NCBI GenBank assembly: GCA_025936115.1
Contig: JAICTZ010000012.1
Span: 124,001 to 188,000 of the forward strand
Reading direction: 5' to 3'
Length of the DNA: 64,000 nucleotides
DNA from: Polyangiaceae bacterium
Lineage (GTDB): Bacteria > Myxococcota_A > Polyangia > Polyangiales > Polyangiaceae
Positions 1 to 64,000 of the stretch are shown here, piece after piece. The notes beneath the pieces are model-generated. The model searched no databases. It worked only from the letters and a program-made list of their open reading frames with translations, and was not told the origin of the DNA. Every line of letters begins with the position of its first letter. The stretch's first letter is position 1. The translations under genes were made by a program, and so were the position numbers.

Positions 1-252
1 GCGTTCGTCGCTTTGCGCGCCGGAAAGCACGTAAATCACCTCGAACCCTAGGTGCCGATGCGCCGGAACGTGCGCTCCCGGCTGATACCGAAGGAGCGCC
101 ACACTCGGGCCGCTCTCCGCGTTGCCGCACAGGCGCAGGATATCGACGCCGTGTCGCAGCGATTGCCAATCGGCGCCGAGCCTGCCGAGCTCGAGCGCCC
201 GAGCCACGAGGCGCGGCAATGCGGGCGAGCTCGCCCCCTCGTCGCGCTTCAC
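1..252 (-). CDS. Cupin-domain protein, C-terminus beyond window
   Basis: Partial gene: 84 codons are visible and the frame is still open at base 1. I start it at the GTG at 252-250, which overlaps the stop of the ABC ATPase gene as GTGA, so translation is probably coupled. The residues visible include PGAHVPAHRHLGFEVIYVLSG, a cupin metal-binding stretch with two histidines and a glutamate, as in ChrR-type or small-molecule-sensing cupins. As the last visible member of the BMP transporter operon it could be a sensor, an isomerase or a small-molecule hydrolase. The sequence does not decide between them. The start is inferred from the overlap and the cupin match is clear. Confidence 0.7.
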   Translation of the reverse strand, partial: MKRDEGASSPALPRLVARALELGRLGADWQSLRHGVDILRLCGNAESGPSVALLRYQPGAHVPAHRHLGFEVIYVLSGAQSDER

Positions 253-1832
253 GCGTGGCCGGCCATGTGGCGGCCGATTTCCCGGACATCCGCCGTCTGC
301 GCCGGCGTCTCGTGCACGATGCGACCCTCGCTCATCACGAGGATGCGATCGGAGAGCGCGAAGATCTCTTCGAGATCGGCGCTGATCAAGAGCACCGCCG
401 TGCCGGCGTTTCGCGCGTCCATGATCCGCGAGCGGATCTCCGCCACGGCGCCGAAGTCGAGGCCGAAGCAGGGATTGGCCGCGATGAGGACACGCACCTC
501 GCCCGCGAGCTCGCGCGCGAGCACGGCGCGCTGCACGTTGCCGCCGGAAAGCTGGCCGATGGGCGAGAGCGGTCCGGGCGTGCGGATGCGAAACGCGCGG
601 ATCGCTTCTTCTGCACGCTTTTTGAAGGCCGCCGGTCGGAGTGCCCAGCGCAAAAGCGTGAAGGGCGGCCGGTCGTAGTCGCGAAACGCGATGTTGTGCG
701 CGAGCGTCATGTGCGAGACGCACGCGTTCTTGAGCGGCGCCTCGGGCAGGAGCCGCACGCGACGGGTGCGGATGTGTTCGCGCGTCGAGCGATAGTGGTC
801 GCCTGCGACGCGCACGCTGCCGCTCCGGAGCGGACGCTGTCCGGCGAGCACCTCGACGAGCTCGTCTTGTCCGTTGCCGCTCACGCCGGCGATGCCGACG
901 ATTTCGCCCGCCCGCACGTGGAGCGTGACGCCCTCGAGCACGCGTAAACCGATGTCGTCGTCGGCTTCGACCCGCTCGAGCTCGAGCGCGAGCTCGCGCG
1001 GAGCCGAGTCGGTGCGCGACGACGACTGCTTGGGCGGCTCGGCGCCGACCATGAGCTCGGCCATTTGCGCGGGCGTAAGGTTCCGGACGCGATCGCTCGC
1101 GACGAGCTTGCCGCGGCGCAAAATCGTCACGTGGTCGGCGAAGGCGAGCACCTCGCGGAACTTGTGCGTGATGATGAGCACGCTGAGCTCGCCGCGTTCG
1201 GCCATTTGCCGGACGAGGCCGAGCACCTCGTCCGCTTCGTCCGGCGTGAGCACGCTGGTCGGTTCGTCGAGGATGATGACGCGGCTGCCAAGGTAGAGCT
1301 GCTTCAAAATCTCGAGCTTTTGCTTTTCGCCCGCCGCGAGCTGGCGCACGAGGCGCGTGGGCTCGATGTGAAACGGCATGCGCCGCATGAAAGCCGTCAA
1401 ATCGGCGAGCTCGCGCTTCCAGTCGATGATGGCCGGCAGCGTCTGGCGCGCGATGAGCAGGTTCTCGGCGACCGTCATGTTCTCCACCAGCGTGAAGTGC
1501 TGGTAGACCATGCCGATGCCGTGCGCCTGGGCGTCGCGCGGGCTCTTCACGGCGACGACCTCGCCGTTCACCAGGAGCTCACCCGCGTCGGCCTGGTAAA
1601 ATCCCATCAAGCATTTGACGAGTGTGCTCTTGCCCGCGCCGTTTTCGCCGAGCAAGGCGTGCACGGTGCCGGGCTCGAGCGTGAGCGACACCTGGTCGAG
1701 CACGACATTGCCGCCGAACTGCTTGGTCATCGCGCGCGCTTCGACGCGTGGTGGCCCCTTCACGCCGATGCCGCTCACGTCCACGCCGAGTGCGGTCTGC
1801 CGTCCGGAGACTGCGGCGGCGCTCATGCCCAC
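249..1832 (-). CDS. ABC transporter double ATP-binding subunit (BMP/nucleoside-type importer)
   Basis: 527-residue ATPase with two fused nucleotide-binding domains, the usual size for the YufO/NupA-like ATPase of BMP importers. The N-terminal domain has Walker A GENGAGKST, signature LAAGEKQKLEI, Walker B VIILDEPTSVL and the H-loop ITHKF. The C-terminal domain has a degenerate P-loop (GVSGNGQDE), signature LSGGNVQR and an altered Walker B (VLIAANPC). Such asymmetry is normal in this family. It would energise uptake by the two permeases encoded upstream. Its ATG overlaps the end of the amidohydrolase gene by 10 bases, and its own end overlaps the cupin start. The substrate is not shown by this subunit. 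The BMP class usually carries nucleosides or purine-like compounds. Confidence 0.92.
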   Translation of the reverse strand: MGMSAAAVSGRQTALGVDVSGIGVKGPPRVEARAMTKQFGGNVVLDQVSLTLEPGTVHALLGENGAGKSTLVKCLMGFYQADAGELLVNGEVVAVKSPRDAQAHGIGMVYQHFTLVENMTVAENLLIARQTLPAIIDWKRELADLTAFMRRMPFHIEPTRLVRQLAAGEKQKLEILKQLYLGSRVIILDEPTSVLTPDEADEVLGLVRQMAERGELSVLIITHKFREVLAFADHVTILRRGKLVASDRVRNLTPAQMAELMVGAEPPKQSSSRTDSAPRELALELERVEADDDIGLRVLEGVTLHVRAGEIVGIAGVSGNGQDELVEVLAGQRPLRSGSVRVAGDHYRSTREHIRTRRVRLLPEAPLKNACVSHMTLAHNIAFRDYDRPPFTLLRWALRPAAFKKRAEEAIRAFRIRTPGPLSPIGQLSGGNVQRAVLARELAGEVRVLIAANPCFGLDFGAVAEIRSRIMDARNAGTAVLLISADLEEIFALSDRILVMSEGRIVHETPAQTADVREIGRHMAGHA

Positions 1833-2518
1833 ACCTCGAGCAACGCCGTCGAGCTAGAAACCGCACCGAACACGCCGTTTTGCATCGTGACCATCTTGAG
1901 CGCGGCCGCGTGATTCCCGGTGTCCGTCGCCGCGCAACAATCGCCGAGGATCAAGCACTCGTAGCCGCGATCGTTGCCTTCACGCATCGTCGTGTGAACG
2001 CAGACGTCCGTCGTGATGCCCGTGAGGATCAAATTCCGCACTCCGGTTTGACGGAGCAACATGTCGAGGTCCGTCGCGCAGAACGAGCCTTTCCCCGGCT
2101 TGTCGATGATGGGCTCGCCCGCCTTCGGCGCAAGCTCGGGGATGATTTCCCAACCGGGCTCACCACGCACGAGCACGCGCCCGCACGGCCCCGGATCGCC
2201 GATGCCCGGCTGTCCGGGCCCGCCGTGTTGGAGCACGCGCGACCGCCAGCGCTTGTTCGCCGGCAAGTCCGAGAGATCCGGCCGGTGCCCCTCGCGCGTG
2301 TGAATCACGTGGTAGCCGAGAGCGCGCGCCCGCGACAGGACGCGCCGAATCGGCTCGATGGGCGCGCGCGTGATCGAGATGTCGTACCCGAGCCCGTCGA
2401 TGTAGCCGCCTTTGCCGCAAAAGTCGGTCTGCATGTCGATGATGACGAGCGCCGTGTTCGCGGGCTCGAGGGCGCCGTCGAAGGGCCAAGGATACGGATC
2501 GGCAGGCACGAATTTCAT
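1823..2518 (-). CDS. biuH: Biuret-hydrolase-like cysteine amidohydrolase (isochorismatase superfamily)
   Basis: 231 residues of the isochorismatase-like cysteine hydrolase fold. The catalytic triad is visible: Asp28 in LVIIDMQTDF, Lys140 in IIDKPGKGSF and Cys173 in TDVCVHTT. The N-terminal DPYPWPFDGAL, the [20 protein letters not shown] stretch and the Gln near residue 212 (MQNGVFG) match, from memory, the rhizobial biuret amidohydrolase BiuH rather than generic isochorismatases. BiuH converts biuret to allophanate and ammonia. The gene sits inside the ABC importer operon between permease and ATPase genes, so the imported compound is probably its substrate or a precursor. Other ureide-type amides remain possible. 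A paralog lies at 7851-8516 on the other strand. Confidence 0.75.
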   Translation of the reverse strand: MKFVPADPYPWPFDGALEPANTALVIIDMQTDFCGKGGYIDGLGYDISITRAPIEPIRRVLSRARALGYHVIHTREGHRPDLSDLPANKRWRSRVLQHGGPGQPGIGDPGPCGRVLVRGEPGWEIIPELAPKAGEPIIDKPGKGSFCATDLDMLLRQTGVRNLILTGITTDVCVHTTMREGNDRGYECLILGDCCAATDTGNHAAALKMVTMQNGVFGAVSSSTALLEVWA

Positions 2519-2534
2519 GGCGATGGTTCCGTTG

Positions 2535-2589
2535 CGTGAGTTTTCGGGGCCGCAGCTACGTGAGTTTTCGGGGCCCCAGCCCCGAAAAC
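2535..2589. repeat. 17-bp direct repeat plus perfect 10-bp hairpin in an operon gap
   Basis: The gap between the second permease gene and the amidohydrolase gene holds two identical 17-bp copies of CGTGAGTTTTCGGGGCC at 2535-2551 and 2559-2575. The second copy runs into an inverted repeat, GTTTTCGGGG at 2564-2573 and CCCCGAAAAC at 2580-2589, with a 6-base loop. On the minus strand the hairpin sits about 30 bases after the permease stop and 46 upstream of the amidohydrolase start. It could be an intra-operon processing or attenuation site, or a small dispersed repeat. Confidence 0.6.
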
Positions 2590-2618
2590 GGTCCGTTTCT
2601 TCGCGTGAAAACGAGCCA

Positions 2619-3545
2619 TTAGCGGGCGGCTCCGAGCTCGGCGGGCATGTCGGCGGAGGCGCGCGTGGCGGAGCTCGACGCGATCAGGATCGCGAGCGTC
2701 AGCGCGTAGGGCGCGGCGTTCCAGAGGTAGTAGCCGGTGGTGATGCCGACCGATTGCAGCGCGGGTCCGATCGCGCCCGCGCCGCCGAAAAGCAGCGACG
2801 CATACAGGCAGCGCTTCGGGCTCCAGCGCGCGAAGATCACGAGCGCGACGGCCATCAGACCCTGGCCGCTCGAGAGTCCTTCGTTCCAGCTGCCGGGGTA
2901 GTAGAGGGAGAGGAAGGAGCCGCCGACGCCCGCCAAGAAGCCGCCCGCAGCCGTCGCGAGCAGGCGCACACGGTTCACGTTGTAACCGAGCGCGCGCGCC
3001 GCTTCCGAGCTTTCACCCACGGTGCGCACGACGAGCCCCCAGCGCGTGTTTTGAAGGCCAAAGTGCAAGAGCGGCGCGAGCGCGACGCCGATCACGAAGA
3101 GCACGTTGACGTTCAGCGCCGAGCGCAGCTGCGCGCTGCTCGAAAAGAAGCCGAACGGGATCGCGCCGAGTCGCGGCGCCGTCGGCTGAATCAGCGGCTT
3201 GCCCAAGAAAAACGCGAGTCCCACGCCGAGCAGCATCATGGCGATGCCGAGGGCGATGTCGTTGACGCGCGGTTTGCCGCAAATGAAGCCGTGCAGGGCG
3301 CCGAGCAGCGAGCCGATGACGCCCGCGCCGAGCACGCCGAGCCACGGCGAGCCCGTGAGGTACGAAAAACCGTAGCCGGACATCGCGCCCATCACGAGCG
3401 TCCCCTCGAGCCCGAGGTTCACGCGGCCGCTCCGCTCGGTGATGCACTCGCCGAGACTCACGAACAAGAACGGCGTGCTCACACGAATTGCGCCGCCGAG
3501 CACGGCGAGCGGGATGCCCCAGAGTCCGAGCGTCGTGTCGCTCAT
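2619..3545 (-). CDS. ABC transporter permease 2 (BMP/nucleoside-type importer)
   Basis: 308-residue polytopic inner-membrane permease of the branched-chain/ribose/nucleoside class (NupQ-like). I start it at the ATG at 3545 (MSDTTLGLWG), which shares one base with the upstream permease stop as TGATG. A longer upstream frame is only the shadow of that gene. Visible marks are the early ITERSGRVNLGLEGTL stretch typical of this permease family, many hydrophobic segments, and the cytoplasmic loop GESSEAARALGYNVNRVRLL, where the ATPase would dock. It should form the translocation pore with the permease encoded at 3545-4684. Confidence 0.92.
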   Translation of the reverse strand: MSDTTLGLWGIPLAVLGGAIRVSTPFLFVSLGECITERSGRVNLGLEGTLVMGAMSGYGFSYLTGSPWLGVLGAGVIGSLLGALHGFICGKPRVNDIALGIAMMLLGVGLAFFLGKPLIQPTAPRLGAIPFGFFSSSAQLRSALNVNVLFVIGVALAPLLHFGLQNTRWGLVVRTVGESSEAARALGYNVNRVRLLATAAGGFLAGVGGSFLSLYYPGSWNEGLSSGQGLMAVALVIFARWSPKRCLYASLLFGGAGAIGPALQSVGITTGYYLWNAAPYALTLAILIASSSATRASADMPAELGAAR

Positions 3546-4684
3546 CAGCGTGCCCCGGCGAGTGACCGCCAGCGAATGCGGCCGTACAGCGTGTCGCTCG
3601 CGATCAAGACCACGAAGAGAATGCCCTGGAGCACGTTCACCGTGGCGTCCGGAAGCGCGAATACGCGCTGGAGCAAGCCGCCCGACGCGGCGATCCCGCC
3701 CAGAAACAGCGAAACGGGGATGATGGCGAGCGCGTTGTGCCGCGCGAGGAACGACACCAAAATCCCCGCGTAACCGTAGCCGGCGACGAGCGACGCGTTG
3801 GCGCGCCCGTGCACCGCCGCGACCTCGAACGAGCCGGCGACGCCCGCTGCCGCGCCCCCGAGCGCGCACGTGATCACGATCACTTCGGCAACTTTGACGC
3901 CGGAAAGCTTCGCCGCGCGCGCGTTGCCGCCGACTAGCGCCGCCGAGAAGCCGAACACCGTGCGCTCCATCAAGACGTAGGCCACGAGGCAAGCAACGAC
4001 GCCCGCGACGAGCCCCCAATGCACGTCGAGCCCGGGGATCGAGCCGAGCATGTTGGCCTCGCCGATGTGGCGCGTGGACGGCTTGTTCAGACTCTCCGGA
4101 TCGCGCAGCGGCCCCTCGACGAAATGATTCAAGAGCGCGATGCCGATGTACGTGAGGAGCAGGCTCGCGATCGTCTCGTTCACGCCGCGCCGCGCGCGCA
4201 AAAACCCGCAAAACCCGATCCAAATGGCGCCCACGACCGCGCCCGCCGCGAACATGGCGCCGAGGATCACAGCGCGCGGCGAACCAGCGAGCGCCACGCC
4301 CGTAGCGCCCGCCGCGAGCCCCCCCATCACGAACGCACCCTCACCGCCGATCACGATGAGTCCCGCGCGGGCGGGGAGGGCGGTACACAGCGCGGTGAGC
4401 AGCAGGGGTGACGCGCGCTGCAGCGTGTTTTGGAACGAGAACCAGGTCCCGAACGCGCCGCGGTACATCTGGTAATACACCTCGAGCGGCGGCTGCCCGG
4501 CGAGCGCCACGAACGCGCCGAAGAGGGCGAGCGACACGAAGAGCGCAAAGAGCGGGATGAGGAACGGCTCGAGCCGCGCGCCGATATCGGCCCAATCGAC
4601 GCGGGCACTCGGAGCGTTCGGAGCCCCACCGGTCGCCATGGTCGGCGAACCAGGAAGCTCCGAAGATTCGGCCATCGTTTGCAC
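3545..4684 (-). CDS. ABC transporter permease 1 (BMP/nucleoside-type importer)
   Basis: 379-residue inner-membrane permease (NupP-like), somewhat long because of a 30-residue Pro/Ala/Ser-rich N-terminal tail before the first hydrophobic segment (FLIPLFALFVSLALFGAF). The family marks are LPARAGLIVIGGEGAFVMGG near the first third and the docking loop VGGNARAAKLSGVKVAEV. It pairs with the permease encoded immediately downstream, the two genes overlapping by one base. A second ATG at codon 4 or 16 could be the true start. No Shine-Dalgarno sequence settles this. Confidence 0.92.
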   Translation of the reverse strand: MQTMAESSELPGSPTMATGGAPNAPSARVDWADIGARLEPFLIPLFALFVSLALFGAFVALAGQPPLEVYYQMYRGAFGTWFSFQNTLQRASPLLLTALCTALPARAGLIVIGGEGAFVMGGLAAGATGVALAGSPRAVILGAMFAAGAVVGAIWIGFCGFLRARRGVNETIASLLLTYIGIALLNHFVEGPLRDPESLNKPSTRHIGEANMLGSIPGLDVHWGLVAGVVACLVAYVLMERTVFGFSAALVGGNARAAKLSGVKVAEVIVITCALGGAAAGVAGSFEVAAVHGRANASLVAGYGYAGILVSFLARHNALAIIPVSLFLGGIAASGGLLQRVFALPDATVNVLQGILFVVLIASDTLYGRIRWRSLAGAR

Positions 4685-4707
4685 TTGGGTTTTCGCTCGA
4701 CGCGGGG

Positions 4708-5907
4708 CTAGTTGAGCTTTCCCTTCACGCCCTGAACCAGGTAATTCATGCTTTCGAGGCTGATGTCGGTTTGCGGGTGGTCAGTGCCGGCGGGGATGAT
4801 CTCCTTGCCGGCGTTGTCCTTCATCGGACCCGCGTAGATGACGAGAGTACCCGCCGTAAGTTTCGCCTTTGCTTCGTCCGCCTTCGCTTTGACGGCATCG
4901 CTCACGGCGGCTCCGTACGGCGAGAGCTTGATGTAGCCCGACGAGAATCCGCCGCGGACCAAGTGGTCGGGCATCTGTCCGGCTTTAACTTTTTCGATGT
5001 ACGCGGTGTAGACCTTCTCCCAATTCCACTCCGCGCCGGTGAGGTAGCCCTTGGGCGCGAGGGACGCCTGGCTTGCGTGGTAGCCCGTGCTAAAAACGCC
5101 GCGCTTCTCGGCGGTTTCGATCACGACTTTCGGCGAGTCCACGTGGGCGGTGAGTACGTCGACGCCTTGATCGATGAGCGTGTTCGCGGCTTCCGCTTCC
5201 TTCACGGGCATCGACCAGTCGCCCGTGAAGATGACCGTGGTCTCGACCTTCGGATTGATCGAGCGAGCGCCGAGCGTGTAGGAGTTGATGTTCCTGAGGA
5301 CCTGCGGAATGGGCTTGGCGGCGATGAAGCCGAGTTTGTTCGTCTTGGTCGTCCCGCCGGCCACGATGCCCGCGACGTACTCGGCCTCGTCGATGTAACC
5401 GAAGTAGCTGCCGACGTTCTTCGGGTGTTTGCCTTCTTGATAGAGGCCGCCGCAGTGGAGGAAGGTAACGTTCGGATACTTTTCCGCGACTTTGAGGATG
5501 TGCGGATCGAAGTAGCCGAACGAGGTGGGGAAGAGGAGCTTGGCACCGTCCAAGTTGATCATGCTTTCCATGGTCTTCTGGACATCGAGCGTTTCGGGGA
5601 CCTTCTCCTCCTCGCGGATCTTGATGCCGGGCAGCTTCGAGACGGCCAGCGCGCCCTCGTGATGCGCCTGGTTGTAGCCAAAGTCGTCCTTCGGGCCGAC
5701 ATAGATGAAGCCGACGGTGAGCGTCTTGTCGGCGGGTGCGGCGGCCGGCGTCGCTTCCGCCGCCGCTGAGCTCGCGGGGGCGGCCGGTGCTTCTTCCTTC
5801 TTGCTGCAGCTCGCCGCAAACGCGACCAGGCACGGCACGAGAGTGAGCAGCAATCGACGCTGAAAAAGGGAAGTCGAAGAAGCGGGCGGGGCTGAGCGAC
5901 GCATCAT
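4708..5907 (-). CDS. BMP-family substrate-binding lipoprotein
   Basis: Periplasmic binding protein of the BMP (PnrA-like) family, 399 residues from the chosen start. The signal peptide ends in FAASCSKKE, a lipobox with acylated Cys, followed by an Ala/Pro-rich tether. The mature part begins TLTVGFIYVGPKDDFGYNQ, the typical BMP opening with an aromatic/Asn ligand-contact region. It should capture the substrate in the periplasm and deliver it to the two permeases. I prefer the ATG at 5907 (paired ATGATG, GGAG 11 bases upstream); an in-frame ATG at 5943 would add 12 polar residues before the signal peptide. It is the first gene of the operon. BMP proteins usually bind purine nucleosides. Confidence 0.88.
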   Translation of the reverse strand: MMRRSAPPASSTSLFQRRLLLTLVPCLVAFAASCSKKEEAPAAPASSAAAEATPAAAPADKTLTVGFIYVGPKDDFGYNQAHHEGALAVSKLPGIKIREEEKVPETLDVQKTMESMINLDGAKLLFPTSFGYFDPHILKVAEKYPNVTFLHCGGLYQEGKHPKNVGSYFGYIDEAEYVAGIVAGGTTKTNKLGFIAAKPIPQVLRNINSYTLGARSINPKVETTVIFTGDWSMPVKEAEAANTLIDQGVDVLTAHVDSPKVVIETAEKRGVFSTGYHASQASLAPKGYLTGAEWNWEKVYTAYIEKVKAGQMPDHLVRGGFSSGYIKLSPYGAAVSDAVKAKADEAKAKLTAGTLVIYAGPMKDNAGKEIIPAGTDHPQTDISLESMNYLVQGVKGKLN

Positions 5908-6169
5908 GAGCGAGTCATCTCCGTGCTCGCGTTTCGCGCTCATGTCCTAGTCACGTCGGGGACGGACACGCTGAGTCCTTTTGCGGCGCGTCGCTTTTCT
6001 ACTCACAAAATCTTCGTTTCGACGCGTCTCGGAAACATGCAGAGAACATGCGCCGTTCCAGCGTGCCCCTGCATCGCCGGCTTCGAGCCGTCGCTGCGTT
6101 TCCCTTGAATGCGTGAGTGCCTTCTTTTCCGAACCGGCGCGAGCGCGACAGACGGAACGGTGAAATACG
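5908..6169. promoter_or_regulatory. Divergent promoter region between BMP operon and porin-like gene
   Basis: About 260 bases separating divergent genes, so both promoters should lie here. It contains a direct repeat AACATGC at 6034-6040 and 6045-6051, 11 bases apart (one helical turn), a possible operator. I could not assign convincing -35/-10 boxes. Confidence 0.4.
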
Positions 6170-7666
6170 ATGATTGACTATGCGACCCGATACGTGACTC
6201 GGACCGTCCTCGGAGGTGCGGGCCTGGTCGTGCTGCTCGTGGCAGCCTCGGCCGCCGCCCAGCCGGCTCCCGCCGCGCCGCCGCCGGGCGCTGCGCCTCC
6301 CGCCGCACCTCCCCCGGCAGCTGCACCCCCGCCGGCCGCAGTCGAGCCCGCGCCCGCGCCCCCGCCGGCGGTCGCGCCACCGGCAACGGCGGCTCCGTCA
6401 CCCGTGCCGCTGCCGCCGTTAGTGGATGCAGCACCCGCTGGTGCGCCTCCTCCAGTTCCGCCGGCAGCTCCCGAGGAGAAGAAGCCCGAATACAAGATCA
6501 CGACGGGCTTCGGCTTGCGTTACGGCATGCAGCTCGAGGGTCTGCGCAACGCACGCAAGATGGACACGGTCAGCGTGGACGAGGTCTACGCCGAGCCGCG
6601 CTTCAGTGGACAGGTGCTCGGATTCGTGGGTTGGACGGCGAACCTCGCGGTGTACGGCACGACACACACGACCGTGATTGGTCAGACGGTGCCTCCGCCC
6701 GAAGGACCGCCAGTAGCGTTCGAAGCTCGCGCGATGGATCTCATCGCTCAGCTCGACTTCATGGACGAGTTCCACGTTTGGGGCGGCCGCATGCTGACGG
6801 CTTCCGACCGCACGAACTTCAGCGGCCCGTGGTTCATCAGCCCGTGGGACTACCCGGGCGTCTATAACGTGCCCGGTTCGGCCAGACACCCTGGCGCGTT
6901 CGTCTACGTCGGCCCGCGTGGAACCGAGGAAATCGGGCGCGAGGTCGGCACCACGGTCTGGGGCGATATCGGCAAAGGTAAGTTCAAATACTACCTCGGA
7001 GCGATGGATCTCGACGACGCGCCGAATAACACCCCGCTTTGGACCGGTCGTCTCGCGTACGCCTTCATCGGCAACGAACCGGGCTTTTACGGCAGCAGCA
7101 CCTACTATGGCGCGCAGAACATCGTCGCGCTCGGCGTGGCGGCGCAATACCAGAATCGCTTCTCACCTGCCGGCGGGAACGCGTACGCACCTCCCCCCTT
7201 CCGCGCGCGGCCGTCGGACGACGTGTTCGAGTTCAACGCCGACCTCCTCGCCGAAATGAAGGTGGGCCAGGGCGGCGCGGCGACGCTCGAAGGCGCGTTT
7301 TATCACGTCGACAGCGGCAAGTCGGCACAGGCGGTCGGCGTCATGCCGTTCGATAACGCCTGGTTCGTCGTCGCAAGCTACCTCACCGATCCGATTGGAC
7401 CCGGTAAGCTCCAACCGCTTTTCCGTTACCAGGGTTACCAAGACAAGCGAAAAGTGGAGGTCGGAACGGCGTCCGTCGACCTGCCGACCGGTGTAGGCGC
7501 CATCTTCGAGGGCGAAATCAACTACGTGATGAAGGACTACTTCGCGAAGCTCTCGCTCGGTTATCAGTCCACGTACATGGATAACGCGTACATCACCGCG
7601 TACGGCGCGGGCTCGGGCAAGGCAGTCGGTCGAGCCATTCAGTTCGGCTTCCAAATCCAACAGTAG
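6170..7666 (+). CDS. Putative outer-membrane porin-like protein with Pro/Ala-rich N-terminus
   Basis: 498 residues. A signal-like hydrophobic segment (VVLLVAASAAAQ) is followed by about 70 residues of almost pure Ala/Pro, then roughly 390 residues with alternating, aromatic-rich strands (YKITTGFGLRYGMQLEG, GFVGWTANLAVYGTT, FAKLSLGYQSTYMDN) ending in FQIQQ. This pattern suits a beta-barrel with a periplasmic Pro-rich spacer that may reach into peptidoglycan. I do not recognise a named family. It is divergent from the BMP importer operon and upstream of an amidohydrolase paralog, so it may be the outer-membrane entry route for the same substrate. Function is inferred from composition and context only. 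Confidence 0.6.
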   Translation: MIDYATRYVTRTVLGGAGLVVLLVAASAAAQPAPAAPPPGAAPPAAPPPAAAPPPAAVEPAPAPPPAVAPPATAAPSPVPLPPLVDAAPAGAPPPVPPAAPEEKKPEYKITTGFGLRYGMQLEGLRNARKMDTVSVDEVYAEPRFSGQVLGFVGWTANLAVYGTTHTTVIGQTVPPPEGPPVAFEARAMDLIAQLDFMDEFHVWGGRMLTASDRTNFSGPWFISPWDYPGVYNVPGSARHPGAFVYVGPRGTEEIGREVGTTVWGDIGKGKFKYYLGAMDLDDAPNNTPLWTGRLAYAFIGNEPGFYGSSTYYGAQNIVALGVAAQYQNRFSPAGGNAYAPPPFRARPSDDVFEFNADLLAEMKVGQGGAATLEGAFYHVDSGKSAQAVGVMPFDNAWFVVASYLTDPIGPGKLQPLFRYQGYQDKRKVEVGTASVDLPTGVGAIFEGEINYVMKDYFAKLSLGYQSTYMDNAYITAYGAGSGKAVGRAIQFGFQIQQ

Positions 7667-7685
7667 CGCTGCTCTGGACGCGCGC

Positions 7686-7747
7686 GAATGAACCATGAGC
7701 GCCGGTGCGGGTTATCTCCGAAGGTCTCGTGCCGGCGCTCACCATTC
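7686..7747 (+). terminator. Two-part inverted repeat: terminator or leader structure
   Basis: Outer arms GAATG (7686-7690) and CATTC (7743-7747) flank a perfect 10-bp stem, TGAGCGCCGG (7696-7705) and CCGGCGCTCA (7732-7741), with a 26-base loop. It lies after the porin-like gene and about 100 bases before the amidohydrolase gene. No T-run follows, so a classic terminator is uncertain and a 5' leader structure for 7851-8516 is the alternative. Confidence 0.45.
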
Positions 7748-7850
7748 AGCGCGCCTCGATCGCTCACACTCGCAGAAGAAACTCGACGGACGCGTCCGTG
7801 AGACGCGTCCTCCGGATAGTGGCGGGAGGTTTTTCTCACGGAGGTGAGTC

Positions 7851-8516
7851 ATGGTGACGCTGCTTGCGGCAGAGCCCGAAGCCGTACCGGTCAATTGGGA
7901 ACGCACGGCCCTCGTCATCATCGACATGCAACGCGACTTTCTCGAGCCGGGCGGCTTCGGGGAGTCGCTCGGTAACGACGTTTCGCTGCTCGCGAAAGCC
8001 GTCAAGCCGATCAAAGCGCTGCTCGAGCGCGCGCGCCACAAAGGCGTGTTCGTGATTCACACGCGCGAAGGGCACCGTCCGGACTTGTCGGACGCGCCGC
8101 GCGCCAAGGTCGAGCGCGGCGCTCCGAGCCTGCGCATCGGCGCCACGGGCCCGATGGGCCGCATCCTGATTCGCGGTGAACCAGGTCAGGACATCATCCC
8201 GGAGCTCTACCCGAAGGACGGCGAGCCCGTCATCGACAAACCGGGCAAGGGCGCGTTCTTCGCGACCGATTTGCATCCCATGCTCGTGTACCGCGGCATC
8301 GAGACGCTCATCGTCTGCGGCGTCACGACCGAAGTCTGCGTGCACACGACCGTGCGCGAAGCCAACGATCGCGGCTACCGCTGCGTCGTGCCGTCGGATT
8401 GCTGCGGCTCGTACTTTCCCGAGTTCCACGAGATGGGACTCAAGATGATCAAGGCACAGGGGGGTATTTTCGGCTGGGTGTCGGATTCGAAGCGGGTTCT
8501 CGAAGCTCTCGACTGA
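7851..8516 (+). CDS. Second isochorismatase-superfamily cysteine amidohydrolase (biuret/triuret-hydrolase-like)
   Basis: 221-residue paralog of the protein at 1823-2518. The triad is intact: Asp25 in [10 protein letters not shown], Lys130 in [10 protein letters not shown] and Cys163 in TTEVCVHTT. It shares [11 protein letters not shown] and [15 protein letters not shown] with its paralog but lacks the PANKRWRS segment and the N-terminal DPYPWP block. The substrate therefore probably differs, for example a longer or shorter ureide such as triuret or a carboxylated intermediate. A strong Shine-Dalgarno sequence (GGAGGTGA) precedes the ATG. Directly downstream lies a decayed permease gene, so it may once have had its own transporter. 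The exact substrate is unknown. Confidence 0.8.
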
Positions 8517-8526
8517 GGAAGCTCAC

Positions 8527-8796
8527 ATGACGACCACGACCATGTTCAAACCTAAACTCGGGTTCCCGGCGACGTCGTGAGCGCCTCGGCCGCCGGTGAC
8601 GAATACCCGACCACGCGCGTGCTCACGGCGGACGGCGTCGTGAGCCTCATCGGGTGTCTGATGGGCAATCCCTACATCAATGCCGTCCACATCGGACACC
8701 CTGGTTGGGAGTCGATGGGTGGCCCGCGCAGCACGCGCCGCTATCGTCGTGGCCCTCTTGCCGTCGCTCGCCAGCGAAATGGTTACGGCGGAATAG
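8527..8796 (+). pseudogene. Remnant of an NCS2-type (xanthine/uracil/benzoate) permease
   Basis: Starts 10 bases after the amidohydrolase stop with a 17-codon frame (MTTTTMFKPKLGFPATS, stop at 8578-8580). In another frame follows DEYPTTRVLTADGVVSLIGC then NPYINAVHIGHPGWESMGG, which matches the late conserved block of NCS2-like permeases (asparagine/threonine-rich loop, then a xIGHPGW motif). Around 8718 the frame shifts by one base and a hydrophobic segment (AAIVVALLPSLASEMV) runs to a stop at 8794-8796. I read this as a permease gene with most of its length deleted and a later frameshift. It was probably once cotranscribed with the amidohydrolase. Confidence 0.6.
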
Positions 8797-8821
8797 CGCT
8801 CTGAAGTCGCCCGCGCAGTGC

Positions 8822-8878
8822 GCTCAACGGTTGAGCACAGCTGTAACCCGGTAGGTAGGACGCACCATGCTCAACCGG
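8822..8878. promoter_or_regulatory. Operator-like cluster of GCTCAAC half-sites
   Basis: GCTCAAC-G-GTTGAGC forms a 15-base inverted repeat at 8822-8836, and a third half-site GCTCAACCGG recurs at 8869-8878. The cluster lies 100 to 160 bases upstream of the proposed start of the hybrid kinase gene and could bind a dimeric regulator. This is inference from symmetry only. Confidence 0.3.
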
Positions 8879-8979
8879 GTGATTCCAGCAAGCCTGCACT
8901 GTGCGCGCTAACCGCTGGGCAATCTGTCCCTTCTGAAAAACACTGGCCAGAGTGGACTTCTGAGCCTACTCTTTGCGTT

Positions 8980-10116
8980 GTGAAAAGCTCGACGGCGCCT
9001 GCGAGCGAGCCGCGTTCGCATGACGAGTTGCCGAGCGGCGTGCAACCGGATCTCGCCGGCGCGCTGCATGAGGTGTCGAACGCTCTCACGGTGGTGCTCG
9101 GGTGGCTCGACGTCGCTCGACAGCGCTTGCCTGCCGGCGCCGCGCGTGACGCCGTGGAAGTCGCGCGCACCCACGCGCACCTCGGGCACCGCGTAGCGCG
9201 CGCATCGATTGGCGCGGAAGCGCCCCAGCGCGGCAGCAGTCGGCGGCCCGCGCGCTCGGTCGCCAAAGCCGCCGTTTTGGCGGTCAGCCCGCAAGCGGAG
9301 ACGCACGGCGTGACCGTCATGCTCGAGAAGGGCTCGGACGGCCACGGCCTCGTGCGTGACGTCGGCGCGGTCCTCCAGATCCTCACGAACCTGCTGTTGA
9401 ACGCCATCGCCTTCACGCCGCGCGGCCGCACCGTGAGCGTCGGCGTCCACGACGACGGCCCGTTCTGTATTTTCAGCGTGCGCGACGAAGGCCCTGGCAT
9501 CGAGCCGTCGCGCGTCGCCAACCTCTTCGTCGCGCCGAAATCGACGCGCGAGGGCGGCGCGGGCCTCGGCTTGCGTCACTCGGCGGAGCTCGCCCGCAGC
9601 CACGGCGGCGTCCTCGAGCACGTCGCCGGCGGCCCCGGAGCGACCTTCGAACTCTCGTGGCCCATCGGTGAAGCCCTCTCGCAAGCCGGCCGCCTCGCCC
9701 CGCCGCGCCAACCGAGCGTCGCGGGAGCGCGCGTCCTCGTCGTCGAAGACGACGCCGCCGTCCGCTCCCTCGTCGAATTCGCCCTCGAAGCGCGCGGCGC
9801 CCAGGCGATCGTCGTCGCGAGCGGCAGCGAATTCGACGCCATCGTCGCCGCCGGCGCCCCCTTCGACGCCGCTCTCGTCGACCTCTCGCCGCTCGAAGGC
9901 CGCGCCACCTCGGCTCTCGAGACCCTCCGTGCCGCGAGCCCCGCCGTCATCACCATCCTCATCAGCGGCGTCGCTGGCGGCGTCCCAGTCGGCGCCGAGC
10001 CCTTCGTCTCCGCCTGGGTCCGCAAACCCTTCGAGATGTCCGAGGTCCTACAGGTCATGGGCAACCTTCTCTCAGGGATCCGTGGCTCGCGGGACTCGAT
10101 CCCGGTCATCGAATAG
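8980..10116 (+). CDS. Hybrid sensor histidine kinase with C-terminal receiver domain
   Basis: 378 residues from the GTG at 8980; the frame is open back to 8818 but the extra residues look non-coding. There is no membrane segment or sensor domain, so it is cytoplasmic. The phosphoacceptor region is LHEVSNALTVVLGWLD with His30. The ATPase core follows with an N-box (TNLLLNAIAF), G1 (DEGPGIEP) and G2 (GAGLGLRHS). The C-terminal third is a receiver domain with acidic pair EDD, phosphoacceptor in AALVDLSP, and the conserved Lys in VRKPF. It is a compact signalling protein whose input must come from a partner. No response regulator is adjacent. Confidence 0.85.
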   Translation: MKSSTAPASEPRSHDELPSGVQPDLAGALHEVSNALTVVLGWLDVARQRLPAGAARDAVEVARTHAHLGHRVARASIGAEAPQRGSSRRPARSVAKAAVLAVSPQAETHGVTVMLEKGSDGHGLVRDVGAVLQILTNLLLNAIAFTPRGRTVSVGVHDDGPFCIFSVRDEGPGIEPSRVANLFVAPKSTREGGAGLGLRHSAELARSHGGVLEHVAGGPGATFELSWPIGEALSQAGRLAPPRQPSVAGARVLVVEDDAAVRSLVEFALEARGAQAIVVASGSEFDAIVAAGAPFDAALVDLSPLEGRATSALETLRAASPAVITILISGVAGGVPVGAEPFVSAWVRKPFEMSEVLQVMGNLLSGIRGSRDSIPVIE

Positions 10117-10286
10117 CGGGAAATTCGCCCGACGGCTCGGCCGACGGCCGTAGCGCCCCGCCTCAGGCGCCCGTCAGGGCGGCTCCCGTGCACGAAACCG
10201 GTTCAGTCCCCTTGCCGACCCGCCCCCCTGTGCGGTAGACCCTCGCCCCCGGCTGGCTTCCGGGAAAGCACGACGAAAATAGCTAC

Positions 10287-10370
10287 GCGAAGGTGGCGGA
10301 ACTGGCAGACGCACTAGCTTGAGGTGCTAGCGGGGTTATTCCCATGGAGGTTCAAGTCCTCTCCTTCGCA
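10287..10370 (+). tRNA. tRNA-Leu (anticodon GAG)
   Basis: 84-base class II tRNA. Acceptor arms GCGAAGG (10287-10293) and CCTTCGC (10363-10369) pair fully, with discriminator A10370. The anticodon stem CTAGC/GCTAG encloses the loop TTGAGGT, giving anticodon GAG (10321-10323). A long variable arm (CGGGGTTATTCCCATG) and TPsiC sequence GGTTCAAGTCC are present. No encoded CCA. Confidence 0.97.
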
Positions 10371-10612
10371 CTGGGTCACGACGCGAGAAAACGTTCTCGC
10401 CCATACAATCCAATGAGCGTTCGGACTTGGAGCTTTCGGGCTGCAGGGTCGACCGCTATGCGGAGACGCAGCTAGACGGGCGGATCCGTCTCGACGCTGG
10501 CAAGTCCTCTCCCGACGGGCGGTGCCTGACGCACTCGGACGGCGTTCTCCTTCGCACGTCAAAGCCACTTTTCCGATACATCGGAGACAGTCAGGACCGG
10601 CGCCCTCAAGGC

Positions 10613-10768
10613 GCTTTGGGCGTGCTCGACGTGCTCGACGCACGAGGACTCACCGTCACCGCCGCTCAGCGCGAGAGTATCCTCGGCACCAAAGAGCTGG
10701 AGACGCTTACCGGGTGGCTCCGCCGCGCTGCCACTGTCGGCTCTGCCGACGCGCCGTTCGAGTCGCCA
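10613..10768 (+). pseudogene. C-terminal remnant of an Rpn/YhgA-like nuclease family protein
   Basis: In one frame the residues ALGVLDVLDARGLTVTAAQR, then ILGTKELETLTGWLRRAATV and SADAPF resemble the conserved tail of myxobacterial Rpn-family (PD-(D/E)XK, recombination-promoting nuclease/transposase-like) proteins, where an ILxVLxARGL block precedes an LxxWLxRA block. The nuclease domain is absent. The rest of the 500-base stretch between the tRNA and the small basic protein (10371-10947) shows nothing else I can support. A fragment beside a tRNA gene is a plausible scar of an old insertion. The family match is from memory. Confidence 0.5.
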
Positions 10769-10947
10769 TGGGGTGACCGCATCGTCGACCGAGGAGGTAT
10801 TGGACGAGAACGCGGTGGTCGGATTCAACTGAAACTGCCCCCGGGATTTCCGGTGCGATTAATCCGGCCCTTTTGAAGGAGTACTGGACGGCCTTGCCGG
10901 ACCGCACGAGGATGCGAGCTCCTCCGAACCAAGACAGGGTGAAGCAC

Positions 10948-11082
10948 ATGGGCGACAAATCTCCGAAGAACAAAGAGAAGGCGAAGAAGCAGGACACCGC
11001 GAGTAAGAACCAGCAGAAGGCCGCTGCCGCGCAGAAGAGTTCGCAACAGTCCGCCGCGGGCGCAGGGAAAAAGGGGCGCTAG
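10948..11082 (+). CDS. Small basic conserved hypothetical protein (44 aa)
   Basis: 44 residues beginning MGDKSPKNKEKAKKQDT and ending AAGAGKKGR, rich in Lys, Gln and Ala. Short proteins opening with M(G/S)DKSPK occur widely in proteobacteria and have no established function. I choose the ATG at 10948 because the homology starts there; an in-frame start at 10873 would add an unrelated Pro/Arg-rich stretch. There is no signal peptide or hydrophobic segment, so it should be cytoplasmic and possibly nucleic-acid associated. Monocistronic by position. Confidence 0.7.
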   Translation: MGDKSPKNKEKAKKQDTASKNQQKAAAAQKSSQQSAAGAGKKGR

Positions 11083-11100
11083 TTCCTGAGTCGGCGAATC

Positions 11101-11677
11101 TTGTCGCAAGGCGGAGGGAGCCGACGTTTTCTCGCAATCCAGGTTGCGCTGATGTGCCCTCTCGGCGGTTGTAGGCATTCATCCTCTCCAATCCGCCCCG
11201 ACGTCTCGCAGTCGCGGCTCGACGGCGGGGGGGTGGCTCCGGCCCGAGTCGGTCCGATCGTCCACGGCGGCCGCCCCCCCGCGCCGGCGGCGTCGATTGC
11301 CGACGTGCTGAAGGGGCCCAGGTCTCGCGCTGAGCCGGCTGCTCGCTCGTCCGTCGCCTGTGCTCACCTCGACGGTGCGAGGATGGTGACGTTCACCAGG
11401 GACGTTGGGGAGGACGCGACTGAGGAGCCCTCTTTCACTGTGCACGGTGGAGCCGGCCATGAGCCGACCGACCCTTCAGTGCCGCAGAGTTTCGACGGTG
11501 TTCGCGCGACGCTCCTTCAATCGGTCGATCTCAACGACGACGGGACACCGGAACGCGTGGTGGAGCTTCGAAGGCTGGCGTCGCATTGTGCTGCGGACCC
11601 ACACCCATGATCTCGATCCTGCGAAAGTTCGGATTGTCGCCTCGGTCGTCGGCTTCAACGGTAGATGGTACCAATAG
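11101..11677 (+). pseudogene. Putative lipoprotein, probably frameshifted near the 3' end
   Basis: From a TTG at 11101 the frame gives an N-terminus with a lipobox-like CPLGGCRHSS, a Pro/Ala-rich tether and then VDLNDDGTPERVVELR, a calcium-loop-like sequence found in FG-GAP/VCBS-type proteins. The frame then ends early at 11608-11610. The +1 frame continues with VLRTHTHDLDPAKVRIVASV and a typical ending FNGRWYQ up to 11677. Joining the two frames around 11560-11585 would give a complete protein of about 190 residues. Either the gene is frameshifted or the longer reading is coincidence. Confidence 0.4.
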
Positions 11678-11706
11678 TTGGCCCGCCACCGGGACGGCGA
11701 TCTGCA

Positions 11707-12348
11707 TCACCCAATAGCGCCCGCAACTCGACTGTACGCGGCAACCCCGATGCGTGCCGCGAGCCGCTCCGCGAGAAAGATCGCTGCACCGACGTTCGAG
11801 ATTCCGCCGACTACCAGCCTACTCTTCAGGGTTGCAAGGTCGGCCATCACCGTGAAGCTGACGACACCGTCGTCGTCCTTAGACCCGATCACCCACAGTG
11901 CAACCATGTTCGATTTCCCGACTCGCATGCGCCGGCGGCGTACGTTCGACCAATGAGTGACGCCGATCCCTTCATCGTCCGCGGTGACGACGGTGTCGCC
12001 AAGGGCGTCGTCTACGAGGCCGAAGACGATGTTGGCGATCGTGCCGCCCAGAAACAAAAGCCCGACGTCGCGAGCCCATTCAGGAACGGCCGCCTGCTTC
12101 TGCTGCAGCGCCCAGATGCCCGCTCCGGCGACGCCGACGACGAACAGCGAAGCCGCGGCGTGCATGCGCCCATGGTTCTGCACATACACATCGGGACGCG
12201 AGAGGTCGTGAAGGATGTAGCGTCCGCCGCTGACCGAGAGGTCCCGCGCAACGAATACCGCATGGCACCCCGAACACCGCCAGGCCTTCTCGAATCCGGC
12301 GACGGAGCTGTTGCAGCGAGGACAAATCACGGTGCGTTGACTGTGCAC
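11707..12348 (-). CDS. Zinc-ribbon membrane protein of unknown function
   Basis: 213 residues. The N-terminus carries a four-cysteine zinc ribbon (CPRC, then CSGC about 16 residues on). Two hydrophobic helices follow (ASLFVVGVAGAGIWAL and VGLLFLGGTIANIVFGLVDD). The C-terminal half is soluble and strand-rich (GIGVTHWSNVRRRRMRVGKS, VVSFTVMADLATLKSRL), resembling a PH-like or DUF-type cytosolic domain. I do not recognise the family. It faces the preceding lipoprotein gene convergently. The ATG at 12348 is followed directly by the zinc ribbon, which supports the start. Confidence 0.65.
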   Translation of the reverse strand: MHSQRTVICPRCNSSVAGFEKAWRCSGCHAVFVARDLSVSGGRYILHDLSRPDVYVQNHGRMHAAASLFVVGVAGAGIWALQQKQAAVPEWARDVGLLFLGGTIANIVFGLVDDALGDTVVTADDEGIGVTHWSNVRRRRMRVGKSNMVALWVIGSKDDDGVVSFTVMADLATLKSRLVVGGISNVGAAIFLAERLAARIGVAAYSRVAGAIG

Positions 12349-12648
12349 CTATCGTAAGGCGGTTCAGACCTCCCTGGCATCCAAGTTCCCGGCCGGTGCC
12401 TTGGCCCGAGGCCGCACCGGTCATCGCGAGTTCGGGCTCGCGACCACGCCGAGCAGTCCTCGTTCCTGGATGGGCTTGTCGTCGTGTGACGCCTAGGAGC
12501 GGAGTCCGCACAGGTCGTCGTTGTCCCTCAAAGCGTGTCATCGTGCCGCGGGAGTGAGCTTTTCAGCCTGTGACGCACTTCGCGCACCGGCGCCGCGTCC
12601 CAGGAAGATTTAGACACAACTTCCAGCTCTTCCCCGCAGTAGCAGGGG
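12349..12648. other. Intergenic region without a supported gene
   Basis: 300 bases between the zinc-ribbon gene and the DUF1592 gene, which are divergent, so both promoters should be here. Open frames in it have no family resemblance and overlap antisense to one another. No clear hairpin or promoter consensus was found. Confidence 0.6.
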
Positions 12649-14628
12649 ATGACGACCCAGAGCGGAATGGCCCGCGCCGTCGCTGCCGCCGGCTTCCTGC
12701 TTGCCGCGTGCGGCGGAAGGGCGCAGAGCCGATCAGAGGCGGGGGGCCAGATGCATCCGGCCACGTCCGGCCGCGGCGGCGTCGACTCGTACGCGGGCAG
12801 CGGCGGCGCCAACCCGCACGCGGGCAGCGGCGGCACTCACCCGGACGGTGGCAGCGGTGGCGCTCACCCGGACGGCGGCAGCGGTGGCGCTCACCCGGAC
12901 GCCGGTAGCGGCGGTGACGCCGGCGCGTCGCCCGAGGCGGGCGCCGGACCGACCGAGTGCTCGCCCTTGAGTCCGATCCCGCGTCGGCTGTGGCGACTCT
13001 CTGCGGAGCAGTGGGGGAACGCCGTGCAGTCGCTGTTGGACTTGCCGAGCGCGCCCGCTCTCATGTCTCGCGGCGGTGAGTCTGCGTTCGCGCCGTTCAG
13101 CGACGCGTCGCTGACTGTCGACGATGCGATGTTGTACGACGTTTATCTCGTTGCCGGTGCTGCGATGGATCAGATCGATCCTAGCGTTGCGACCACGATC
13201 GCGCCCTGCACCGGGACGACGGAGGCGGAGCAGACGAGCTGCGCGATTAGCTTCATGGAGGGCTTCGCCTCGCGCGCGTACCGGCGGCCCGTCACGGCTG
13301 ACGAGCTGTCCGATCTGATGACGGTGTATGAGGACGGTGCGGCCGACGGGTACAACGTCGGCATCGAGCTGGCGATCAAAGCCATTCTCGCTTCGCCGTC
13401 GTTTCTGTTCAGGACCGAGCTCGGACCGGCAACGCTGACCGCCGACGCTGACGGCAATTATCCGGATACGACGCTGACGCCCGAGGAGGTGGCGAGCCAG
13501 CTCTCGTTCACGTTGCTCGGGACAATTCCCGACGCTGAGCTCACCGCGGCGGCGGCAGACGGGAGCTTGGCGACCACGGATGGGATCGCCGCTCAGGTCA
13601 ATCGGCTGATCACGCTGCCGGCGGCTCAGGCTTATCTCACCGACACTGTGCTCAGGTGGTTGGGAGTCGGTCAGGTATTCGAAAAGACGAAAGACCCGGC
13701 TCTGCTGTCGGCGCTGGCCTCCACGGATTCGGGCGCTGCCGTAACCACGATTCAGGACGATTTATGGGCGTCGTCCGAGCAGTTCGTGAGCTCGATTCTG
13801 TGGAGCGGCTCAGGGAACATCGACGAGCTTTTGACGTCCCAAACCGTTTACGTGAACCGGCGGCTGTCCACGCTGTATCCGGACGCAGTCGCCGCGGAGG
13901 CGCCCACGAGCGATACGACGTTCGTGGCCGCGACGTGGCCGGGGTCGCAAGGGCGCAGCGGGATGTTGACGCAGCCGGGCTATCTGTGGGCGCTCTCCGA
14001 TCCTTCCGCAAACTCGATCGTCAAACGGGGCAAGGCGATTCATGACGACGTGGTGTGCCAGGATCCGCTCGCTGCGCCGGTCGACCTCTCTACGCCCGAG
14101 TCGGTGAACGTCCTCAACTGCAAATCGCCGGACGGAACGCAGACACTCTCGACTTGCGATAGCGAAGTTCTGAGATCCGACGCGCGCGTCGGGGTCGAAC
14201 CTTGCCGGGTTTGCCACGTTCAGATCGATCCCTACGCGCGCGTGCTGCAGAACTTCGACGCGATCGGCAACTACCGGACGCTGGACGAGGCCGGACGCTC
14301 GATCGATCCTTCTGCAACGTTCTTTTCGGCGCAGCCTCCGGTCTCAGTTGCGGGGACGTCGATCCCCATCTCCTCGCCCGGTTCGCCCTTGGCGCCGCAG
14401 ATGGTCAGCGGCCCACAAGCGCTCGCGTCCGCGATCATTTCGACCGGTACCTTCAACGGGTGCGCGGTTCAGCAGCTGGCCAGCATCGCTGTCGGAGCGG
14501 AGATCGCGACGTACGACACCTGCGAGCTCGGCCCGATCCGCGCGGCGAACGACGGAACGATCCAGTCGCTGCTCGTTAACTTATTTTCCGCGGATTTCAT
14601 GCGAGCCCGCGCGGGAGGACGGAAATGA
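12649..14628 (+). CDS. DUF1592/DUF1588-type secreted c-heme lipoprotein (copy 1)
   Basis: 659 residues. A signal peptide with lipobox FLLAACGG leads into a tandem Gly/Ser/His/Pro-rich linker. The rest follows the order of the planctomycete/myxobacterial DUF1587-1595-1592-1588-1585 family: PIPRRLWRLSAEQWGNAVQS, then FASRAYRRPVTADELSDLM, DTTLTPEEVASQLSFTLLG, and GRSGMLTQPGYLWALSDP. A single c-type heme motif is present (CRVCHVQIDPYARVLQNFD), followed by the C-terminal DUF1585-like block. The protein should be anchored in the envelope; the biochemical role of the family is not established. The gene overlaps the DUF1552 gene by four bases (ATGA), a pairing repeated at 49736-52890. Confidence 0.88.
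   Translation: MTTQSGMARAVAAAGFLLAACGGRAQSRSEAGGQMHPATSGRGGVDSYAGSGGANPHAGSGGTHPDGGSGGAHPDGGSGGAHPDAGSGGDAGASPEAGAGPTECSPLSPIPRRLWRLSAEQWGNAVQSLLDLPSAPALMSRGGESAFAPFSDASLTVDDAMLYDVYLVAGAAMDQIDPSVATTIAPCTGTTEAEQTSCAISFMEGFASRAYRRPVTADELSDLMTVYEDGAADGYNVGIELAIKAILASPSFLFRTELGPATLTADADGNYPDTTLTPEEVASQLSFTLLGTIPDAELTAAAADGSLATTDGIAAQVNRLITLPAAQAYLTDTVLRWLGVGQVFEKTKDPALLSALASTDSGAAVTTIQDDLWASSEQFVSSILWSGSGNIDELLTSQTVYVNRRLSTLYPDAVAAEAPTSDTTFVAATWPGSQGRSGMLTQPGYLWALSDPSANSIVKRGKAIHDDVVCQDPLAAPVDLSTPESVNVLNCKSPDGTQTLSTCDSEVLRSDARVGVEPCRVCHVQIDPYARVLQNFDAIGNYRTLDEAGRSIDPSATFFSAQPPVSVAGTSIPISSPGSPLAPQMVSGPQALASAIISTGTFNGCAVQQLASIAVGAEIATYDTCELGPIRAANDGTIQSLLVNLFSADFMRARAGGRK
12793..12915 (+). repeat. 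27-bp tandem repeat encoding a GSGG linker
   Basis: About 4.5 in-frame copies of a 27-base unit encode AGSGGANPH, AGSGGTHPD, GGSGGAHPD, GGSGGAHPD and AGSGG. The two middle units are almost identical at the DNA level. They lie just after the lipobox of the DUF1592 protein, where copy-number change would alter tether length without breaking the frame. Confidence 0.85.
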
Positions 14629-16172
14629 TTTCCTATAAATTTGCTCGGCGATCGTTCCTGCGCGGGGCGGGCGCTCTGGCTCCGCTGATGCTTCCGCTGC
14701 TGCGCTCCATCGAGTCGCAGGCGGCCGGCGCGGCTGCGCCGCTACGGCTCCTCGTCATCCAGCACCCGCTCGGAACGAATCCCGGGGGCACGAACTGGGT
14801 TCCGAACGCGACCGCGACGACGCAAGACTTCACGCTTCCGTTCGAGAGCGCGCCGTTCAGCCCGCTTCAGCAGTACATGGTGATGATCGACGGCCTGAAC
14901 CTGGTCTGCGTCTCAGGCGGGCCGAGCACGAACAGCGGCCAGAACACGGCCGAGGGAGGGATGGTCGAGCTGATGACCGGCGTTCCCACCCTCGGCATGG
15001 TGGGTCAGCAGGATCACTGTGCCGGCGGTCCTTCCATCGATCAGTTGTTGCTTCAGCAGTCGGCGACGCTCGGCGGCCCGAACTTCGCGAACCCCACGCC
15101 ATTCGGCTCGCTGCAACTGGCCGCCGATGTCCGGTCGGACCGGGACGAGGTTGCCCCGCGCGTGCTGTCGTACCTCGCGCCCAAGTCCGGGGAGAGCGAT
15201 CCGGCGATGGCCCGCCAGCCACTCTACCCGGAGGCGTCACCACTCAACGTGTACAAGCGCCTCTTCGGTGCCGCGTTGCCCGGAAGCAACGGCCCTGGGC
15301 TAGCGCATGAGCTCAGCGCGCTCAATTACATGAAGCGCGATCTGGCGCGCATGAGGTCCATCGCTCCAGCCAGCCAAAAGGACAAGCTCGACGCGTACGC
15401 GGCCTCCGTCGCCCAACTCGAAGCCAGCCTGCGTGCCAAGTACGGCGACACCGGCGGGGCCTGTGTGACACCTGCCGTCCCACCGAGCTTCGCTTATACG
15501 TCCACGGGCAAGCAGGTGTACGCGGGCGCCTCCACCAGCCTATCGGGGGTGGATTACTACGTGCCCGACCAACCCACGAGCCACCCTCACGCGGATCTGG
15601 GTCAGACGCAGCTCAGGTTGATCAAGGCTGCGTTCGCTTGCGATCTGGTCCGGGTGGCGACCTTCATGTGGGCGCCCGGGACCAGCTGGGTGCAGTTCCC
15701 AGGCACGTTCCAGGGGGCGACGCTCCCGGGCGACTGGGCATCGGCGCCTCACCACGCCGTTGCTCAGTCCGGCGATGCGGCGACGAACGGCTGGCTGAGT
15801 CAGATCGACGAATTTTACTCGGCGGCGACTGCGACGGTGTTGCAGGAGTTCGCAACGACTCCGGACATCGACGGCAACATGCTGATCGACAACACGATCA
15901 TCGTGTACGTGACCGAGGTGGCGCGCGCGTTCGATTCGAATCAAGAGAACATGCCGGTCATCGTGTTCGGCGGAAAGAACACCAAGTTGAACGGTGGAAC
16001 GTTCTTGAAGGTTCAGGACGGACCGTTGCAAGCCCAGAACGGAAGCACCGGAAACCGGCCGTTCAACGACCTCTGGTTGGCCTTGGCCCCGGCGTTCGGC
16101 GTCTCGCTGACGGCGTTGGGCGACAAGACGCAATTCACCGGGCCCCTGCCGGGGGTTTTCCGGGCCGGGTGA
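14625..16172 (+). CDS. DUF1552 secreted protein with Tat signal (copy 1)
   Basis: 515 residues of the DUF1552 family, distantly like DUF1501/sulfatase-type proteins. The N-terminus is a twin-arginine signal (FARRSFLRGAGALAPLMLPLL), so the protein is exported folded. Family marks are LLVIQHPLGTNPGG, the MVMIDGLNLV block and the late DNTIIVYVTEVARAFDSNQE. It starts inside the stop of the DUF1592 gene, so the two products are made together and probably act in one envelope complex. Substrate and reaction are unknown. A paralog with its own partner is at 49736-51154. Confidence 0.88.
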   Translation: MISYKFARRSFLRGAGALAPLMLPLLRSIESQAAGAAAPLRLLVIQHPLGTNPGGTNWVPNATATTQDFTLPFESAPFSPLQQYMVMIDGLNLVCVSGGPSTNSGQNTAEGGMVELMTGVPTLGMVGQQDHCAGGPSIDQLLLQQSATLGGPNFANPTPFGSLQLAADVRSDRDEVAPRVLSYLAPKSGESDPAMARQPLYPEASPLNVYKRLFGAALPGSNGPGLAHELSALNYMKRDLARMRSIAPASQKDKLDAYAASVAQLEASLRAKYGDTGGACVTPAVPPSFAYTSTGKQVYAGASTSLSGVDYYVPDQPTSHPHADLGQTQLRLIKAAFACDLVRVATFMWAPGTSWVQFPGTFQGATLPGDWASAPHHAVAQSGDAATNGWLSQIDEFYSAATATVLQEFATTPDIDGNMLIDNTIIVYVTEVARAFDSNQENMPVIVFGGKNTKLNGGTFLKVQDGPLQAQNGSTGNRPFNDLWLALAPAFGVSLTALGDKTQFTGPLPGVFRAG

Positions 16173-16260
16173 GCGCCTTTTAGACCGCCCGGCGCGCGCC
16201 GCTCATGGCTCACGCGGCGTAGTGCGCGTTATGCCATGCGCGCGGTGCGTTGACTTTTCG

Positions 16261-17709
16261 TCAGCGAATGCTGACGTGCGTCTTGCAGTCGGCGGTAATC
16301 CCAAGGCTTGCCGTTTGGTCCGCCTTGATCGAATCGCACGCCGCCGGGCAGAGGATGATCTGCGTCGGCGCCGTGGGGTTATCGAAATACCAGTCCTTTT
16401 CCGGCGCCGCTCCGCATTTGTCGGCGCCGGTCACGAAGCCGAGATCCGTGGTCATCCGCATTCCATCGGGGCCCGTTTCGTAGGCGACCTGGATGAAGTT
16501 CGGGTCGATCTCCTTGCCAGCCGTGTCGGACTTCGGGACGTCGAGCTCGCATTTCAAGGCTTGGCCCTTGATCGCAACGAGCTGGGATAGAAGCTCGGTG
16601 CTCGAGTCCATCGACGCAGACACGGTGAACGCCGTCTTGGTGCCGCCGGCAGCGGCGATTTGGTTCAGAACCGTCGAATTGAAGCCGCCGACGCCAATGA
16701 CGTAGGTGGAAACCCCGGCCGTGTTCGCGGTGGCCGCGATGTTGGCGATGTTGGTCGGATTCGTGTCGCAGCCGCTCGGATTGCCGTCGGTGATGAGGAC
16801 AATCACGGTCTTCTCATTCGGGTGCGCGGCCGCGTACGCCGTGGCCCAGTTCGCCGCGCCTTGAAGGGCGGGCGAGGTCGGCGTCCCCGGATTGCGAGTT
16901 ACCGTCGTCGAGTCCGGGGGCGTGGAACTCTGGATAGCGTCGAGGATCTTCTGCTCCTGCGCATCCATCGGCGCCGCGTCGGCGGTGAGCGGTCCGATGT
17001 CGACGAGGGGTTGCGTGCAGGCGTTCGCGTCACAATTCGGGCCCGCGCCGGCGGTGCCGGCCGGCGAACCCGCGACGCCTCCGGGCGCGCCGCCGAAGCC
17101 CATGCCCATCCCTCCGGTCATGGTGCCCTGATCGGCATACCCGTCGCAGCCGGGCGTGGGGTTGTCGTCGGGGAAGAAACGGAGCGCCACGCGAAGGTCG
17201 GCCGCCTGGGGATCCTTCACGAAGTTGGCGAGCGCCTTGGACGTGAGGAGCCAGCGGGTGCTCTTCGTATCCGGATCCGCGCACGGTGGGCCGCCCGACT
17301 CCGTCGAATCGCCACACAGGTTCATCGAGCCGGAGCGGTCGAACATGATCATCATGTTCACCGTCTTCAGCATCGCGGTCGCGGTGCTCGACGCACACGC
17401 GGCGTCCGGGTCGCTGGATCCGCTCGTCCCGCCGGTTGCGCCGTCCGACCCGTCCAGCGGAATGATGCTGGTGGTTCCTCCGGAAGAGGAGCCGTTCCCC
17501 GAACCGCCCGTCGAGCTGGTGCCGCCGTTCAAAGCAGCTCCGCTCCCGGGACTCGTCGTCCCGCCTGATCCCTTGGCCGCCCCGCCGCCGCTGCCTGGTG
17601 TGCCTAGCCCGAGGCTATCCCCGCTTGGCGCGGTACTGCTGCACGAGTATCCGGCCGCACCGAGGGCCGCGACCAAAATCCCGAGGGACCGAAGCGTAGG
17701 GTTTTTCAC
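16261..17709 (-). CDS. VWA-domain lipoprotein
   Basis: 482 residues from a GTG at 17709 preceded by a good Shine-Dalgarno sequence (GGAGG). The signal peptide ends near AAGYSCSST, a lipobox-like cysteine, followed by a Gly/Ser/Thr-rich linker of about 70 residues. The von Willebrand A domain begins VNMMIMFDRSGSMNLCGD, with the metal-ion-dependent adhesion site DRSGSM; a later conserved Asp lies in VIVLITDGNPSG. Several extra cysteines suggest disulfides in the exported domain. Such proteins bind ligands or partners on the cell surface. It is convergent with the DUF1552 gene and no functional partner is evident. Confidence 0.85.
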   Translation of the reverse strand: MKNPTLRSLGILVAALGAAGYSCSSTAPSGDSLGLGTPGSGGGAAKGSGGTTSPGSGAALNGGTSSTGGSGNGSSSGGTTSIIPLDGSDGATGGTSGSSDPDAACASSTATAMLKTVNMMIMFDRSGSMNLCGDSTESGGPPCADPDTKSTRWLLTSKALANFVKDPQAADLRVALRFFPDDNPTPGCDGYADQGTMTGGMGMGFGGAPGGVAGSPAGTAGAGPNCDANACTQPLVDIGPLTADAAPMDAQEQKILDAIQSSTPPDSTTVTRNPGTPTSPALQGAANWATAYAAAHPNEKTVIVLITDGNPSGCDTNPTNIANIAATANTAGVSTYVIGVGGFNSTVLNQIAAAGGTKTAFTVSASMDSSTELLSQLVAIKGQALKCELDVPKSDTAGKEIDPNFIQVAYETGPDGMRMTTDLGFVTGADKCGAAPEKDWYFDNPTAPTQIILCPAACDSIKADQTASLGITADCKTHVSIR

Positions 17710-18175
17710 GAGACCGCCTCCATGAGCGGATCCACCTTTGGAAAGCTCTCAGGTCAACCGGTTGGGTCGGCCCTGTCGAGAAAATTCTAGCGCACTGCGT
17801 GAGTCGCTGCATCATCAATCGCGATCGAGATCGCGGTGCCTCGGGCCCGTTCCACCTGAGCTACATGATTGCTGCCCCAGTGCGACGTCAGGCGTGTTTC
17901 GTCGCGCGCGGCCCGCCGGGTTGAGCATCCCCCGGGGTTGAGTTTCGACATGGCAGCGCGCGATGAGCAATCGATGGATCGCAGAGCACGAATTGCGGGT
18001 CCGTGTGCGCCCGGGAGCGACGATCTCGAGTGTGCCTCCACGATCACACCTCAGTGACGACGAAGTCATGCTCTCGCGTGCCGTCGGACCGCCGGCCGCG
18101 CGTCAACGACGCTGATTTCCCAAGTCGACGGCAGCGGGGAGCGCCTGGGCGCACAAGTTGCACGCATGCGCGCAC
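17710..18175. other. Long intergenic region with one inverted repeat
   Basis: Roughly 465 bases between two divergent genes. I find no credible coding frame. A perfect inverted repeat CGCGATC-GA-GATCGCG spans 17820-17835, about 110 bases upstream of the VWA gene start, and could be an operator. Nothing else stands out. Confidence 0.5.
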
Positions 18176-19120
18176 ATGCGGGTCAGGGTCTTACTTGTTG
18201 TGGGTCCAAGTGTATTGATGTGGGCGGCCACCGCCTTGGCGAGCGTGCTCGTCTTGCCCGTCAAAGCGACGAATCTGGAGCAGGGCGCGGCCGACGCGAT
18301 CGGAGAAGTCTTCTCGAGTGCGTACCAGAGCGAAGCCAAAGAGACGACGATAGGTCCGGCCGAATCACAGAAGGCGGTCGACGAGAACGGCGGCTATTCG
18401 CAAGCGGCGCACAAGCTCGGCGCCCGAGAGTACGTGTACGTCACCGCCGTCAGGCTCGAAGCGCACATCGTGCTCACGGCGACGCGCTACGACGCCGACG
18501 GCAAGTTCGTCTACTCGGCGAAGATGCCGGCTTCGAGCCTCGACGACATCGAGCCCGCGAGCGAGCGGCTCGCCAGGGCGCTCTTCAACCTTCAATCCAC
18601 CGACCAGGCGCGCACGATGAGCAACGTGACGCACACCGAGCAGGGACAGCCGACGCGCGTCGGGTCGCAGAAAGTCGCCGGGTTCAAGGGCAGCTTCACG
18701 TACCCGCACGGATGGAGCGACAAGGTCGCGACACAAATGAGCGGGGCCTTCGATTTGCGACTCGAGAACGGCATGCACTTCATCGAGTTCGGCGTCGGCT
18801 TCACGGTCGCAGCGCCCGGCCAGCGTTACGGCTACGGCGGCTTCTGGCTCGACATGGGCGGCGACTGGTACTTGCTGGATACGAGTACCGCGCCGTACGT
18901 CGGCATCGGCATCATGCCGCGTCTCATGGGCGATTCGATCGCGAATCTCGCTCCGTACCTCCAAGGCGGGGTCATGTTCTTCCGCGAATCGTCGACCCGT
19001 CTCTACACGGACTTCCGCGTCGCGCAGAATCTCGTGCCGGTCGGGTTCGACAGGCCGGACGCGCCGCGCAAACATCTCTACCCGACCGAGCTCACGTTCA
19101 GCATCGGTATGGGTTTCTGA
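18176..19120 (+). CDS. Secreted protein with predicted C-terminal beta-barrel
   Basis: 314 residues if started at the ATG at 18176 (MRVRVLLVVGPS), which places the signal peptide at the N-terminus; the frame also opens six codons earlier. Cleavage is likely after ATALAS. The first half resembles periplasmic FlgO/TolB-N-like alpha/beta domains (VLVLPVKATNLEQGAADAIG, LGAREYVYVTAVRLEAHIVL). The second half has alternating strands rich in Gly and aromatics (GQRYGYGGFWLDMGGDWYLL) and ends TFSIGMGF, a terminal Phe typical of outer-membrane barrels. No family is recognised. Its 3' end overlaps antisense a decayed FG-GAP frame. Confidence 0.65.
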   Translation: MRVRVLLVVGPSVLMWAATALASVLVLPVKATNLEQGAADAIGEVFSSAYQSEAKETTIGPAESQKAVDENGGYSQAAHKLGAREYVYVTAVRLEAHIVLTATRYDADGKFVYSAKMPASSLDDIEPASERLARALFNLQSTDQARTMSNVTHTEQGQPTRVGSQKVAGFKGSFTYPHGWSDKVATQMSGAFDLRLENGMHFIEFGVGFTVAAPGQRYGYGGFWLDMGGDWYLLDTSTAPYVGIGIMPRLMGDSIANLAPYLQGGVMFFRESSTRLYTDFRVAQNLVPVGFDRPDAPRKHLYPTELTFSIGMGF

Positions 19121-19737
19121 GAACGAAGCGCGGCGCCTGCGGCGTGGACGAAACTGCCCGCCGCGAGGCCGACTCTAGGAGTGATGCCAGCGCTCAGCGC
19201 AGCCGTGATGGTCGCCTGCGCAGCCGCCTTTGCCACGTCGCGAAGAGCGCGCCGAGGAGCCACGGCGCGCCCGTGCTCGGTCCGCGGCGCACGCAGAGTG
19301 GTCGTGAAGGCGAACCCTTCCGTCGCCGTGGGGCCGTGGTTCGTGACGGCCAGTTGCGCGGAGAGCGCGCCAGAGACGCCGAGCGGGCTCTGAGAGCTGT
19401 CGAACGTGAGCTCGAGGTCGCTCAAGGCGGCGCGCTCGCGCGCGAGGCGTGATTGTGTGTCCGCGGAGGTGTATTCGAGGATGCCGTCGCCGTCCCAATC
19501 GAAGAGCCCGAGTCGCTCCGAGCCCGTCGAGGTCGCCGAGTAGTGCCACGTGTCGCTCACGAGCCGGCCTGTCGCTCCGCCCGCGACGAAGTCGTCCTTG
19601 CCGTCGCCGTCGAGATCGCCCGTGAGGATCGGGGACCTGCCCGACCATCCGCCGTTCCTCGAGAGCTCCGGCAAGAGCGTGAATTGCCCGGGTGCCTTTT
19701 GCAGCCAGGTGGCGAGGACGCCCATGTCGCCGAAAGG
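19078..19737 (-). pseudogene. 5'-truncated FG-GAP/VCBS repeat protein remnant
   Basis: A minus-strand frame reads LTGDLDGDGKDDFVAGG and GLFDWDGDGILEYTSADT, two Asp-rich calcium-binding FG-GAP loops, with a preceding repeat DPFGDMGVLATWLQKAPGQF. A stop (TAG) lies just upstream of that partial repeat, so the usual signal peptide and most of the beta-propeller are missing. The frame also runs 43 bases into the 3' end of the plus-strand gene 18176-19120, unlike a working gene. I read it as the remaining tail of a secreted beta-propeller protein. Confidence 0.5.
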
Positions 19738-19903
19738 GTCGAGCTCGGAGAGGACGTCGCGGCGCTATCAGCACCACGAACCCGACCCGCATCCGCCGAG
19801 AATACGACAGTTGGGGCTTCGGAGGGGGGCACCGCGCGAGGAATTCGGTCAGATGCGGCTCCCATCGACGCTGGGGCTGCCGATCATTTCGACTAGGTCG
19901 TTG

Positions 19904-20356
19904 TTACGGCTGCGTGATGCGCATGAGTTCGCTGGCGTTGCGCCGGCCGACGAACTCGACGACGTCTCCGTTGACAAGGTCGAGCTCGAAGCGCTTCGGG
20001 TACCAAGGCACGTCGAGCCACGTCATGGAGACCTCACGCACAGCGGCGATCTCGTCCCAGTTGATGACGCGCACGGAGTTGCGCGAACGGATTTCAATGC
20101 CGACGTCGGTCGCGAAGATGGTGCGTGAGTGAAACCACAAGAAGTAGGCGAGCAGTAGGAACGCGCCTGCTTCGAGCAGCGCGTTCGTCGCACCGGCGGG
20201 CGTCCATGCGCGACGCGCCAATTGATAGAAGACGCGGCCTACGTCCGCGAGGAGCAGGAGCGCGAAGATTCGGATCTGAAACCGCCACTGCAACGAGTGC
20301 AGGCGGCGGTACTCCCGTCTGGGTTCCGCGAGCGCGGTCGTGGCTTCAGAACTCAT
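19904..20356 (-). CDS. Small two-helix membrane protein with PH-like domain
   Basis: 150 residues. Residues 27 to 75 hold two hydrophobic segments (FQIRIFALLLLADVGRVFYQ and ALLEAGAFLLLAYFLWF). A soluble strand-rich tail follows (IEIRSRNSVRVINWDEIAAV, FELDLVNGDVVEFVGR), the layout of bacterial PH-domain (bPH/DUF304-like) membrane proteins. The ATG overlaps the end of the upstream gene by 11 bases, so the two are translationally linked. Together they might be a secreted or surface protein and a membrane partner such as an immunity protein, but no motif proves it. Confidence 0.65.
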   Translation of the reverse strand: MSSEATTALAEPRREYRRLHSLQWRFQIRIFALLLLADVGRVFYQLARRAWTPAGATNALLEAGAFLLLAYFLWFHSRTIFATDVGIEIRSRNSVRVINWDEIAAVREVSMTWLDVPWYPKRFELDLVNGDVVEFVGRRNASELMRITQP

Positions 20357-20876
20357 CGCACTCTCCCAGGGTGAAGAGGCCGAACGAGACCTCGAAGCAG
20401 CGCTCCGGCCGTCCGTCGTGATCCACGTCGCGACCTTCGCCGGAGCTGATGCTCGCGCCGGCCGAGAGCGAGAAACCCGCCGTCAAGCTCCACCCGCTGT
20501 ACTCGGCCGTCGCTTCGACCCCGATACGAGTCACCATCGCGCCGATGTTTTCCCCTTTGCTTCCGTCGCTGTTCTGCGAGCCCAAGTGCACGTTGGCGCT
20601 CATGTAGTCGAGTTCTCCGCTGAGGTGCACTCCACCGACTGTCGTATGCGCCGTCAGGGGGGGGACGCCGACGCTCGCTTCGAATTGGTCGTTCTTCACG
20701 CCGAATTTTGCGGTCAATATCTCGACGCCCGGCGACGGTTCCTCTTCGTCCGTCTGCGTCACCGACGAGCAAGCGTTCGCAGGCGCCCGCCCTTCCGGAA
20801 GTGCGCACGTGTCGAGCTCCTCGCAGCTCGTCTCAGCGGCTGCGGCGAGCGACGACGATGAAACTGGTTTGGGCAT
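20346..20876 (-). CDS. Hypothetical protein with Cys-containing leader-like N-terminus and beta-rich body
   Basis: 176 residues, preceded by GGAGACC six bases before the ATG. No Sec signal is visible; the N-terminus is MPKPVSSSSLAAAAETSCEE followed by an acidic, cysteine-containing stretch (three more Cys by residue 36). From about residue 50 the sequence alternates polar and hydrophobic residues as amphipathic strands (VHLSGELDYMSANVHLG, WSLTAGFSLSAGASISS), then a DVDHDGRPE loop and a C-terminal CFEVSFGLFTLGECDEF. The body resembles self-associating or polymorphic-toxin-like beta domains, but I cannot name a family. It overlaps the downstream membrane protein gene. Confidence 0.6.
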   Translation of the reverse strand: MPKPVSSSSLAAAAETSCEELDTCALPEGRAPANACSSVTQTDEEEPSPGVEILTAKFGVKNDQFEASVGVPPLTAHTTVGGVHLSGELDYMSANVHLGSQNSDGSKGENIGAMVTRIGVEATAEYSGWSLTAGFSLSAGASISSGEGRDVDHDGRPERCFEVSFGLFTLGECDEF

Positions 20877-21012
20877 TGCTTGGTCTCCACGCTCCTGGTC
20901 GGCACCGAGCGACCGCCGGTTGCGTGAAATGGATGAGCATCAAGTCCGAGCGACCGCCGCGCGTTCGGCGTACTAAAGCGCCGCGTCAAGGTGTCCCTGA
21001 CGCCGCGGCTTC

Positions 21013-21100
21013 GCGTGAAGTCACGCACGCTCGCGTCGTGACGCGCCGTTACACTCGCGTGAAGTCACGCAGGCTCTCGTTGCCTCGCGTGAAGTTACGG
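21013..21100. repeat. Three spaced copies of palindrome GCGTGAAGTCACGC
   Basis: Exact copies at 21013-21026 and 21057-21070, and a degenerate copy (GCGTGAAGTTACGG) at 21087-21100. The unit is an inverted repeat GCGTGA-AG-TCACGC. It lies about 140 to 220 bases upstream of the start at 20876 on the minus strand, so it could be an operator array. It also overlaps the 3' end of a broken HNH gene. Confidence 0.6.
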
Positions 21101-21402
21101 CCCGATTCGAAAGACTCGTGCTCGAGCGAGTTTTTCCTGTCTTCGATGAGCTCACGTCCGAAGTCTTCTTCGGCGGCGAGGGCGTTGTGTGCCGCGCAAG
21201 GCAGAGTGAGGACCTCGGCGAGGTTAGCCTCGGTGATGTGTGGGCCAAGCATGAGCAGCCCGGTGAGATGGAGCTCGCCGGAGGAGAGAGCGTGGAGCAG
21301 CGCCGGGAAGCGTCTGACGAGACGGTAACCCGGGGTTTTCGGCGCTCGCCAAAGGCACGCTGCCGAGCGATCGCGGACGCAAACGCGACGCGAACCGCCC
21401 AA
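21049..21402 (-). pseudogene. Fragment of a DUF222/HNH-endonuclease family protein
   Basis: A 117-residue minus-strand frame contains RRFPALLHALSSGELHLTGL, then MLGPHITEANLAEVLTLPCA. This matches the central helical repeat of myxobacterial DUF222-HNH proteins (a RRFPxLLxxLxxGxLHLT block, then LxPHLTxxN). Neither the N-terminal helical start nor the C-terminal HNH motif is present. The flanking minus-strand frames carry no continuation I can trust. It is a decayed gene. Confidence 0.55.
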
Positions 21403-21747
21403 TCGAGCAAGAGCTCAGCAGCGCGCCGTCTACGTGCCGCGTGCGCTACGTTTCGAGTCTTCGGCAAACTCGTGGAGGTGAGCGCCACGGATCGTGTCAA
21501 GCCAAATCGCAGCTGAGAACCGAAATGACAGGTTCTGTCCCGCTCATCGCCGTCTGCGTAAGAAACGTGCTGCTGTTGATCGTGTCTTCGTTCGCTACGC
21601 CAGGCAGCGGGTCACGAGTGAGTGTGTCGGTTCGCCAATCAGTCGGCGCTCTGCGCTGGCCTGACCCGCGCCCGCTCGACGGATTCGGGAGCGTGAGCGC
21701 ACTGCGCTGAGGCCCTCCAGCGAACGGTCGCCGAGCTCGAGGCCAAG
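21403..21747. other. Intergenic region without a supported gene
   Basis: About 345 bases between the HNH remnant and the Cip1-like gene. Open frames here overlap each other and show no family resemblance. A short coiled-coil-like stretch (ALQRTVAELEAK) runs in frame into the next gene's first ATG but has a stop just upstream. Confidence 0.5.
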
Positions 21748-22980
21748 ATGCGAGGCTCGTACGACATGTTGCAGCGAACTTTCACCCTCGGCGCCTGCAT
21801 GTGCTTGGCCGCATGCTCGTCCGGTTCGCCGATGCCGGTCAGCGCCGCGGGCGCTGGTGGCCGTGGTGTCGAGCCGGGGTCGACCGCCGGCGCAAGCGGG
21901 AAGGGAAGTGCGGGCGCGCAAACCGGGTCGGGCGGGGCGACGGCGTCCGCTGGCGCGGGCGGAATCGCTGCGTCTGCAGGCTTAGGCGGCTCGACGCCGT
22001 TCGGTGGCTCCGGTGGCACGACGCCGTCCGCTGGCTCAGATGGCGCGACCGCGTCCGCTGGCTCGGGCGGGAGTGCCGGGCGCATGAATGGGCGAGCGGG
22101 AGCCGGCGGCGCGCCGAGCAACACCGGGGGTGCAGGCGCGTCCGGTATCGGAGGGGCCACGGCTGGCGCCGCAGGCAGCACCGGTGGACAAGCGGGAGTA
22201 GCGGGCGCCGCCGCTGGCGCTAGCGGCGGCGCTTCGGCGTGCGCCGGGCTCGTGTGCGACGACTTCGAAACGGGCGACGTTGACAGCGCGAAATGGGACG
22301 TCCTCACGAGCGGCGGCACGGTCACGGTGCAGAGCAAGCAGGTCGCGGGCGGGAAGTACGCGTTGCAGGTTCACGGACTCGGTAGTGGCAGCGACGACTG
22401 GGCGCACCTTGCCGTCAAGAACCCGCCGGCAGCGCTCAAGGGGAGCACCACTTACGGGCGCGCCAACATGTATTTTCCGGCTGAGGCTGCGTCGAGCCTT
22501 CACATGTCGCTGCCGCTCGCCGGGCACAACGGGACGGGACCCGCAAACGGACCTGCTCCTTATCCAAAGCTGCGCCGCCTCGAGCTCGGTACGTACTTCG
22601 GCGGGTGGCAGCTCGGCATGGACCTGCACGACGTGTCGCCCCTGCTCGAGGACGTCTCTCATCCGAGCGGCAATTGGCCCACGAACACATGGTTCTGCCT
22701 CGAGTGGGAGTTCGAGGATGAGCCCGATCGGATCACCGTCTGGGTAGACGGGAGCAAGATTGGGACCTTCGACAATACCAACGCCACGAGTCCGAGCGGC
22801 AACGGCGCTCAGAACGGCGAGCTTTACATGGGTACGAGTACCGGTCTGATCGGCGGATTCGATATGTTCTATATCGGGTTTCACGACTGGCACCCGACGA
22901 AGGCGTTCGACCTCTATTATGACGACGTCGTGCTCGACGCGAAGAAGGTCGGCTGCCCCGCTCGCGACTCCACCAAGTAG
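21748..22980 (+). CDS. Cip1-like carbohydrate-active lipoprotein
   Basis: 410 residues. The signal peptide has lipobox MCLAACSSG; the ATG at 21766 would place it more tightly at the N-terminus than the one at 21748. About 140 residues of Gly/Ser/Ala linker follow. The catalytic or binding part starts at CDDFETGDVDSAKWDV and has jelly-roll features: LELGTYFGGWQLGMDLHDVS, TWFCLEWEFEDEPDRITVWV and DMFYIGFHDWHPTKAFDLYYD. This fits the Cip1 core / polysaccharide-lyase-like concanavalin fold used on plant polysaccharides. No activity can be asserted. The 3' end overlaps the convergent kinase-family gene by 64 bases. Confidence 0.75.
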   Translation: MRGSYDMLQRTFTLGACMCLAACSSGSPMPVSAAGAGGRGVEPGSTAGASGKGSAGAQTGSGGATASAGAGGIAASAGLGGSTPFGGSGGTTPSAGSDGATASAGSGGSAGRMNGRAGAGGAPSNTGGAGASGIGGATAGAAGSTGGQAGVAGAAAGASGGASACAGLVCDDFETGDVDSAKWDVLTSGGTVTVQSKQVAGGKYALQVHGLGSGSDDWAHLAVKNPPAALKGSTTYGRANMYFPAEAASSLHMSLPLAGHNGTGPANGPAPYPKLRRLELGTYFGGWQLGMDLHDVSPLLEDVSHPSGNWPTNTWFCLEWEFEDEPDRITVWVDGSKIGTFDNTNATSPSGNGAQNGELYMGTSTGLIGGFDMFYIGFHDWHPTKAFDLYYDDVVLDAKKVGCPARDSTK

Positions 22981-23840
22981 CGTACCGAAGCCGGTCGTAC
23001 GTCGAGCGAGACCTCGACGCGCTCCGTCGCGTCCCGTACCAGGCTGCCGTCCCGATGCAACGCGGTGTCGTCGGTCTGGACCTCGATGTGCCTGCCGCGG
23101 AGCGTGCACAGCCGCGTGCCCGCTGGGATGCGGCCCGTCGCGGCGAGCTCGAGGAGTGCGGGTCGTTCGGATTCCGTCGCGACGATGAGCTCGAGCAAGC
23201 CGTCGCTCGGATCGCTTTCGGGCGAGACGGCGAGTTGCGGCCCGAGGAACGGGATATTCATGATTTCGACGAGTAGGAATTCGCCGGCAACGCGCCTACC
23301 GTCGATGCTAATTTCGTAGGCGCGCGGTTTGGAGACCTCAAGCACGTCTTGAAAGACCCGCCGATCTCGCTCGAGCGTGCGCTTCGGTTCACCCGGGGAG
23401 TGCATTTGCTTCGTGCGAGCCATGACGGACGGAAAGACTCCCCAGCCGACTGCTTCCGAAAAGTGAGCCGTCGCGTCACCCGTGCCGAGGGTCGGGACGT
23501 CGAACGGGACGAAACGCCCCAGTGACCAATGCTGCACCAGCTCGTCCACGTTTCCGCGAACGCCAAGGGTGAGAGCGGTGTTGTTTGCGGTTCCGAGCGG
23601 GAGGACTGTGAGCGGCATCGAAGAGCCTGCGAGAGCACATGCCGCCCGGCTGACCGTCCCATCACCGCCCGCAATCGCGACGAGCTCTGGCGCAATCGCT
23701 TCCAGCGACGAAAGCAGATTTTCCGTGCTCGAAACCGTGTCGACAATCTCGTGTCCAGCACGGCGTACGCTCGCTTCAAGCTCCTCACCGGCATGATTCT
23801 CGCTTCCGGCGGACTTGTTGTGCAGCAAGGTGACTCTCAT
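22917..23840 (-). CDS. Diacylglycerol/sphingosine kinase family protein (YegS/DgkB type)
   Basis: 307-residue cytosolic lipid kinase. The N-terminal nucleotide-binding region opens MRVTLLHNKSAGSENHAGEE and carries the family signature AIAGGDGTVSRAACAL, with the GGDGT ATP loop, followed by LPLGTANNTALTLG, the substrate/nucleotide loop usually GTxNxxA. The C-terminal beta domain includes VEIMNIPFLGPQLAVSPESD and DGLLELIV. It would phosphorylate a lipid such as diacylglycerol using ATP. The last 21 codons lie antisense within the Cip1-like gene. Divergent from surE with a 70-base gap. Confidence 0.88.
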   Translation of the reverse strand: MRVTLLHNKSAGSENHAGEELEASVRRAGHEIVDTVSSTENLLSSLEAIAPELVAIAGGDGTVSRAACALAGSSMPLTVLPLGTANNTALTLGVRGNVDELVQHWSLGRFVPFDVPTLGTGDATAHFSEAVGWGVFPSVMARTKQMHSPGEPKRTLERDRRVFQDVLEVSKPRAYEISIDGRRVAGEFLLVEIMNIPFLGPQLAVSPESDPSDGLLELIVATESERPALLELAATGRIPAGTRLCTLRGRHIEVQTDDTALHRDGSLVRDATERVEVSLDVRPASVRYLVESRAGQPTFFASSTTSS

Positions 23841-23910
23841 CGCGTTCTCTGCGCAACGCCGCCAGCGGCGGTCGCTCGATTAACACGAAGCAGGAAGCGG
23901 GCCACTCAGC

Positions 23911-24636
23911 ATGCGAATCTTGATCGTCAACGATGACGGTATCTATAGTCCCGGCATCATCGCGCTTGCCGCAGTCGCGCGAGAATTCGGCGAAGTAACG
24001 ATCTTCGCGCCGGATGTCGAGCGGTCCTCGACGGGTCACGCCGTAACGCACAGCCGCCCTTTGTCGTACCGCCGCACGCCGATCGCGGGTTTCGAAGCGT
24101 TTCGCGTCGACGGCACACCGGCGGACTGCGTCGCGATCGGATTCTCCATCGCGGGCAAGGCGGATGTGGTGCTGTCTGGCATCAACTTGGGGCTGAATCT
24201 CGGCAACTCGATGTGGCACTCGGGCACTCTCGCCGGCGCCAAGCAGGCGGCGCTGATGGGCAGCCGCGGCATCGCACTGAGCGCGCCCTCGCCGGAGGCC
24301 GAACCGACCTTCGACCTACTCAAGCCACGCCTGCGAGAAGTGCTGACGGCGCTCTTGCCCTCTGATCTGACGCTCGTGAACGTCAATTTCCCTGCAGAGC
24401 CGCGCGGCATGCTCTGGACCCGTCAATCCGTCCGCCACTACGACGGCAAGGTCGTGCCGAGCAAGGATCCGATGGGACGCGCCCACTACTGGTTTACGGT
24501 ATTCCCGATCGAAGAAACAGAAGAAGGCACCGATCGCTGGGCCGTGGACCGCAGTTACGTCTCTTTGACTCCACTGCGCCTCGACTTGACCGATCACGAA
24601 GCACTCGCCGCTCAGCTCGACAAGAAGGCGATTTGA
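23911..24636 (+). CDS. surE: 5'/3'-nucleotidase SurE
   Basis: 241 residues, normal for SurE, a metal-dependent survival-protein phosphatase acting on nucleoside monophosphates in the cytoplasm. Metal ligands are visible: NDDG near the N-terminus, the Ser in ERSSTGHAVT, and Asn in SGINLGLNLGNSMWHSGTLA. The region GSRGIALSAPSPEAEP and the VNVNFPAEP block are also family typical. Start ATG at 23911 opens directly with MRILIVNDDGIYSPG. It is not in an obvious operon with pcm or rpoS here. Confidence 0.95.
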   Translation: MRILIVNDDGIYSPGIIALAAVAREFGEVTIFAPDVERSSTGHAVTHSRPLSYRRTPIAGFEAFRVDGTPADCVAIGFSIAGKADVVLSGINLGLNLGNSMWHSGTLAGAKQAALMGSRGIALSAPSPEAEPTFDLLKPRLREVLTALLPSDLTLVNVNFPAEPRGMLWTRQSVRHYDGKVVPSKDPMGRAHYWFTVFPIEETEEGTDRWAVDRSYVSLTPLRLDLTDHEALAAQLDKKAI

Positions 24637-24673
24637 CGTCGAGGCCGCGCCGGCGTCCGCGTGCTTCGGAGGC

Positions 24674-25645
24674 TCAGACCGAACCCGCGCGCAGCTCGAG
24701 CAAATGGACGTTCGCGAGCGCGATGCACTCGGCGGGCTCGGACGCGGCCACGATGCGGCGGAGCTCGCGAAAATAGGCGCGATGCAGTTCGCGGATACGC
24801 TCGAGGTCGGCGCGCGACACCGAAAATAGGTTGTACGAAAAGGTGCCGTCCGCGCCGGCTTCGAGCCGTTCGAGCGACACGCGCGTCCAAAAGGCCTTCG
24901 CTTGGCGGGAGCGCGCTGCATCTCCGCGCGTGTCCACGGTGAGCGGCGCGCCTGGAATCAGACGCTTGCCGGCCTGCTTGAGCTGCCCGGTCTCGAGCAG
25001 CAGCGCGATCGAGCGCTCTTCCTCTTCCTGACTGATACCCAAGCGAGCTGCGACGAAGCCCGGCTCGTGCGCGCGCAGCTTGCGATACGCCGGCAGCTCG
25101 AGCACGCGGAGGACCGCTTGCGACCAGGGCATCTCGTAGGCCGCTCGGCGCGCGCTCTCGAGCTCGTGCCAGGGCTTGACCGCCGAGGGCAACGTGCTCG
25201 GGTCGATGAAGCAGGCGAGAAAGTCGAGCAGGCGCAGGGAGGCGCACTCGACCAGGCGTAGAAAATCCGGCAGGCGAGGCTCCGCGTCGCCCTTGAGCCA
25301 GCGCGCGACGGCGAAGCGGCTGCGCTTCGCGGCGCGCGCGAGATCGATGACTGCCGTGCGACCGCGCAGGTCGTCGAGGAAGGCAGCGACACCCTGCGCG
25401 CTCTTCAAATCCACCTTCGGCGCGGTGCCTGCCGGCATACGGAAGAACGCCGCGAGCGCGGAGTCGAGCTTCCGCCCGGAGCGCGCGACGATGACGAAGA
25501 ATTCCCGCGCCGTCGGCCAGGCGCGGCCCGACTCCCACGCGTACGCCACGTTGCTGCGATAGCCGAGTCGCTTGCTGAAAGCCGTCTGCGAGCGCCGGCC
25601 GCGGAGTGCGCGGAGTAGCTCCGAACTCAGGCGCTCGTAGTTCAT
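24674..25645 (-). CDS. DUF4423/TIGR02147-family HTH regulator
   Basis: 323 residues. The N-terminal 65 residues form a helix-turn-helix (SELLRALRGRRSQTAFSKRL, then VAYAWESGRAWPTAREFF). The rest matches the DUF4423/TIGR02147 layout common in myxobacteria and Fibrobacteres, including LPAYRKLRAHEPGFVAARLG, IALLLETGQLKQAGKRLIPG and the late TFSYNLFSVSRADLERIREL. These proteins are thought to be transcription factors; targets are unknown. The gene is convergent with surE and divergent from the lipoprotein gene at 25751, about 105 bases away, which it might control. Confidence 0.8.
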   Translation of the reverse strand: MNYERLSSELLRALRGRRSQTAFSKRLGYRSNVAYAWESGRAWPTAREFFVIVARSGRKLDSALAAFFRMPAGTAPKVDLKSAQGVAAFLDDLRGRTAVIDLARAAKRSRFAVARWLKGDAEPRLPDFLRLVECASLRLLDFLACFIDPSTLPSAVKPWHELESARRAAYEMPWSQAVLRVLELPAYRKLRAHEPGFVAARLGISQEEEERSIALLLETGQLKQAGKRLIPGAPLTVDTRGDAARSRQAKAFWTRVSLERLEAGADGTFSYNLFSVSRADLERIRELHRAYFRELRRIVAASEPAECIALANVHLLELRAGSV

Positions 25646-25750
25646 CTATTGCCATTTTGCACATACACAGGCGAAACGGCAGTCGAAAAGTGCGGATCGG
25701 CACTTGTCCCGCTCCGTGCCGCGTGGCTTATTGCTCGTGTGGCGACGGGA

Positions 25751-26440
25751 ATGACGACACGACTCGTACTGGCTGCGGCCCTCCTCAGCCCGCTCTCGCA
25801 GGGATGTGCGACGAGCGCGCCTGGCGGGCAGACCGGCGAGGAGCCGGGCGCGTGCTGGACCGAGTTCACGCCGCTCGCGCCGACAACCGTTTCTCCGCTT
25901 GGTTTTTCCGCGCAAGACAGCTTGAACCTCGCCGCGGGCGAACACACCGCGACGTTGCACTGGATCCCCGGAGAACGCGCGTACGGCCCGGAGAGCGGAG
26001 ACAGCCAGCTGACCGTCACGATCACGAGCCTCGGCACCGCGCGCTTCGCGACCCGGGACGGGCACCAAGGCGTCACCGAGCTGTCCTGCTCGCCGAGCGT
26101 GCTCACCGACGTAGCCGTCGAGCTCGACAGCGCGGGCGGCGCATTGCACGAGCAGTTCCAAAGCATGCTCGTGGCTTCGCGTGCGGAGTCGGCGACGCTC
26201 AGCGCGGCGCTGCTCGGTGATCACATCGCGGGCAGCTTCGCTTTCGACCCGGCGGCGCTCCCCGGCGAACGCTTGGTGCGGCTGACGATCGACTCGAGCT
26301 TCAGCGCGGATGCGTTCAGCGGCGCGATCGGCGCGGGCATCGAGCAGGCGGAGAGCGGAGGCGTGACGTCACTCGAAAACGTCCCGCTCGCGTGTTGGGG
26401 CGGAACGGCGGTCGCCCCCCAAGTCGGGTGCACTGATTAG
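25751..26440 (+). CDS. Secreted lipoprotein of unknown function
   Basis: 229 residues from the ATG at 25751 (MTTRLVLAAALLSPLSQGCA), which puts the signal peptide and lipobox at the N-terminus; an upstream in-frame start at 25649 would bury it. The mature protein is strand-rich and Ser/Thr/Ala-rich with no motif I recognise. Three cysteines in the mature part besides the acylated one (near the start, middle and end) may form disulfides. The last residues are VAPQVGCTD. Its promoter region is shared with the divergent HTH regulator. Confidence 0.65.
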   Translation: MTTRLVLAAALLSPLSQGCATSAPGGQTGEEPGACWTEFTPLAPTTVSPLGFSAQDSLNLAAGEHTATLHWIPGERAYGPESGDSQLTVTITSLGTARFATRDGHQGVTELSCSPSVLTDVAVELDSAGGALHEQFQSMLVASRAESATLSAALLGDHIAGSFAFDPAALPGERLVRLTIDSSFSADAFSGAIGAGIEQAESGGVTSLENVPLACWGGTAVAPQVGCTD

Positions 26441-26535
26441 TCTCGAGACTAGACGCGCGCTCGGAAAATCAGCAGGTGCACGCACCCCGAACCGGGGTGG
26501 TTCGGGATTCGTGTTCGTTCCGGAGGAGAAAAGTC

Positions 26536-27069
26536 ATGAAATACATCGCTATTGGTTTGGTTTCGGTCGCGGCGTCGTTGTCGCTCGCCTGCAGCGGCGC
26601 GGATCAGGTCCCGGAGCCGCACTCGCCCTCGGCGAGCCGGCAAACGTTGAGTGCGATCGGCGATTGCGAGTTCGCGGCCTGCGGCGTGCTGCCTTCGAAC
26701 CTCTCGAGCACGCCGAGCGTCGAATGTGCAGCCACGCCCGACGCGCCCTCCGACTGCGCGTGGTCGGCGAGCGACGCAAGCGGCTCCGTCAGCTACCGCC
26801 CGTGCTCTGCGAGCGAGTGCCCGCCGGCCCCGACCCTCGATTGTCCCGCGAATACCGTGCGATCGAGTGAGCAGTGCGGCAGTGAGAACGACGGCGCGTG
26901 CGCCTGGACTACGGTCTGCGCGCCCCCACGCGATACGACGCCCTGTCCGGATGCCAACGGCTGCGGTCCCGAGCAGGATATCGGAGTCATCTGCAGCGAC
27001 GGCAGCACCGGCGGGCTTGCCTGCGTGACCGACGGTCATACCTGCAGCTGGCAGCGCACCTGCGATTGA
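26536..27069 (+). CDS. Cys-rich secreted lipoprotein
   Basis: 177 residues. A strong Shine-Dalgarno sequence (GGAGGAG) precedes the ATG at 26536, which fixes the start; a frame extending to 26476 is not needed. Signal and lipobox: MKYIAIGLVSVAASLSLACS. The mature part has at least 16 cysteines in short, regularly spaced loops (DCEFAACGVLP, SDCAWSASD, PCSASECPPAP, GACAWTTVC, TCSWQRTCD), suggesting a disulfide-stabilised repeat. The CAW/CSW pattern recurs three times. Unknown function; possibly an extracellular binding or inhibitor protein. Confidence 0.75.
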   Translation: MKYIAIGLVSVAASLSLACSGADQVPEPHSPSASRQTLSAIGDCEFAACGVLPSNLSSTPSVECAATPDAPSDCAWSASDASGSVSYRPCSASECPPAPTLDCPANTVRSSEQCGSENDGACAWTTVCAPPRDTTPCPDANGCGPEQDIGVICSDGSTGGLACVTDGHTCSWQRTCD

Positions 27070-27173
27070 GCCGCGTTGGCGCAGCGGAGCACGCAAGCCC
27101 GCCCGGCGCCTTTCGCGCGACGCGGGGGTGCGAGGTTGCGAGGCGAATGCTCGGGTGACAATAATGCCGTTCG

Positions 27174-28706
27174 ATGGTGCGGACGGTTTCGTTACTTGGG
27201 TGTTTGGTCGCTCTCTTGGTCGCAAGCTGCGGCAAATCCGGGGACGAGCAGGGTGGCGCGCCATCGAGCGGCGCGGCCGGCAGTGTGACTCGTGGGGGGG
27301 CGAGCGGTGGAACTAGCGGCGCACGTGGTGGGGCGCACGGCGGCTCTCCGGAATCGGGGGGCGGTGATGGTCTTGGCGGCGGCAGCGGCGGTGCGCAGGG
27401 GGGAACCGGCGGGCGGGGGGGAAATGGTGGTCAGGCCGCTCGGGGCGGCGAGGGGCCGAGCGCCGGAGCAGCGGGAGAGGGTGTCCCGGCGCTCGGCGGC
27501 AGCGCCGGCTCAGCGGGAGGAAATGCTGCGGGGGGTGCACCTGCCGCGATGCACTGCACGCCCGGCGTCACCAGACCGACTTACCCGTCCGATTCGGTCA
27601 CGCCTTGCTACGGCGGCGATCACCACCTCCCCAATCCCGAAAATGCCGAAGTCGACGACTTCTTGCTCGACGCCGCGGCGGTGCCCGGACAGAAGTTCGC
27701 GGTCTCCACCACACATGCCGGCAGCGGTCCCTTCGCTGTCGAGATCTGGGGAGCCAACGACGAGTGCGGAGTCGCCGAGCGCCTGCTCTGGTGGGGGCCG
27801 ATGGTGAACGGGACGCAGTGCGGAGAATTCACTCCGCCCGACGCGTACACGCACCTACTTTACGTCTATCGTAAGCTCGAGGACCGAGACTACGGCTTCT
27901 CCACCCCCGAGCTCACGCTGTGCGAGGGCGGCTCCTGTCCGAGCGGGCCCACGGGAGAAGGTCTGGAGCCGGGCAAGGAGCTCACGGGCGCGCCGTTCGT
28001 TTACGAGGACTCGACCGCACAGCTCCCGAACGGCTACATCCTGCGGCTCGGCGCGCCCGGCAAACTGCTGCTCTTCGTGGACGGTGCGAAGGCCGACCCC
28101 GGCACGCCGAACATCGTGACGCAAGGCTTGCTCCGTAGCGGGCCCGACGATCCCTTCGGTGACGCATGGTATTGCGTGGGCGCGGGCTCCACCATCATCG
28201 ACAATCCTCCTGCCGACGTATTTTCACGCCACACTTACACGGTCTCGCTCAAGAATCTGACGAAGCTGCCGAGCTGCGCCACACTGGCGGGCAACGGCAC
28301 CGCAACCGTCTTCATGGATGACGCAGGGGCCGACATCACGAGCTCGGTATCCGCATTCGTGGGAACGCGTCTCGACATCTATCAAGCGGCCTGCTCCGGC
28401 CAGCGCTGCACGTTTCTCTGGAAGCCGAGCGATCGAAACGACGGCAAGCGGTTCGCGTACTTGGACCTAGCGCCGAGCGACGACCCACTCGACCCCATGG
28501 GACCCGCCGTTGACGTGACCGGAGCCGACCTGTTCATGCAAAATGACGGGCAACCTCTCACGATCGCGTGCTCGCAGTCGGGCACGCTGAGCCACGACCC
28601 CGCCGGCACGACGACCCTCAGCCTAGACTCACTCAAGTCTCTTGCTTGCCCGGGCGAAGCGGTGACCGTCGGTTCTTTCGAGTTTACGACGATCCCACCG
28701 GGCTGA
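27174..28706 (+). CDS. Large secreted lipoprotein with GSGG linker, unknown function
   Basis: 510 residues. Signal with lipobox LLVASCGKSG, then about 95 residues of Gly/Ala/Ser linker, including several GGxxGG runs. The folded part starts CTPGVTRPTYPSDSVTPCYG and contains a beta-sandwich-like region (FAVEIWGANDECGVAERLLW) and two or three Cys pairs. Toward the end there are repeated DDAGADITSSVSAFVGTRLD-like strands. I do not recognise a family. Codon use and GC match the neighbours. Confidence 0.7.
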   Translation: MVRTVSLLGCLVALLVASCGKSGDEQGGAPSSGAAGSVTRGGASGGTSGARGGAHGGSPESGGGDGLGGGSGGAQGGTGGRGGNGGQAARGGEGPSAGAAGEGVPALGGSAGSAGGNAAGGAPAAMHCTPGVTRPTYPSDSVTPCYGGDHHLPNPENAEVDDFLLDAAAVPGQKFAVSTTHAGSGPFAVEIWGANDECGVAERLLWWGPMVNGTQCGEFTPPDAYTHLLYVYRKLEDRDYGFSTPELTLCEGGSCPSGPTGEGLEPGKELTGAPFVYEDSTAQLPNGYILRLGAPGKLLLFVDGAKADPGTPNIVTQGLLRSGPDDPFGDAWYCVGAGSTIIDNPPADVFSRHTYTVSLKNLTKLPSCATLAGNGTATVFMDDAGADITSSVSAFVGTRLDIYQAACSGQRCTFLWKPSDRNDGKRFAYLDLAPSDDPLDPMGPAVDVTGADLFMQNDGQPLTIACSQSGTLSHDPAGTTTLSLDSLKSLACPGEAVTVGSFEFTTIPPG

Positions 28707-28773
28707 TCCGTCGAGCGGCGCGGGCGAAGCGTCGCGCTGGAACGTTGTCTTCCGTCTTGTTAGTCTCCCAGGG

Positions 28774-30120
28774 GTGATAAAGCTTTTTACGCTCGCCGTC
28801 GCGGCGTGCGCGTTATTGCTTTCGGTGCCCGCGGCCGCTGAGGGTGCGGCAACGTCGCCGTCCGAGGCGCATTTTCGGCTGTCGAACGGGCTCGACGTGC
28901 TGATCGAAGAGAATCACCGCGAACCGCACGTGGCCGTCGTCGTAGCTTACGATGTCGGTACGCGTGACGAGCCGGCGGGGTATGCGTCGCTCGCCCACCT
29001 GGTCGAACACCTGACGTACCGACGCTCGCGACACTTGAAGGACTACGCGGGGCTCGAGCTGCTCGGCCGCGCCGGCGTCCAAACGATGAACGGTGAAACG
29101 GAAGACGATCGGACACTCTATTATGCCGTCGTGCCGTCGAGGGCGCTTCCGCTCGCTCTCTTCCTCGAGAGCGAACGCATGGGATTCACGCTCGAGGCGT
29201 TCGACGAGGCTTCGTTCGAGCACGAACGCGAGGTCGTCCGCGCCGAGGCGCAGTCGAAAGCGATGGGCTATCGGATCAGTTCGCTCATTCTCACTGCCTT
29301 GTATGGGGCGGATCATCCTTACTTCAAACCGGCGAGCCCCGTGCAGGACCTCGATGAGCTCAGGCTGCGAGATGCCCAATGGTTCTTCCAGCACGGCTAC
29401 CGTCCCGACAACGCCCACCTCATCCTCGTCGGGGACATCACGCTCGGCGCAGGACGAGCGCTCGCGGAGCGTTATTTCGGCGGGCTCGTGAACCCCGCGC
29501 TGCCGCTTGCTCCTCGCCGGCCCCTCGCCCCGGCTCGCGCCAGCGGCGTGCGTGTCACGTCCCGATCGCACGACTACACGTCGGTCGTCGTCGCCGCGTA
29601 CCGCGCCCCCGCATACGGATCGCGCGCACACCTTGCGGCTGAATTGCTGGTTCGGGCGCTCGGGACGCTCGTCACTTCGGAGCTCGTCGACCACGAGCGC
29701 CTGGCCTTGTTTTTGAAGGTGGAACTCCATGACACCGCCGTCGACTCGCAGTTCCTGTTCGAGACCTCCCCGCGCCAGGGCGTTTCCCTCGAGTCGCTCG
29801 AAACTGCCCTGGGGCAGGTGCTTGCCAAGCTGACGCCCGAACGCCTCGCTTCCGTCCTTCACGAAGCGCGCTCTGCGCTGCTCGAACAGGAGTGGATGAC
29901 GCTCGAAGACCCGCTCGCACGCGCCCGCGCTCACGTCGAAGCGCTGGCGTTCGACGGTCGTCCGTACGACGCCGAGCAACGCATCCATGCGCTGCTCGGC
30001 CTGACGGAGGCCGATCTCACGCCCCTGCTCGAGAGCTTCTCGAGGCCGCTGGTCGTCGTCGACACGCTGCACGACGGCAGTGTTGGTGACGCGGGAGTCA
30101 TCGAGGTGACGACGCCATGA
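28774..30120 (+). CDS. M16-family zinc peptidase (active subunit)
   Basis: 448 residues from a GTG preceded by CCCAGGG. A Sec signal is visible (LAVAACALLLSVPAAAEG), so the protein acts in the periplasm or outside. The inverted zinc motif is intact: HLVEH at residues 75-79, with the distal Glu in FEHEREVVRAEAQSKAMGY. A second, inactive-type M16 domain makes up the C-terminal half (VRVTSRSHDYTSVVVAAYRA). The gene overlaps the next M16 gene by four bases. Such pairs form heterodimers in which one subunit is catalytic. Confidence 0.88.
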   Translation: MIKLFTLAVAACALLLSVPAAAEGAATSPSEAHFRLSNGLDVLIEENHREPHVAVVVAYDVGTRDEPAGYASLAHLVEHLTYRRSRHLKDYAGLELLGRAGVQTMNGETEDDRTLYYAVVPSRALPLALFLESERMGFTLEAFDEASFEHEREVVRAEAQSKAMGYRISSLILTALYGADHPYFKPASPVQDLDELRLRDAQWFFQHGYRPDNAHLILVGDITLGAGRALAERYFGGLVNPALPLAPRRPLAPARASGVRVTSRSHDYTSVVVAAYRAPAYGSRAHLAAELLVRALGTLVTSELVDHERLALFLKVELHDTAVDSQFLFETSPRQGVSLESLETALGQVLAKLTPERLASVLHEARSALLEQEWMTLEDPLARARAHVEALAFDGRPYDAEQRIHALLGLTEADLTPLLESFSRPLVVVDTLHDGSVGDAGVIEVTTP

Positions 30121-31565
30121 TGCGGAAGCTCGCGGCCTGCGCGGTTTTGGCGGCCTGCAGCCAGCGTCCCGCGCTGCCTGCCCCGACGCTCCCCCTCACA
30201 CCGAGTCCGGACGCGACGTTCCGGGCGCAGCCGCCCCCGGTCGAAGTCACTCCGCTGACTCCGCCGGAAGTGCGTTCCGCCGAGCTTGCGAACGGCATGC
30301 GGATCTTGGTCGTCGAGCGGCCGGCCCTGCCGCTGGTCTCGCTCGCTTGGGCGAGCCAGTCTGCACGGGATAGCCCAGCCCTGCACGAAAGAGGGCTTGC
30401 CGCGCTGACGGCGCGCGCGCTCACCCAAGGTACGGAGCTCACGGACGGACGCGTGCTCGCCCACCTTCGCATCAACGGCGAGTCCCCCGCGATCTCGGTC
30501 GGAGAGGACGGTACCATCCTGCGCGTCCACACGCCCGCCGCGGGCCTGAGTGTGGCAGTCGAGATCCTGGCCGCCACGGTGCGCCGTCCGAAGTTTACGC
30601 CCCAGGGGATTCAGGTTGCGCGCGCCGACCAGCTCGAGACGATGCTCTGGCACTCGCTCCACGTGGATCGCGAGCTCAGGGCGGCCGCACTCTTGGCGCT
30701 GTTCGGCCCCGAGCATCCTCCCGTCACACCGTTCGGCAGGCACGCGGACGTGCTGAGCTTCACGCAGGCCGCGGTATCGCAGTTCCACGCCGCGCACTAC
30801 GGCCCGGACAACAGCGCGCTCGTCGCCGTCGGCGCCGTGAACTTGGAGCAAATCGTCGAGCTGGCGCAGCGTGACTTCGGCGATTGGCCGCGGAGCGAGG
30901 CACCGGCCCCGGTGGCTGCTCGGCCGGCACCCCTCGCCAGCTGGAGGCCCGTCCAAGGGCTCGCCGGTGGCGGAGATCAAGCTCGATTCGCCGTGGCCCT
31001 CCCGTGTCCTCCGCCGGGTGGCACACCCGAAGCCGACTTCGATCTGCTGGCGATGGTGCTCGCGAATTTGCCGCTTTCACGCGCCACGCGCCTCCTCCGC
31101 CACGAGGAAGGCATTGCGTACGCCATCACCGCCAGGTGCGAGCAGACCGGCAATCGCGGCATGTTTTGGGTCGAATTCGGGGTCGAGCCTCAGCACGGTG
31201 GCCACGCGCTCGCGCTCGTGCTCGACCAAATGCAGCGTTTGCGCACCGAAGGCGTGCCGTCACGCGAGCTCGACCTCGCGAAGATTCAATTGCTCGGTCA
31301 CTTCGGCGGTGCGCTCTCGACCAACGAAGGCATCATGAAGATTGTGACCACCGGCTTCCTGCGCAGACAACCTCCGGACGACTTCGCGCGTTGGATCGAA
31401 AATGTGCAGACCGCGACGAGCTCCCGCATCCGCGAGACCGCAAAGCACTACTTCACTGGGCGCGTCGCCATCGCGACGTACGGCCCGCGTGACGCGATCG
31501 AGGCTGGGCTCGGGCAGTTCCAGCCCGCGGAGTGGCGGCCGCTACCCCTACAGGGCGACGACTAG
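30117..31565 (+). CDS. M16-family peptidase-like subunit lacking the zinc motif
   Basis: 482 residues, translationally coupled to the active subunit (ATGA). The N-terminus has a lipobox-like CAVLAACSQR, so it may be membrane-tethered. The region aligned with HxxEH reads GLAALTARALTQGTELTDGR, which lacks both histidines and the glutamate, so the subunit should be non-catalytic and substrate-binding. The conserved late block RATRLLRHEEGIAYAITARC, the R/Y substrate-clamping region of M16 proteins, is present. Confidence 0.85.
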   Translation: MMRKLAACAVLAACSQRPALPAPTLPLTPSPDATFRAQPPPVEVTPLTPPEVRSAELANGMRILVVERPALPLVSLAWASQSARDSPALHERGLAALTARALTQGTELTDGRVLAHLRINGESPAISVGEDGTILRVHTPAAGLSVAVEILAATVRRPKFTPQGIQVARADQLETMLWHSLHVDRELRAAALLALFGPEHPPVTPFGRHADVLSFTQAAVSQFHAAHYGPDNSALVAVGAVNLEQIVELAQRDFGDWPRSEAPAPVAARPAPLASWRPVQGLAGGGDQARFAVALPCPPPGGTPEADFDLLAMVLANLPLSRATRLLRHEEGIAYAITARCEQTGNRGMFWVEFGVEPQHGGHALALVLDQMQRLRTEGVPSRELDLAKIQLLGHFGGALSTNEGIMKIVTTGFLRRQPPDDFARWIENVQTATSSRIRETAKHYFTGRVAIATYGPRDAIEAGLGQFQPAEWRPLPLQGDD

Positions 31566-31566
31566 G

Positions 31567-32927
31567 ACTCTCGCGGGAGAGGCGGCAGCCCGGGCCGCGG
31601 AATTTGCGGAACGTGGTTCGGGGAGTGTTCACGCCCGCCCGGCCGTGCTCTCGACCGTGACCCCCGCAGGGGTCAAAGGCGTCCTCGTGTGTGCGACGAG
31701 CTACAATAATGCGATCTACTGCAACAGCCGCGTCGGCACGGGAACTTGGGCGGGCTGGCACGTCATCGCGCCACCGCCTGGCGTCACCCTGGGCGCGTCT
31801 GGCCCATCACTAGCGGCCTTCACGGACAGTAGTCTTGGTGGACGCTGGCAGTTGCTCGCAGCTAGGCAGACGGGAGGGGACTGTGCCAACTGTGTCTGGG
31901 TCCAATCCATGGATCCGCACGGCACGTTCAAATGGACCCTGGTTCCCAATAGCGGCGTAGCGAACGGGTTCAATGGTGATTTGAACCTGGTGCAGTCGTA
32001 TCACGACGTATTCCTCGTCGCGTCCGGCGGCGGAAATCCGAGCTATTCGGTCTCCTACACGCAAGCATATGAAGACGGCACGTTCCTGCACTCGGGGTCG
32101 TGGACGCCCTGGAAGCCCGTGCCCGGAGTGTTCAATGCTCCCATCACGGCGACGGGGAGCCTCGAGGGCGTGCTCTTAGCGGGTGTCGGGACCGATGGAG
32201 TCGCGTACACGCTGGACCTTCGAGGCGAAACCACCTGGCGTCCCTTCATGGCCGGATCTTTCGGCGACTCGCCGGCGGCCTACTGGCCAACGCCGAGGTG
32301 GGACGTGCCTGCTGACATCATGATGGTCGGCATGGGGTCAGATCACGTCGAATACGAAGGCGAATTGACCGCTGGGCGCACCGTGTTGAACGGCTGGTTC
32401 GCAACCAGCGGGGGGACGTTCCTGACGAGCCCCGTCATGTCGGCGGCCGTGGCTCAGACTCACGTGGACATGGCCGCGCTCGCGAACACCCAGCTCGTCG
32501 TGGTCAGCAGCTGGGACTTGGCGTCGCCGTCGTGCGCCGACGGAACGGTCGAGCAACGTTTCGGTAACCACATGGTCGGCTGCAGCGGGGCCGTGACCTG
32601 GCCGCAGAGAATCTCCTTGTGCGGGAGCGGGAGCCGCGTGTGCGTGCCGACGAATGGACGATGTATTTTAGCGCGGTTCCCACCCACGACTATTGGACGG
32701 ACGAGAACCTGCGTTACACTGGAGCCCCTGGCGCCTGCGCTGTGTCCAGCACGGACGGTAACCTCTGCACCCCCGACCAACCGATGCGCGTTTGCACGGC
32801 CACCGGAAGTGATCCGGAGGGCAATCGCTGCAATTGGACGGGTTGCGGCTTTCAGCAAACTTCCAATGATTACTTCGGCGGCTGTGACGGCAACACCACG
32901 GCGGGCACGCTCTGCTGCTCGCTCTAG
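31567..32927 (+). pseudogene. Frameshifted, 5'-truncated Cys-rich secreted protein
   Basis: From about 31590 the frame encodes a beta-propeller-like region (GVLVCATSYNNAIYCNSRVG, YTLDLRGETTWRPFMAGSFG) reaching VGCSGAVTWPQRISLCGSG and RVC. From about 32645 the family continuation appears in the next frame: RADEWTMYFSAVPTHDYWTD, then CNWTGCGFQ and NTTAGTLCCSL with stop at 32925-32927. Joining the frames needs one extra base near 32641-32645. The joined C-terminus fits a myxobacterial Cys-rich domain with typical CxWTGC and TTAGxLCC motifs. No start codon or signal peptide is visible after the M16 stop at 31565, so the 5' end also seems lost. Confidence 0.65.
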
Positions 32928-32947
32928 CACGACGTAGCGGAAAGAAT

Positions 32948-32985
32948 CGGACGACGCGCTCGCCCAGCGGCTCGCGCGTCGTCCG
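32948..32985. terminator. Bidirectional terminator-like hairpin
   Basis: Perfect 12-bp inverted repeat, CGGACGACGCGC (32948-32959) and GCGCGTCGTCCG (32974-32985), with a 14-base loop. It lies between the convergent ends of the frameshifted gene (32927) and the protease gene (33005). No long T-run follows, as is common in GC-rich genomes. Confidence 0.7.
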
Positions 32986-33004
32986 CAACATCAGCGCCGT
33001 TCGG

Positions 33005-35389
33005 TCAGAAGTAGTAGTCCCAAAGTTGCGTGGTGGCGTTGTTTGCGTCGCAGCTCGCGTCCACGACCGTGTTGCCGGGATCAGCCGGGCTCGTGGTGGT
33101 CAAGCAGCCCCCACCGATCGCGTGAATGACGCCGCTTAAGCTGAATTGAGAATTGAGGCCAGGCGTGCTCGAGCAATCGTTCCACAGAATGATGGGATTG
33201 CCTGAGGTCGTCGTGCCCGATTGGACGTTCGCGCACAAGCCCGTGTTGTTCGAGAGCGTGAGCCGGCCGCTGCCAGGCACGGAAAAGCGCTGCTTCGTGT
33301 CGCTGGCGTTGCAGGTCGCGAGGGTCAGCGCCTGCCCGAGCGCACCGGTCGAAGTGGTCGCTGCGACGCAGCTATTGGTGCCGCTCAGCCGAATCTGATC
33401 GTTCCTTAGCCCGCCGACCGGATGGAAGAAGTCCCACAGTTGTCCGCTTCCGCCAGCGCAGGCTTCGAGTCGCAGGCTGGTGCCGACGGCTTGCACGCAC
33501 ATGTTGCCCATCGCGCGCCATTCGACGCCGGTCGTGGTGAACCGCTCGTTCGCGGCCGTCGCGCTGCACGTGGCGCTCACGAGTGGGTTGCCCACGGCGC
33601 TGTTCGTCACGTTCAGGCAGCGTGAGTTGGCAGTCGTTTGGAAAGGCTCGTTCGCCGCGCCCGGGCGCGACCACGTGTCGTTCCAAGCGCCGCGACATGG
33701 GTACCCGACGATGGGCGTCCCGAGCGTGGTCGAAGCGTTCTGAACGTTGGCGCACTGGCCGCGGTAGCCGACGAGCGAACCGGTATACTTCCGACCGTAT
33801 GCTTTTTGCGCGCCGAGGACGTCCCAGGCCGAGAGCCCGTGGACGCTTGGCTTCGAGACACAATACTGCATGAGTGAAGACGGATCGGGTGACGTGCTCA
33901 GGTTGCTTCCCGCGATGTTGTTCGGCACTTGCCAAATCTGCCCGCCGCCGCCGGCGCAATCGAGGAGTTCCAGCTGGGTGCCGTTCGTCGTCGACGTGTT
34001 CGGATCGTTCAGGCAGCGGCCCGATTGAGGATTTTTAATCGTGCCGTCGTTCTGGATCGCCCAGATTTGACTCGCGCTCCCGGTACAAGCGTCGATTTCA
34101 ATCAGAGAATGATTGGCCGTGCCGTTGCCCGCGACGGTGAGGCATTTGCCTGCGACCCGCAGCGTGCCGTCGAGCGTGAGCGTCGAATTTTGGACGCTGT
34201 AGCCTTGGATGAAACTCTGCGAATCGCCCCGGTTGCAGTCGTACAGCTGAACAGCGGTTCCGTCGGTCGTGCTGTCCGCGCGTACGTCGACGCACTTGTT
34301 CGAATGCGATTGCAGTTGAATGGGGTTGCCCGGATAGGACCAGTGCTGGTTCGAGCCCGAATTGCACGTGTACACCTGAAGCTGTAGTCCGCTCTGGCCG
34401 GAGGGCACGTCCAAGCACAGGCCCGTGCTCGGGTTGGTGAGGTGGCGGTCGCTCGTCAGTGACCACTGCTGGTTCGAGCCGCCGTTGCAGCTGTAGAGCT
34501 GAACCTTCGTGCCGCTGCCGATCGGGCCAGCGCCGAAAATGTCGAGGCACTTGCCGTAAGCTCTCAGCGTACCGTCGAGCTGCGAGCCGCTCCAACCCTG
34601 CTGCCAATCCTGCTTGGTCGAGCCGTCACACGCAGCGACCTGAACCGCCGTGCCGTCCGGCATGGTCGAACCGTCGCTGTTGCCGCCGACCACCTCCAGA
34701 CACTGGAGGCCGAGGCCTTCGACGGTGATGGGGCCCGAGCCGCACTTCCAGCCCGTCCAATCGGGGCGTTCCCATTCGTGCTCGAAGCCGAGGGCGTGGC
34801 CGAATTCGTGCGGAATGTTGCTGCTCTCCGGATCGGTCGTCGTCAGCGCGGCGTCCCAATTGATCGAGATGTGCTCCGGTATGGTCGTCCGCTTGCCGAG
34901 CGGTGGGTCCGTCACGTCGCCGTCGCCGAAGTGCACCATCATCCACCCGGCGAAGTTACTCTCGACGTGCATGTTGGTTGCCGGATCGACGGCGCAAAAG
35001 CTCCAATTGACGAACTCTATGTTCGCGTAGCGCATCCAGGTGTTCTCGACCGCATGACGCACGAGGGGGATGAGCACCGACGGGGAGTACGTGTGGCCGT
35101 CGTCTGCTTGCGATTTGCCGTCGCAGTCGGTCGTGTCGGTCTGACCCGCACAGCGCACCGAGCCGTTCGACTGCAAAATCGGGCGCCGCGTGAAGCAGAC
35201 CGGGATGGTCGCCTGCGTGCCGACGACGCCGTTGTTGTTCCAGAGCGTTGTGCCGCTGGCGACGAACAAAGCTTCCGAGGCGCTTCCTAGCTCCGGCTGC
35301 TCAGCGGGGTCACCGCCAGAGCAAGCGCAAAGCATCACCGCGGCGGGCAGCCATCGTGCTCGCCGGGTGCACAAAATCGTTTCGATCAT
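33005..35389 (-). CDS. Metzincin-type zinc protease interrupted by ricin-type lectin trefoils
   Basis: 794 residues from the ATG at 35389, with GGGAAC upstream. Signal with lipobox-like MLCACSGGDP. The zinc site HEFGHALGFEH is at residues 194-204. The Met-turn and closing helix of the same domain (SLMQY at 505-509, LSAWDVLGAQKAYG at 519-532) appear only about 300 residues later. Between them lie two ricin-B-type trefoils with six QxW/QxF repeats (QDW, QQW, QHW, QSF, QIW, QIW, residues 221-490). About two more trefoils follow to the C-terminus, ending QLWDYYF. The protein should be a carbohydrate-targeted secreted protease. A near-consensus sigma-54 promoter lies upstream. A frame extending to 37048 is antisense shadow. 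Confidence 0.85.
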   Translation of the reverse strand: MIETILCTRRARWLPAAVMLCACSGGDPAEQPELGSASEALFVASGTTLWNNNGVVGTQATIPVCFTRRPILQSNGSVRCAGQTDTTDCDGKSQADDGHTYSPSVLIPLVRHAVENTWMRYANIEFVNWSFCAVDPATNMHVESNFAGWMMVHFGDGDVTDPPLGKRTTIPEHISINWDAALTTTDPESSNIPHEFGHALGFEHEWERPDWTGWKCGSGPITVEGLGLQCLEVVGGNSDGSTMPDGTAVQVAACDGSTKQDWQQGWSGSQLDGTLRAYGKCLDIFGAGPIGSGTKVQLYSCNGGSNQQWSLTSDRHLTNPSTGLCLDVPSGQSGLQLQVYTCNSGSNQHWSYPGNPIQLQSHSNKCVDVRADSTTDGTAVQLYDCNRGDSQSFIQGYSVQNSTLTLDGTLRVAGKCLTVAGNGTANHSLIEIDACTGSASQIWAIQNDGTIKNPQSGRCLNDPNTSTTNGTQLELLDCAGGGGQIWQVPNNIAGSNLSTSPDPSSLMQYCVSKPSVHGLSAWDVLGAQKAYGRKYTGSLVGYRGQCANVQNASTTLGTPIVGYPCRGAWNDTWSRPGAANEPFQTTANSRCLNVTNSAVGNPLVSATCSATAANERFTTTGVEWRAMGNMCVQAVGTSLRLEACAGGSGQLWDFFHPVGGLRNDQIRLSGTNSCVAATTSTGALGQALTLATCNASDTKQRFSVPGSGRLTLSNNTGLCANVQSGTTTSGNPIILWNDCSSTPGLNSQFSLSGVIHAIGGGCLTTTSPADPGNTVVDASCDANNATTQLWDYYF

Positions 35390-35488
35390 CGTGTTTCGTT
35401 CCCTTCGTGCGCCGCGGACCTCTGTCGTTTCGCCGCGGGCCGCCGTGTTGCGGCCCGCTCGCGTGTCTGCCTGGCGCGCGCCGCTCTC

Positions 35489-35504
35489 AGCAAGCCGCGT
35501 GCCG
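35489..35504 (-). promoter_or_regulatory. Sigma-54 (-24/-12) promoter for the lectin-protease gene
   Basis: Minus-strand sequence CGGCACGCGGCTTGCT fits the consensus TGGCAC-N5-TTGCW at all but the first position, with the required 10 bases between GG and GC. Transcription would start near 35479, about 90 bases before the ATG. The gene for a sigma-54 activator lies directly on the other side. Confidence 0.6.
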
Positions 35505-35603
35505 CCGCACGCGAGGCCGTTGTCGCTCCTGACGAGCGCGGAGGAAGCGTGTGGCGCTGGGGAAGGTGTTCGCGCTGAACACCGGTCGTGTTCGCCGTGG
35601 ACA

Positions 35604-35623
35604 GCCTCAGGAGCCGCTGAGGC
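35604..35623. promoter_or_regulatory. Candidate activator-binding inverted repeat
   Basis: GCCTCAG (35604-35610) and CTGAGGC (35617-35623) form a 7-bp-arm inverted repeat with a 6-base spacer. It lies about 100 to 120 bases upstream of the sigma-54 promoter and 52 upstream of the activator start, the usual place for an enhancer-binding-protein site. Confidence 0.4.
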
Positions 35624-35674
35624 GGCGCGTCGCGCCTTGGTGGAGCTAGCGCGCTGTGGTAGACGGACGGGTCG

Positions 35675-37036
35675 ATGGCGACCGGTGCAAGGCTCGAGGG
35701 TGGGGCGCGGGAGTTCGACACGGCCTCGACCGTGTCCACGGCGGGTGGCTCGTTCACCGCCACGGGCCGCGCACTGACCCGTCCCGGCCTTGTAACCATC
35801 TATCCGGTGCGGCACGACGAGGTTCCCTCGACTTGGTGCGTCAGTGGAGAGGCGTTCGTGGGGCGTAGCCGCGAGGCTCTCGTTCGCCTCGAGGACGAAC
35901 GCGTTTCGCGCCGGCACGCGAGCTTCGAACCGCGGCAAAACGGCTTCTTCGTGCGTGATCACGCCAGCCGGCACGGCACGTTCGCGGGGGGCGTGCGCGT
36001 TTCGGAGGAGGGCAGGCTCGTGCCCGTGGGGGGAGTCGTTCGCTGTGGCGACACGCTGCTGCTTTGCGTGGCGGACGTCGATCGCTTTCGCGCGCGTCCG
36101 CGCCGCAGCGACGGAGCGCGACTTGGTCTCTCCGAGACCATGCTCGCTGGGCCCGACCTCGCGGCGGTTTGGGATGAGGCCGCGCGGGCCGCGTCTCTCG
36201 GGGAGCCCGTCTTGATTGTGGGTGAGAGCGGCAGCGGTAAGGAATGCGTCGCGCGGATGCTGCATGCGGCGCGCGACGTGCCCGGGCCGTTCGTCGGCAT
36301 CAACGTGAGCGCCATACCCGAGCCGCTCTTCGAATCGGAGCTCTTCGGACACGAGCGTGGCGCGTTCACCGGCGCCGTCAGCGCGAATCTCGGCACGTTC
36401 CGCGAGGCCGAGCGCGGCGTCCTCTTTCTCGACGAGGTCGGCGACCTGAAGCTCGAGGTACAGGCCAAGTTGCTCCGCGCGCTCGATCGGTACGAAATTC
36501 GGCCACTCGGCGCGCGGACAGGCGTGCGCGTGAACACGCACGTCGTGAGCGCCACGAGCCGCGATCTGAAGCGCGCCTGTGACGAGCGAGCCTTTCGCAC
36601 TGACCTTTACTATCGTCTCGCCGGCATCGTGATCCGGGTGCCGCCGCTGAGTGAACGTCCGGGCGACGTCCTGTTGCTCGCGAACGAAGTCCTGCGCCAG
36701 CGGTCTTCTTCCTTGAAGCTCTCCGCCGACGCCGCGGAACGCTTGGCCCTGGGACGCTGGGAGGGCAACGCTCGGCAGCTCCGGTACGCGCTCGCGCGAG
36801 CGATGAGCCGCGCCGAGCTTCGTTCGGACCGCCGCATTCTGGACGAGGACCTGCCCGAGCTCACCGCTTGCACTGGCGAGGGCGAGCTGACGCTCGAGCG
36901 CGTTCAAGGCGCGCTGGACCGTTCCGGCGGCATCGCCAGCCATGCGGCGCGGTCGCTCGGCGTGTCGCGGACGACCTTCTACAAGACGATCAAGCGCCTG
37001 AACGGCCACCTTTCGCCGGCCGCGCCGAAGAAATGA
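35675..37036 (+). CDS. FHA-domain sigma-54-dependent transcriptional activator
   Basis: 453 residues. The N-terminal third holds an FHA phosphothreonine-binding domain (FVGRSREALVRLEDERVSRR plus the later SRHGT). The central AAA+ domain has Walker A VGESGSGKE, the sigma-54-contacting GAFTGA loop, Walker B VLFLDEVGDL and an arginine-finger region near RTDLYYRLAG. The C-terminal Fis-like helix-turn-helix reads SHAARSLGVSRTTFYKTIKR. There is no classical receiver domain, so a Ser/Thr kinase probably controls it, and one is encoded next with a four-base overlap. A sigma-54 promoter for the divergent protease gene is the obvious target. Confidence 0.93.
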   Translation: MATGARLEGGAREFDTASTVSTAGGSFTATGRALTRPGLVTIYPVRHDEVPSTWCVSGEAFVGRSREALVRLEDERVSRRHASFEPRQNGFFVRDHASRHGTFAGGVRVSEEGRLVPVGGVVRCGDTLLLCVADVDRFRARPRRSDGARLGLSETMLAGPDLAAVWDEAARAASLGEPVLIVGESGSGKECVARMLHAARDVPGPFVGINVSAIPEPLFESELFGHERGAFTGAVSANLGTFREAERGVLFLDEVGDLKLEVQAKLLRALDRYEIRPLGARTGVRVNTHVVSATSRDLKRACDERAFRTDLYYRLAGIVIRVPPLSERPGDVLLLANEVLRQRSSSLKLSADAAERLALGRWEGNARQLRYALARAMSRAELRSDRRILDEDLPELTACTGEGELTLERVQGALDRSGGIASHAARSLGVSRTTFYKTIKRLNGHLSPAAPKK

Positions 37037-38571
37037 CCGAGCCCGCACGGGAAATGTTCACGGATTCGTTCGGTCTCCTCGGCGCAATCGTCGATGGTCG
37101 CTACCGGGTCGAACGGATTGCGGGTCAGGGCGGCTTCGGCGTCGTGTACCGAGCGCATCATCTGGGGTTCGACTCCGCGATCGCGCTCAAGGTGCTGCGC
37201 CTGCCCGCGCCCGAGTCGGAAGCACGAAGACACGCGCGCATCGCGAGCTTCCAGCGCGAGGGGCGCATGCTGTTCGAGTTGTCGCTCCTGCACCCCGCCA
37301 TCGTGCGCGCGTTCGAAACCGGCACGCTCGTCGGCGTCGATGGTTCGGCCGTGCCGTACCTCGCTCTCGAATGGCTCGAGGGCGTTTCGCTCGAGCGCGA
37401 GCTCTGTCAGCGGCGGACGCAGCATCTAGCGCCCTTCACGCTGTCGGAGGTGTTGACGCTCCTCCGCGAGCCCGTCGCGGGACTCGCGCGCGCCCACGCT
37501 CGCGGCATCGCACACCGCGACATCAAGCCGGCGAACCTGTTCGTCAGCGAACGCGACGGTGAACAGCAGGTCAAAATCCTCGATTTCGGCATCGCCAAGC
37601 TGGTCGGAGACGCGGGCGAACCAGGCGAGCATCGCGCCGTGACACTCGCCGCGACGGGCGCTTTCACCCCGCTTTACGCCGCACCGGAACAGTGGCTCGC
37701 AGCGCTCGGCTCGACGGGACCTTGGACCGACGTGCACGCGCTCGCGCTCGTCTGTGTGGAGATGCTCACGGGTCGACCCGCCTTGGCGGGCAACGGCGGC
37801 GAACTCCAAGCCGCGTGCGTCGACGCCGCGCGCCGACCGACTCCCGCCGCCAAGGGGCTCGATCTACCGGACGCCGTGGAAGCGGTGTTCGCCCGCGCCC
37901 TCGCTCGCGAACCGCAGCAGCGCTTCGACGCTGCCGACCACTTCTGGCACGCGCTGTGCGACGCCGCCGCCTGGTCGCCGGCCGAAGGCCGCGCCTGGGT
38001 TGCGCTGACTGCTCGCCCCTTGTGCGAGGATCAGAGCGTGGAGGCCGTGGTGCGCCCGTCCAAACGTCCGAGTCCCGGCGTGTCGTCGGGGGCGACGACG
38101 ACGGCCGGTACCGCCTCGGGCACCCGGGCATCCGTGACGCCGCGCGTGAAGTCAGCTCGAAATCGTTTCCGGTTTCTGCTGCCGCTCGCCGGCCTGGCGG
38201 TTGCCAGCGTCGCTTGGGCTCTCCATAGCTTGCCGCGGGATCGGCCATCGACCGTTGTCCGGGCCGCGAGCGCGGACCCGAACGCGTCGCACGCCATTTC
38301 TACGGCGCCTGCGGTCGTCGCTCCCGCTGCCCAAACGCCGGTGCTCGCGTCCCCGCGAGCGACGCCGTTAGTGGAAGCGCGCTCGCCCCAGCGATACCCG
38401 CGGGCGTTTGCGCGTCCTCGCGCTCAGCTGAAGCCGGCGGCGCCGCTCGCGTCGAGCACGGCCGGCGCGTACCCGAGATCCACGCCGCCGGGCACCCTGC
38501 CCGATGACCTGAGCTCGATTCCAAACGTCGCATTGAACCTCGATGACCCGGCGCTCGTTGTGCGCAAATAG
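37033..38571 (+). CDS. Transmembrane Ser/Thr protein kinase
   Basis: 512 residues from the ATG at 37033 that overlaps the activator stop; the frame upstream is shadow. Hanks-type kinase: Gly-loop GQGGFGVV (31-38), Lys53 in IALKVL, catalytic loop HRDIKPANL (161-169), DFG at 184-186 and AAPEQW. The activation segment is unusually Ala/Gly-rich. After the kinase domain comes a Pro/Ser/Thr linker, one membrane helix (FRFLLPLAGLAVASVAWAL, around 380-400) and an extracytoplasmic Ala/Pro-rich tail ending DDPALVVRK. It probably phosphorylates the partner activator, whose FHA domain would then bind phosphothreonine. This is inferred from operon order. Confidence 0.93.
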   Translation: MTEPAREMFTDSFGLLGAIVDGRYRVERIAGQGGFGVVYRAHHLGFDSAIALKVLRLPAPESEARRHARIASFQREGRMLFELSLLHPAIVRAFETGTLVGVDGSAVPYLALEWLEGVSLERELCQRRTQHLAPFTLSEVLTLLREPVAGLARAHARGIAHRDIKPANLFVSERDGEQQVKILDFGIAKLVGDAGEPGEHRAVTLAATGAFTPLYAAPEQWLAALGSTGPWTDVHALALVCVEMLTGRPALAGNGGELQAACVDAARRPTPAAKGLDLPDAVEAVFARALAREPQQRFDAADHFWHALCDAAAWSPAEGRAWVALTARPLCEDQSVEAVVRPSKRPSPGVSSGATTTAGTASGTRASVTPRVKSARNRFRFLLPLAGLAVASVAWALHSLPRDRPSTVVRAASADPNASHAISTAPAVVAPAAQTPVLASPRATPLVEARSPQRYPRAFARPRAQLKPAAPLASSTAGAYPRSTPPGTLPDDLSSIPNVALNLDDPALVVRK

Positions 38572-39592
38572 TCGGCCGCGCCACCTGGCACGTGTGACGG
38601 CCCTGACCACGGTGCTCTGCGGGGTCGCATCACCGTCACGCGCGCAAGACGCGACCGAGCCGCCCCACGAGCGTGCCGAACGGCTCTTCCTCGAGGGACG
38701 CGCCGCCCTCAAGCAAGCAGACTACGACGCAGCATGCGACAAGCTCGCGGAAAGCGAACGGCTCGAGCAGGCGGTAGGCACGTTGCTCAACTGGGGCGTG
38801 TGCCTGGAAAAGAAGCAGCAGCGTGCGGCTGCATGGGCGGCGTATCGCGACGCGCTCGAGCTTGCGCGTGAGTCGGACAGCGCTGGCCCGCAGCGGTTCG
38901 CGCGCCAACGGCTCGCCGAGCTCGAGGCCGACCTCGTGAAACTGACTCTTGTGCCGCCGCCTTCGCCGCCCGCTGGCCTAGTCATTACGCTCGACGGAGT
39001 CGCCGTCGCTGCAGAACACTGGCAACGCCCGGTCGCCGTCGAGCTCGGCGCTCATGTCATCGAAGCCAGCGCGCCAGGCCGAAGTCGTTGGTCGCAAACG
39101 GTCGACGCGCTCGAAGGGGGGACGGAACGCGTCGTCGTGGTCGAGTCTCCGCTCCTCCCGGCCGACGCAGCGTCGCCGCCGCCCGCCGCGCAGGCGCTCG
39201 GCGCACAGCCCCTTGGCGCCCAGCCGTTCGCCGCGCAACCGCTTGCGCCCCAACCAGAGAAGCCGAGTGTCTTCCACGCGCGCTGGGTCGTCCCCACGGC
39301 CATTGCCGTCGTGGGCCTTGCCGCCACGGCGTACTTCGGTGCACGCGCTGCTTCGGCATGGCAGACGCGTCAGGTGCACTGCTCCGGAGGTGACTGCGAC
39401 GCGACGGCCGTCGACGCTTCGCAGCGCGCTGCACGCTTTGCGCGCCTGGCGGACGTGAGCGGGGTCGTGACGGCGACGGCGGCGGTGACTTCGGTCTGTT
39501 TGGGTGTCGGCTGGGCGCGCGAACGCTCAGCGGCCGCTGGCACGCATCGAGCACAGTGGACGCCGGTGGTGCGCGTCGGAGGGAGCTTCTAA
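38543..39592 (+). CDS. TPR/PEGA-like secreted or membrane protein
   Basis: 349 residues, starting 29 bases inside the kinase gene. An N-terminal signal-like segment (VTALTTVLCGVASPSRAQ) is followed by tetratricopeptide-like helices (AERLFLEGRAALKQADYDAA, GTLLNWGVCLEKKQQRAAAW). A PEGA-like strand region (VITLDGVAVAAEHWQRPVAV) comes next, then an Ala/Pro/Gln linker with repeated AQPLGAQP units, and two C-terminal hydrophobic helices (WVVPTAIAVVGLAATAYFGA; VSGVVTATAAVTSVCLGVGW). This layout is common next to Ser/Thr kinases in myxobacteria and may form the envelope part of the signalling unit. The ATG position is not fixed by a Shine-Dalgarno sequence. Confidence 0.75.
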   Translation: MTRRSLCANSRPRHLARVTALTTVLCGVASPSRAQDATEPPHERAERLFLEGRAALKQADYDAACDKLAESERLEQAVGTLLNWGVCLEKKQQRAAAWAAYRDALELARESDSAGPQRFARQRLAELEADLVKLTLVPPPSPPAGLVITLDGVAVAAEHWQRPVAVELGAHVIEASAPGRSRWSQTVDALEGGTERVVVVESPLLPADAASPPPAAQALGAQPLGAQPFAAQPLAPQPEKPSVFHARWVVPTAIAVVGLAATAYFGARAASAWQTRQVHCSGGDCDATAVDASQRAARFARLADVSGVVTATAAVTSVCLGVGWARERSAAAGTHRAQWTPVVRVGGSF

Positions 39593-40839
39593 TGCGAAGC
39601 GGCGGTCTACGCGCGACTGGCAAATTGTGCCTCGTGGGCCTGGCGAGCCTCGGTTGTGAATCGTTGCTCGGCCTCGAGCCGACGGAGCTCGGTGCACGAC
39701 ATTCTAGCGGGGGCTCGCGTGACGTGGCGGGACTTGCCGGCAGCGAACCGAACGTGCTTCAGACGCCGAGCGGAGGTGGGGCGAAGTCGCGCGATCCCGG
39801 CGCGCAGAGCGGAAACGTCGGTGCGGGTGGGCGCGCCGGCGCGGGTGCAGGCGGCGCGTCGGGCGGCGCCGGCAGGCCGGCGCGTGAGGCTGGCGGGACG
39901 ACACCGGGCCTCGACGAACCCGGGGGAAGCGGCGCGGGCGAGGGTGGCGCCGATGCGAGCGGAGGCGGCGCGGGTGAGGGCGGCGACCATGCGGGCGGAG
40001 GCGGAGCGGGGTCGAACGCCGGAGGGAACGGGGGCGGACTCGGGGAGGCAGGTGTTGCGGGTCTCGGCCAGCTCGCAAAAGGCGCGATCCGGGCGGCGGA
40101 CGATCGCTGTCTCTCGATCGTACGCGCCAGCGGACCGAGCGTCACGGACGCGCGTGTCATGTTGCGCTCCTGCGGCGACGATCCGAAACAGAGCTGGAGT
40201 CGCGATCCCGAATCTCACTTGCACGCGGCTGCACTTTCGGACGCAGTTCTCTTCGCGCCTGCGGAAGACGTTACGCTGACGGGTCTCACCGTGGCTGCGG
40301 CGCACGAGCCGCCGCTCGAGGACGAGCTCTGGTCGTTCGAAAGCGTGCACGTCATGAACGACGCAGGTCTGTGTCTCGACGTCCCGAGCGGGCAATTCTC
40401 GGACCGCCTCGTGCAGCTCTCGGACTGTCATCCCGGCGAGCCGCAGATTTGGTCGATCACGGCCGCCGGCCAGATCGAACAACAATCGTACTGCTTCGAT
40501 CTGCCGTCCGACTACGACGCCGACAACAGCCGCTTCCAGGTGTACTGGTGCTCCACACCGCCGTCGAGCAATCAGCAATTCGTCTTCGACGCTGGGCGGC
40601 TCCAACCGTTCGACAGCCTGAAGTGCGTCGCGGTCAGCGGCGATCCCACGATCTCCGACGCGGCGCTCGTGACGGCCGCGTGCGATCGCTCGCAGCCGCG
40701 CCCCGTCGCTCAGTCGTTCTACCTGCACGGCCCGATCCAGAATCAGGGCCTCTGCCTCACGATGTCGCTCGACTCCGACCAAGTGAGGCTCGCAGCGTGC
40801 GACGGGAGCAGCGGCCAGAACTGGGACTATTACTTCTGA
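39592..40839 (+). CDS. Ricin-type lectin lipoprotein
   Basis: 415 residues. The ATG at 39592 shares one base with the upstream stop (TAATG); a longer frame from 39556 is unlikely. Signal with lipobox LASLGCESLLG, then about 125 residues of Gly/Ala linker. The C-terminal half holds ricin-B-like repeats with QxW-type motifs (KQSWSRDP, EPQIWSITAAG, NQQFVFDAG, SGQNWDYYF). It ends in the same WDYYF as the divergent lectin-protease. As last gene of the kinase/activator operon it may sense or bind the glycan that the protease targets. Confidence 0.8.
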   Translation: MRSGGLRATGKLCLVGLASLGCESLLGLEPTELGARHSSGGSRDVAGLAGSEPNVLQTPSGGGAKSRDPGAQSGNVGAGGRAGAGAGGASGGAGRPAREAGGTTPGLDEPGGSGAGEGGADASGGGAGEGGDHAGGGGAGSNAGGNGGGLGEAGVAGLGQLAKGAIRAADDRCLSIVRASGPSVTDARVMLRSCGDDPKQSWSRDPESHLHAAALSDAVLFAPAEDVTLTGLTVAAAHEPPLEDELWSFESVHVMNDAGLCLDVPSGQFSDRLVQLSDCHPGEPQIWSITAAGQIEQQSYCFDLPSDYDADNSRFQVYWCSTPPSSNQQFVFDAGRLQPFDSLKCVAVSGDPTISDAALVTAACDRSQPRPVAQSFYLHGPIQNQGLCLTMSLDSDQVRLAACDGSSGQNWDYYF

Positions 40840-40906
40840 AGCCGTCGCACCCTGCGCTTCGAGCAAGCGTTGCTCTCTGCGAAGCGATTGCGCACAATCG
40901 AGAGAC

Positions 40907-41482
40907 GTGAGTGCCGACATGGACATGCCGTATCGAGACAAGTGGCAGGCCGAAATCGCGGAGCTGCGGCGGGTGCTCGCCAGCCTGCCGCTGAAAGAGG
41001 AGCGCAAGTGGGGTAAGCCCACCTACACGGTGGACGGGAAGAACGTCGTGATCCTGCAACCCTTCAAGGAGTACTTCGGGCTCGGCTTCTTTCAGGGCGC
41101 TCTGCTGAAGGACCGGAAGAAGCTGCTCGTGCAGCTCGGTCAGGTGCAGGCCGGCCGCGTGATGAAGTTCACGAGCGCGAAGGAAATCAAAGCGAAGGCG
41201 GCGACGATCAAAACGTACGTGCGCGAGGCCATCGCCGTCGAGAAGGCCGGCCTGCGCATCGAGCCGAAGAAGACCTCGGATTTTCCCGTACCCGACGAGC
41301 TGACTGAGCGCTTCCGAAAAGATCCGCGTTTCAAGCGCGCTTTCGCCGCGCTCACGCCGGGACGGCAGCGTGGTTACCTCTACCACTTTGCCGGGGCGAA
41401 GCAGCCGTCGACGCGCGCGGCCCGCATCGAAAAGGCGATGCCGGCGATATTCGAAGGCAGAGGCTTTTTGGAGAGGCGCTAG
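40907..41482 (+). CDS. YdeI/OmpD-associated family protein (DUF1801-like)
   Basis: 191 residues, cytosolic. The N-terminal part (EERKWGKPTYTVDGKNVVIL, FKEYFGLGFFQGALLKD) matches the DUF1801/YdeI fold, and the C-terminal Lys/Arg-rich segment (GRQRGYLYHFAGAKQPSTRA) is the typical YdeI ending. The family has been linked to antimicrobial peptide tolerance in enteric bacteria; here the role is unknown. The start could be the GTG at 40907 or an ATG four or six codons later. Monocistronic by position. Confidence 0.8.
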   Translation: MSADMDMPYRDKWQAEIAELRRVLASLPLKEERKWGKPTYTVDGKNVVILQPFKEYFGLGFFQGALLKDRKKLLVQLGQVQAGRVMKFTSAKEIKAKAATIKTYVREAIAVEKAGLRIEPKKTSDFPVPDELTERFRKDPRFKRAFAALTPGRQRGYLYHFAGAKQPSTRAARIEKAMPAIFEGRGFLERR

Positions 41483-41787
41483 CCGCCGAGAAGCGAGCCG
41501 ACCGACACGAAACAACGAAGCTTCGAGCGCAGCTAGCGGGACGCCTATCGCAAGCTCCTGGGGTTCCGCTCCAAACGCTGCTCCTCCGTACGGGAAGAAG
41601 CGGCGGCGCTCATTCTCGCGGCGACCCTGGAAAGGGCGGTGCACGAGGCCGCGCGCCGAAAGGCGCGTCCCACGAAAGTCCGTCGACGGGTCCGCAGCGC
41701 AGCTGCGACTGCAGTTCACCTACACAAGTCGCCGCCTCAAGACAGTGGTCCATGCAGCTCTTGCCCCGCCCCGCCAAAGGTTCCGTC
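41483..41787. other. Intergenic region without a supported gene
   Basis: 305 bases. A start-less open frame (41540-41790) reads LGFRSKRCSSVREEAAALIL and further helical Lys/Arg-rich residues, but it has a stop just upstream, no start codon and no convincing homology. No promoter could be assigned. The upstream in-frame ATG of the next gene (41752) lies at its end. Confidence 0.5.
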
Positions 41788-44265
41788 ATGACACCCAGAG
41801 CGAAAAAATACAGCAACGTTCTCCGCGCCACGAGCTTGGTGTTGACGCCCCTCGCTTGTCTTCTGGCTCCTCGGGCCGCCCTGGCTGCGGACCCTGTCGA
41901 GAAGCTGCAGGAGTTTCCGCTCGACGAGGTTCAGATCACGGACGCCTACCAGAAGAACCTGTTCGACAAGGACGTCACCTACCTCATCAAGACGCTCGAC
42001 TCCGATCGCCTGCTCGCTGGCTTCAAGGCGGTGTCCACGGGCTCGAACCCCTCGAACCTGTACGGCGGGTGGGAGAACACGAACATCCGTGGACATTCGA
42101 TGGGGCACTGGCTGTCGGCCGTGGCACACGCGTACAAGCAGGCCCAAGGCAGCGATCCGACGTTGGCCGCTCAGCTCAAGACCAAGCTCGACGACGTGAT
42201 CTCGAAGCTCAAGTCCTACCAGGCATCGAACGGCTTTTTGTTCGCGACGCCCGTCTCCCAGTTCGACGACATGGATGCGGGGACCGGCAGCACGTGGGTG
42301 CCGTACTACACGATGCACAAGATCCTCGCGGGACTGATCGATGTCTACAAGTTCGAGGACAATGCGGACGCATTGCTCGTCGCGAGCAAGCTCGGAGACT
42401 GGCTCTATAACCGCGCCATGGGCTGGAGCTCGGCCGTGAAATCGAGGGTGCTCGGCTCCGAGTACGGGGGCATGAACGACGCGCTGTACGAGCTCTACAA
42501 GTACACGAACAGCGCCAATCACCTGACCGTTGCGCACGTCTTCGACGACACGAGCCTGTTTACGACCACCGCTTCGGGCAACGACACGTTGAACGGCAAG
42601 CACGCCAACATGACGATCCCGAAGTTCATCGGCGCGTTGAATCGCTACCGGGCCGTGGGCGCGGCGGAAGCGTCGTATCTGACCGCGGCCGATCAGTTCT
42701 TGGCGATCGTGCTCAAGAGCCACACCTACGTCACGGGCGGTAACAGCGAAGACGAGCACTTCCACGAGCCCGGCAAGCTCGACGCCCATCGCGACAACGT
42801 CAACAACGAGACGTGCAACGCGTACAACATGTCGAAGCTCGGGCGCGACCTGTTTTTGACCACGGGCGACGTCAAGTACGCCGACTATTACGAGCGGGTG
42901 CACATCAACGAGATCCTGTCGTCCATGAATCCCGACACGGGCATGACGACGTATTTCAAAGCCATGGGGACGGGGTACTTCAAGGTGTTCGCCTCGCCCA
43001 CGGACCACTTCTGGTGCTGCACGGGCACGGGCATGGAGAACTTCACCAAGCTCAACGACTCCGTGTACTTTCACGATTCGAAGGATCTCTGGCTGACGTA
43101 CTACGTGAGCTCGAACTTGAATTGGAAGGACCGCGGGCTCGCGCTCACCCAGACGACGGATCTTCCTCTGTCCGACAAGGTGAGTATCACCATCACTGCC
43201 GCGCCGACGGATGCCGTCGCGTTGAAGTTCCGAAAACCGTATTGGGTCTCAACCTGTCAGGTTGGGATCTCGGTCAACGGTCAGGACGTGACTCCCACCG
43301 ACGCGAGCGGCTTTCTCACGGTCAGCCGCGTCTGGCAGGCGAACGACAAGGTGGAGCTCAGGTTTCCGCTCTTCGTGCAGGCGTCGAGACTGGCGGACAA
43401 CCAGAACGCCGTGGCCTTCACTTACGGGCCGCTCGTCCTGAGCGCGGGTCTCGGCACCGCCAGCATGACCACTGTGGCGCATGGCGTGCAGGTGCTTGCG
43501 GCGACGAAGCCGTCGGGGCTGCAGGAGACCATCGCCGTCAAGAGCGGCACGATCAACGACTGGCTAGGCAATATCCGCACGAACCTGGTGCAGACCCCGG
43601 GAAAGCTGGAATTCAATCTCAAGAACACGGACTCGGACGGCAAGCTCGTGTTCGTTCCTCACTACTCGCGCTACCTCGACAGGTACGGGATCTACTTCAA
43701 CCTGTCGGGCACGTCGGGCGGGACGGCCACCACGGCGTTGGACTGCCCGACGGTCACGGTCGATCCCAGCGGCTCCGGCGGCGCGAGCGGAGCGGGAGGC
43801 ACCAGCGGTAGCGGCGGCCTCAGCGCTAGCGGCGGAGCGATCTCGAGCGGCGCTGCGACGAGCGCAGGCGGCGCGACGGCGACTGCCGGAACCACGAGCA
43901 TGGGCGGAGGCGGAGCGGGCGGTACGGGCACCGCGAGCGGTACGGGCGGTAGCCAGTCGAGCGGCGCCGGCGCTGGAGCGAGCGGCGGTACGGGACCCGC
44001 TGCTGGCGGCACCACCTCGGGTCCGGGCGGGAACACGAACGTCGGCTCCGCGGGGGCAGGCCGCGGCAGCGTAGCGACGACGGGCGGCGTGGGCGGCGCT
44101 GCCACGTCCGGCTCATCCGGCAAAACCGGTGGCGACACCAACCCGGACAAGTCCGGATGCTCGTGTCGTGTCAGCACGACGCCGTCGCCCGGAGCCTGGA
44201 TGTTCGGCCTCGCGCTCGGTCTTGGTCTGGTCGCGCGGCGCCGCGGCAAAGCCTTGTCGGCGTGA
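41788..44265 (+). CDS. GH127-like beta-L-arabinofuranosidase with MYXO-CTERM anchor
   Basis: 825 residues from the ATG at 41788 (signal ACLLAPRAALAAD; AAAGG upstream). The catalytic domain is GH127 (DUF1680): LYGGWENTNIRGHSMGHWLS, the NETCNAYNMSKLGRDL stretch carrying the conserved Glu and Cys, and DHFWCCTGTGMENF with the two further Cys. These four residues form the zinc-thiolate catalytic site of characterised GH127 enzymes, so the active site is intact. After about residue 660 comes a Gly/Ser linker and a C-terminal sorting region (SGCSCRVSTT, hydrophobic helix, then ARRRGK) of MYXO-CTERM type. It should be displayed on the cell surface to trim arabinose-containing polysaccharide. Confidence 0.88.
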   Translation: MTPRAKKYSNVLRATSLVLTPLACLLAPRAALAADPVEKLQEFPLDEVQITDAYQKNLFDKDVTYLIKTLDSDRLLAGFKAVSTGSNPSNLYGGWENTNIRGHSMGHWLSAVAHAYKQAQGSDPTLAAQLKTKLDDVISKLKSYQASNGFLFATPVSQFDDMDAGTGSTWVPYYTMHKILAGLIDVYKFEDNADALLVASKLGDWLYNRAMGWSSAVKSRVLGSEYGGMNDALYELYKYTNSANHLTVAHVFDDTSLFTTTASGNDTLNGKHANMTIPKFIGALNRYRAVGAAEASYLTAADQFLAIVLKSHTYVTGGNSEDEHFHEPGKLDAHRDNVNNETCNAYNMSKLGRDLFLTTGDVKYADYYERVHINEILSSMNPDTGMTTYFKAMGTGYFKVFASPTDHFWCCTGTGMENFTKLNDSVYFHDSKDLWLTYYVSSNLNWKDRGLALTQTTDLPLSDKVSITITAAPTDAVALKFRKPYWVSTCQVGISVNGQDVTPTDASGFLTVSRVWQANDKVELRFPLFVQASRLADNQNAVAFTYGPLVLSAGLGTASMTTVAHGVQVLAATKPSGLQETIAVKSGTINDWLGNIRTNLVQTPGKLEFNLKNTDSDGKLVFVPHYSRYLDRYGIYFNLSGTSGGTATTALDCPTVTVDPSGSGGASGAGGTSGSGGLSASGGAISSGAATSAGGATATAGTTSMGGGGAGGTGTASGTGGSQSSGAGAGASGGTGPAAGGTTSGPGGNTNVGSAGAGRGSVATTGGVGGAATSGSSGKTGGDTNPDKSGCSCRVSTTPSPGAWMFGLALGLGLVARRRGKALSA

Positions 44266-44307
44266 AAGCGGGGCCGCTCGTCGGCGGCGCTTTCGCGGCA
44301 ATGATGT

Positions 44308-46020
44308 CTAGAGCGGCTGCACGAGCGGGGGCGGGGAGAGTCGCTCGGCCTGGTAAACGCCTGCTCCCACGGGCAAAAGCAGCTCGAAGACCACGGCGCC
44401 GTCGCTCGGGCGGAACTCGAAGACGTGCGTCTGGAGCGTCTGGCTGCGGAAGCCCGCCACGGCCAGCACGTTCCCGTTGGCGAGCCGATCGGCGTCGCCC
44501 CAGTACGGCGTGTACCAGTCGGTCGTGTAGAAGCTGTCGACGCCGGTGAAGGAACCGGGAAACTCCCAGTCGAGCGTCGCCTGCATCGATTGCTCATCGA
44601 GCTTCACCTGGAGCACGCGGCTCGTGACGCCGTCCGGCTGACGCATGTTCGAGCCACGGTTGTTGTAGACGAGGATCGTGCCGTCCGAGTGGAACTCAGG
44701 ATCGTGTTGATCGTCGAAGCTAGCTCCGGCTGGCTCGAAGGTGAAGTCGCCGCCAGCTTCGCCGCCGAGGATCCAGATGATGCCCTGATCGCCCGAGCGC
44801 TTCGCCTTGATGATGCCCTGGAACCGGCAGCTCAGATAGAAGACGTCGTTCGGCAGATCGAAAGTCACCGCGTTCGGATGACACCAATCCATCGGAGCGT
44901 CGGCGGGAGGCTGCAAGTGATCGAAGAGATTCCACGACCAGACGACGTCGTTTTGCGGTGTGACCTCCTCGAGGTAGGCGCCGCCGATGCCGTTCTGCGT
45001 GAGATCGCGGAAGAATACGTAGTCGCCGTTGGAAAGCTTCTCGGCGTAGTGGGACATCGGCGCCGTCGTGGGGTCCTCGGTCGAAGCGGATGCTGGCGGC
45101 TGTGGCGGGCCCGACCAGACGACGTTGCCGCCGAGGTCGACCTCCTTCGCCGGCTCGCCCGAAGACGGGCCGAGAACGAGGTTGCCGTTCGCCAGCACGC
45201 GCAGGGAGACGTCGCCGCGCTGGTCCGCCGTGGTGCCGTTCACGAAGTACCAGACGGGTTGCCCCGTCTCGTCGAACATCGTCATGATGCCGGGCTCGGT
45301 CCCGACGAATCCGCCGTGCGAGCCCGGTGTGACGTCGGCGAGCGTCCAGCCCGCCTGCCATGCCGTCGCGTCCGGGATCTTGACGCTCGCGACGGGGAGC
45401 GACGCCGGGAGCGCGCCCGTCGTGAACATGCCTTCGGCGCTCGACGAGCCGGCCGAGTTCGTCGATACTGCCTTGAGCAGGTAGTCGGTGCTGGCGTGCA
45501 AGCCGATGACGAGCACCTTGTGAGCAGTGACTGGCTCGGAGTGCACGATGTGAAATTGGTACTGGCCTGCTCCGAATTGCACCTCGGAGCTCGCCGCGAC
45601 GTCAGTGGTCCAGCTCACGTAGCAGGAGATGGTGCTGTTCGGATTCGGCTCGACGGTGAGGCCTGACACCACCGGCACCGTGGTCGGGGCGACCGTACTC
45701 CCCGCGCCGGCGCCCCCGGTTGCTGCTCCTCCACTGCCGCCCGTCGCAGCGCCGGCACCCCCGGCGAGCCCGACGCCCGCAACACCGGCACCATTGGTAC
45801 CGGTTCCAGCACTCGCGCCTCCCACGCCGCCCGAGCTGGCATCCGTGCCCGCACCGCCGGACGCCGCCATCGGGGTGCCGCCGGAGGACGGCGAGGTTTG
45901 GCCAGCGTTCGACGCGCTGTCGCACGCGAGAAGCAGCGAAGGCGCGAGCAGGGCGGCGAGCAAAGCCGCGTGTCCGAGCGTTCGCTCACGGCGATGCGCG
46001 CACGGTGCGAGAGGAAACAT
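44308..46020 (-). CDS. Arylsulfotransferase-like (ASST) lipoprotein
   Basis: 570 residues. Signal with lipobox LLLACDSA, a Gly/Ser/Ala linker, then a fibronectin-III-like domain (GLTVEPNPNSTISCYVSWTT). The remaining 400 residues form a six-bladed-propeller-type ASST domain with GIMTMFDETGQPVWYFVNG, MDWCHPNAVTFD and the DDQHDPEFHSDGTILVYNNR block carrying conserved His residues. Related enzymes move sulfate between aryl esters and phenols. Others of this fold in myxobacteria may act on different substrates. It is convergent with the GH127 gene. Start ATG at 46020 fits the signal peptide. Confidence 0.8.
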   Translation of the reverse strand: MFPLAPCAHRRERTLGHAALLAALLAPSLLLACDSASNAGQTSPSSGGTPMAASGGAGTDASSGGVGGASAGTGTNGAGVAGVGLAGGAGAATGGSGGAATGGAGAGSTVAPTTVPVVSGLTVEPNPNSTISCYVSWTTDVAASSEVQFGAGQYQFHIVHSEPVTAHKVLVIGLHASTDYLLKAVSTNSAGSSSAEGMFTTGALPASLPVASVKIPDATAWQAGWTLADVTPGSHGGFVGTEPGIMTMFDETGQPVWYFVNGTTADQRGDVSLRVLANGNLVLGPSSGEPAKEVDLGGNVVWSGPPQPPASASTEDPTTAPMSHYAEKLSNGDYVFFRDLTQNGIGGAYLEEVTPQNDVVWSWNLFDHLQPPADAPMDWCHPNAVTFDLPNDVFYLSCRFQGIIKAKRSGDQGIIWILGGEAGGDFTFEPAGASFDDQHDPEFHSDGTILVYNNRGSNMRQPDGVTSRVLQVKLDEQSMQATLDWEFPGSFTGVDSFYTTDWYTPYWGDADRLANGNVLAVAGFRSQTLQTHVFEFRPSDGAVVFELLLPVGAGVYQAERLSPPPLVQPL

Positions 46021-46188
46021 CCCCCGAGTGTAAACGGTGAATGCAGGCCGAACAATGTGTCCACCGATCCACCGAGCGCGGGGTCAGCGTGCCTGCTGCG
46101 AGCGATGCCGGGTTACTATCGTTACTATTTGCGACCAGTGGCCTCAGCTCCGCGGGCCGAATAGACTCGGACCGCCGGAGGCCCCATC

Positions 46189-46563
46189 GTGAAGTTCCTC
46201 GTTCTCATCTACCCCGATCCCGAGCGGCTCGAGGCGCTCGCTGAGCACGCGTTCGCGTCCACCATGCGCGAGTGCCTCGCACACGCAGACGAGCTCAAGC
46301 AGCGTGGCGCACTTCTCGACACGCAGATGTTGAAGCAGGCAGCTACGGCGAAGACGCTGCGCAAGCGAAGCGGAAAGCTGCTCGTGTCCGATGGTCCGTT
46401 CACGGAGACCAAAGAGGTGCTCGGCGGGTTCAACCTCATCGAAGCGGACAGCATGGAAGCGGCGCTCGAGATGGCGGCCGGCTTCCCCTGGACCGAGTTC
46501 GGAAGCGTGGAGGTTCGCCCCATCCTGCCGATCGAGGAGATGCGCGCCCGCGTCGGAGCGTAG
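46189..46563 (+). CDS. YCII/DGPF-domain protein
   Basis: 124 residues from a GTG preceded by CGGAGG. The YCII-related fold is marked by VSDGPFTETKEVLGGFNLIE and the C-terminal GSVEVRPILPIEEM. The DGPF family is often encoded next to ECF sigma factors, but none is adjacent here. Cytosolic; function unknown. Divergent from the ASST-like gene. Confidence 0.88.
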   Translation: MKFLVLIYPDPERLEALAEHAFASTMRECLAHADELKQRGALLDTQMLKQAATAKTLRKRSGKLLVSDGPFTETKEVLGGFNLIEADSMEAALEMAAGFPWTEFGSVEVRPILPIEEMRARVGA

Positions 46564-46662
46564 CGTCGGCGCGCCGGCTATTTGTTGAGTGTCACTACGA
46601 CGTCGCTCGCTATTGAAGCCGAGCGGACTATCGTCCGGGCTCGACATTCAGAGGAGGTCGAT

Positions 46663-47118
46663 ATGAAACATATCCGGGCTGGGGTCCTCGTTTTGGGGCT
46701 ATTGAGCATGAGCTCGTTGGCGATCGCTGGGTGGCTGCCGGTGCACCAGATTGCATCGGACAAGCCGCTCTACGTCATCGACGGGAGCACGGGGGTTGGT
46801 TACACGCCGAGCTTCGGTGATTCGTCGAGCAACTGGCAGGCCTTTACGAACCAAGCATTTTCGCATGCCGTCGCCCAAGCAGCCGGCGGCCTCTACGAGT
46901 TCCGCTTGGTTCACACGAGCAGCAGCGACGACTCCACGATCGTCGGGCTCTGGGACGTCTACCGCGACGGCGTTCTCATGTGCGACGACTGCGTCGGTAA
47001 GGCGTACGGCCTCGACGCTCCCGTCGGCAACTACTTCAAAATCTACGTCGGCACGCCGCTCGCGTACGCAGAGCGCTGGCACTTCAGCGGCTACATCACG
47101 CACCGCTTCGACTACTGA
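46663..47118 (+). CDS. Small secreted protein of unknown function
   Basis: 151 residues from the ATG at 46663, which has a strong Shine-Dalgarno (GAGGAGG). The cleavable signal is MKHIRAGVLVLGLLSMSSLA. The mature part is strand-rich (GLYEFRLVHTSSSDDSTIVG, YFKIYVGTPLAYAERWHFSG) with one close Cys pair (CDDC). It resembles small extracellular beta proteins. No family is recognised. The frame upstream of 46663 is not supported. Confidence 0.7.
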   Translation: MKHIRAGVLVLGLLSMSSLAIAGWLPVHQIASDKPLYVIDGSTGVGYTPSFGDSSSNWQAFTNQAFSHAVAQAAGGLYEFRLVHTSSSDDSTIVGLWDVYRDGVLMCDDCVGKAYGLDAPVGNYFKIYVGTPLAYAERWHFSGYITHRFDY

Positions 47119-47218
47119 GGCGCGCCGCACCGGCACGGGCGCGGACGGCCTCGGCGAAACGGCCGAGGTCGTCGCGCGCCTGCAGCCGAGCTCGCTGGAA
47201 TCGGCGGCGGACTTCGGC

Positions 47219-48538
47219 TCAGAAGGGGCAGTCGGTCGCTTGCGAGGTGAACTTCGGATTGTCGGCTGCTTGGAGCCAGTCGACGAACCAGATGCAGCCG
47301 TCACGCACGCCTGTGGGGAGCTTCATGCACGCGTCGCGCGCGCATTGCTTCTTCGCTGAGTAGGCGCCGGTGCACTGGGTGAAGAAGCCGCCGTATTGAG
47401 CGCCGAGATCGCTCGTGCCCCACTCCTTGCTGCAGGCGTTGAATTGACCAACGCCGCCGCCGGGAACCATCAAGTCGAACTGGTTGCTCGCGACGTCGCC
47501 GCCGGTGTTGCTCACCTTGACGATCATCTGTTTGCCTTTGATGAGCTTCGAGCCCGGGTCGTTCGCGTTGTCTTTCCCTTCGCCGGTGAACTGGATGCGG
47601 TAGCAGCCTCCGCAATTCGGGTTGGCTTTGGCGATGTAGCCGTACGAAAGGCAGTCGTTGACCGCGTGGGGAGCCTCGTCGTAGCAGGCATACGAACCGC
47701 CGCCGTTGCACGCGCTGTTCGTGTCGCCGGTCCGCGACGTGCCGTCTTGGCTGCAGCGATGGCCGTCGGACTGTCCACAATGGGTCTGGCAACAGTCCCA
47801 GTAGCGGGTCGCGAAACCGTCGCCGCCCGATACGTTCGGCAAGCCGGCCTTCGAACAATCCACGGCGCCGGACCCGGCGCTGCCGCCCGCGGGGACGCAG
47901 CGGCCGCAACTCACGTCGCAGTACGGCGCGAACCAATCTGCCGTGCACTCCGTCGTCTGCGACGCCCAGTCTTCACACATAGCGCCCGGCCACTCTGGAT
48001 CCGCTGGTGGTTGGACGTCCACGCACGGTTTGCCGGCCGCTCCCATGCCGCCGGCCCCTGCGGGGGCACCGCCGCTGGCTACGCCGCCGCTGCTCGCCGG
48101 CGTGCCGCCGTTGCCCGTGCCGCCGCTGGCCGCCGCCGTGCCGCCTACGCCCATGCCGCCGCTGCCCCCGACGACGGACCCGCTGCCCGCGCCACCTGTG
48201 CCGGCCTGAGCCGCCGTGTTGCCCGTGCCGCCACTGCTGACGAACGTGCCGGCACTGCCGGGCGTTCCGGCCGTGGGCGCGCCACCGCGGTTCCCGGCGC
48301 CACTGCTACCGCCGCTGCTCGTTCCGCCGGCACCACCGGTAACGCCGCTAGCGCCACTGGCGCTCGAGCCGCCTCGAGCCGGATGAGTGCTGCTTCCCGC
48401 GTTGCCGGACGGTGGGAGGGTGCCGTCCTCGCTGCGACAGCCGCCGGTTGCGAGCAGAGCTCCGGTCAACACCACGATGGAGGCCGAGAGCACGGATCGA
48501 CTAGGACGCACGTTCGAAAGCCGAGGGATAGCCTGCAT
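47219..48538 (-). CDS. GH45-like endoglucanase with GSGG linker
   Basis: 439 residues. Signal with cysteine near LLATGGCRSE, a long Gly/Ser/Ala linker (about 120 residues), a short six-cysteine ShK-like segment (CEDWASQTTECTADWFAPYC, then CGRC) and a Cys-rich catalytic domain. GH45 marks are the nucleophile/base region FATRYWDCCQTHCG and the acid region FDLMVPGGGVGQFN. This would cut beta-1,4-glucans such as cellulose outside the cell. The ShK-like segment may help binding. It is convergent with the small secreted protein gene. Confidence 0.85.
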   Translation of the reverse strand: MQAIPRLSNVRPSRSVLSASIVVLTGALLATGGCRSEDGTLPPSGNAGSSTHPARGGSSASGASGVTGGAGGTSSGGSSGAGNRGGAPTAGTPGSAGTFVSSGGTGNTAAQAGTGGAGSGSVVGGSGGMGVGGTAAASGGTGNGGTPASSGGVASGGAPAGAGGMGAAGKPCVDVQPPADPEWPGAMCEDWASQTTECTADWFAPYCDVSCGRCVPAGGSAGSGAVDCSKAGLPNVSGGDGFATRYWDCCQTHCGQSDGHRCSQDGTSRTGDTNSACNGGGSYACYDEAPHAVNDCLSYGYIAKANPNCGGCYRIQFTGEGKDNANDPGSKLIKGKQMIVKVSNTGGDVASNQFDLMVPGGGVGQFNACSKEWGTSDLGAQYGGFFTQCTGAYSAKKQCARDACMKLPTGVRDGCIWFVDWLQAADNPKFTSQATDCPF

Positions 48539-48786
48539 GGGTCGCGTTGGGTCAGAGAGTGGCGTACACCCTAGCCTCCGAACGTCATCGACGCCGTTCT
48601 AAAGTGACTGCTGCGACACCCGAGAGTGCTTAAGACGTGCGGCCTCGCTGCAGTTTTTTGCAGAGGCTATTCTTGTGGGGCATCTCGGGGCACTCCGCGC
48701 CACGTGCCGATCGTCGAGGCAGCAACGACGGCGCACCGGCTGGGGACGAAAGCGCGGCCCGCGCCAAGGCCGCGCCGCCGGCCGAG

Positions 48787-49563
48787 TTACCGCGCGCGAA
48801 ACACCGCCGCGCGAATGAGGCGCATGGCTGCGTCGCGCAGCATGTCTTGGATCCCGACGGGGCCGGCTCCGTAGCTCACTTGGTAGTGCTTCCGTTCACT
48901 TTTGACTTTGCGAGCCACAGCCCAATCTTCGATGGGATAAAGCTCGAACTCCGCATAGTCGGGGTGTTGCTTGACGAGCAACTCGAAGATTTCGCGTACT
49001 GCAGGCGTGTTGAGCTCGTCGGATGACAGCTGGCGATGGCTTACGCCGTCGGTCGCATCGCGGCGTTGGTCTGCCAAGGCGTACGTCCACGAGTAGTCGT
49101 CGAACACGAGCAGGCCTCCCGGCCGCAGCAGCTTGTCCGCCAAGAAGAACGTGCCCCCGTCTATCGTCCAGTTTTTGGAGCCGTCGATGATGCAGAGATC
49201 GTAGTTCGGCTCGCAGACGTCGTTCAGCGTCTGACGTTTGATCTCGTCGTGCAAGAACCACGAGTAGCCGGTCTCGTAGCGGACGACGCGCACGTAGCGG
49301 GACAAGCCGGAACGCGCGAGCTGCTGCTCCGGTGACGGAACGTAATGGTGCTCGGACGCGAGCAGATCGACGGAGGTGATGGAACCCGAGCCGAGCTCGT
49401 CGAGGGCGGCTGCCATGTAAACGGTCGCGGTGCCGTGCGCGACGCCCAACTCGAGAATTTGTCGGGGGGAGTGCTCGAGCACCCAATCGTAAAGGCGGCG
49501 CGCATTCACCGGATGGATGAACGGAACACCCTCGAGCTGTCGCCGAATCGTTTCGAACTTCAT
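48787..49563 (-). CDS. Class I SAM-dependent methyltransferase
   Basis: 258 residues from the ATG at 49563 (MKFETIRRQLEGVPFIHPVN); the upstream frame is Ala/Arg-rich shadow. Rossmann motif I reads ILELGVAHGTATVYMAAALD, and the acidic motif II region is SITSVDLLASEHH. A late DLCIIDGSKNW and GLLVFDDYSW follow. The layout matches Methyltransf_24-type O-methyltransferases, e.g. of sugars or natural products. No neighbouring biosynthesis genes point to a substrate. Confidence 0.82.
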   Translation of the reverse strand: MKFETIRRQLEGVPFIHPVNARRLYDWVLEHSPRQILELGVAHGTATVYMAAALDELGSGSITSVDLLASEHHYVPSPEQQLARSGLSRYVRVVRYETGYSWFLHDEIKRQTLNDVCEPNYDLCIIDGSKNWTIDGGTFFLADKLLRPGGLLVFDDYSWTYALADQRRDATDGVSHRQLSSDELNTPAVREIFELLVKQHPDYAEFELYPIEDWAVARKVKSERKHYQVSYGAGPVGIQDMLRDAAMRLIRAAVFRAR

Positions 49564-49735
49564 GCGCCGTCTCCGCGCACCGTTGCGTGCATGCGCGGCG
49601 CGAAGTGCACGGCGTATGCCAACGCGATGACGCGAGATTTCGGCTGCGGCGGCCGCCCCGTGTCCGTGCGGTGCCAGCACAGTGTCGCACCACTCGCACA
49701 CCGCGCGCGAATGCGCGAAATACGTGCTCTAGAGC

Positions 49736-51154
49736 TCAGCCGAGGATCCCGGGCACCGGGTCCGAATTCGGGGCGTCGCCGAAGCCCGCCACACTCGTGC
49801 CGGTGTCGCGAATCGAGGCGTTCACGAGCGTCGTCAAGAGTCGATTGTTAGTGACGTGGTCGAGCGCGACGTACTCGGCTTGCTTGAGCAGGTGACCGCC
49901 GCTGCCCCAAATCACGACCGGCACATTTTGGAAGCTGTGGCTCGGGCCGTCCGCGATGTGATTGGTCCACATCACCAGGCAGCGATCCTGCAGGCCGCGC
50001 GCCGCGAAATGATCGAGACCCGCGGCGAGGGACGCCATGCGTACGTGGTCAATCTCGCCGTGGGCCTGCTCCGCAAGCGGATCGTCGCCCACGGCGCCGT
50101 CGCTCTGGGTGCGATGACTGATGTAATGGAACTTCCAGGCCCGATCGTTCGACGGCACGTCGTAGATGCTGTGGTCCGTTCCGTCGCCCCACTGGATGGT
50201 CGCGGTGCGGTTGAAGTTGCAGGCGAAGGCGAGCGCCACGAGGCTCATGTGCAAACGGCCGAGCTCTTCGACCGAGCCGCTCGGCGTGTAGTGATAGCCG
50301 CTCATCAGTGACTCGAGCTTGTCGGTGTCGAGGCCCATGGTCGTGCAGGCGTCGAGCGCGTCGTCACCCATGCCGTCCATCGTGAGCTCGATCTCGCGAA
50401 TTGCGTCGAAGTGCTGCTGTAGGCGCTGGTGATCGGCGCTGCTCAGGCGCGGATGCGAAAGCAGCGTCGTGAGCTCCCCGCGCACGAGATCGTGGACGCT
50501 CTTGCGGCTTTCGAGCAGGAGCCGCGCGGCGCGCTCGCCGTTCGGATCCATGCCCCCGCCCGGCGAGGCGAGGCCGACGAGCTGCGAGTAGAGGACGTAG
50601 GGATTGTCCGTCGCCTTGCGCACCGTGCCCTCGTTCGTGAACGAGAGGCGCTCGGCGATGTACCCGTTCCGGAGGTTGCCCGCGTACAAAGTCAGCGGAT
50701 CAGTGCCCGGTTGCACGTGCGAGGCAATCACCACGTCCGCGGAGGGACCGCTCGCCATGGCGGAGGAGCCGCTACCCGTCGGCGTGCTGGCGGTGAGGAC
50801 CTCGGACGAACCCGTCGCGTGACTGTCGCCGTTGTGTTGGTTGTCCGGCCACAAGTCGATGCCGGAGAGGAATAGGAGGTTTTGCGCGTGCCGAGCGAGC
50901 TCGCTCGTGGCTTTGCCGGCGTCGGCGAGTGATGCCGCGCTGAGCGCACCGGGCTGATCCGGGAAGAACTTGGGCCCGAGCACGCCGCAAGCCGCGCAGA
51001 TGAACAGACTGAAGACGGGCTCTTCGTCGATCGCCCAGGCCGAGCGCTCCGGCAGCCCTTCGAGGAACGGCAGCGCGATGCTGACGCCCGCGGCGCCGCG
51101 CAAGAAATTACGACGGTTCGTACGCGGAACACGCCGGCGATCGAGCGGTTTCAT
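49736..51154 (-). CDS. DUF1552 secreted protein with Tat signal (copy 2)
   Basis: 472 residues. Twin-arginine signal RRNFLRGAAGVSIALPFLEG. Family blocks: VFSLFICAACGVLGPKFFPD, LLFLSGIDLWPDNQHNGDSH and the late RCLVMWTNHIADGPSHSFQN. It overlaps the DUF1592 gene by four bases and is the last gene of a long same-strand run. The pair should act together in the envelope. Paralog of 14625-16172. Confidence 0.88.
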   Translation of the reverse strand: MKPLDRRRVPRTNRRNFLRGAAGVSIALPFLEGLPERSAWAIDEEPVFSLFICAACGVLGPKFFPDQPGALSAASLADAGKATSELARHAQNLLFLSGIDLWPDNQHNGDSHATGSSEVLTASTPTGSGSSAMASGPSADVVIASHVQPGTDPLTLYAGNLRNGYIAERLSFTNEGTVRKATDNPYVLYSQLVGLASPGGGMDPNGERAARLLLESRKSVHDLVRGELTTLLSHPRLSSADHQRLQQHFDAIREIELTMDGMGDDALDACTTMGLDTDKLESLMSGYHYTPSGSVEELGRLHMSLVALAFACNFNRTATIQWGDGTDHSIYDVPSNDRAWKFHYISHRTQSDGAVGDDPLAEQAHGEIDHVRMASLAAGLDHFAARGLQDRCLVMWTNHIADGPSHSFQNVPVVIWGSGGHLLKQAEYVALDHVTNNRLLTTLVNASIRDTGTSVAGFGDAPNSDPVPGILG

Positions 51155-52890
51155 GGTGCCTCCGAAGCGCGCAAGCGGAAAGCCGAGTTCCTCACGAGAG
51201 CGACCACCATCTCCTTCAGCGAGTCTGTCCGGCTCACGGCGCTCAGCGTGTCGAGCAAGGGACGATCGCTGACCACGATGTCGCGCTGGAGCGCGTAGCC
51301 GGCGACCTTCTTCGAATAGCAGGTGTGCGCCTGCGCGTTGTCGGCGAGGATCGACATGAGCTCGCGCGCGTCGGCGAACGCACGCGTCCCGTCCGCGAAG
51401 GGGTAGCTCGCCGCCGTGTCGACCGCGCCGCCGTTGTCGGTTTCGCGCTCTTGCCCCATGCCGTCGAAGTTTTCGAACGCGAAGCCGAGCGGATTGATCT
51501 GCGCATGACAGACGCCGCCGCAGCTCGCGGTAAACTCGGTGATTTGCTCGCGCTCCGTCGTGCCGGCCGAGGCAGGGGGAATCGAGGGTGCGATTTCCGC
51601 CGGGGCGCCCATCTCGGCACAGAGCACGTCGAGCTCGAGCGCGACCCCGCGATGGATGGGATCAGACTGGCGATTGATCGCGTTCAACATCAAGAAGGGG
51701 AGCTGCATGAAGTAGCCCGTCCGCGAGGAACCGAAATCGCGCTCCTCGAAGGCGCTCGCCGGAGCGTCGAGCCCGTAGAGCTCCGCCATGCCGGGTCCGA
51801 CGTAGCCAGTGCGCGTGGTGAGGATCTCGCGCAGCCCGAGGTTCTGCTGAAACACCCGGTCGAAGAAGAGGTACGAGGCCTCCTCGAGCTCGCGGTTCAA
51901 CGCCTCGCCGTACTCGGGCACGCCGACCTTGGCCAGCGACTGGTAACGGGCGAGATGCATGAGCTGACCGTGAAAGTCGCGCATGACCGCGACGGCCGTC
52001 GACTCTTCGAGCATCTGGCGCGCGGCCGTTTCCAAGCCGTCCGCGCTGTCGAGCTCGCCCGCGGCGGCGGCGTCCAAGAGCTCGTCGCTCGGCGTGGTCC
52101 CTCGCAGCCAGAACGAGAGCTTGGAGGCGACCTCGTAACTGTCGAGTGGCTCGCCGCTCGGCCCGAGCTCCGAGCGGTAAAGGAAGTACGGCGACTGGAG
52201 CATGGCCCGGATCACGAGCCCCGCGCCGTGTTCGAATCCGTCCCCGTAGAGCTGCTCGCCGACGGCGAAGATGCCCTCGTAGCGTGTCTGCTCGTCAGCC
52301 GTGAGCGGGCGCCGGAACACGCGCCGCCCGAAGCTTCGAACGAAGCCTGCGGCGTCCGTGCCCGCGTCAATGGCGGCAAGTGAGGCCGGCGAGCTCGTCA
52401 CGCGCTCCGCCAATGCTTCTGCTGCGGTCTCGTAGGAGTCGGCGAGCGAGCTATCGACGGCGAGCACGTGCTCGTTGTTGTCGAAGTCCGTGGTGCCGGC
52501 TATGGGCGGCTCGAAGTCCTTGGCGAGTCCCGGGGGAGCGTCGAGCCGCAAAAGGTCGGTGACCGCATGCTCCCATTGCGAGTTCGTGAGCCGCTGGAAC
52601 CGCGTGTAGAAGGGCGATCCCCGGAGATCGAGCGTACTGTGGCCGGAGGTGTCCTCGGCACCTGCGGCTCCAGAGTCGCCGCTCGTGCCCCCCGTGGCCG
52701 GGTTGCCGCTCGCACCAGCTTGGCCACCGCTGCCGCCCGTCGTGGTTTCGCCGCCTGCGTCGCCTTCGCCCAAGTGGGAGGAGCCAGCGGCGCCGCGCGG
52801 GGGGCCATGCTGCGCGTGCCTCGAGATGCCGCAGCCGCCGAGCGCGCAGCAGAGCGCGAGCATGTGTAGTCGATCAAGGGAACCCCGCAC
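51151..52890 (-). CDS. DUF1592/DUF1588-type c-heme lipoprotein (copy 2)
   Basis: 579 residues from a GTG at 52890. Lipobox ALGGCG, short Gly/Ser linker, then the DUF1587-1595-1592-1588-1585 order: YTRFQRLTNSQWEHAVTDLL, SFGRRVFRRPLTADEQTRYE, SYEVASKLSFWLRGTTP, and CGGVCHAQINPLGFAFENFD. The heme-type motif here is C-x3-C-H (CGGVCH) rather than the C-x2-C-H of the copy at 12649-14628. The DUF1585 end follows (YALQRDIVVSDRPLLDTLSA). It is coupled to the DUF1552 gene downstream and separated by 171 bases from the operon upstream. Confidence 0.88.
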   Translation of the reverse strand: MRGSLDRLHMLALCCALGGCGISRHAQHGPPRGAAGSSHLGEGDAGGETTTGGSGGQAGASGNPATGGTSGDSGAAGAEDTSGHSTLDLRGSPFYTRFQRLTNSQWEHAVTDLLRLDAPPGLAKDFEPPIAGTTDFDNNEHVLAVDSSLADSYETAAEALAERVTSSPASLAAIDAGTDAAGFVRSFGRRVFRRPLTADEQTRYEGIFAVGEQLYGDGFEHGAGLVIRAMLQSPYFLYRSELGPSGEPLDSYEVASKLSFWLRGTTPSDELLDAAAAGELDSADGLETAARQMLEESTAVAVMRDFHGQLMHLARYQSLAKVGVPEYGEALNRELEEASYLFFDRVFQQNLGLREILTTRTGYVGPGMAELYGLDAPASAFEERDFGSSRTGYFMQLPFLMLNAINRQSDPIHRGVALELDVLCAEMGAPAEIAPSIPPASAGTTEREQITEFTASCGGVCHAQINPLGFAFENFDGMGQERETDNGGAVDTAASYPFADGTRAFADARELMSILADNAQAHTCYSKKVAGYALQRDIVVSDRPLLDTLSAVSRTDSLKEMVVALVRNSAFRLRASEAP

Positions 52891-53061
52891 GCGACCACGA
52901 GCTTATGCGCAAACCGTGAGTCTGTGAACCCTCGGCGCGATATCGCAGCGCGATATCGCTTCTGTCGATAAACTTCTTTCGACGGCGGAAGGGCTTGTCA
53001 CTCTGCGACGCTCACGCTTCCGAAGCTCGTTACGTTGCGCTCGTTGCACGGACACACGAGA

Positions 53062-54177
53062 TCACTGCGCTGCGGCGAAGTAGCTCGAAATCGGTACTGC
53101 GGCGGCGGTGTTCCCGGCGCTCGTCAGGTGCGGGCCACCGCCCTGGATGTCGGAGCACGAGCGCGCCTCGACGTGGGGACCCACGAACACGAAGCCGGGA
53201 TGTGCGGCTGCCACGTCGTCGATGGCGTCGTCGAGCTCGGGCGGGACGACGATGGTTTCGCCCTGCGTCGGCGCAGTCGGGCAGAGCATGTTGCCTGGGC
53301 CGCGGACCTGCGTCATGAGGTCCATGCGGCGGATGCCGGGATATTTGCCTTTGAACGTCGTGATCGCCTGTTCGATGAGCTTCGCCCAGTCCGTTCGCGA
53401 GCGGCTCGTGAAGCTCACGACGGGGAACACGATGCGATCGGGTGAGCCGGTGTTCTTCGTGCAGCTCGAGTCCACCTGCGCGCTCCAGAACGAGCTCTGG
53501 GGGTTTGCCCACTCTTCGAGGTAGCCGTCGACCCGCCATTTGACCTGCCAGCGCGGGTCATCGACGACCTTCTCGAAGCCAGCGATGAACCATTCTTCGA
53601 CGAGCTGTCCGCCCGTCACTTGATTGCACGTGAAAGGTCCCGTGGCGTCGCCGCCCGCGCCGGCGGCTCCGCTCCCGGCCCTGCCTGCATTGCCTGCGTT
53701 CGGAGCACCGCCGCCGGCAACCCCGCCGTTCGGAGCACCGCCGGTTGGTGCGCCTCCACCTGGGGAGCCTCCGCCCGCGCGACCGCCCGCCGTCCCGGAG
53801 CGGCCACCCTCGGCACTCCCGCTCGACCCTGCTGCGCTCGCTCCGGACGCGCCGCCAGCGCCGGGTAGCACGCTCGCGCCCGCGATCCCGGCACTACCCG
53901 CCGCCCCGCCGTGAGCTGCATTGCCGCCGCTCGCTTGATTTCCCGCGCTGCCCGCCATCTGCCCGGCGTTACCGCTCTGGCCCGACGCCGCAGCGTTCGA
54001 CGCCTTACCGCCCGCCGCCGCGCCGCCGGCGGACGAGCCCGCCGTCGACAGCGAGCTGCCCGCGTGCCCCGCGCCAGCGGGGACATCGTGGGCGGCATCG
54101 TCACCTGCCGGGGTTCCCGAACCACAAGCGAAGGCAAGCGACGCACTCAGCACGATCGAAAGGTCCAGTGACTTCAC
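53062..54177 (-). CDS. SGNH/GDSL-like lipoprotein
   Basis: 371 residues from a GTG at 54177 whose GTGA overlaps the upstream stop. Signal with lipobox SLAFACGSG and a 140-residue Gly/Ser/Ala linker. The folded part (CNQVTGGQLVEEWFIAGFEK, IRRMDLMTQVRGPGN, FVFVGPHVEARSCSDIQGGG) ends PHLTSAGNTAAAVPISSYF, resembling the C-terminal catalytic His region of SGNH esterases. The catalytic Ser/Asp motif is not clear to me, so the family call is weak. It is the last gene of a tightly coupled four-gene unit. Confidence 0.6.
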   Translation of the reverse strand: MKSLDLSIVLSASLAFACGSGTPAGDDAAHDVPAGAGHAGSSLSTAGSSAGGAAAGGKASNAAASGQSGNAGQMAGSAGNQASGGNAAHGGAAGSAGIAGASVLPGAGGASGASAAGSSGSAEGGRSGTAGGRAGGGSPGGGAPTGGAPNGGVAGGGAPNAGNAGRAGSGAAGAGGDATGPFTCNQVTGGQLVEEWFIAGFEKVVDDPRWQVKWRVDGYLEEWANPQSSFWSAQVDSSCTKNTGSPDRIVFPVVSFTSRSRTDWAKLIEQAITTFKGKYPGIRRMDLMTQVRGPGNMLCPTAPTQGETIVVPPELDDAIDDVAAAHPGFVFVGPHVEARSCSDIQGGGPHLTSAGNTAAAVPISSYFAAAQ

Positions 54178-55622
54178 TTCGCGAGCTCCGCCATGGCCGC
54201 CTGCAGGGCGTCGGGTGTGAGTGAGCCGACGCGCCACGGCGGCATGCGCGTGTCGTCCGACGCCTGCATGCGCGCGATTGCTCTGTCCTTCTGGGCGCGC
54301 GACAGCGCATCGAGCTTCCGCACGTTGAAGAGGTTCTTCGGCAGCGCCGGATTGCCGCGACCGTCATGACAGCGTCCACACATTTGCAAAAGCACCGTCT
54401 TCCCGTCAGCGCCGGGCTGCGGCAGGAAGCTGAGCTTGAGCGTGGCGTCGGCGGAGAACACGTCGCGCACGTCGAGCAGCGACTCGCGTGGCGCGATGCC
54501 CTGCACGACGTCCCCGTACGAGCGCGTCGCGGCATCGCGCTTGGCCGAGTCCGTCACGTCGATGCCCGGGTAGGGGACGGCGATGGCCTCCCCGCGCAAA
54601 TGTGCGTCGAAACGCGCTTGCCAGGTGGGACTCGAGCCACTCTGCGCCTCCTTGGCAATCTGCGCGTCGAACGGATTCGGCTGGTCGGCGAAGCCCTCGG
54701 CGCGCACCAGTGCTTCGAGCTGCGCGCCGCTGCCGTCGTCGAGTGCATTGGCGATGACGGCGATCGGTACGCCGCCGTATTGGGTGTCGTGCTGGTGAAC
54801 GGCCATGAATTCGGTGCTCAGCAGGCGATCGGAGTCCGTCTGTTGCACGAAGCGCTGCGGGAACCAGTGCAGCCAGGGACTCGTCAGCTCCTGCATGCGC
54901 AGCATGAGCTTGGTGCCGTAGCCGCCCGGCTGGTGGCACGACTTGCAATCGAACGGGGTCGTCTCGAGATCTTCCTGGTCGTACACGCTGTACGTGGTCC
55001 AGTCGTGCTCGATCTGCTCCGTGAGCAGATCGGCGAGACTGCAGCCTGCGGCGTCGTAGCTGCAACGTTGCTCGAAGCGTACGAGGTAGAAGTTGAGGTC
55101 GCCGCTCACGGCGTCGTGGCCGACGACTTCGACGAATTGCTCGCCGCGCACGAAGCCCATCGCGACGAGCGTGGCCGGCGGCGCGAGGTCGTCGCCCACG
55201 CGAGGAAACACGAGCAGGCGCGGGTTCAACGCCGACACGCTCTTGCTCACGAGTGAGGTCGAGTTGCCGCTCAGCGCGAACGCGCGCTCCTTGCCGAGAC
55301 CGATCAGAGCGATCAACGAGGCCAGGTCCGGGATGGGCGGATGACCACCCGCGTCACAAAGCGCGGTCGAGAACGCGTCGGCGTGGTGCCGCGCGCAGAC
55401 GCGCTCGTACGTTGTCTCACGCGAGCCGAGTGTCGCGAGCTCGGGGTCGGGATGCGTGACGGCGGGAAGGTTTGGCGCACCTGCCATCCCGGCGGGCGAC
55501 GGCGTGCCTTGCGGACGTTCGGCGTCGGATGAGCAACCCCACGCGCCGAGCGCGACGCACGTCGTGAGCACGCAGCAGAACCCCGTCAGCCCGAAGCGTT
55601 CTTTTCGCGCCCGCAACGTCAT
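54174..55622 (-). CDS. Di-heme c-type cytochrome lipoprotein
   Basis: 482 residues from the ATG at 55622, which overlaps the upstream stop by four bases. Lipobox VALGAWGCSS (Cys30). Two CxxCH sites: CKSCH at 226-230 and CGRCH at 415-419, so it should bind two covalent hemes in the periplasm or at the surface. A likely axial Met lies in RMQASDDTRMPPWRVG. The large middle region has no named family that I recognise. It probably passes electrons with the di-heme propeller protein encoded just before it. Confidence 0.85.
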   Translation of the reverse strand: MTLRARKERFGLTGFCCVLTTCVALGAWGCSSDAERPQGTPSPAGMAGAPNLPAVTHPDPELATLGSRETTYERVCARHHADAFSTALCDAGGHPPIPDLASLIALIGLGKERAFALSGNSTSLVSKSVSALNPRLLVFPRVGDDLAPPATLVAMGFVRGEQFVEVVGHDAVSGDLNFYLVRFEQRCSYDAAGCSLADLLTEQIEHDWTTYSVYDQEDLETTPFDCKSCHQPGGYGTKLMLRMQELTSPWLHWFPQRFVQQTDSDRLLSTEFMAVHQHDTQYGGVPIAVIANALDDGSGAQLEALVRAEGFADQPNPFDAQIAKEAQSGSSPTWQARFDAHLRGEAIAVPYPGIDVTDSAKRDAATRSYGDVVQGIAPRESLLDVRDVFSADATLKLSFLPQPGADGKTVLLQMCGRCHDGRGNPALPKNLFNVRKLDALSRAQKDRAIARMQASDDTRMPPWRVGSLTPDALQAAMAELAK

Positions 55623-58129
55623 GCTCGAAACCTCTCCGCCGAGCGCTTCCCGCGCGCCGTGCGCCGCAGTACGGCGAGCCCGAGCAGGCCCGCCGCGAGC
55701 GCGACGCCGAACGGCGTGCTGCGCGGCGCTGCCACCTTGCACCCGCACCCCATGAGGCCGCGCGACGGCGTGTGTTCAGGGGGTGTCGGAGTCACGGTGC
55801 CTCCACCCACGGTGCTGCTCATTCCTGCGGCGCCGCCGAAACCAGCCGCACCCCCTGAAACGAGCGCGCCTCCACCCGCCGCCCCCGCAGCGGCGCCTTG
55901 TCCCCCGGCGCCGGCAGCCACAGGCGGCGGGTCGAACGGCAATCGACGCACCGGCGCTTCGTCGTCGATCTGCTGAAGGTACGCGACGAGCTGGTCGACT
56001 TGCGTGGCCGAAAGCGAGCTCACGAAGCCGTGTAGCCCGCTCGGGTTCTTCGTCGTGACGACGTCGCGCAGCGTTGGGGCGGAGCCGTCGTGGAGGTACG
56101 GCGGCGTCTCCCAGACGCCGAGTAACGTGGGCGTGTCGAGACCGAGCAACGGCTGCCCCGCGTGCGTGCCGGAGCTCGGGGTGATGGTCCCCACGTCGTG
56201 GAGCAAGCCGCGCGCGCTGTCCGTGAAGTCCGCGCCGGCATGACAGAAGTCGCAGCCGAGCTTCTCGAACAAGGCCTTGCCTGCCGTCCCATCGGCGGTG
56301 AGCGTCCCGTCCCCGTTCCGGTACGGGCTGCGGTTCACCTGGGCGAGCGAGGTGACGTACGCCGCGAGCGCGTCGAGCTCGGGGCTCAGTCCCGCTTTCG
56401 GATCACCGAGCGCTTGGTCGCGTGTCCCCGTGTGGAACGCGTCATCGGGGATGAACCCCTGTCCGCCGAAGAGCTCGCGGATCTGGTGCTCGAAATCTTG
56501 AACCTCGTCGAGCGTGGCGGTCCAGTTGAGTCGGCCCTGTCCGCTGCCGCGGCGGCCGAGGAGCGTGATGGTGTTGCGCAGGCCTTCTCCACGCGTGGAA
56601 AAGTCGTAGACGCGTCCGTCGTCGGTGCCCTCGAAGTGACAGCCACCGCAACTGAGGTAGCCCTCGAGGTCCATGCGGATGTCCTCCGAATCGTGGAAGA
56701 TGCGCTTGCCTTCGAGGATCTGCGCCGGGAGCTTCTCGCTCGAGACGGCCGGGATCGTGGCGACGAGGCTCGGCGTGGACTGATCGAACGTGTCGAGGTT
56801 CGGGCTCATGTCGTACACGAGCACCTCGCGGCTGAGGGCGGCTTGCACGAAGAGCTTGCCGTCGGGCGCGAGCACGGACGCGCGCGGAAAAGCGCCCACG
56901 TCGCCGATCGCCGAGAATACCTGCGTCGGTCGGTTCACGTCCCTGACTTCGATACGGTTCGAGCCGCCGAGCGACAGGATGGCGAAGTTGCCGTACTGGC
57001 TGAACTCGACGTGGACCGGCATGCTGCGGTCGTCGAGATCGACTCGATTGGCGAAGAGCTCCTGGTCGGTCTGCGTGTCGATCACGGCCGCGAGTGGGCG
57101 CACCGTCGTGTCGTGCGTGATGTCCTGCCCGTCGCGCAGCTTGCCGCGGAAGATGTTGTCCTTCTTGCCGGGGATCCATGCCTGGCGGCCGTCCGGGCTG
57201 ATCGCGATGGAGAACAGGTAGTTGGGGACGCCGCGCGATTTTTGATCGCCGTCGACGGTGTCGGTGTCGGCTTTGAGCACGACGCGCGAGGCGACGGCCA
57301 TCGTCGAGCTCGTCACCTTCACGATCTCGCCGCCCGTGTCGGGCGAGATGAAGCGGGTCACGTAAACGTCCGCGCCGTCGTGCGAGACGGCGATCCCGCG
57401 CGGCTTGTCACCGACGACGACCTCGCCGAGCACGTTGCCCGTCGCGGGATCGAGCTTGAGCAGCTTGCCGAGCGCCTGAAGGCTCACGTACGCGGCGTCG
57501 CCCGTCGGGCTCACGGCGACTCCAACCGGCTGCGACGCGTACGGCAAGCGAAACCCGCGCTCGAGCGTCATGCCGTCGGGGTCGAGCACCGCCACGGCGT
57601 AGTCGTCTTGGTGGACGACCCAGAGCTTGCCCTGCGGTGTGAGTGCGATGGATTCCGGCTTCGCGTAGACGGCCACCTCGCCGAGCTTCGTCAGGCTCGC
57701 GGCGTCGATGAACGTGACCGTGTCGTTGTCCTGGTTCACGGAGTAGACGCGGTTGCGCGCGGCGTCGTAGATGATGGGCGACGCGGACGTGGCCCTCCGC
57801 TCCGTGAGTGGGTAGTGCACGAGGTGCCGGAAGAAGGCGCTTCCCGAGTCGCCCGTCGCGTCGGTGGCAATCACCTGGACGCTGACGAGCCCAGGAGCCG
57901 TGAAGGTGTGTGTCGCCGCCGCCTCGCCGGCTTGGAAATCCTCTTCCCCGAATTGCCACTGGTAGGTGAGCGCGCCGCTCGCGCCGGTCACGACCGCCGT
58001 GAAGGTGTGAGCTTCACCGATGACGGAGGGCGCGTCGTCGGTGACTGCGACGTCGAGGGCGAAAGCGGGCTCCGCCCACGCCGCGACCACGACGAACGCC
58101 GAGCACGCGATACTGAACCAACGAGGCAC
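55619..58129 (-). CDS. PKD/beta-propeller di-heme cytochrome c with MYXO-CTERM
   Basis: 836 residues. Signal AFVVVAAWAEPAFALD, then a PKD-like Ig domain (TYQWQFGEED), a YVTN-type seven-bladed propeller (PIIYDAARNRVYSVNQDNDT, VAVSPTGDAAYVSLQALGKL, ISPDGRQAWIPGKKDNIFRG) and a di-heme cytochrome domain like MauG/CcpA proteins with CGGCH at 494-498 and CDFCH at 626-630. The C-terminus has a Gly/Ala linker and MYXO-CTERM-type sorting end (MGCGCKVAAP, hydrophobic helix, RRTARGKR). It should be surface-anchored and redox active. The gene begins 5 bases after the LVIVD gene stop. Confidence 0.9.
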   Translation of the reverse strand: MPRWFSIACSAFVVVAAWAEPAFALDVAVTDDAPSVIGEAHTFTAVVTGASGALTYQWQFGEEDFQAGEAAATHTFTAPGLVSVQVIATDATGDSGSAFFRHLVHYPLTERRATSASPIIYDAARNRVYSVNQDNDTVTFIDAASLTKLGEVAVYAKPESIALTPQGKLWVVHQDDYAVAVLDPDGMTLERGFRLPYASQPVGVAVSPTGDAAYVSLQALGKLLKLDPATGNVLGEVVVGDKPRGIAVSHDGADVYVTRFISPDTGGEIVKVTSSTMAVASRVVLKADTDTVDGDQKSRGVPNYLFSIAISPDGRQAWIPGKKDNIFRGKLRDGQDITHDTTVRPLAAVIDTQTDQELFANRVDLDDRSMPVHVEFSQYGNFAILSLGGSNRIEVRDVNRPTQVFSAIGDVGAFPRASVLAPDGKLFVQAALSREVLVYDMSPNLDTFDQSTPSLVATIPAVSSEKLPAQILEGKRIFHDSEDIRMDLEGYLSCGGCHFEGTDDGRVYDFSTRGEGLRNTITLLGRRGSGQGRLNWTATLDEVQDFEHQIRELFGGQGFIPDDAFHTGTRDQALGDPKAGLSPELDALAAYVTSLAQVNRSPYRNGDGTLTADGTAGKALFEKLGCDFCHAGADFTDSARGLLHDVGTITPSSGTHAGQPLLGLDTPTLLGVWETPPYLHDGSAPTLRDVVTTKNPSGLHGFVSSLSATQVDQLVAYLQQIDDEAPVRRLPFDPPPVAAGAGGQGAAAGAAGGGALVSGGAAGFGGAAGMSSTVGGGTVTPTPPEHTPSRGLMGCGCKVAAPRSTPFGVALAAGLLGLAVLRRTARGKRSAERFRA

Positions 58130-58133
58130 GGCG

Positions 58134-60074
58134 TCAGTTCGTCGTGAACGTCGAGGTCCAGTCGCTGCTCAGCGTATTGCCGACGAAGTCGGCGACGCCG
58201 CCCTTCGGCAGCACGACCTCGTAGGTCGTCCCCGGCATCAGATCCTCGTCGGGATCGAAGTTCAGCACGCTCATGCGGGCGCCGTATTTGCCGGCGAGCG
58301 GCTGGCCGCCGACGGGTCGCACGATGAAGCTTGCCGCATTGACGGTCGCGAGGTCGATATTGTCCGAAAAGGTCACTCCGATTCGGGATTTGGTCGAGAC
58401 CGCGGTGGCCTTGTCGTTCGGAATGACCGTGTCGATGACGGGGGCCGTGGTGTCGGGGTCCGTCTGATGCACGCCGATGACCCAGCCGCGGTACGGCGAC
58501 TGATCGTCCGTCAACACGACCAGGTTGCCCATCGGCAATACGAATTGATCGTCGTTGTAAGTCGTGTCGAGCCGCCCCCAGATCCGATTGACGACCTTCA
58601 TGCTCTTCGGGTTCGAGAACGTGATCTTCGAAGCACCCGGGTAATTGCCAATCTCTTGGCGCGCGTGCCCGATGAACAGGTAGTCGTCGCTGAAGATCGA
58701 GTACTCGGCGTATTCGTTGTTGAACGTCGCGATGGGCGTGGTGCCCGTGCCGATGCTCTTCGGGTTGGTGAGCACGTCCCAGACGCGGACCGGCCCGAGC
58801 AATACGGCGTAGTGGCGATGGAACTGGCCGATGTACGATTTATCGGCCGTGAACGAGGCGAGCCGCGTCGGTTTGAGGGGGTCGCTGATGTCGAGCGTGG
58901 CGACGCCGCCGCTTTCCTTGGGTGTCATCACCACGAGCACGTTGCCGATGGCATCGAGCGGCCCGGCGCTGACGCCGCCGAACTGAGACGTGGGGACCTC
59001 CGCAGCGATCTTGAGTGCCGCCGGATCCGTGGCGTCGACGACCTTGATGCCGTTGTTGGTCGCGCCCACGTAGATGTACTGGCCCTGCCAACTCACGCCC
59101 CACACGGCCTCCGTGTAGTCGCCGTAATTGACGCCCGAAATTTTGAGTTGCGAGAGGTGCTTGGGTGCGGTGGGGGTCGTCACGTCCCAGCTGTCGATTC
59201 CCGTGCCGCCCAGCGTCACCATGTAGAGCTTGTCGCCGTAACGCGCGAACGACTGAGTGTGCGACTCCGCCTCGCCGCCGCTCCGCCGGTTGGGCGTCGT
59301 CATGCTCGAGAGCTCTTTGGGCGCCGTCGCGTTGGAAACGTCGTAAATCCAGAACTCCTCGTTGCCGCACATCATCAAGTAGCCGTTGAGGACGGCCGGT
59401 TGATTCAGGTGGTGCCCCCCGAGCAGCGTCGGAGAGATGAGCCCCTTCTGCCAATCGGACTTCTGCAGGTTCGTCGTCGAGGAGGGCTCGGGCGAGTTCT
59501 GGATCGTGCCGGCCGCCTTCTGGAACGTCGCGGCCACGGTGCCGCCGCTGCCGCCGGTTCCCCCGGTGCCGCCGCTACCCGCGACGGAGCTTCCCCCATG
59601 GCCTGCGGCTCCGCCGCCACGGCCAGCACTGCCGCCCTGAGCGCCGCCGGACGTGCCGCCCGCTCCGCCCGCGCCCGCTGCCGGTGCTCCCGTGCCACCG
59701 CTGCCGACGATGCCCGTCCCTGCAGCCGCGCCGCTCCCCGTGCCGCCGGCTGACGGCGCCCCACCGATGCTCGTGCTCCCTCCGCTACCCGGAGCGACGC
59801 TGCCCCCTGCTCCCGTGGTCGACATGCCCGCGGAGGCGCCGCTGCCGAACGAACCGCCGCTGCCGAGCGAACCGCCGCTGCCGAGCGAACCGCCCGCACC
59901 CGAGCCAAACCGCCCCGCGCTTGCCGAGGTCCCCGCTGCCGCACCGTGCGAGTCGCCGCCTGAGCCTTCGCCCGTGGGTCCCGCGGTGCCGCACGCGGCC
60001 AGCATCCAGGCGATAGGCAACGCGAACGACCAAGCGGCGAGAACGTCCTGCCTGCGTCCGATCTGATTCGACAT
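58134..60074 (-). CDS. LVIVD-repeat lipoprotein with Ig-like C-terminus
   Basis: 646 residues from the ATG at 60074, which has GAGGAG upstream; the frame extends to 60248 without support. Lipobox AWMLAACGT, a long GSGG linker with tandem repeats, then a LVIVD-type propeller (LMMCGNEEFWIYDVSNATAP, GTGIDSWDVTTPTAPKHLSQ, NGIKVVDATDPAALKIA) and a C-terminal Ig-like (Big_5/SbsA) domain (STKSRIGVTFSDNIDLATVN, GTTYEVVLPKGGVADFVGN). These scaffolds are usually non-enzymatic and surface-bound. First gene of the coupled cytochrome operon. Confidence 0.83.
   Translation of the reverse strand: MSNQIGRRQDVLAAWSFALPIAWMLAACGTAGPTGEGSGGDSHGAAAGTSASAGRFGSGAGGSLGSGGSLGSGGSFGSGASAGMSTTGAGGSVAPGSGGSTSIGGAPSAGGTGSGAAAGTGIVGSGGTGAPAAGAGGAGGTSGGAQGGSAGRGGGAAGHGGSSVAGSGGTGGTGGSGGTVAATFQKAAGTIQNSPEPSSTTNLQKSDWQKGLISPTLLGGHHLNQPAVLNGYLMMCGNEEFWIYDVSNATAPKELSSMTTPNRRSGGEAESHTQSFARYGDKLYMVTLGGTGIDSWDVTTPTAPKHLSQLKISGVNYGDYTEAVWGVSWQGQYIYVGATNNGIKVVDATDPAALKIAAEVPTSQFGGVSAGPLDAIGNVLVVMTPKESGGVATLDISDPLKPTRLASFTADKSYIGQFHRHYAVLLGPVRVWDVLTNPKSIGTGTTPIATFNNEYAEYSIFSDDYLFIGHARQEIGNYPGASKITFSNPKSMKVVNRIWGRLDTTYNDDQFVLPMGNLVVLTDDQSPYRGWVIGVHQTDPDTTAPVIDTVIPNDKATAVSTKSRIGVTFSDNIDLATVNAASFIVRPVGGQPLAGKYGARMSVLNFDPDEDLMPGTTYEVVLPKGGVADFVGNTLSSDWTSTFTTN
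59839..59892 (-). repeat. 18-bp tandem repeat encoding SLGSGG linker units
   Basis: About three in-frame copies of an 18-base unit give GSGGSLGSGGSLGSGGSFGS in the linker of the LVIVD lipoprotein. Adjacent units differ by one or two bases. Confidence 0.75.
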
Positions 60075-60168
60075 GGTGCTCCTCGGCTCCGGCGCGTCTG
60101 TGAGCGCCTGGCCCATCAAGACACCCGAGCCCTCCCTGACCGGCCAGCAATCGTGCGGAGCGTGAGAG

Positions 60169-61194
60169 TTAGGGCTCGCCGCCCCAGCGAGCTCCCACGG
60201 CGATCGCCGCCTCGAGCGGCCAGGAGCCGCGCGGAGCAGCTCCGTCACCCAGGTTCAGCCGCAAACCGGGCAAGAGCGCCGACGCCGAGGCCGAGACGCT
60301 CGCGAAGACCGGCGAATGCGCCGGATACTCGAGGGCAGCTGCCAGTGAGAAGAGCGCGCCCGCCGACACGTCGGCCGTCCCGACTCGAGGCGGGAGCGCG
60401 ACCCCGGTCGCCCAGCTGACGGCCGCTCCGGCGAGCAGAGCGCCTGCGAGCTCGAAGTCGCCGGCCGCAAAGTCCAAGCGAGGGCCCATGCGCAGCCACG
60501 CGGTTCGGACCGTGGCGGTCACCTGCGCGCTCGCGAGCTCCGCCCCGGTCGTCGGCAGGAGCGCGTCGATGACTAACCCAGCCGAGGAGGTCAGCCCGAG
60601 ATTGGCGCGCAACACGAGCGCGGGAGAGGCGGGATAGTCGGGTGCGTTGACGAGGAAACCCACGCCGAGTGCCATGCTGTTCACGACCGCGGTCGCGCGG
60701 ACCGGCTCGATCGCTGCGCTCGGGGGGACCTCACGGCGCGGCGGGAGTGCGGAATCTCCCACGGCGGGAGAGACCTTCGAGCGGAGGCCGTTCAGAGCCT
60801 CGGCCGTGACGACGGCCAACTGCCGGGGATCGGAGCCCGGCGCGCTCGTCGAAGCGCGCTGCAGAAAGGGCAGGGTCCCGAGATAGCAAATCGAGGCGAC
60901 GGCGGTGTCGCCGCCAGCCGGGCCCGCGCTGATGCGGATCCAAGCGCGAGTGTCGCCGGACACGATGGGCTGAGCGCCGTTCGGTTCGCACGGCGAGGGG
61001 CCCGCCTCCGCCGCGATCTCCACGGCGTAACCCTCGCTTTCTAGCTCGGAGCGGAGGCGTCGAGCGAGATCGACGCGCTGCTCCGAGTCGTACTGAATGG
61101 ATACGGGGACCTCGGCTCGGGCCCGCCCGGCCGCTCCGAGCGTGCCGAGCAGGGTCGTGACGAGCGCGACGCGCGAACAATGCCGGGCGGCCAT
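60169..61194 (-). CDS. Secreted protein, predicted outer-membrane barrel, ECF operon
   Basis: 341 residues. Signal VALVTTLLGTLGAAGRARAE. The first third is alpha/beta (SIQYDSEQRVDLARRLRSEL, TRAWIRISAGPAGGDTAVAS). The rest is strand-rich with small residues (SAQVTATVRTAWLRMGPRLD, SVFASVSASASALLPGLRLN-like), suggesting a barrel. It starts 11 bases after the FecR gene and would be under the same ECF control. No family is recognised. Confidence 0.7.
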   Translation of the reverse strand: MAARHCSRVALVTTLLGTLGAAGRARAEVPVSIQYDSEQRVDLARRLRSELESEGYAVEIAAEAGPSPCEPNGAQPIVSGDTRAWIRISAGPAGGDTAVASICYLGTLPFLQRASTSAPGSDPRQLAVVTAEALNGLRSKVSPAVGDSALPPRREVPPSAAIEPVRATAVVNSMALGVGFLVNAPDYPASPALVLRANLGLTSSAGLVIDALLPTTGAELASAQVTATVRTAWLRMGPRLDFAAGDFELAGALLAGAAVSWATGVALPPRVGTADVSAGALFSLAAALEYPAHSPVFASVSASASALLPGLRLNLGDGAAPRGSWPLEAAIAVGARWGGEP

Positions 61195-61205
61195 CGGTGC
61201 CCGAA

Positions 61206-62420
61206 CTACGGCTGCGACGTGATCAGGGAACGTGCGAGCCGCCGATAAGGGCCGTTCGGCGTGGCCTGCAGATACTGCTGCGCGACGCTTCGCGCTCGCT
61301 CCGCGTCGCCGCGCTTGGCGTAAAGTTCCATCAAACGGCCCCGAGTCTCGCTCACGTAGCGCCCCGACGAGCCGCTGTGGAGATAGCCCTCGAAGGCTTC
61401 GACCGCCGCGGCATCGTCGCCGCGCAGCACGTCGACGCGGCCGAGCATGAATCTGCCGTCGCGTGCCTCAGCGGCGCCGGGAAAACGCTGGATGAGCAGC
61501 GCCAGCGCGCGCACGGCGAGCTCCGGATCGCCTCCCAAGCGGGCAGCGTCGGCAAGCTCCGCGAGCGCGCTCGGGGACAGGTCGGTGAGATGCTTGCCGA
61601 CGCCCTGTGCACGCACGAGCGCGAGCGACTCGGCGTACTTGCCCTCTCGGTACCGGAGCTGCCAGTCCGCTCGGGCCGCGAGCGGCTCCGGTGCGACCGG
61701 CAGAGCTGATGGTGCCGAGACGTCCGGCCGGGCCGACGGCGCTGGAACGGCAGCGACATCCTCCGCGCGTGGCGCCGGCGCAGGCGAGGAGGCCGCCGCG
61801 GACGCCGGTGGCAGCGCGCTCGCCACGTCGTGCGTCAGCTCGAGCTGGCCCGGGTGTCCGTGCAGATGGTCGCCCGCCTTCAGCTCCAGGCTCGCATTGC
61901 GGTCGGGCACCTGCACGGCGACGACGCCGCGCTCGACCTCGACCTCGAACGCTTCATCCGAGCCGAAGAACACGCTGAAGCGGGTGCCCACGACCCGCAC
62001 TTCGTTCTTACCTGCGCGGATCGTCCAGCTTCGCTTGCGCTCGGGAACGACGTCGAAGCTTGCGCGCCCCTGGTGCAAATCGAAGCGCACTGTCGCGCTG
62101 TCAGCGAGCAGCCGCCCGCGTCCTCCCGGTCCGAGCGAGATAGTGCTTCCGTCATCGAGGCGAACCGGTCCGCGCAGCTCTTCCGCCACGAGCCAGCGCT
62201 CGTCGCTCCCTGCGGGGCGGCGGGCGGCGACGAGCCAGATCAACCCGGCCATGATGCCCAACGACGCCACGACCCAGGGCGCAAATCCGCGGATCCGGGA
62301 GCGCCCTGCCGGCGCACGCAGTCCCTGCCGCCAGCGTGCCCGCTGCGCTTGTTGCCATGCGTCCGGAGGACTGCCGAGCTCTTGTCGGAGCTCGGACGCG
62401 AGCCGTTCGAGCTCAGCCAT
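61206..62420 (-). CDS. FecR-domain anti-sigma-like protein with TPR C-terminus
   Basis: 404 residues from the ATG at 62420, overlapping the sigma factor stop by eight bases. The N-terminal cytosolic part (ASELRQELGSPPDAWQQAQR) precedes one membrane helix (FAPWVVASLGIMAGLIWLVA). The periplasmic FecR domain reads PVRLDDGSTISLGPGGRGRL, FDVVPERKRSWTIRAGKNEV, VVGTRFSVFFGSDEAFEVEV. After a Pro/Ala/Ser linker come TPR-like repeats (ARLGGDPELAVRALALLIQR). It should hold the sigma factor until an envelope signal is sensed. Confidence 0.88.
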   Translation of the reverse strand: MAELERLASELRQELGSPPDAWQQAQRARWRQGLRAPAGRSRIRGFAPWVVASLGIMAGLIWLVAARRPAGSDERWLVAEELRGPVRLDDGSTISLGPGGRGRLLADSATVRFDLHQGRASFDVVPERKRSWTIRAGKNEVRVVGTRFSVFFGSDEAFEVEVERGVVAVQVPDRNASLELKAGDHLHGHPGQLELTHDVASALPPASAAASSPAPAPRAEDVAAVPAPSARPDVSAPSALPVAPEPLAARADWQLRYREGKYAESLALVRAQGVGKHLTDLSPSALAELADAARLGGDPELAVRALALLIQRFPGAAEARDGRFMLGRVDVLRGDDAAAVEAFEGYLHSGSSGRYVSETRGRLMELYAKRGDAERARSVAQQYLQATPNGPYRRLARSLITSQP

Positions 62421-63042
62421 CGCGACGCTCCCCCGTGGGCCGAGTGTGTTCGGAGACACGGCTCGCAAGGACGGGATCCTGCTTGGCGAGCCGCGTGAAA
62501 CGGTCGCGCGCGGCCTTGAGCCTGCGCCGTGCCGTTCGTTCCGAGCAACCGCAGCGCTCTGCAATCTCCTCGAGACTCGCGTTGCCGAGCAGGTGCAGCG
62601 TGAACGCCATCCGCTCCGAGACCGGTAGACATTCGAGGATCCGCTGCGTGCGCGCGACGAGCTCGCGGCCATGGAAGTCGACGTGAGGCGCTGGGGGCTC
62701 ATAGCCCGAAAGCGCCTCGAGGGAGAGCCAGCGCACGAGCTTTCTGCGGCGAAACAGGTTGCAAATCTTGTTGAAAGCAACGCGAGCGACCCAGCCCTCG
62801 AGCTGCGCCGGGTCCCGAACGGAGGCGGCACCCCGCACGACCGCCACCAGGATATCCTGCGCAATATCGTCGCGCTCCGGGTCGGTCGCGAGATAGAGCC
62901 ACACCATTCCATTCACGACCGGTGCCACGCGTTCGTAGAGCACCTCGCTGCTGGTCGCCTCGCTCGGAACCAGCAAGAGCCGAGTCGCGTCGCTCGAGGG
63001 CTGCGCGCGCGCCGGCTCGAGGGGTTGACGAACGGGAGGCAC
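62413..63042 (-). CDS. ECF-family RNA polymerase sigma factor
   Basis: 209 residues from the GTG at 63042; the open frame extends much further but that part is Arg/Ala-rich shadow of the lectin gene. Region 2: YLATDPERDDIAQDILVAVV and LEGWVARVAFNKICNLFRRR. Region 4 helix-turn-helix: LPVSERMAFTLHLLGNASLE then RCGCSERTARRRLKAARDRF. There is no region 3. The FecR gene overlaps, so regulation is by anti-sigma. The start codon is a best guess. Confidence 0.9.
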   Translation of the reverse strand: MPPVRQPLEPARAQPSSDATRLLLVPSEATSSEVLYERVAPVVNGMVWLYLATDPERDDIAQDILVAVVRGAASVRDPAQLEGWVARVAFNKICNLFRRRKLVRWLSLEALSGYEPPAPHVDFHGRELVARTQRILECLPVSERMAFTLHLLGNASLEEIAERCGCSERTARRRLKAARDRFTRLAKQDPVLASRVSEHTRPTGERRDG

Positions 63043-63111
63043 GTCACTCAGGATAACAGACTCCGGTAAAGGTGCGCGCACGGGGCTCGCCAGGTACGCC
63101 GGGTACGATTG

Positions 63112-63711
63112 ATGGCCACGTTCCGCGCTCCGGCGTGTCTCCTGCGCATGCGACACGCGAGCGGCATTGCGCTCCGCTGCGCCGGACTGCTCGGTGCCGC
63201 TCTTTCCTGCACGACCACGCTCGACCCGAGCTTTGTCCCCACGGAACAGGAGGACGCGGGAACCGAGCCGCTCCCGACGTGCTCGTCGTTCGCGCAGGCG
63301 CCGAGCACCTACGTGGTGTGTTCGAAGCCGCTCGATTTCGAGGCGGCCACGTTCGACTGCATGCGTCGAGGCGCCACGCTGGCAGCGATCGGCACGGCGC
63401 AAGAAAACAATTTCGTCGCGACGAACGCCGGCAGCGTCGTGAACGACGACCTGTGGCTCGGCGGAACTCGGGACGACTTCTACGTGTGGCGCTGGCCCGA
63501 CGGCACGATCTTCTGGCGGGGCGGGCCTGACGGCACGGCGGAGGGCACGTCCTTCGTGAGCTGGTTTCCAGGCGAGCCCAACGATTCGAGCACCGTGACC
63601 ACGGATCCAGAGCGCTGCCTCGCGCTCCGGTTCAACCGGAGCGACTGGAACGACCGCGCCTGCTCCTTGGAGCTGCCCTATGTGTGTGAGCAAGCGTCGC
63701 CCGCTCCGTAG
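63112..63711 (+). CDS. C-type lectin-fold lipoprotein
   Basis: 200 residues from the ATG at 63112; an ATG at 63148 (MRHASGIALRCAGLLG) would give a neater lipoprotein signal ending GAALSCTTT. The mature domain matches C-type lectins: YVVCSKPLDFEAATFDCMRR, AAIGTAQENNFVATNAGSV, SWFPGEPNDSSTVTTDPERC and SDWNDRACSLELPYVCEQ. The EPND and WND motifs are those of calcium/sugar binding. Divergent from the ECF sigma gene, 69 bases apart, so possibly ECF-regulated. Confidence 0.85.
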   Translation: MATFRAPACLLRMRHASGIALRCAGLLGAALSCTTTLDPSFVPTEQEDAGTEPLPTCSSFAQAPSTYVVCSKPLDFEAATFDCMRRGATLAAIGTAQENNFVATNAGSVVNDDLWLGGTRDDFYVWRWPDGTIFWRGGPDGTAEGTSFVSWFPGEPNDSSTVTTDPERCLALRFNRSDWNDRACSLELPYVCEQASPAP

Positions 63712-64000
63712 CGGAGCCAGTCGGACGCTGAGCATGCGGTGACGAGCCATTCTGCTTCGGCTTCAGTCGTGCGAGCACGCTCGAAGCGGCCACCGAAATT
63801 GCGCACTGTCGTGCGCTTAACCCGTGTGCAATGCTTTGTGATTTATCGGTAATCGGCACATGACGGCCTGATTTCTTAACGGAAATGGCCGGCCACGCGA
63901 CTGCCTCCCTGGGCGACTCGGCTGAGCTCGCTCGCCCGCGTTGACTCTGATCCTTCGGAGGCCGGTTTGGAGAGATCGAGCTGCCAGCTGATGCGTTCGC
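63712..64000. other. Right edge, no supported gene
   Basis: 289 bases to the window edge. It includes an AT-richer patch near 63830-63890 that could be a promoter for a gene starting beyond the window. No coding frame is convincing. Confidence 0.4.

What the first reader, a model, noticed from the sequence alone, without database searches (positions are those of the whole stretch)
33005..35389. Ricin-type trefoils inserted inside a metzincin catalytic domain
The zinc motif HEFGHALGFEH (residues 194-204) and the parts that complete the same fold, Met-turn SLMQY (505-509) and closing helix LSAWDVLGAQKAYG (519-532), are about 300 residues apart. Six QxW/QxF repeats, or two beta-trefoils, fill the gap. 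More trefoils follow at the C-terminus. Metzincin domains normally have only a few dozen residues between zinc helix and Met-turn. A lectin nested in the protease loop could couple glycan binding to substrate entry.
Basis: partly seen in the sequence, partly recalled or inferred. Interest (0 to 1): 0.72.

Follow-up and report, generated by a model that had tools for sequence, protein, structure and literature searches.

The report
Lectin pair nested inside a metzincin
A bacterial protein-cutting enzyme appears to carry two sugar-binding modules spliced into a loop beside its active site, as well as two on its end; the layout is well supported by sequence, but what it does is a guess.

Summary
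The minus-strand gene 33005-35389 encodes a 794-residue lipoprotein-like metzincin. A profile built only from relatives matches it in two pieces that nearly abut in the model (16-161 and 164-213) but lie 270 residues apart in the protein. The gap holds two complete ricin-type (CBM13-like) beta-trefoils; two more degenerate ones follow the protease domain. Six residues beyond the insert that are the same in 48 of 48 aligned relatives are kept, as are C510 (39 of 48) and C216 (47 of 48), a likely disulfide at the insert's base. In 110 distinct relative sequences the first zinc His and the Met-turn Met lie 38-106 residues apart; here 313. One relative (L125) has a smaller Cys-rich stretch in the same loop. 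AlphaFold gives the protease core and Met-turn segment good confidence but not the trefoils, and no coordinates could be measured. I read it as an active, glycan-directed protease; that step is inferred. In PAPP-A this same loop (63 residues) extends the cleft and affects substrate choice (PMC9579167). In the searches I ran I found no report of a lectin in this loop, and no second nested case. New variant of a known kind.

The parts
35321..35389 (-). signal peptide and lipobox-like end, residues 1-23 (..LCAC; C23 the likely lipidated Cys)
   Evidence: sequence; C23 column conserved in 90% or more of the 17 rows of A1; lipoprotein reading is inference
34742..35293 (-). metzincin domain, first part, residues 33-216, to just past the zinc motif; ends at conserved C216
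   Evidence: relatives-only profile 14-158 on residues 33-216, 73.3 bits
35078..35194 (-). small extra insertion, residues about 66-104, with C80 and C89
   Evidence: long insert against the profile and in alignment A1
34778..34810 (-). zinc motif HEFGHALGFEH, residues 194-204
   Evidence: the columns are invariant in A3, but HEFGHx[LI]GF was the search pattern, so much of that invariance is by selection
34328..34741 (-). nested trefoil T1, residues 217-354; repeats beta and gamma keep CLD..Y..NQ.W
   Evidence: Pfam; alignment to the CBM13 of 1knl
33920..34327 (-). nested trefoil T2, residues 355-490; sugar-site residues partly altered
   Evidence: Pfam best stretch 358-486; gamma repeat against 1knl; others by eye
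33782..33919 (-). metzincin domain, second part, residues 491-536: Met-turn and closing helix
   Evidence: relatives-only profile 164-213 on residues 490-537, 27.5 bits; 34.3 bits for 486-540 alone
33863..33877 (-). Met-turn SLMQY, residues 505-509
33008..33781 (-). C-terminal trefoils T3 and T4, residues 537-794, sugar sites degenerate by eye
   Evidence: QxW/QxF repeats, Ricin_B_lectin six stretches in the protein
35489..35504 (-). sigma-54 (-24/-12) promoter-like site CGGCACGCGGCTTGCT, 100 bases upstream of the ATG
   Evidence: only exact match in 64 kb, expected 0.01; pattern written after seeing the site; consensus recalled
35675..37036 (+). divergent neighbour: FHA + sigma-54 activator + Fis-type HTH regulator, candidate regulator of this gene
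   Evidence: Pfam; the regulatory link is inference

Best explanation
A membrane-anchored or secreted zinc protease of the metzincin clan in which two CBM13-type beta-trefoils sit in the loop between the zinc helix and the Met-turn (the ZnM loop of PAPP-A). Shown by computation: the split protease domain, the identity of the insert, the retained catalytic and structural residues. Inferred: the two halves fold into one active domain; C216 and C510 clamp the base of the insert; the sugar sites of T1 (repeats beta and gamma) bind a polysaccharide or glycoprotein; and because the lectin is held by two linkers next to the cleft, glycan binding positions the active site on glycan-bearing substrates or filters what enters. 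The C-terminal trefoils, shared in position with several relatives, would be a second anchor.
For: Profile split 16-161 / 164-213 with two model positions between the pieces; the genome search with profile A4, which does not hold the query, reports pieces 52-166, 12-89 and 162-210 at this place (one search lists the first). Six residues after the insert, the same in 48 of 48 relatives, are kept; C216 47 of 48, C510 39 of 48, Y509 45 of 48 (48 of the 53 domain rows were used, L031, L050, L056, L057 and L067 left out). The insert has 12 Cys, two per repeat, which leaves C216 and C510 for each other (inference). T1 aligns to the S. lividans xylanase CBM13 (1knl, E 2.3e-24 for the pair) with CLD, Y, N and Q kept in two repeats (their role in sugar binding is recalled). 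Precedent in PAPP-A (passages of PMC9579167): the ZnM loop is the 63-residue stretch between zinc site and Met-turn, extends the lower part of the cleft, is tied by C612-C643 to the core just after the Met-turn, loses specificity without that disulfide, and several of its residues are needed to cut IGFBP-4; breaking any of the LNR modules, two of which are inserted in the domain, abolishes cleavage of IGFBP-4 but not IGFBP-5. AlphaFold: block means of pLDDT 75, 75, 84, 93 for residues 495-534 and 75, 93, 83 for 185-214 in job 1; 87, 69, 91, 78 for 500-539 in job 2.
Against: Overall models are poor (mean pLDDT 48.4 and 56.9, pTM 0.48 and 0.52) and the trefoils are mostly below 60; no coordinates or PAE were available, so packing of the Met-turn on the zinc site was not measured, and both alignments given to AlphaFold already had the Met-turn in register. 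Foldseek: model 1 finds metzincins first but none at E 0.001 or better, TM at most 0.45 by target; model 2 finds ricin-type lectins first and no metzincin in the 50 of 504 rows shown. The Cys statistic is weak: of 132 rows 98 have both a loop Cys and a Cys after Met, 27 the loop Cys only, 1 the post-Met Cys only, 6 neither. No second protein with nested trefoils was found. No call gave activity, substrate or sugar data for this protein.
Confidence: 0.6

Rival explanations
1. Same nested anatomy, but the trefoils are only an anchor: they hold the enzyme on a polysaccharide and do not affect catalysis or choice of substrate.
For: Several relatives carry trefoils or other repeats at the C-terminus with an ordinary loop, so anchoring does not need nesting; CBM13 modules are usually anchors (recalled).
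Against: Trefoils are already present at the C-terminus of this protein; the extra pair sits in the loop by the cleft and has the better kept sugar sites (T1 against 1knl; C-terminal ones judged by eye).
Confidence: 0.3
2. The insert is a latency device: the trefoils block the cleft until cut or until glycan binds, as a built-in zymogen plug.
For: There is no obvious pro-domain: the profile match starts at residue 35, 12 residues after the lipobox Cys. Mep72, a metzincin with C-terminal sugar-binding domains, is processed and its autolysis is slowed by alginate (passages of PMC4334185).
Against: No cleavage site was looked for or seen; relatives without the insert also show no clear pro-domain by eye.
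Confidence: 0.12
3. Non-functional: the insertion broke the protease, and the gene is a relic or the protein is only a lectin.
For: Only one copy of this arrangement was found in what was searched.
Against: Zinc motif, Met-turn and the six invariant post-insert residues are intact; frame open, no stops.
Confidence: 0.07
4. Assembly chimera in the draft genome.
For: The genome is a draft in 83 contigs with 3.36% contamination by the tool's figure; reads were not available.
Against: In-frame joins at the borders of a loop that varies in the family, similar GC across parts (0.59-0.67) and no long internal DNA repeat.
Confidence: 0.03

Closest known systems
PAPP-A (pappalysin-1)
   Same: metzincin domain with inserted modules (LNR1-2) by the cleft, and an extended zinc-site/Met-turn loop tied by a disulfide to just after the Met-turn and involved in substrate choice (passages of PMC9579167)
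   Different: LNR modules are about 30 residues, not lectins, and lie above the cleft, apart from the ZnM loop; that loop is 63 residues there, about 300 here, and holds no lectin
Mep72 of Pseudomonas aeruginosa
   Same: secreted metzincin with two sugar-binding domains (passages of PMC4334185)
   Different: the sugar-binding domains are C-terminal, not nested, and are released on export
MMP-2/MMP-9 with fibronectin type II repeats in the catalytic domain (recalled; no paper opened)
   Same: substrate-binding modules spliced into a metzincin domain
   Different: inserted before the zinc helix, not after it; not lectins
CBM13 of Streptomyces xylanases (1knl, 1isv)
   Same: best solved relatives of the nested trefoils by sequence, E 2.3e-24 and 5.8e-24
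   Different: there a module of a glycoside hydrolase, not nested in a protease
Bacterial HEFGH/HEMGH metzincins with C-terminal trefoils (L003, L006, L008, L010, L125)
   Same: same protease domain, lipobox-like start by eye, C-terminal trefoils; L003, L006 and L008 end in or near WDYYF, L010 in WDYYW, L125 in WDYHF; this protein ends in WDYYF
   Different: no lectin in the loop; L125 has 106 residues between His and Met with a Cys-rich stretch, the other four ordinary loops

Membership tests
Metzincin clan (MA(M)) | HEXXHXXGXXH zinc motif | tested here: met
   HEFGHALGFEH 194-204
Metzincin clan (MA(M)) | Met-turn after the zinc motif | tested here: met
   SLMQY aligned with the S-x-M-x-Y of relatives by a relatives-only profile, across a 270-residue insert
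Metzincin clan (MA(M)) | one folded domain with Met below the zinc | tested here: inconclusive
   core and Met-turn segment confident, no coordinates; Foldseek hits to metzincins weak or absent from the rows shown
Astacin family M12A | Pfam Astacin gathering score 22.5 | tested here: not met
   15.2 bits for this protein; relatives L024 (26.9 or 24.6), L006 (23.7) and L125 (23.1) pass. Not filed as astacin
Matrixin family M10 | Pfam Peptidase_M10 gathering score 24 | tested here: not met
   12.1 bits; of the three relatives whose scores I saw, L024 passes (27.8 or 25.4), L125 (23.9) and L006 (19.5) do not
Ricin-type lectin / CBM13 | Pfam Ricin_B_lectin with three QxW-type repeats per trefoil | tested here: met
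   228.6 bits, six stretches; six repeats in the insert, one of them QSF
Ricin-type lectin / CBM13 | sugar binding | not testable with these tools
   site residues kept in T1 beta and gamma by alignment

The most novel reading that the evidence does not exclude
The zinc-helix/Met-turn loop is a natural docking slot of this bacterial metzincin family into which whole binding modules are spliced (trefoil lectins here, a Cys-rich stretch in L125), giving proteases whose active site is steered or gated by the inserted binder: here a glycan-gated protease.
Probability: 0.3. Interest if true: 0.7.

Novelty: new variant of a known kind. Interest (0 to 1): 0.5.

Why it matters
It suggests that a metzincin can carry about 270 extra residues between two parts of its active site and still keep its conserved residues, and it marks a loop, known from PAPP-A to affect substrate choice, where nature has placed a binding module. 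Whether sugar binding controls cleavage can be tested directly.

Tried and rejected
Full-length MAFFT alignments with trefoil-bearing relatives misplace the query's Met-turn because of the insert; domain-only rows do not. For the second AlphaFold job I tried row sets by hand (3, 7) and at random (160, 500, 38 of these 500 passing) and kept one in which motifs and trefoil Cys lined up, so that alignment was chosen for being right; the rows of job 1 were 48 of 53 domains, not tried in subsets.

Searches for other nested cases. Viral contigs with the whole protein and with the insert: 5 and 3 pattern matches, no relative; phages: no match. Plasmids: 90 records, none covering 80% of the query; 14 of the 15 rows shown are actinomycetes. 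The two rows spanning residues 151-736 looked like a possible nested case; I opened one (H1): the part of its gene in the fetched stretch (1100 residues) has no HExxH and no match to the metzincin profile. H2 was not opened. Whole protein in 377 genomes of the phylum: 27 match, own included; of the 40 rows shown none but its own covers more than 280 residues. Profile hits that stop near the loop were fetched (4 regions, 11): L125 was the only one with a module-like stretch; L126 and L151 have loops of 76 and 79 residues; the others were cut matches or short-loop metzincin-like proteins by eye.

Idea that T1/T2 are recent copies of T3/T4 rejected: alignment scores T1-T2 211 and T3-T4 107 against 62-83 for the cross pairs. 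Where T1/T2 came from could not be told.

Full report
What is there. The minus-strand gene 33005-35389 encodes 794 residues: a signal peptide ending in a lipobox-like LCAC, the first part of a metzincin domain (to C216), two trefoils (217-490), the second part of the metzincin domain (491-536) and two further trefoils (537-794). Pfam finds Ricin_B_lectin strongly (E 2.4e-68) but the protease only below cut-off (Astacin 15.2 bits, cut-off 22.5; Matrixin 12.1, cut-off 24). By sequence, the nearest solved proteins to residues 51-214 are weak hits to the bacterial astacin myroilysin (E 0.022-0.027).

Is it one protease domain? From 51 of those 53 loci I cut 53 metzincin domains (L064 and L066 gave none, L075 three) and built a profile without the query. 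It matches the query in two pieces, model 16-161 on residues 35-219 (70.9 bits) and 164-213 on 490-537 (27.5 bits); the insert alone gave no reported match, the C-terminal trefoils -0.8 bits. Residues 486-540 alone score 34.3 bits, against 5.5 for the best of 2000 shuffles and -0.2 for the best of 139 windows of the trefoil parts. The genome search with alignment A4 (29 relatives) splits the query in the same place.

How unusual. Of 147 profile-matched rows from the fetched loci, 15 lacked the zinc His or the Met in the aligned column and were dropped; the remaining 132 rows are 110 distinct aligned sequences with 38-106 residues from first His to Met, median 44; the query has 313. These are loci that I fetched, not all members: the class search matched 151 of 317 genomes and the phylum search 126 of 377 (the two overlap); 30 loci each were delivered and the match lists were cut. 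No other nested trefoils were seen. L125 (106 residues) has a Cys-rich stretch in the same loop with only sub-threshold Pfam matches (DUF7107 15.4, Dickkopf_N 15.3, EB 11.0), and trefoils at its C-terminus.

What the insert is. Its best solved relatives are CBM13 modules of Streptomyces xylanases (1knl, E 2.3e-24). In T1 the beta and gamma repeats keep the Asp of CLD, the Tyr before the second Cys and the Asn-Gln of NQxW, as in 1knl; T2 gamma has changed the Asp, the aromatic and the Asn. That these residues hold the sugar is recalled. T3/T4 look more degenerate by eye. By alignment score T1-T2 (211) and T3-T4 (107) are the closest pairs; cross pairs score 62-83.

Structure. Job 1 (residues 25-794, 49 rows): mean pLDDT 48.4, pTM 0.48, but 75-93 by block for the zinc-helix and Met-turn/closing-helix segments; Foldseek's first 40 hits are metzincins (serralysins, MMPs, astacins), best E 4.3e-3, TM by target at most 0.45, rmsd 4.4-11.6. 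Job 2 (40-540, 42 rows chosen for correct alignment): 56.9 and 0.52, the same segments confident; Foldseek's best hits are ricin-type lectins (four at E 0.001 or better, TM 0.17 or less) and none of the 50 rows shown of 504 is a metzincin. So the trefoils' arrangement is unknown, and packing around the zinc was not measured.

Mechanism. I think the enzyme is active and glycan-directed. Basis: conserved residues kept and the place of the insert. In PAPP-A the stretch between zinc site and Met-turn (ZnM loop, 63 residues) extends the lower part of the cleft; it is tied by C612-C643 to the core just after the Met-turn, and without that disulfide the enzyme cuts itself at other residues; several loop residues are needed to cleave IGFBP-4 (passages of PMC9579167). 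C216 and C510 here would be a like-placed pair. None of this is shown for the present protein; plain anchoring is the main rival.

Regulation lead. An exact -24/-12-like site occurs once in the window (expected 0.01; with one mismatch allowed still 1 found against 2.05 expected), 100 bases upstream of the ATG, in the gap to a divergent gene with FHA, sigma-54 activator and Fis-type HTH domains, followed by a Ser/Thr kinase gene. The pattern was written after I had seen the site, so the chance figure is optimistic.

Literature. Six searches (listings and starts of abstracts, with no paper) and passages of PMC9579167, PMC4334185, PMC9848320 and PMC7744527 showed no trefoil or lectin in the zinc-helix/Met-turn loop of a metzincin. 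PMC9848320 lists RICIN among domains in its astacin section without, in the passages seen, saying that it is nested. The library lacks most subscription journals, so this is no proof of absence.

Verdict. New variant of a known kind, interest 0.5.

Noticed in passing
window 35489-35504 (-) and 35675-38571 (+): Sigma-54 promoter-like site between the protease gene and a divergent FHA/sigma-54 activator gene that is followed by a Ser/Thr kinase gene: a possible regulatory unit.
   Followed up: partly
L125:363-2147 (-) (G081:C147): A relative with a Cys-rich stretch in the same zinc-helix/Met-turn loop (His to Met 106 residues) and trefoils at the C-terminus.
   Followed up: partly
window 31402-32937 and 32619-32927 (+): The Cys-rich end of the neighbouring gene seems by eye to lie in another frame (ending LCCSL), as if the frame changes; no Pfam match to the longer ORF.
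   Followed up: no
L128 (G000:C26:18000-21500): A second member of the family in the same genome is cut short: the profile match covers model 15-90 only and the open frame runs on into methyltransferase-like sequence, recognised by eye.
   Followed up: no
window 28774-31565 (+): Two adjacent M16 peptidase genes; the first shows HLVEH, the second scores below cut-off for the M16 domain (13.7 against 22.3) though not for M16_C.
   Followed up: no
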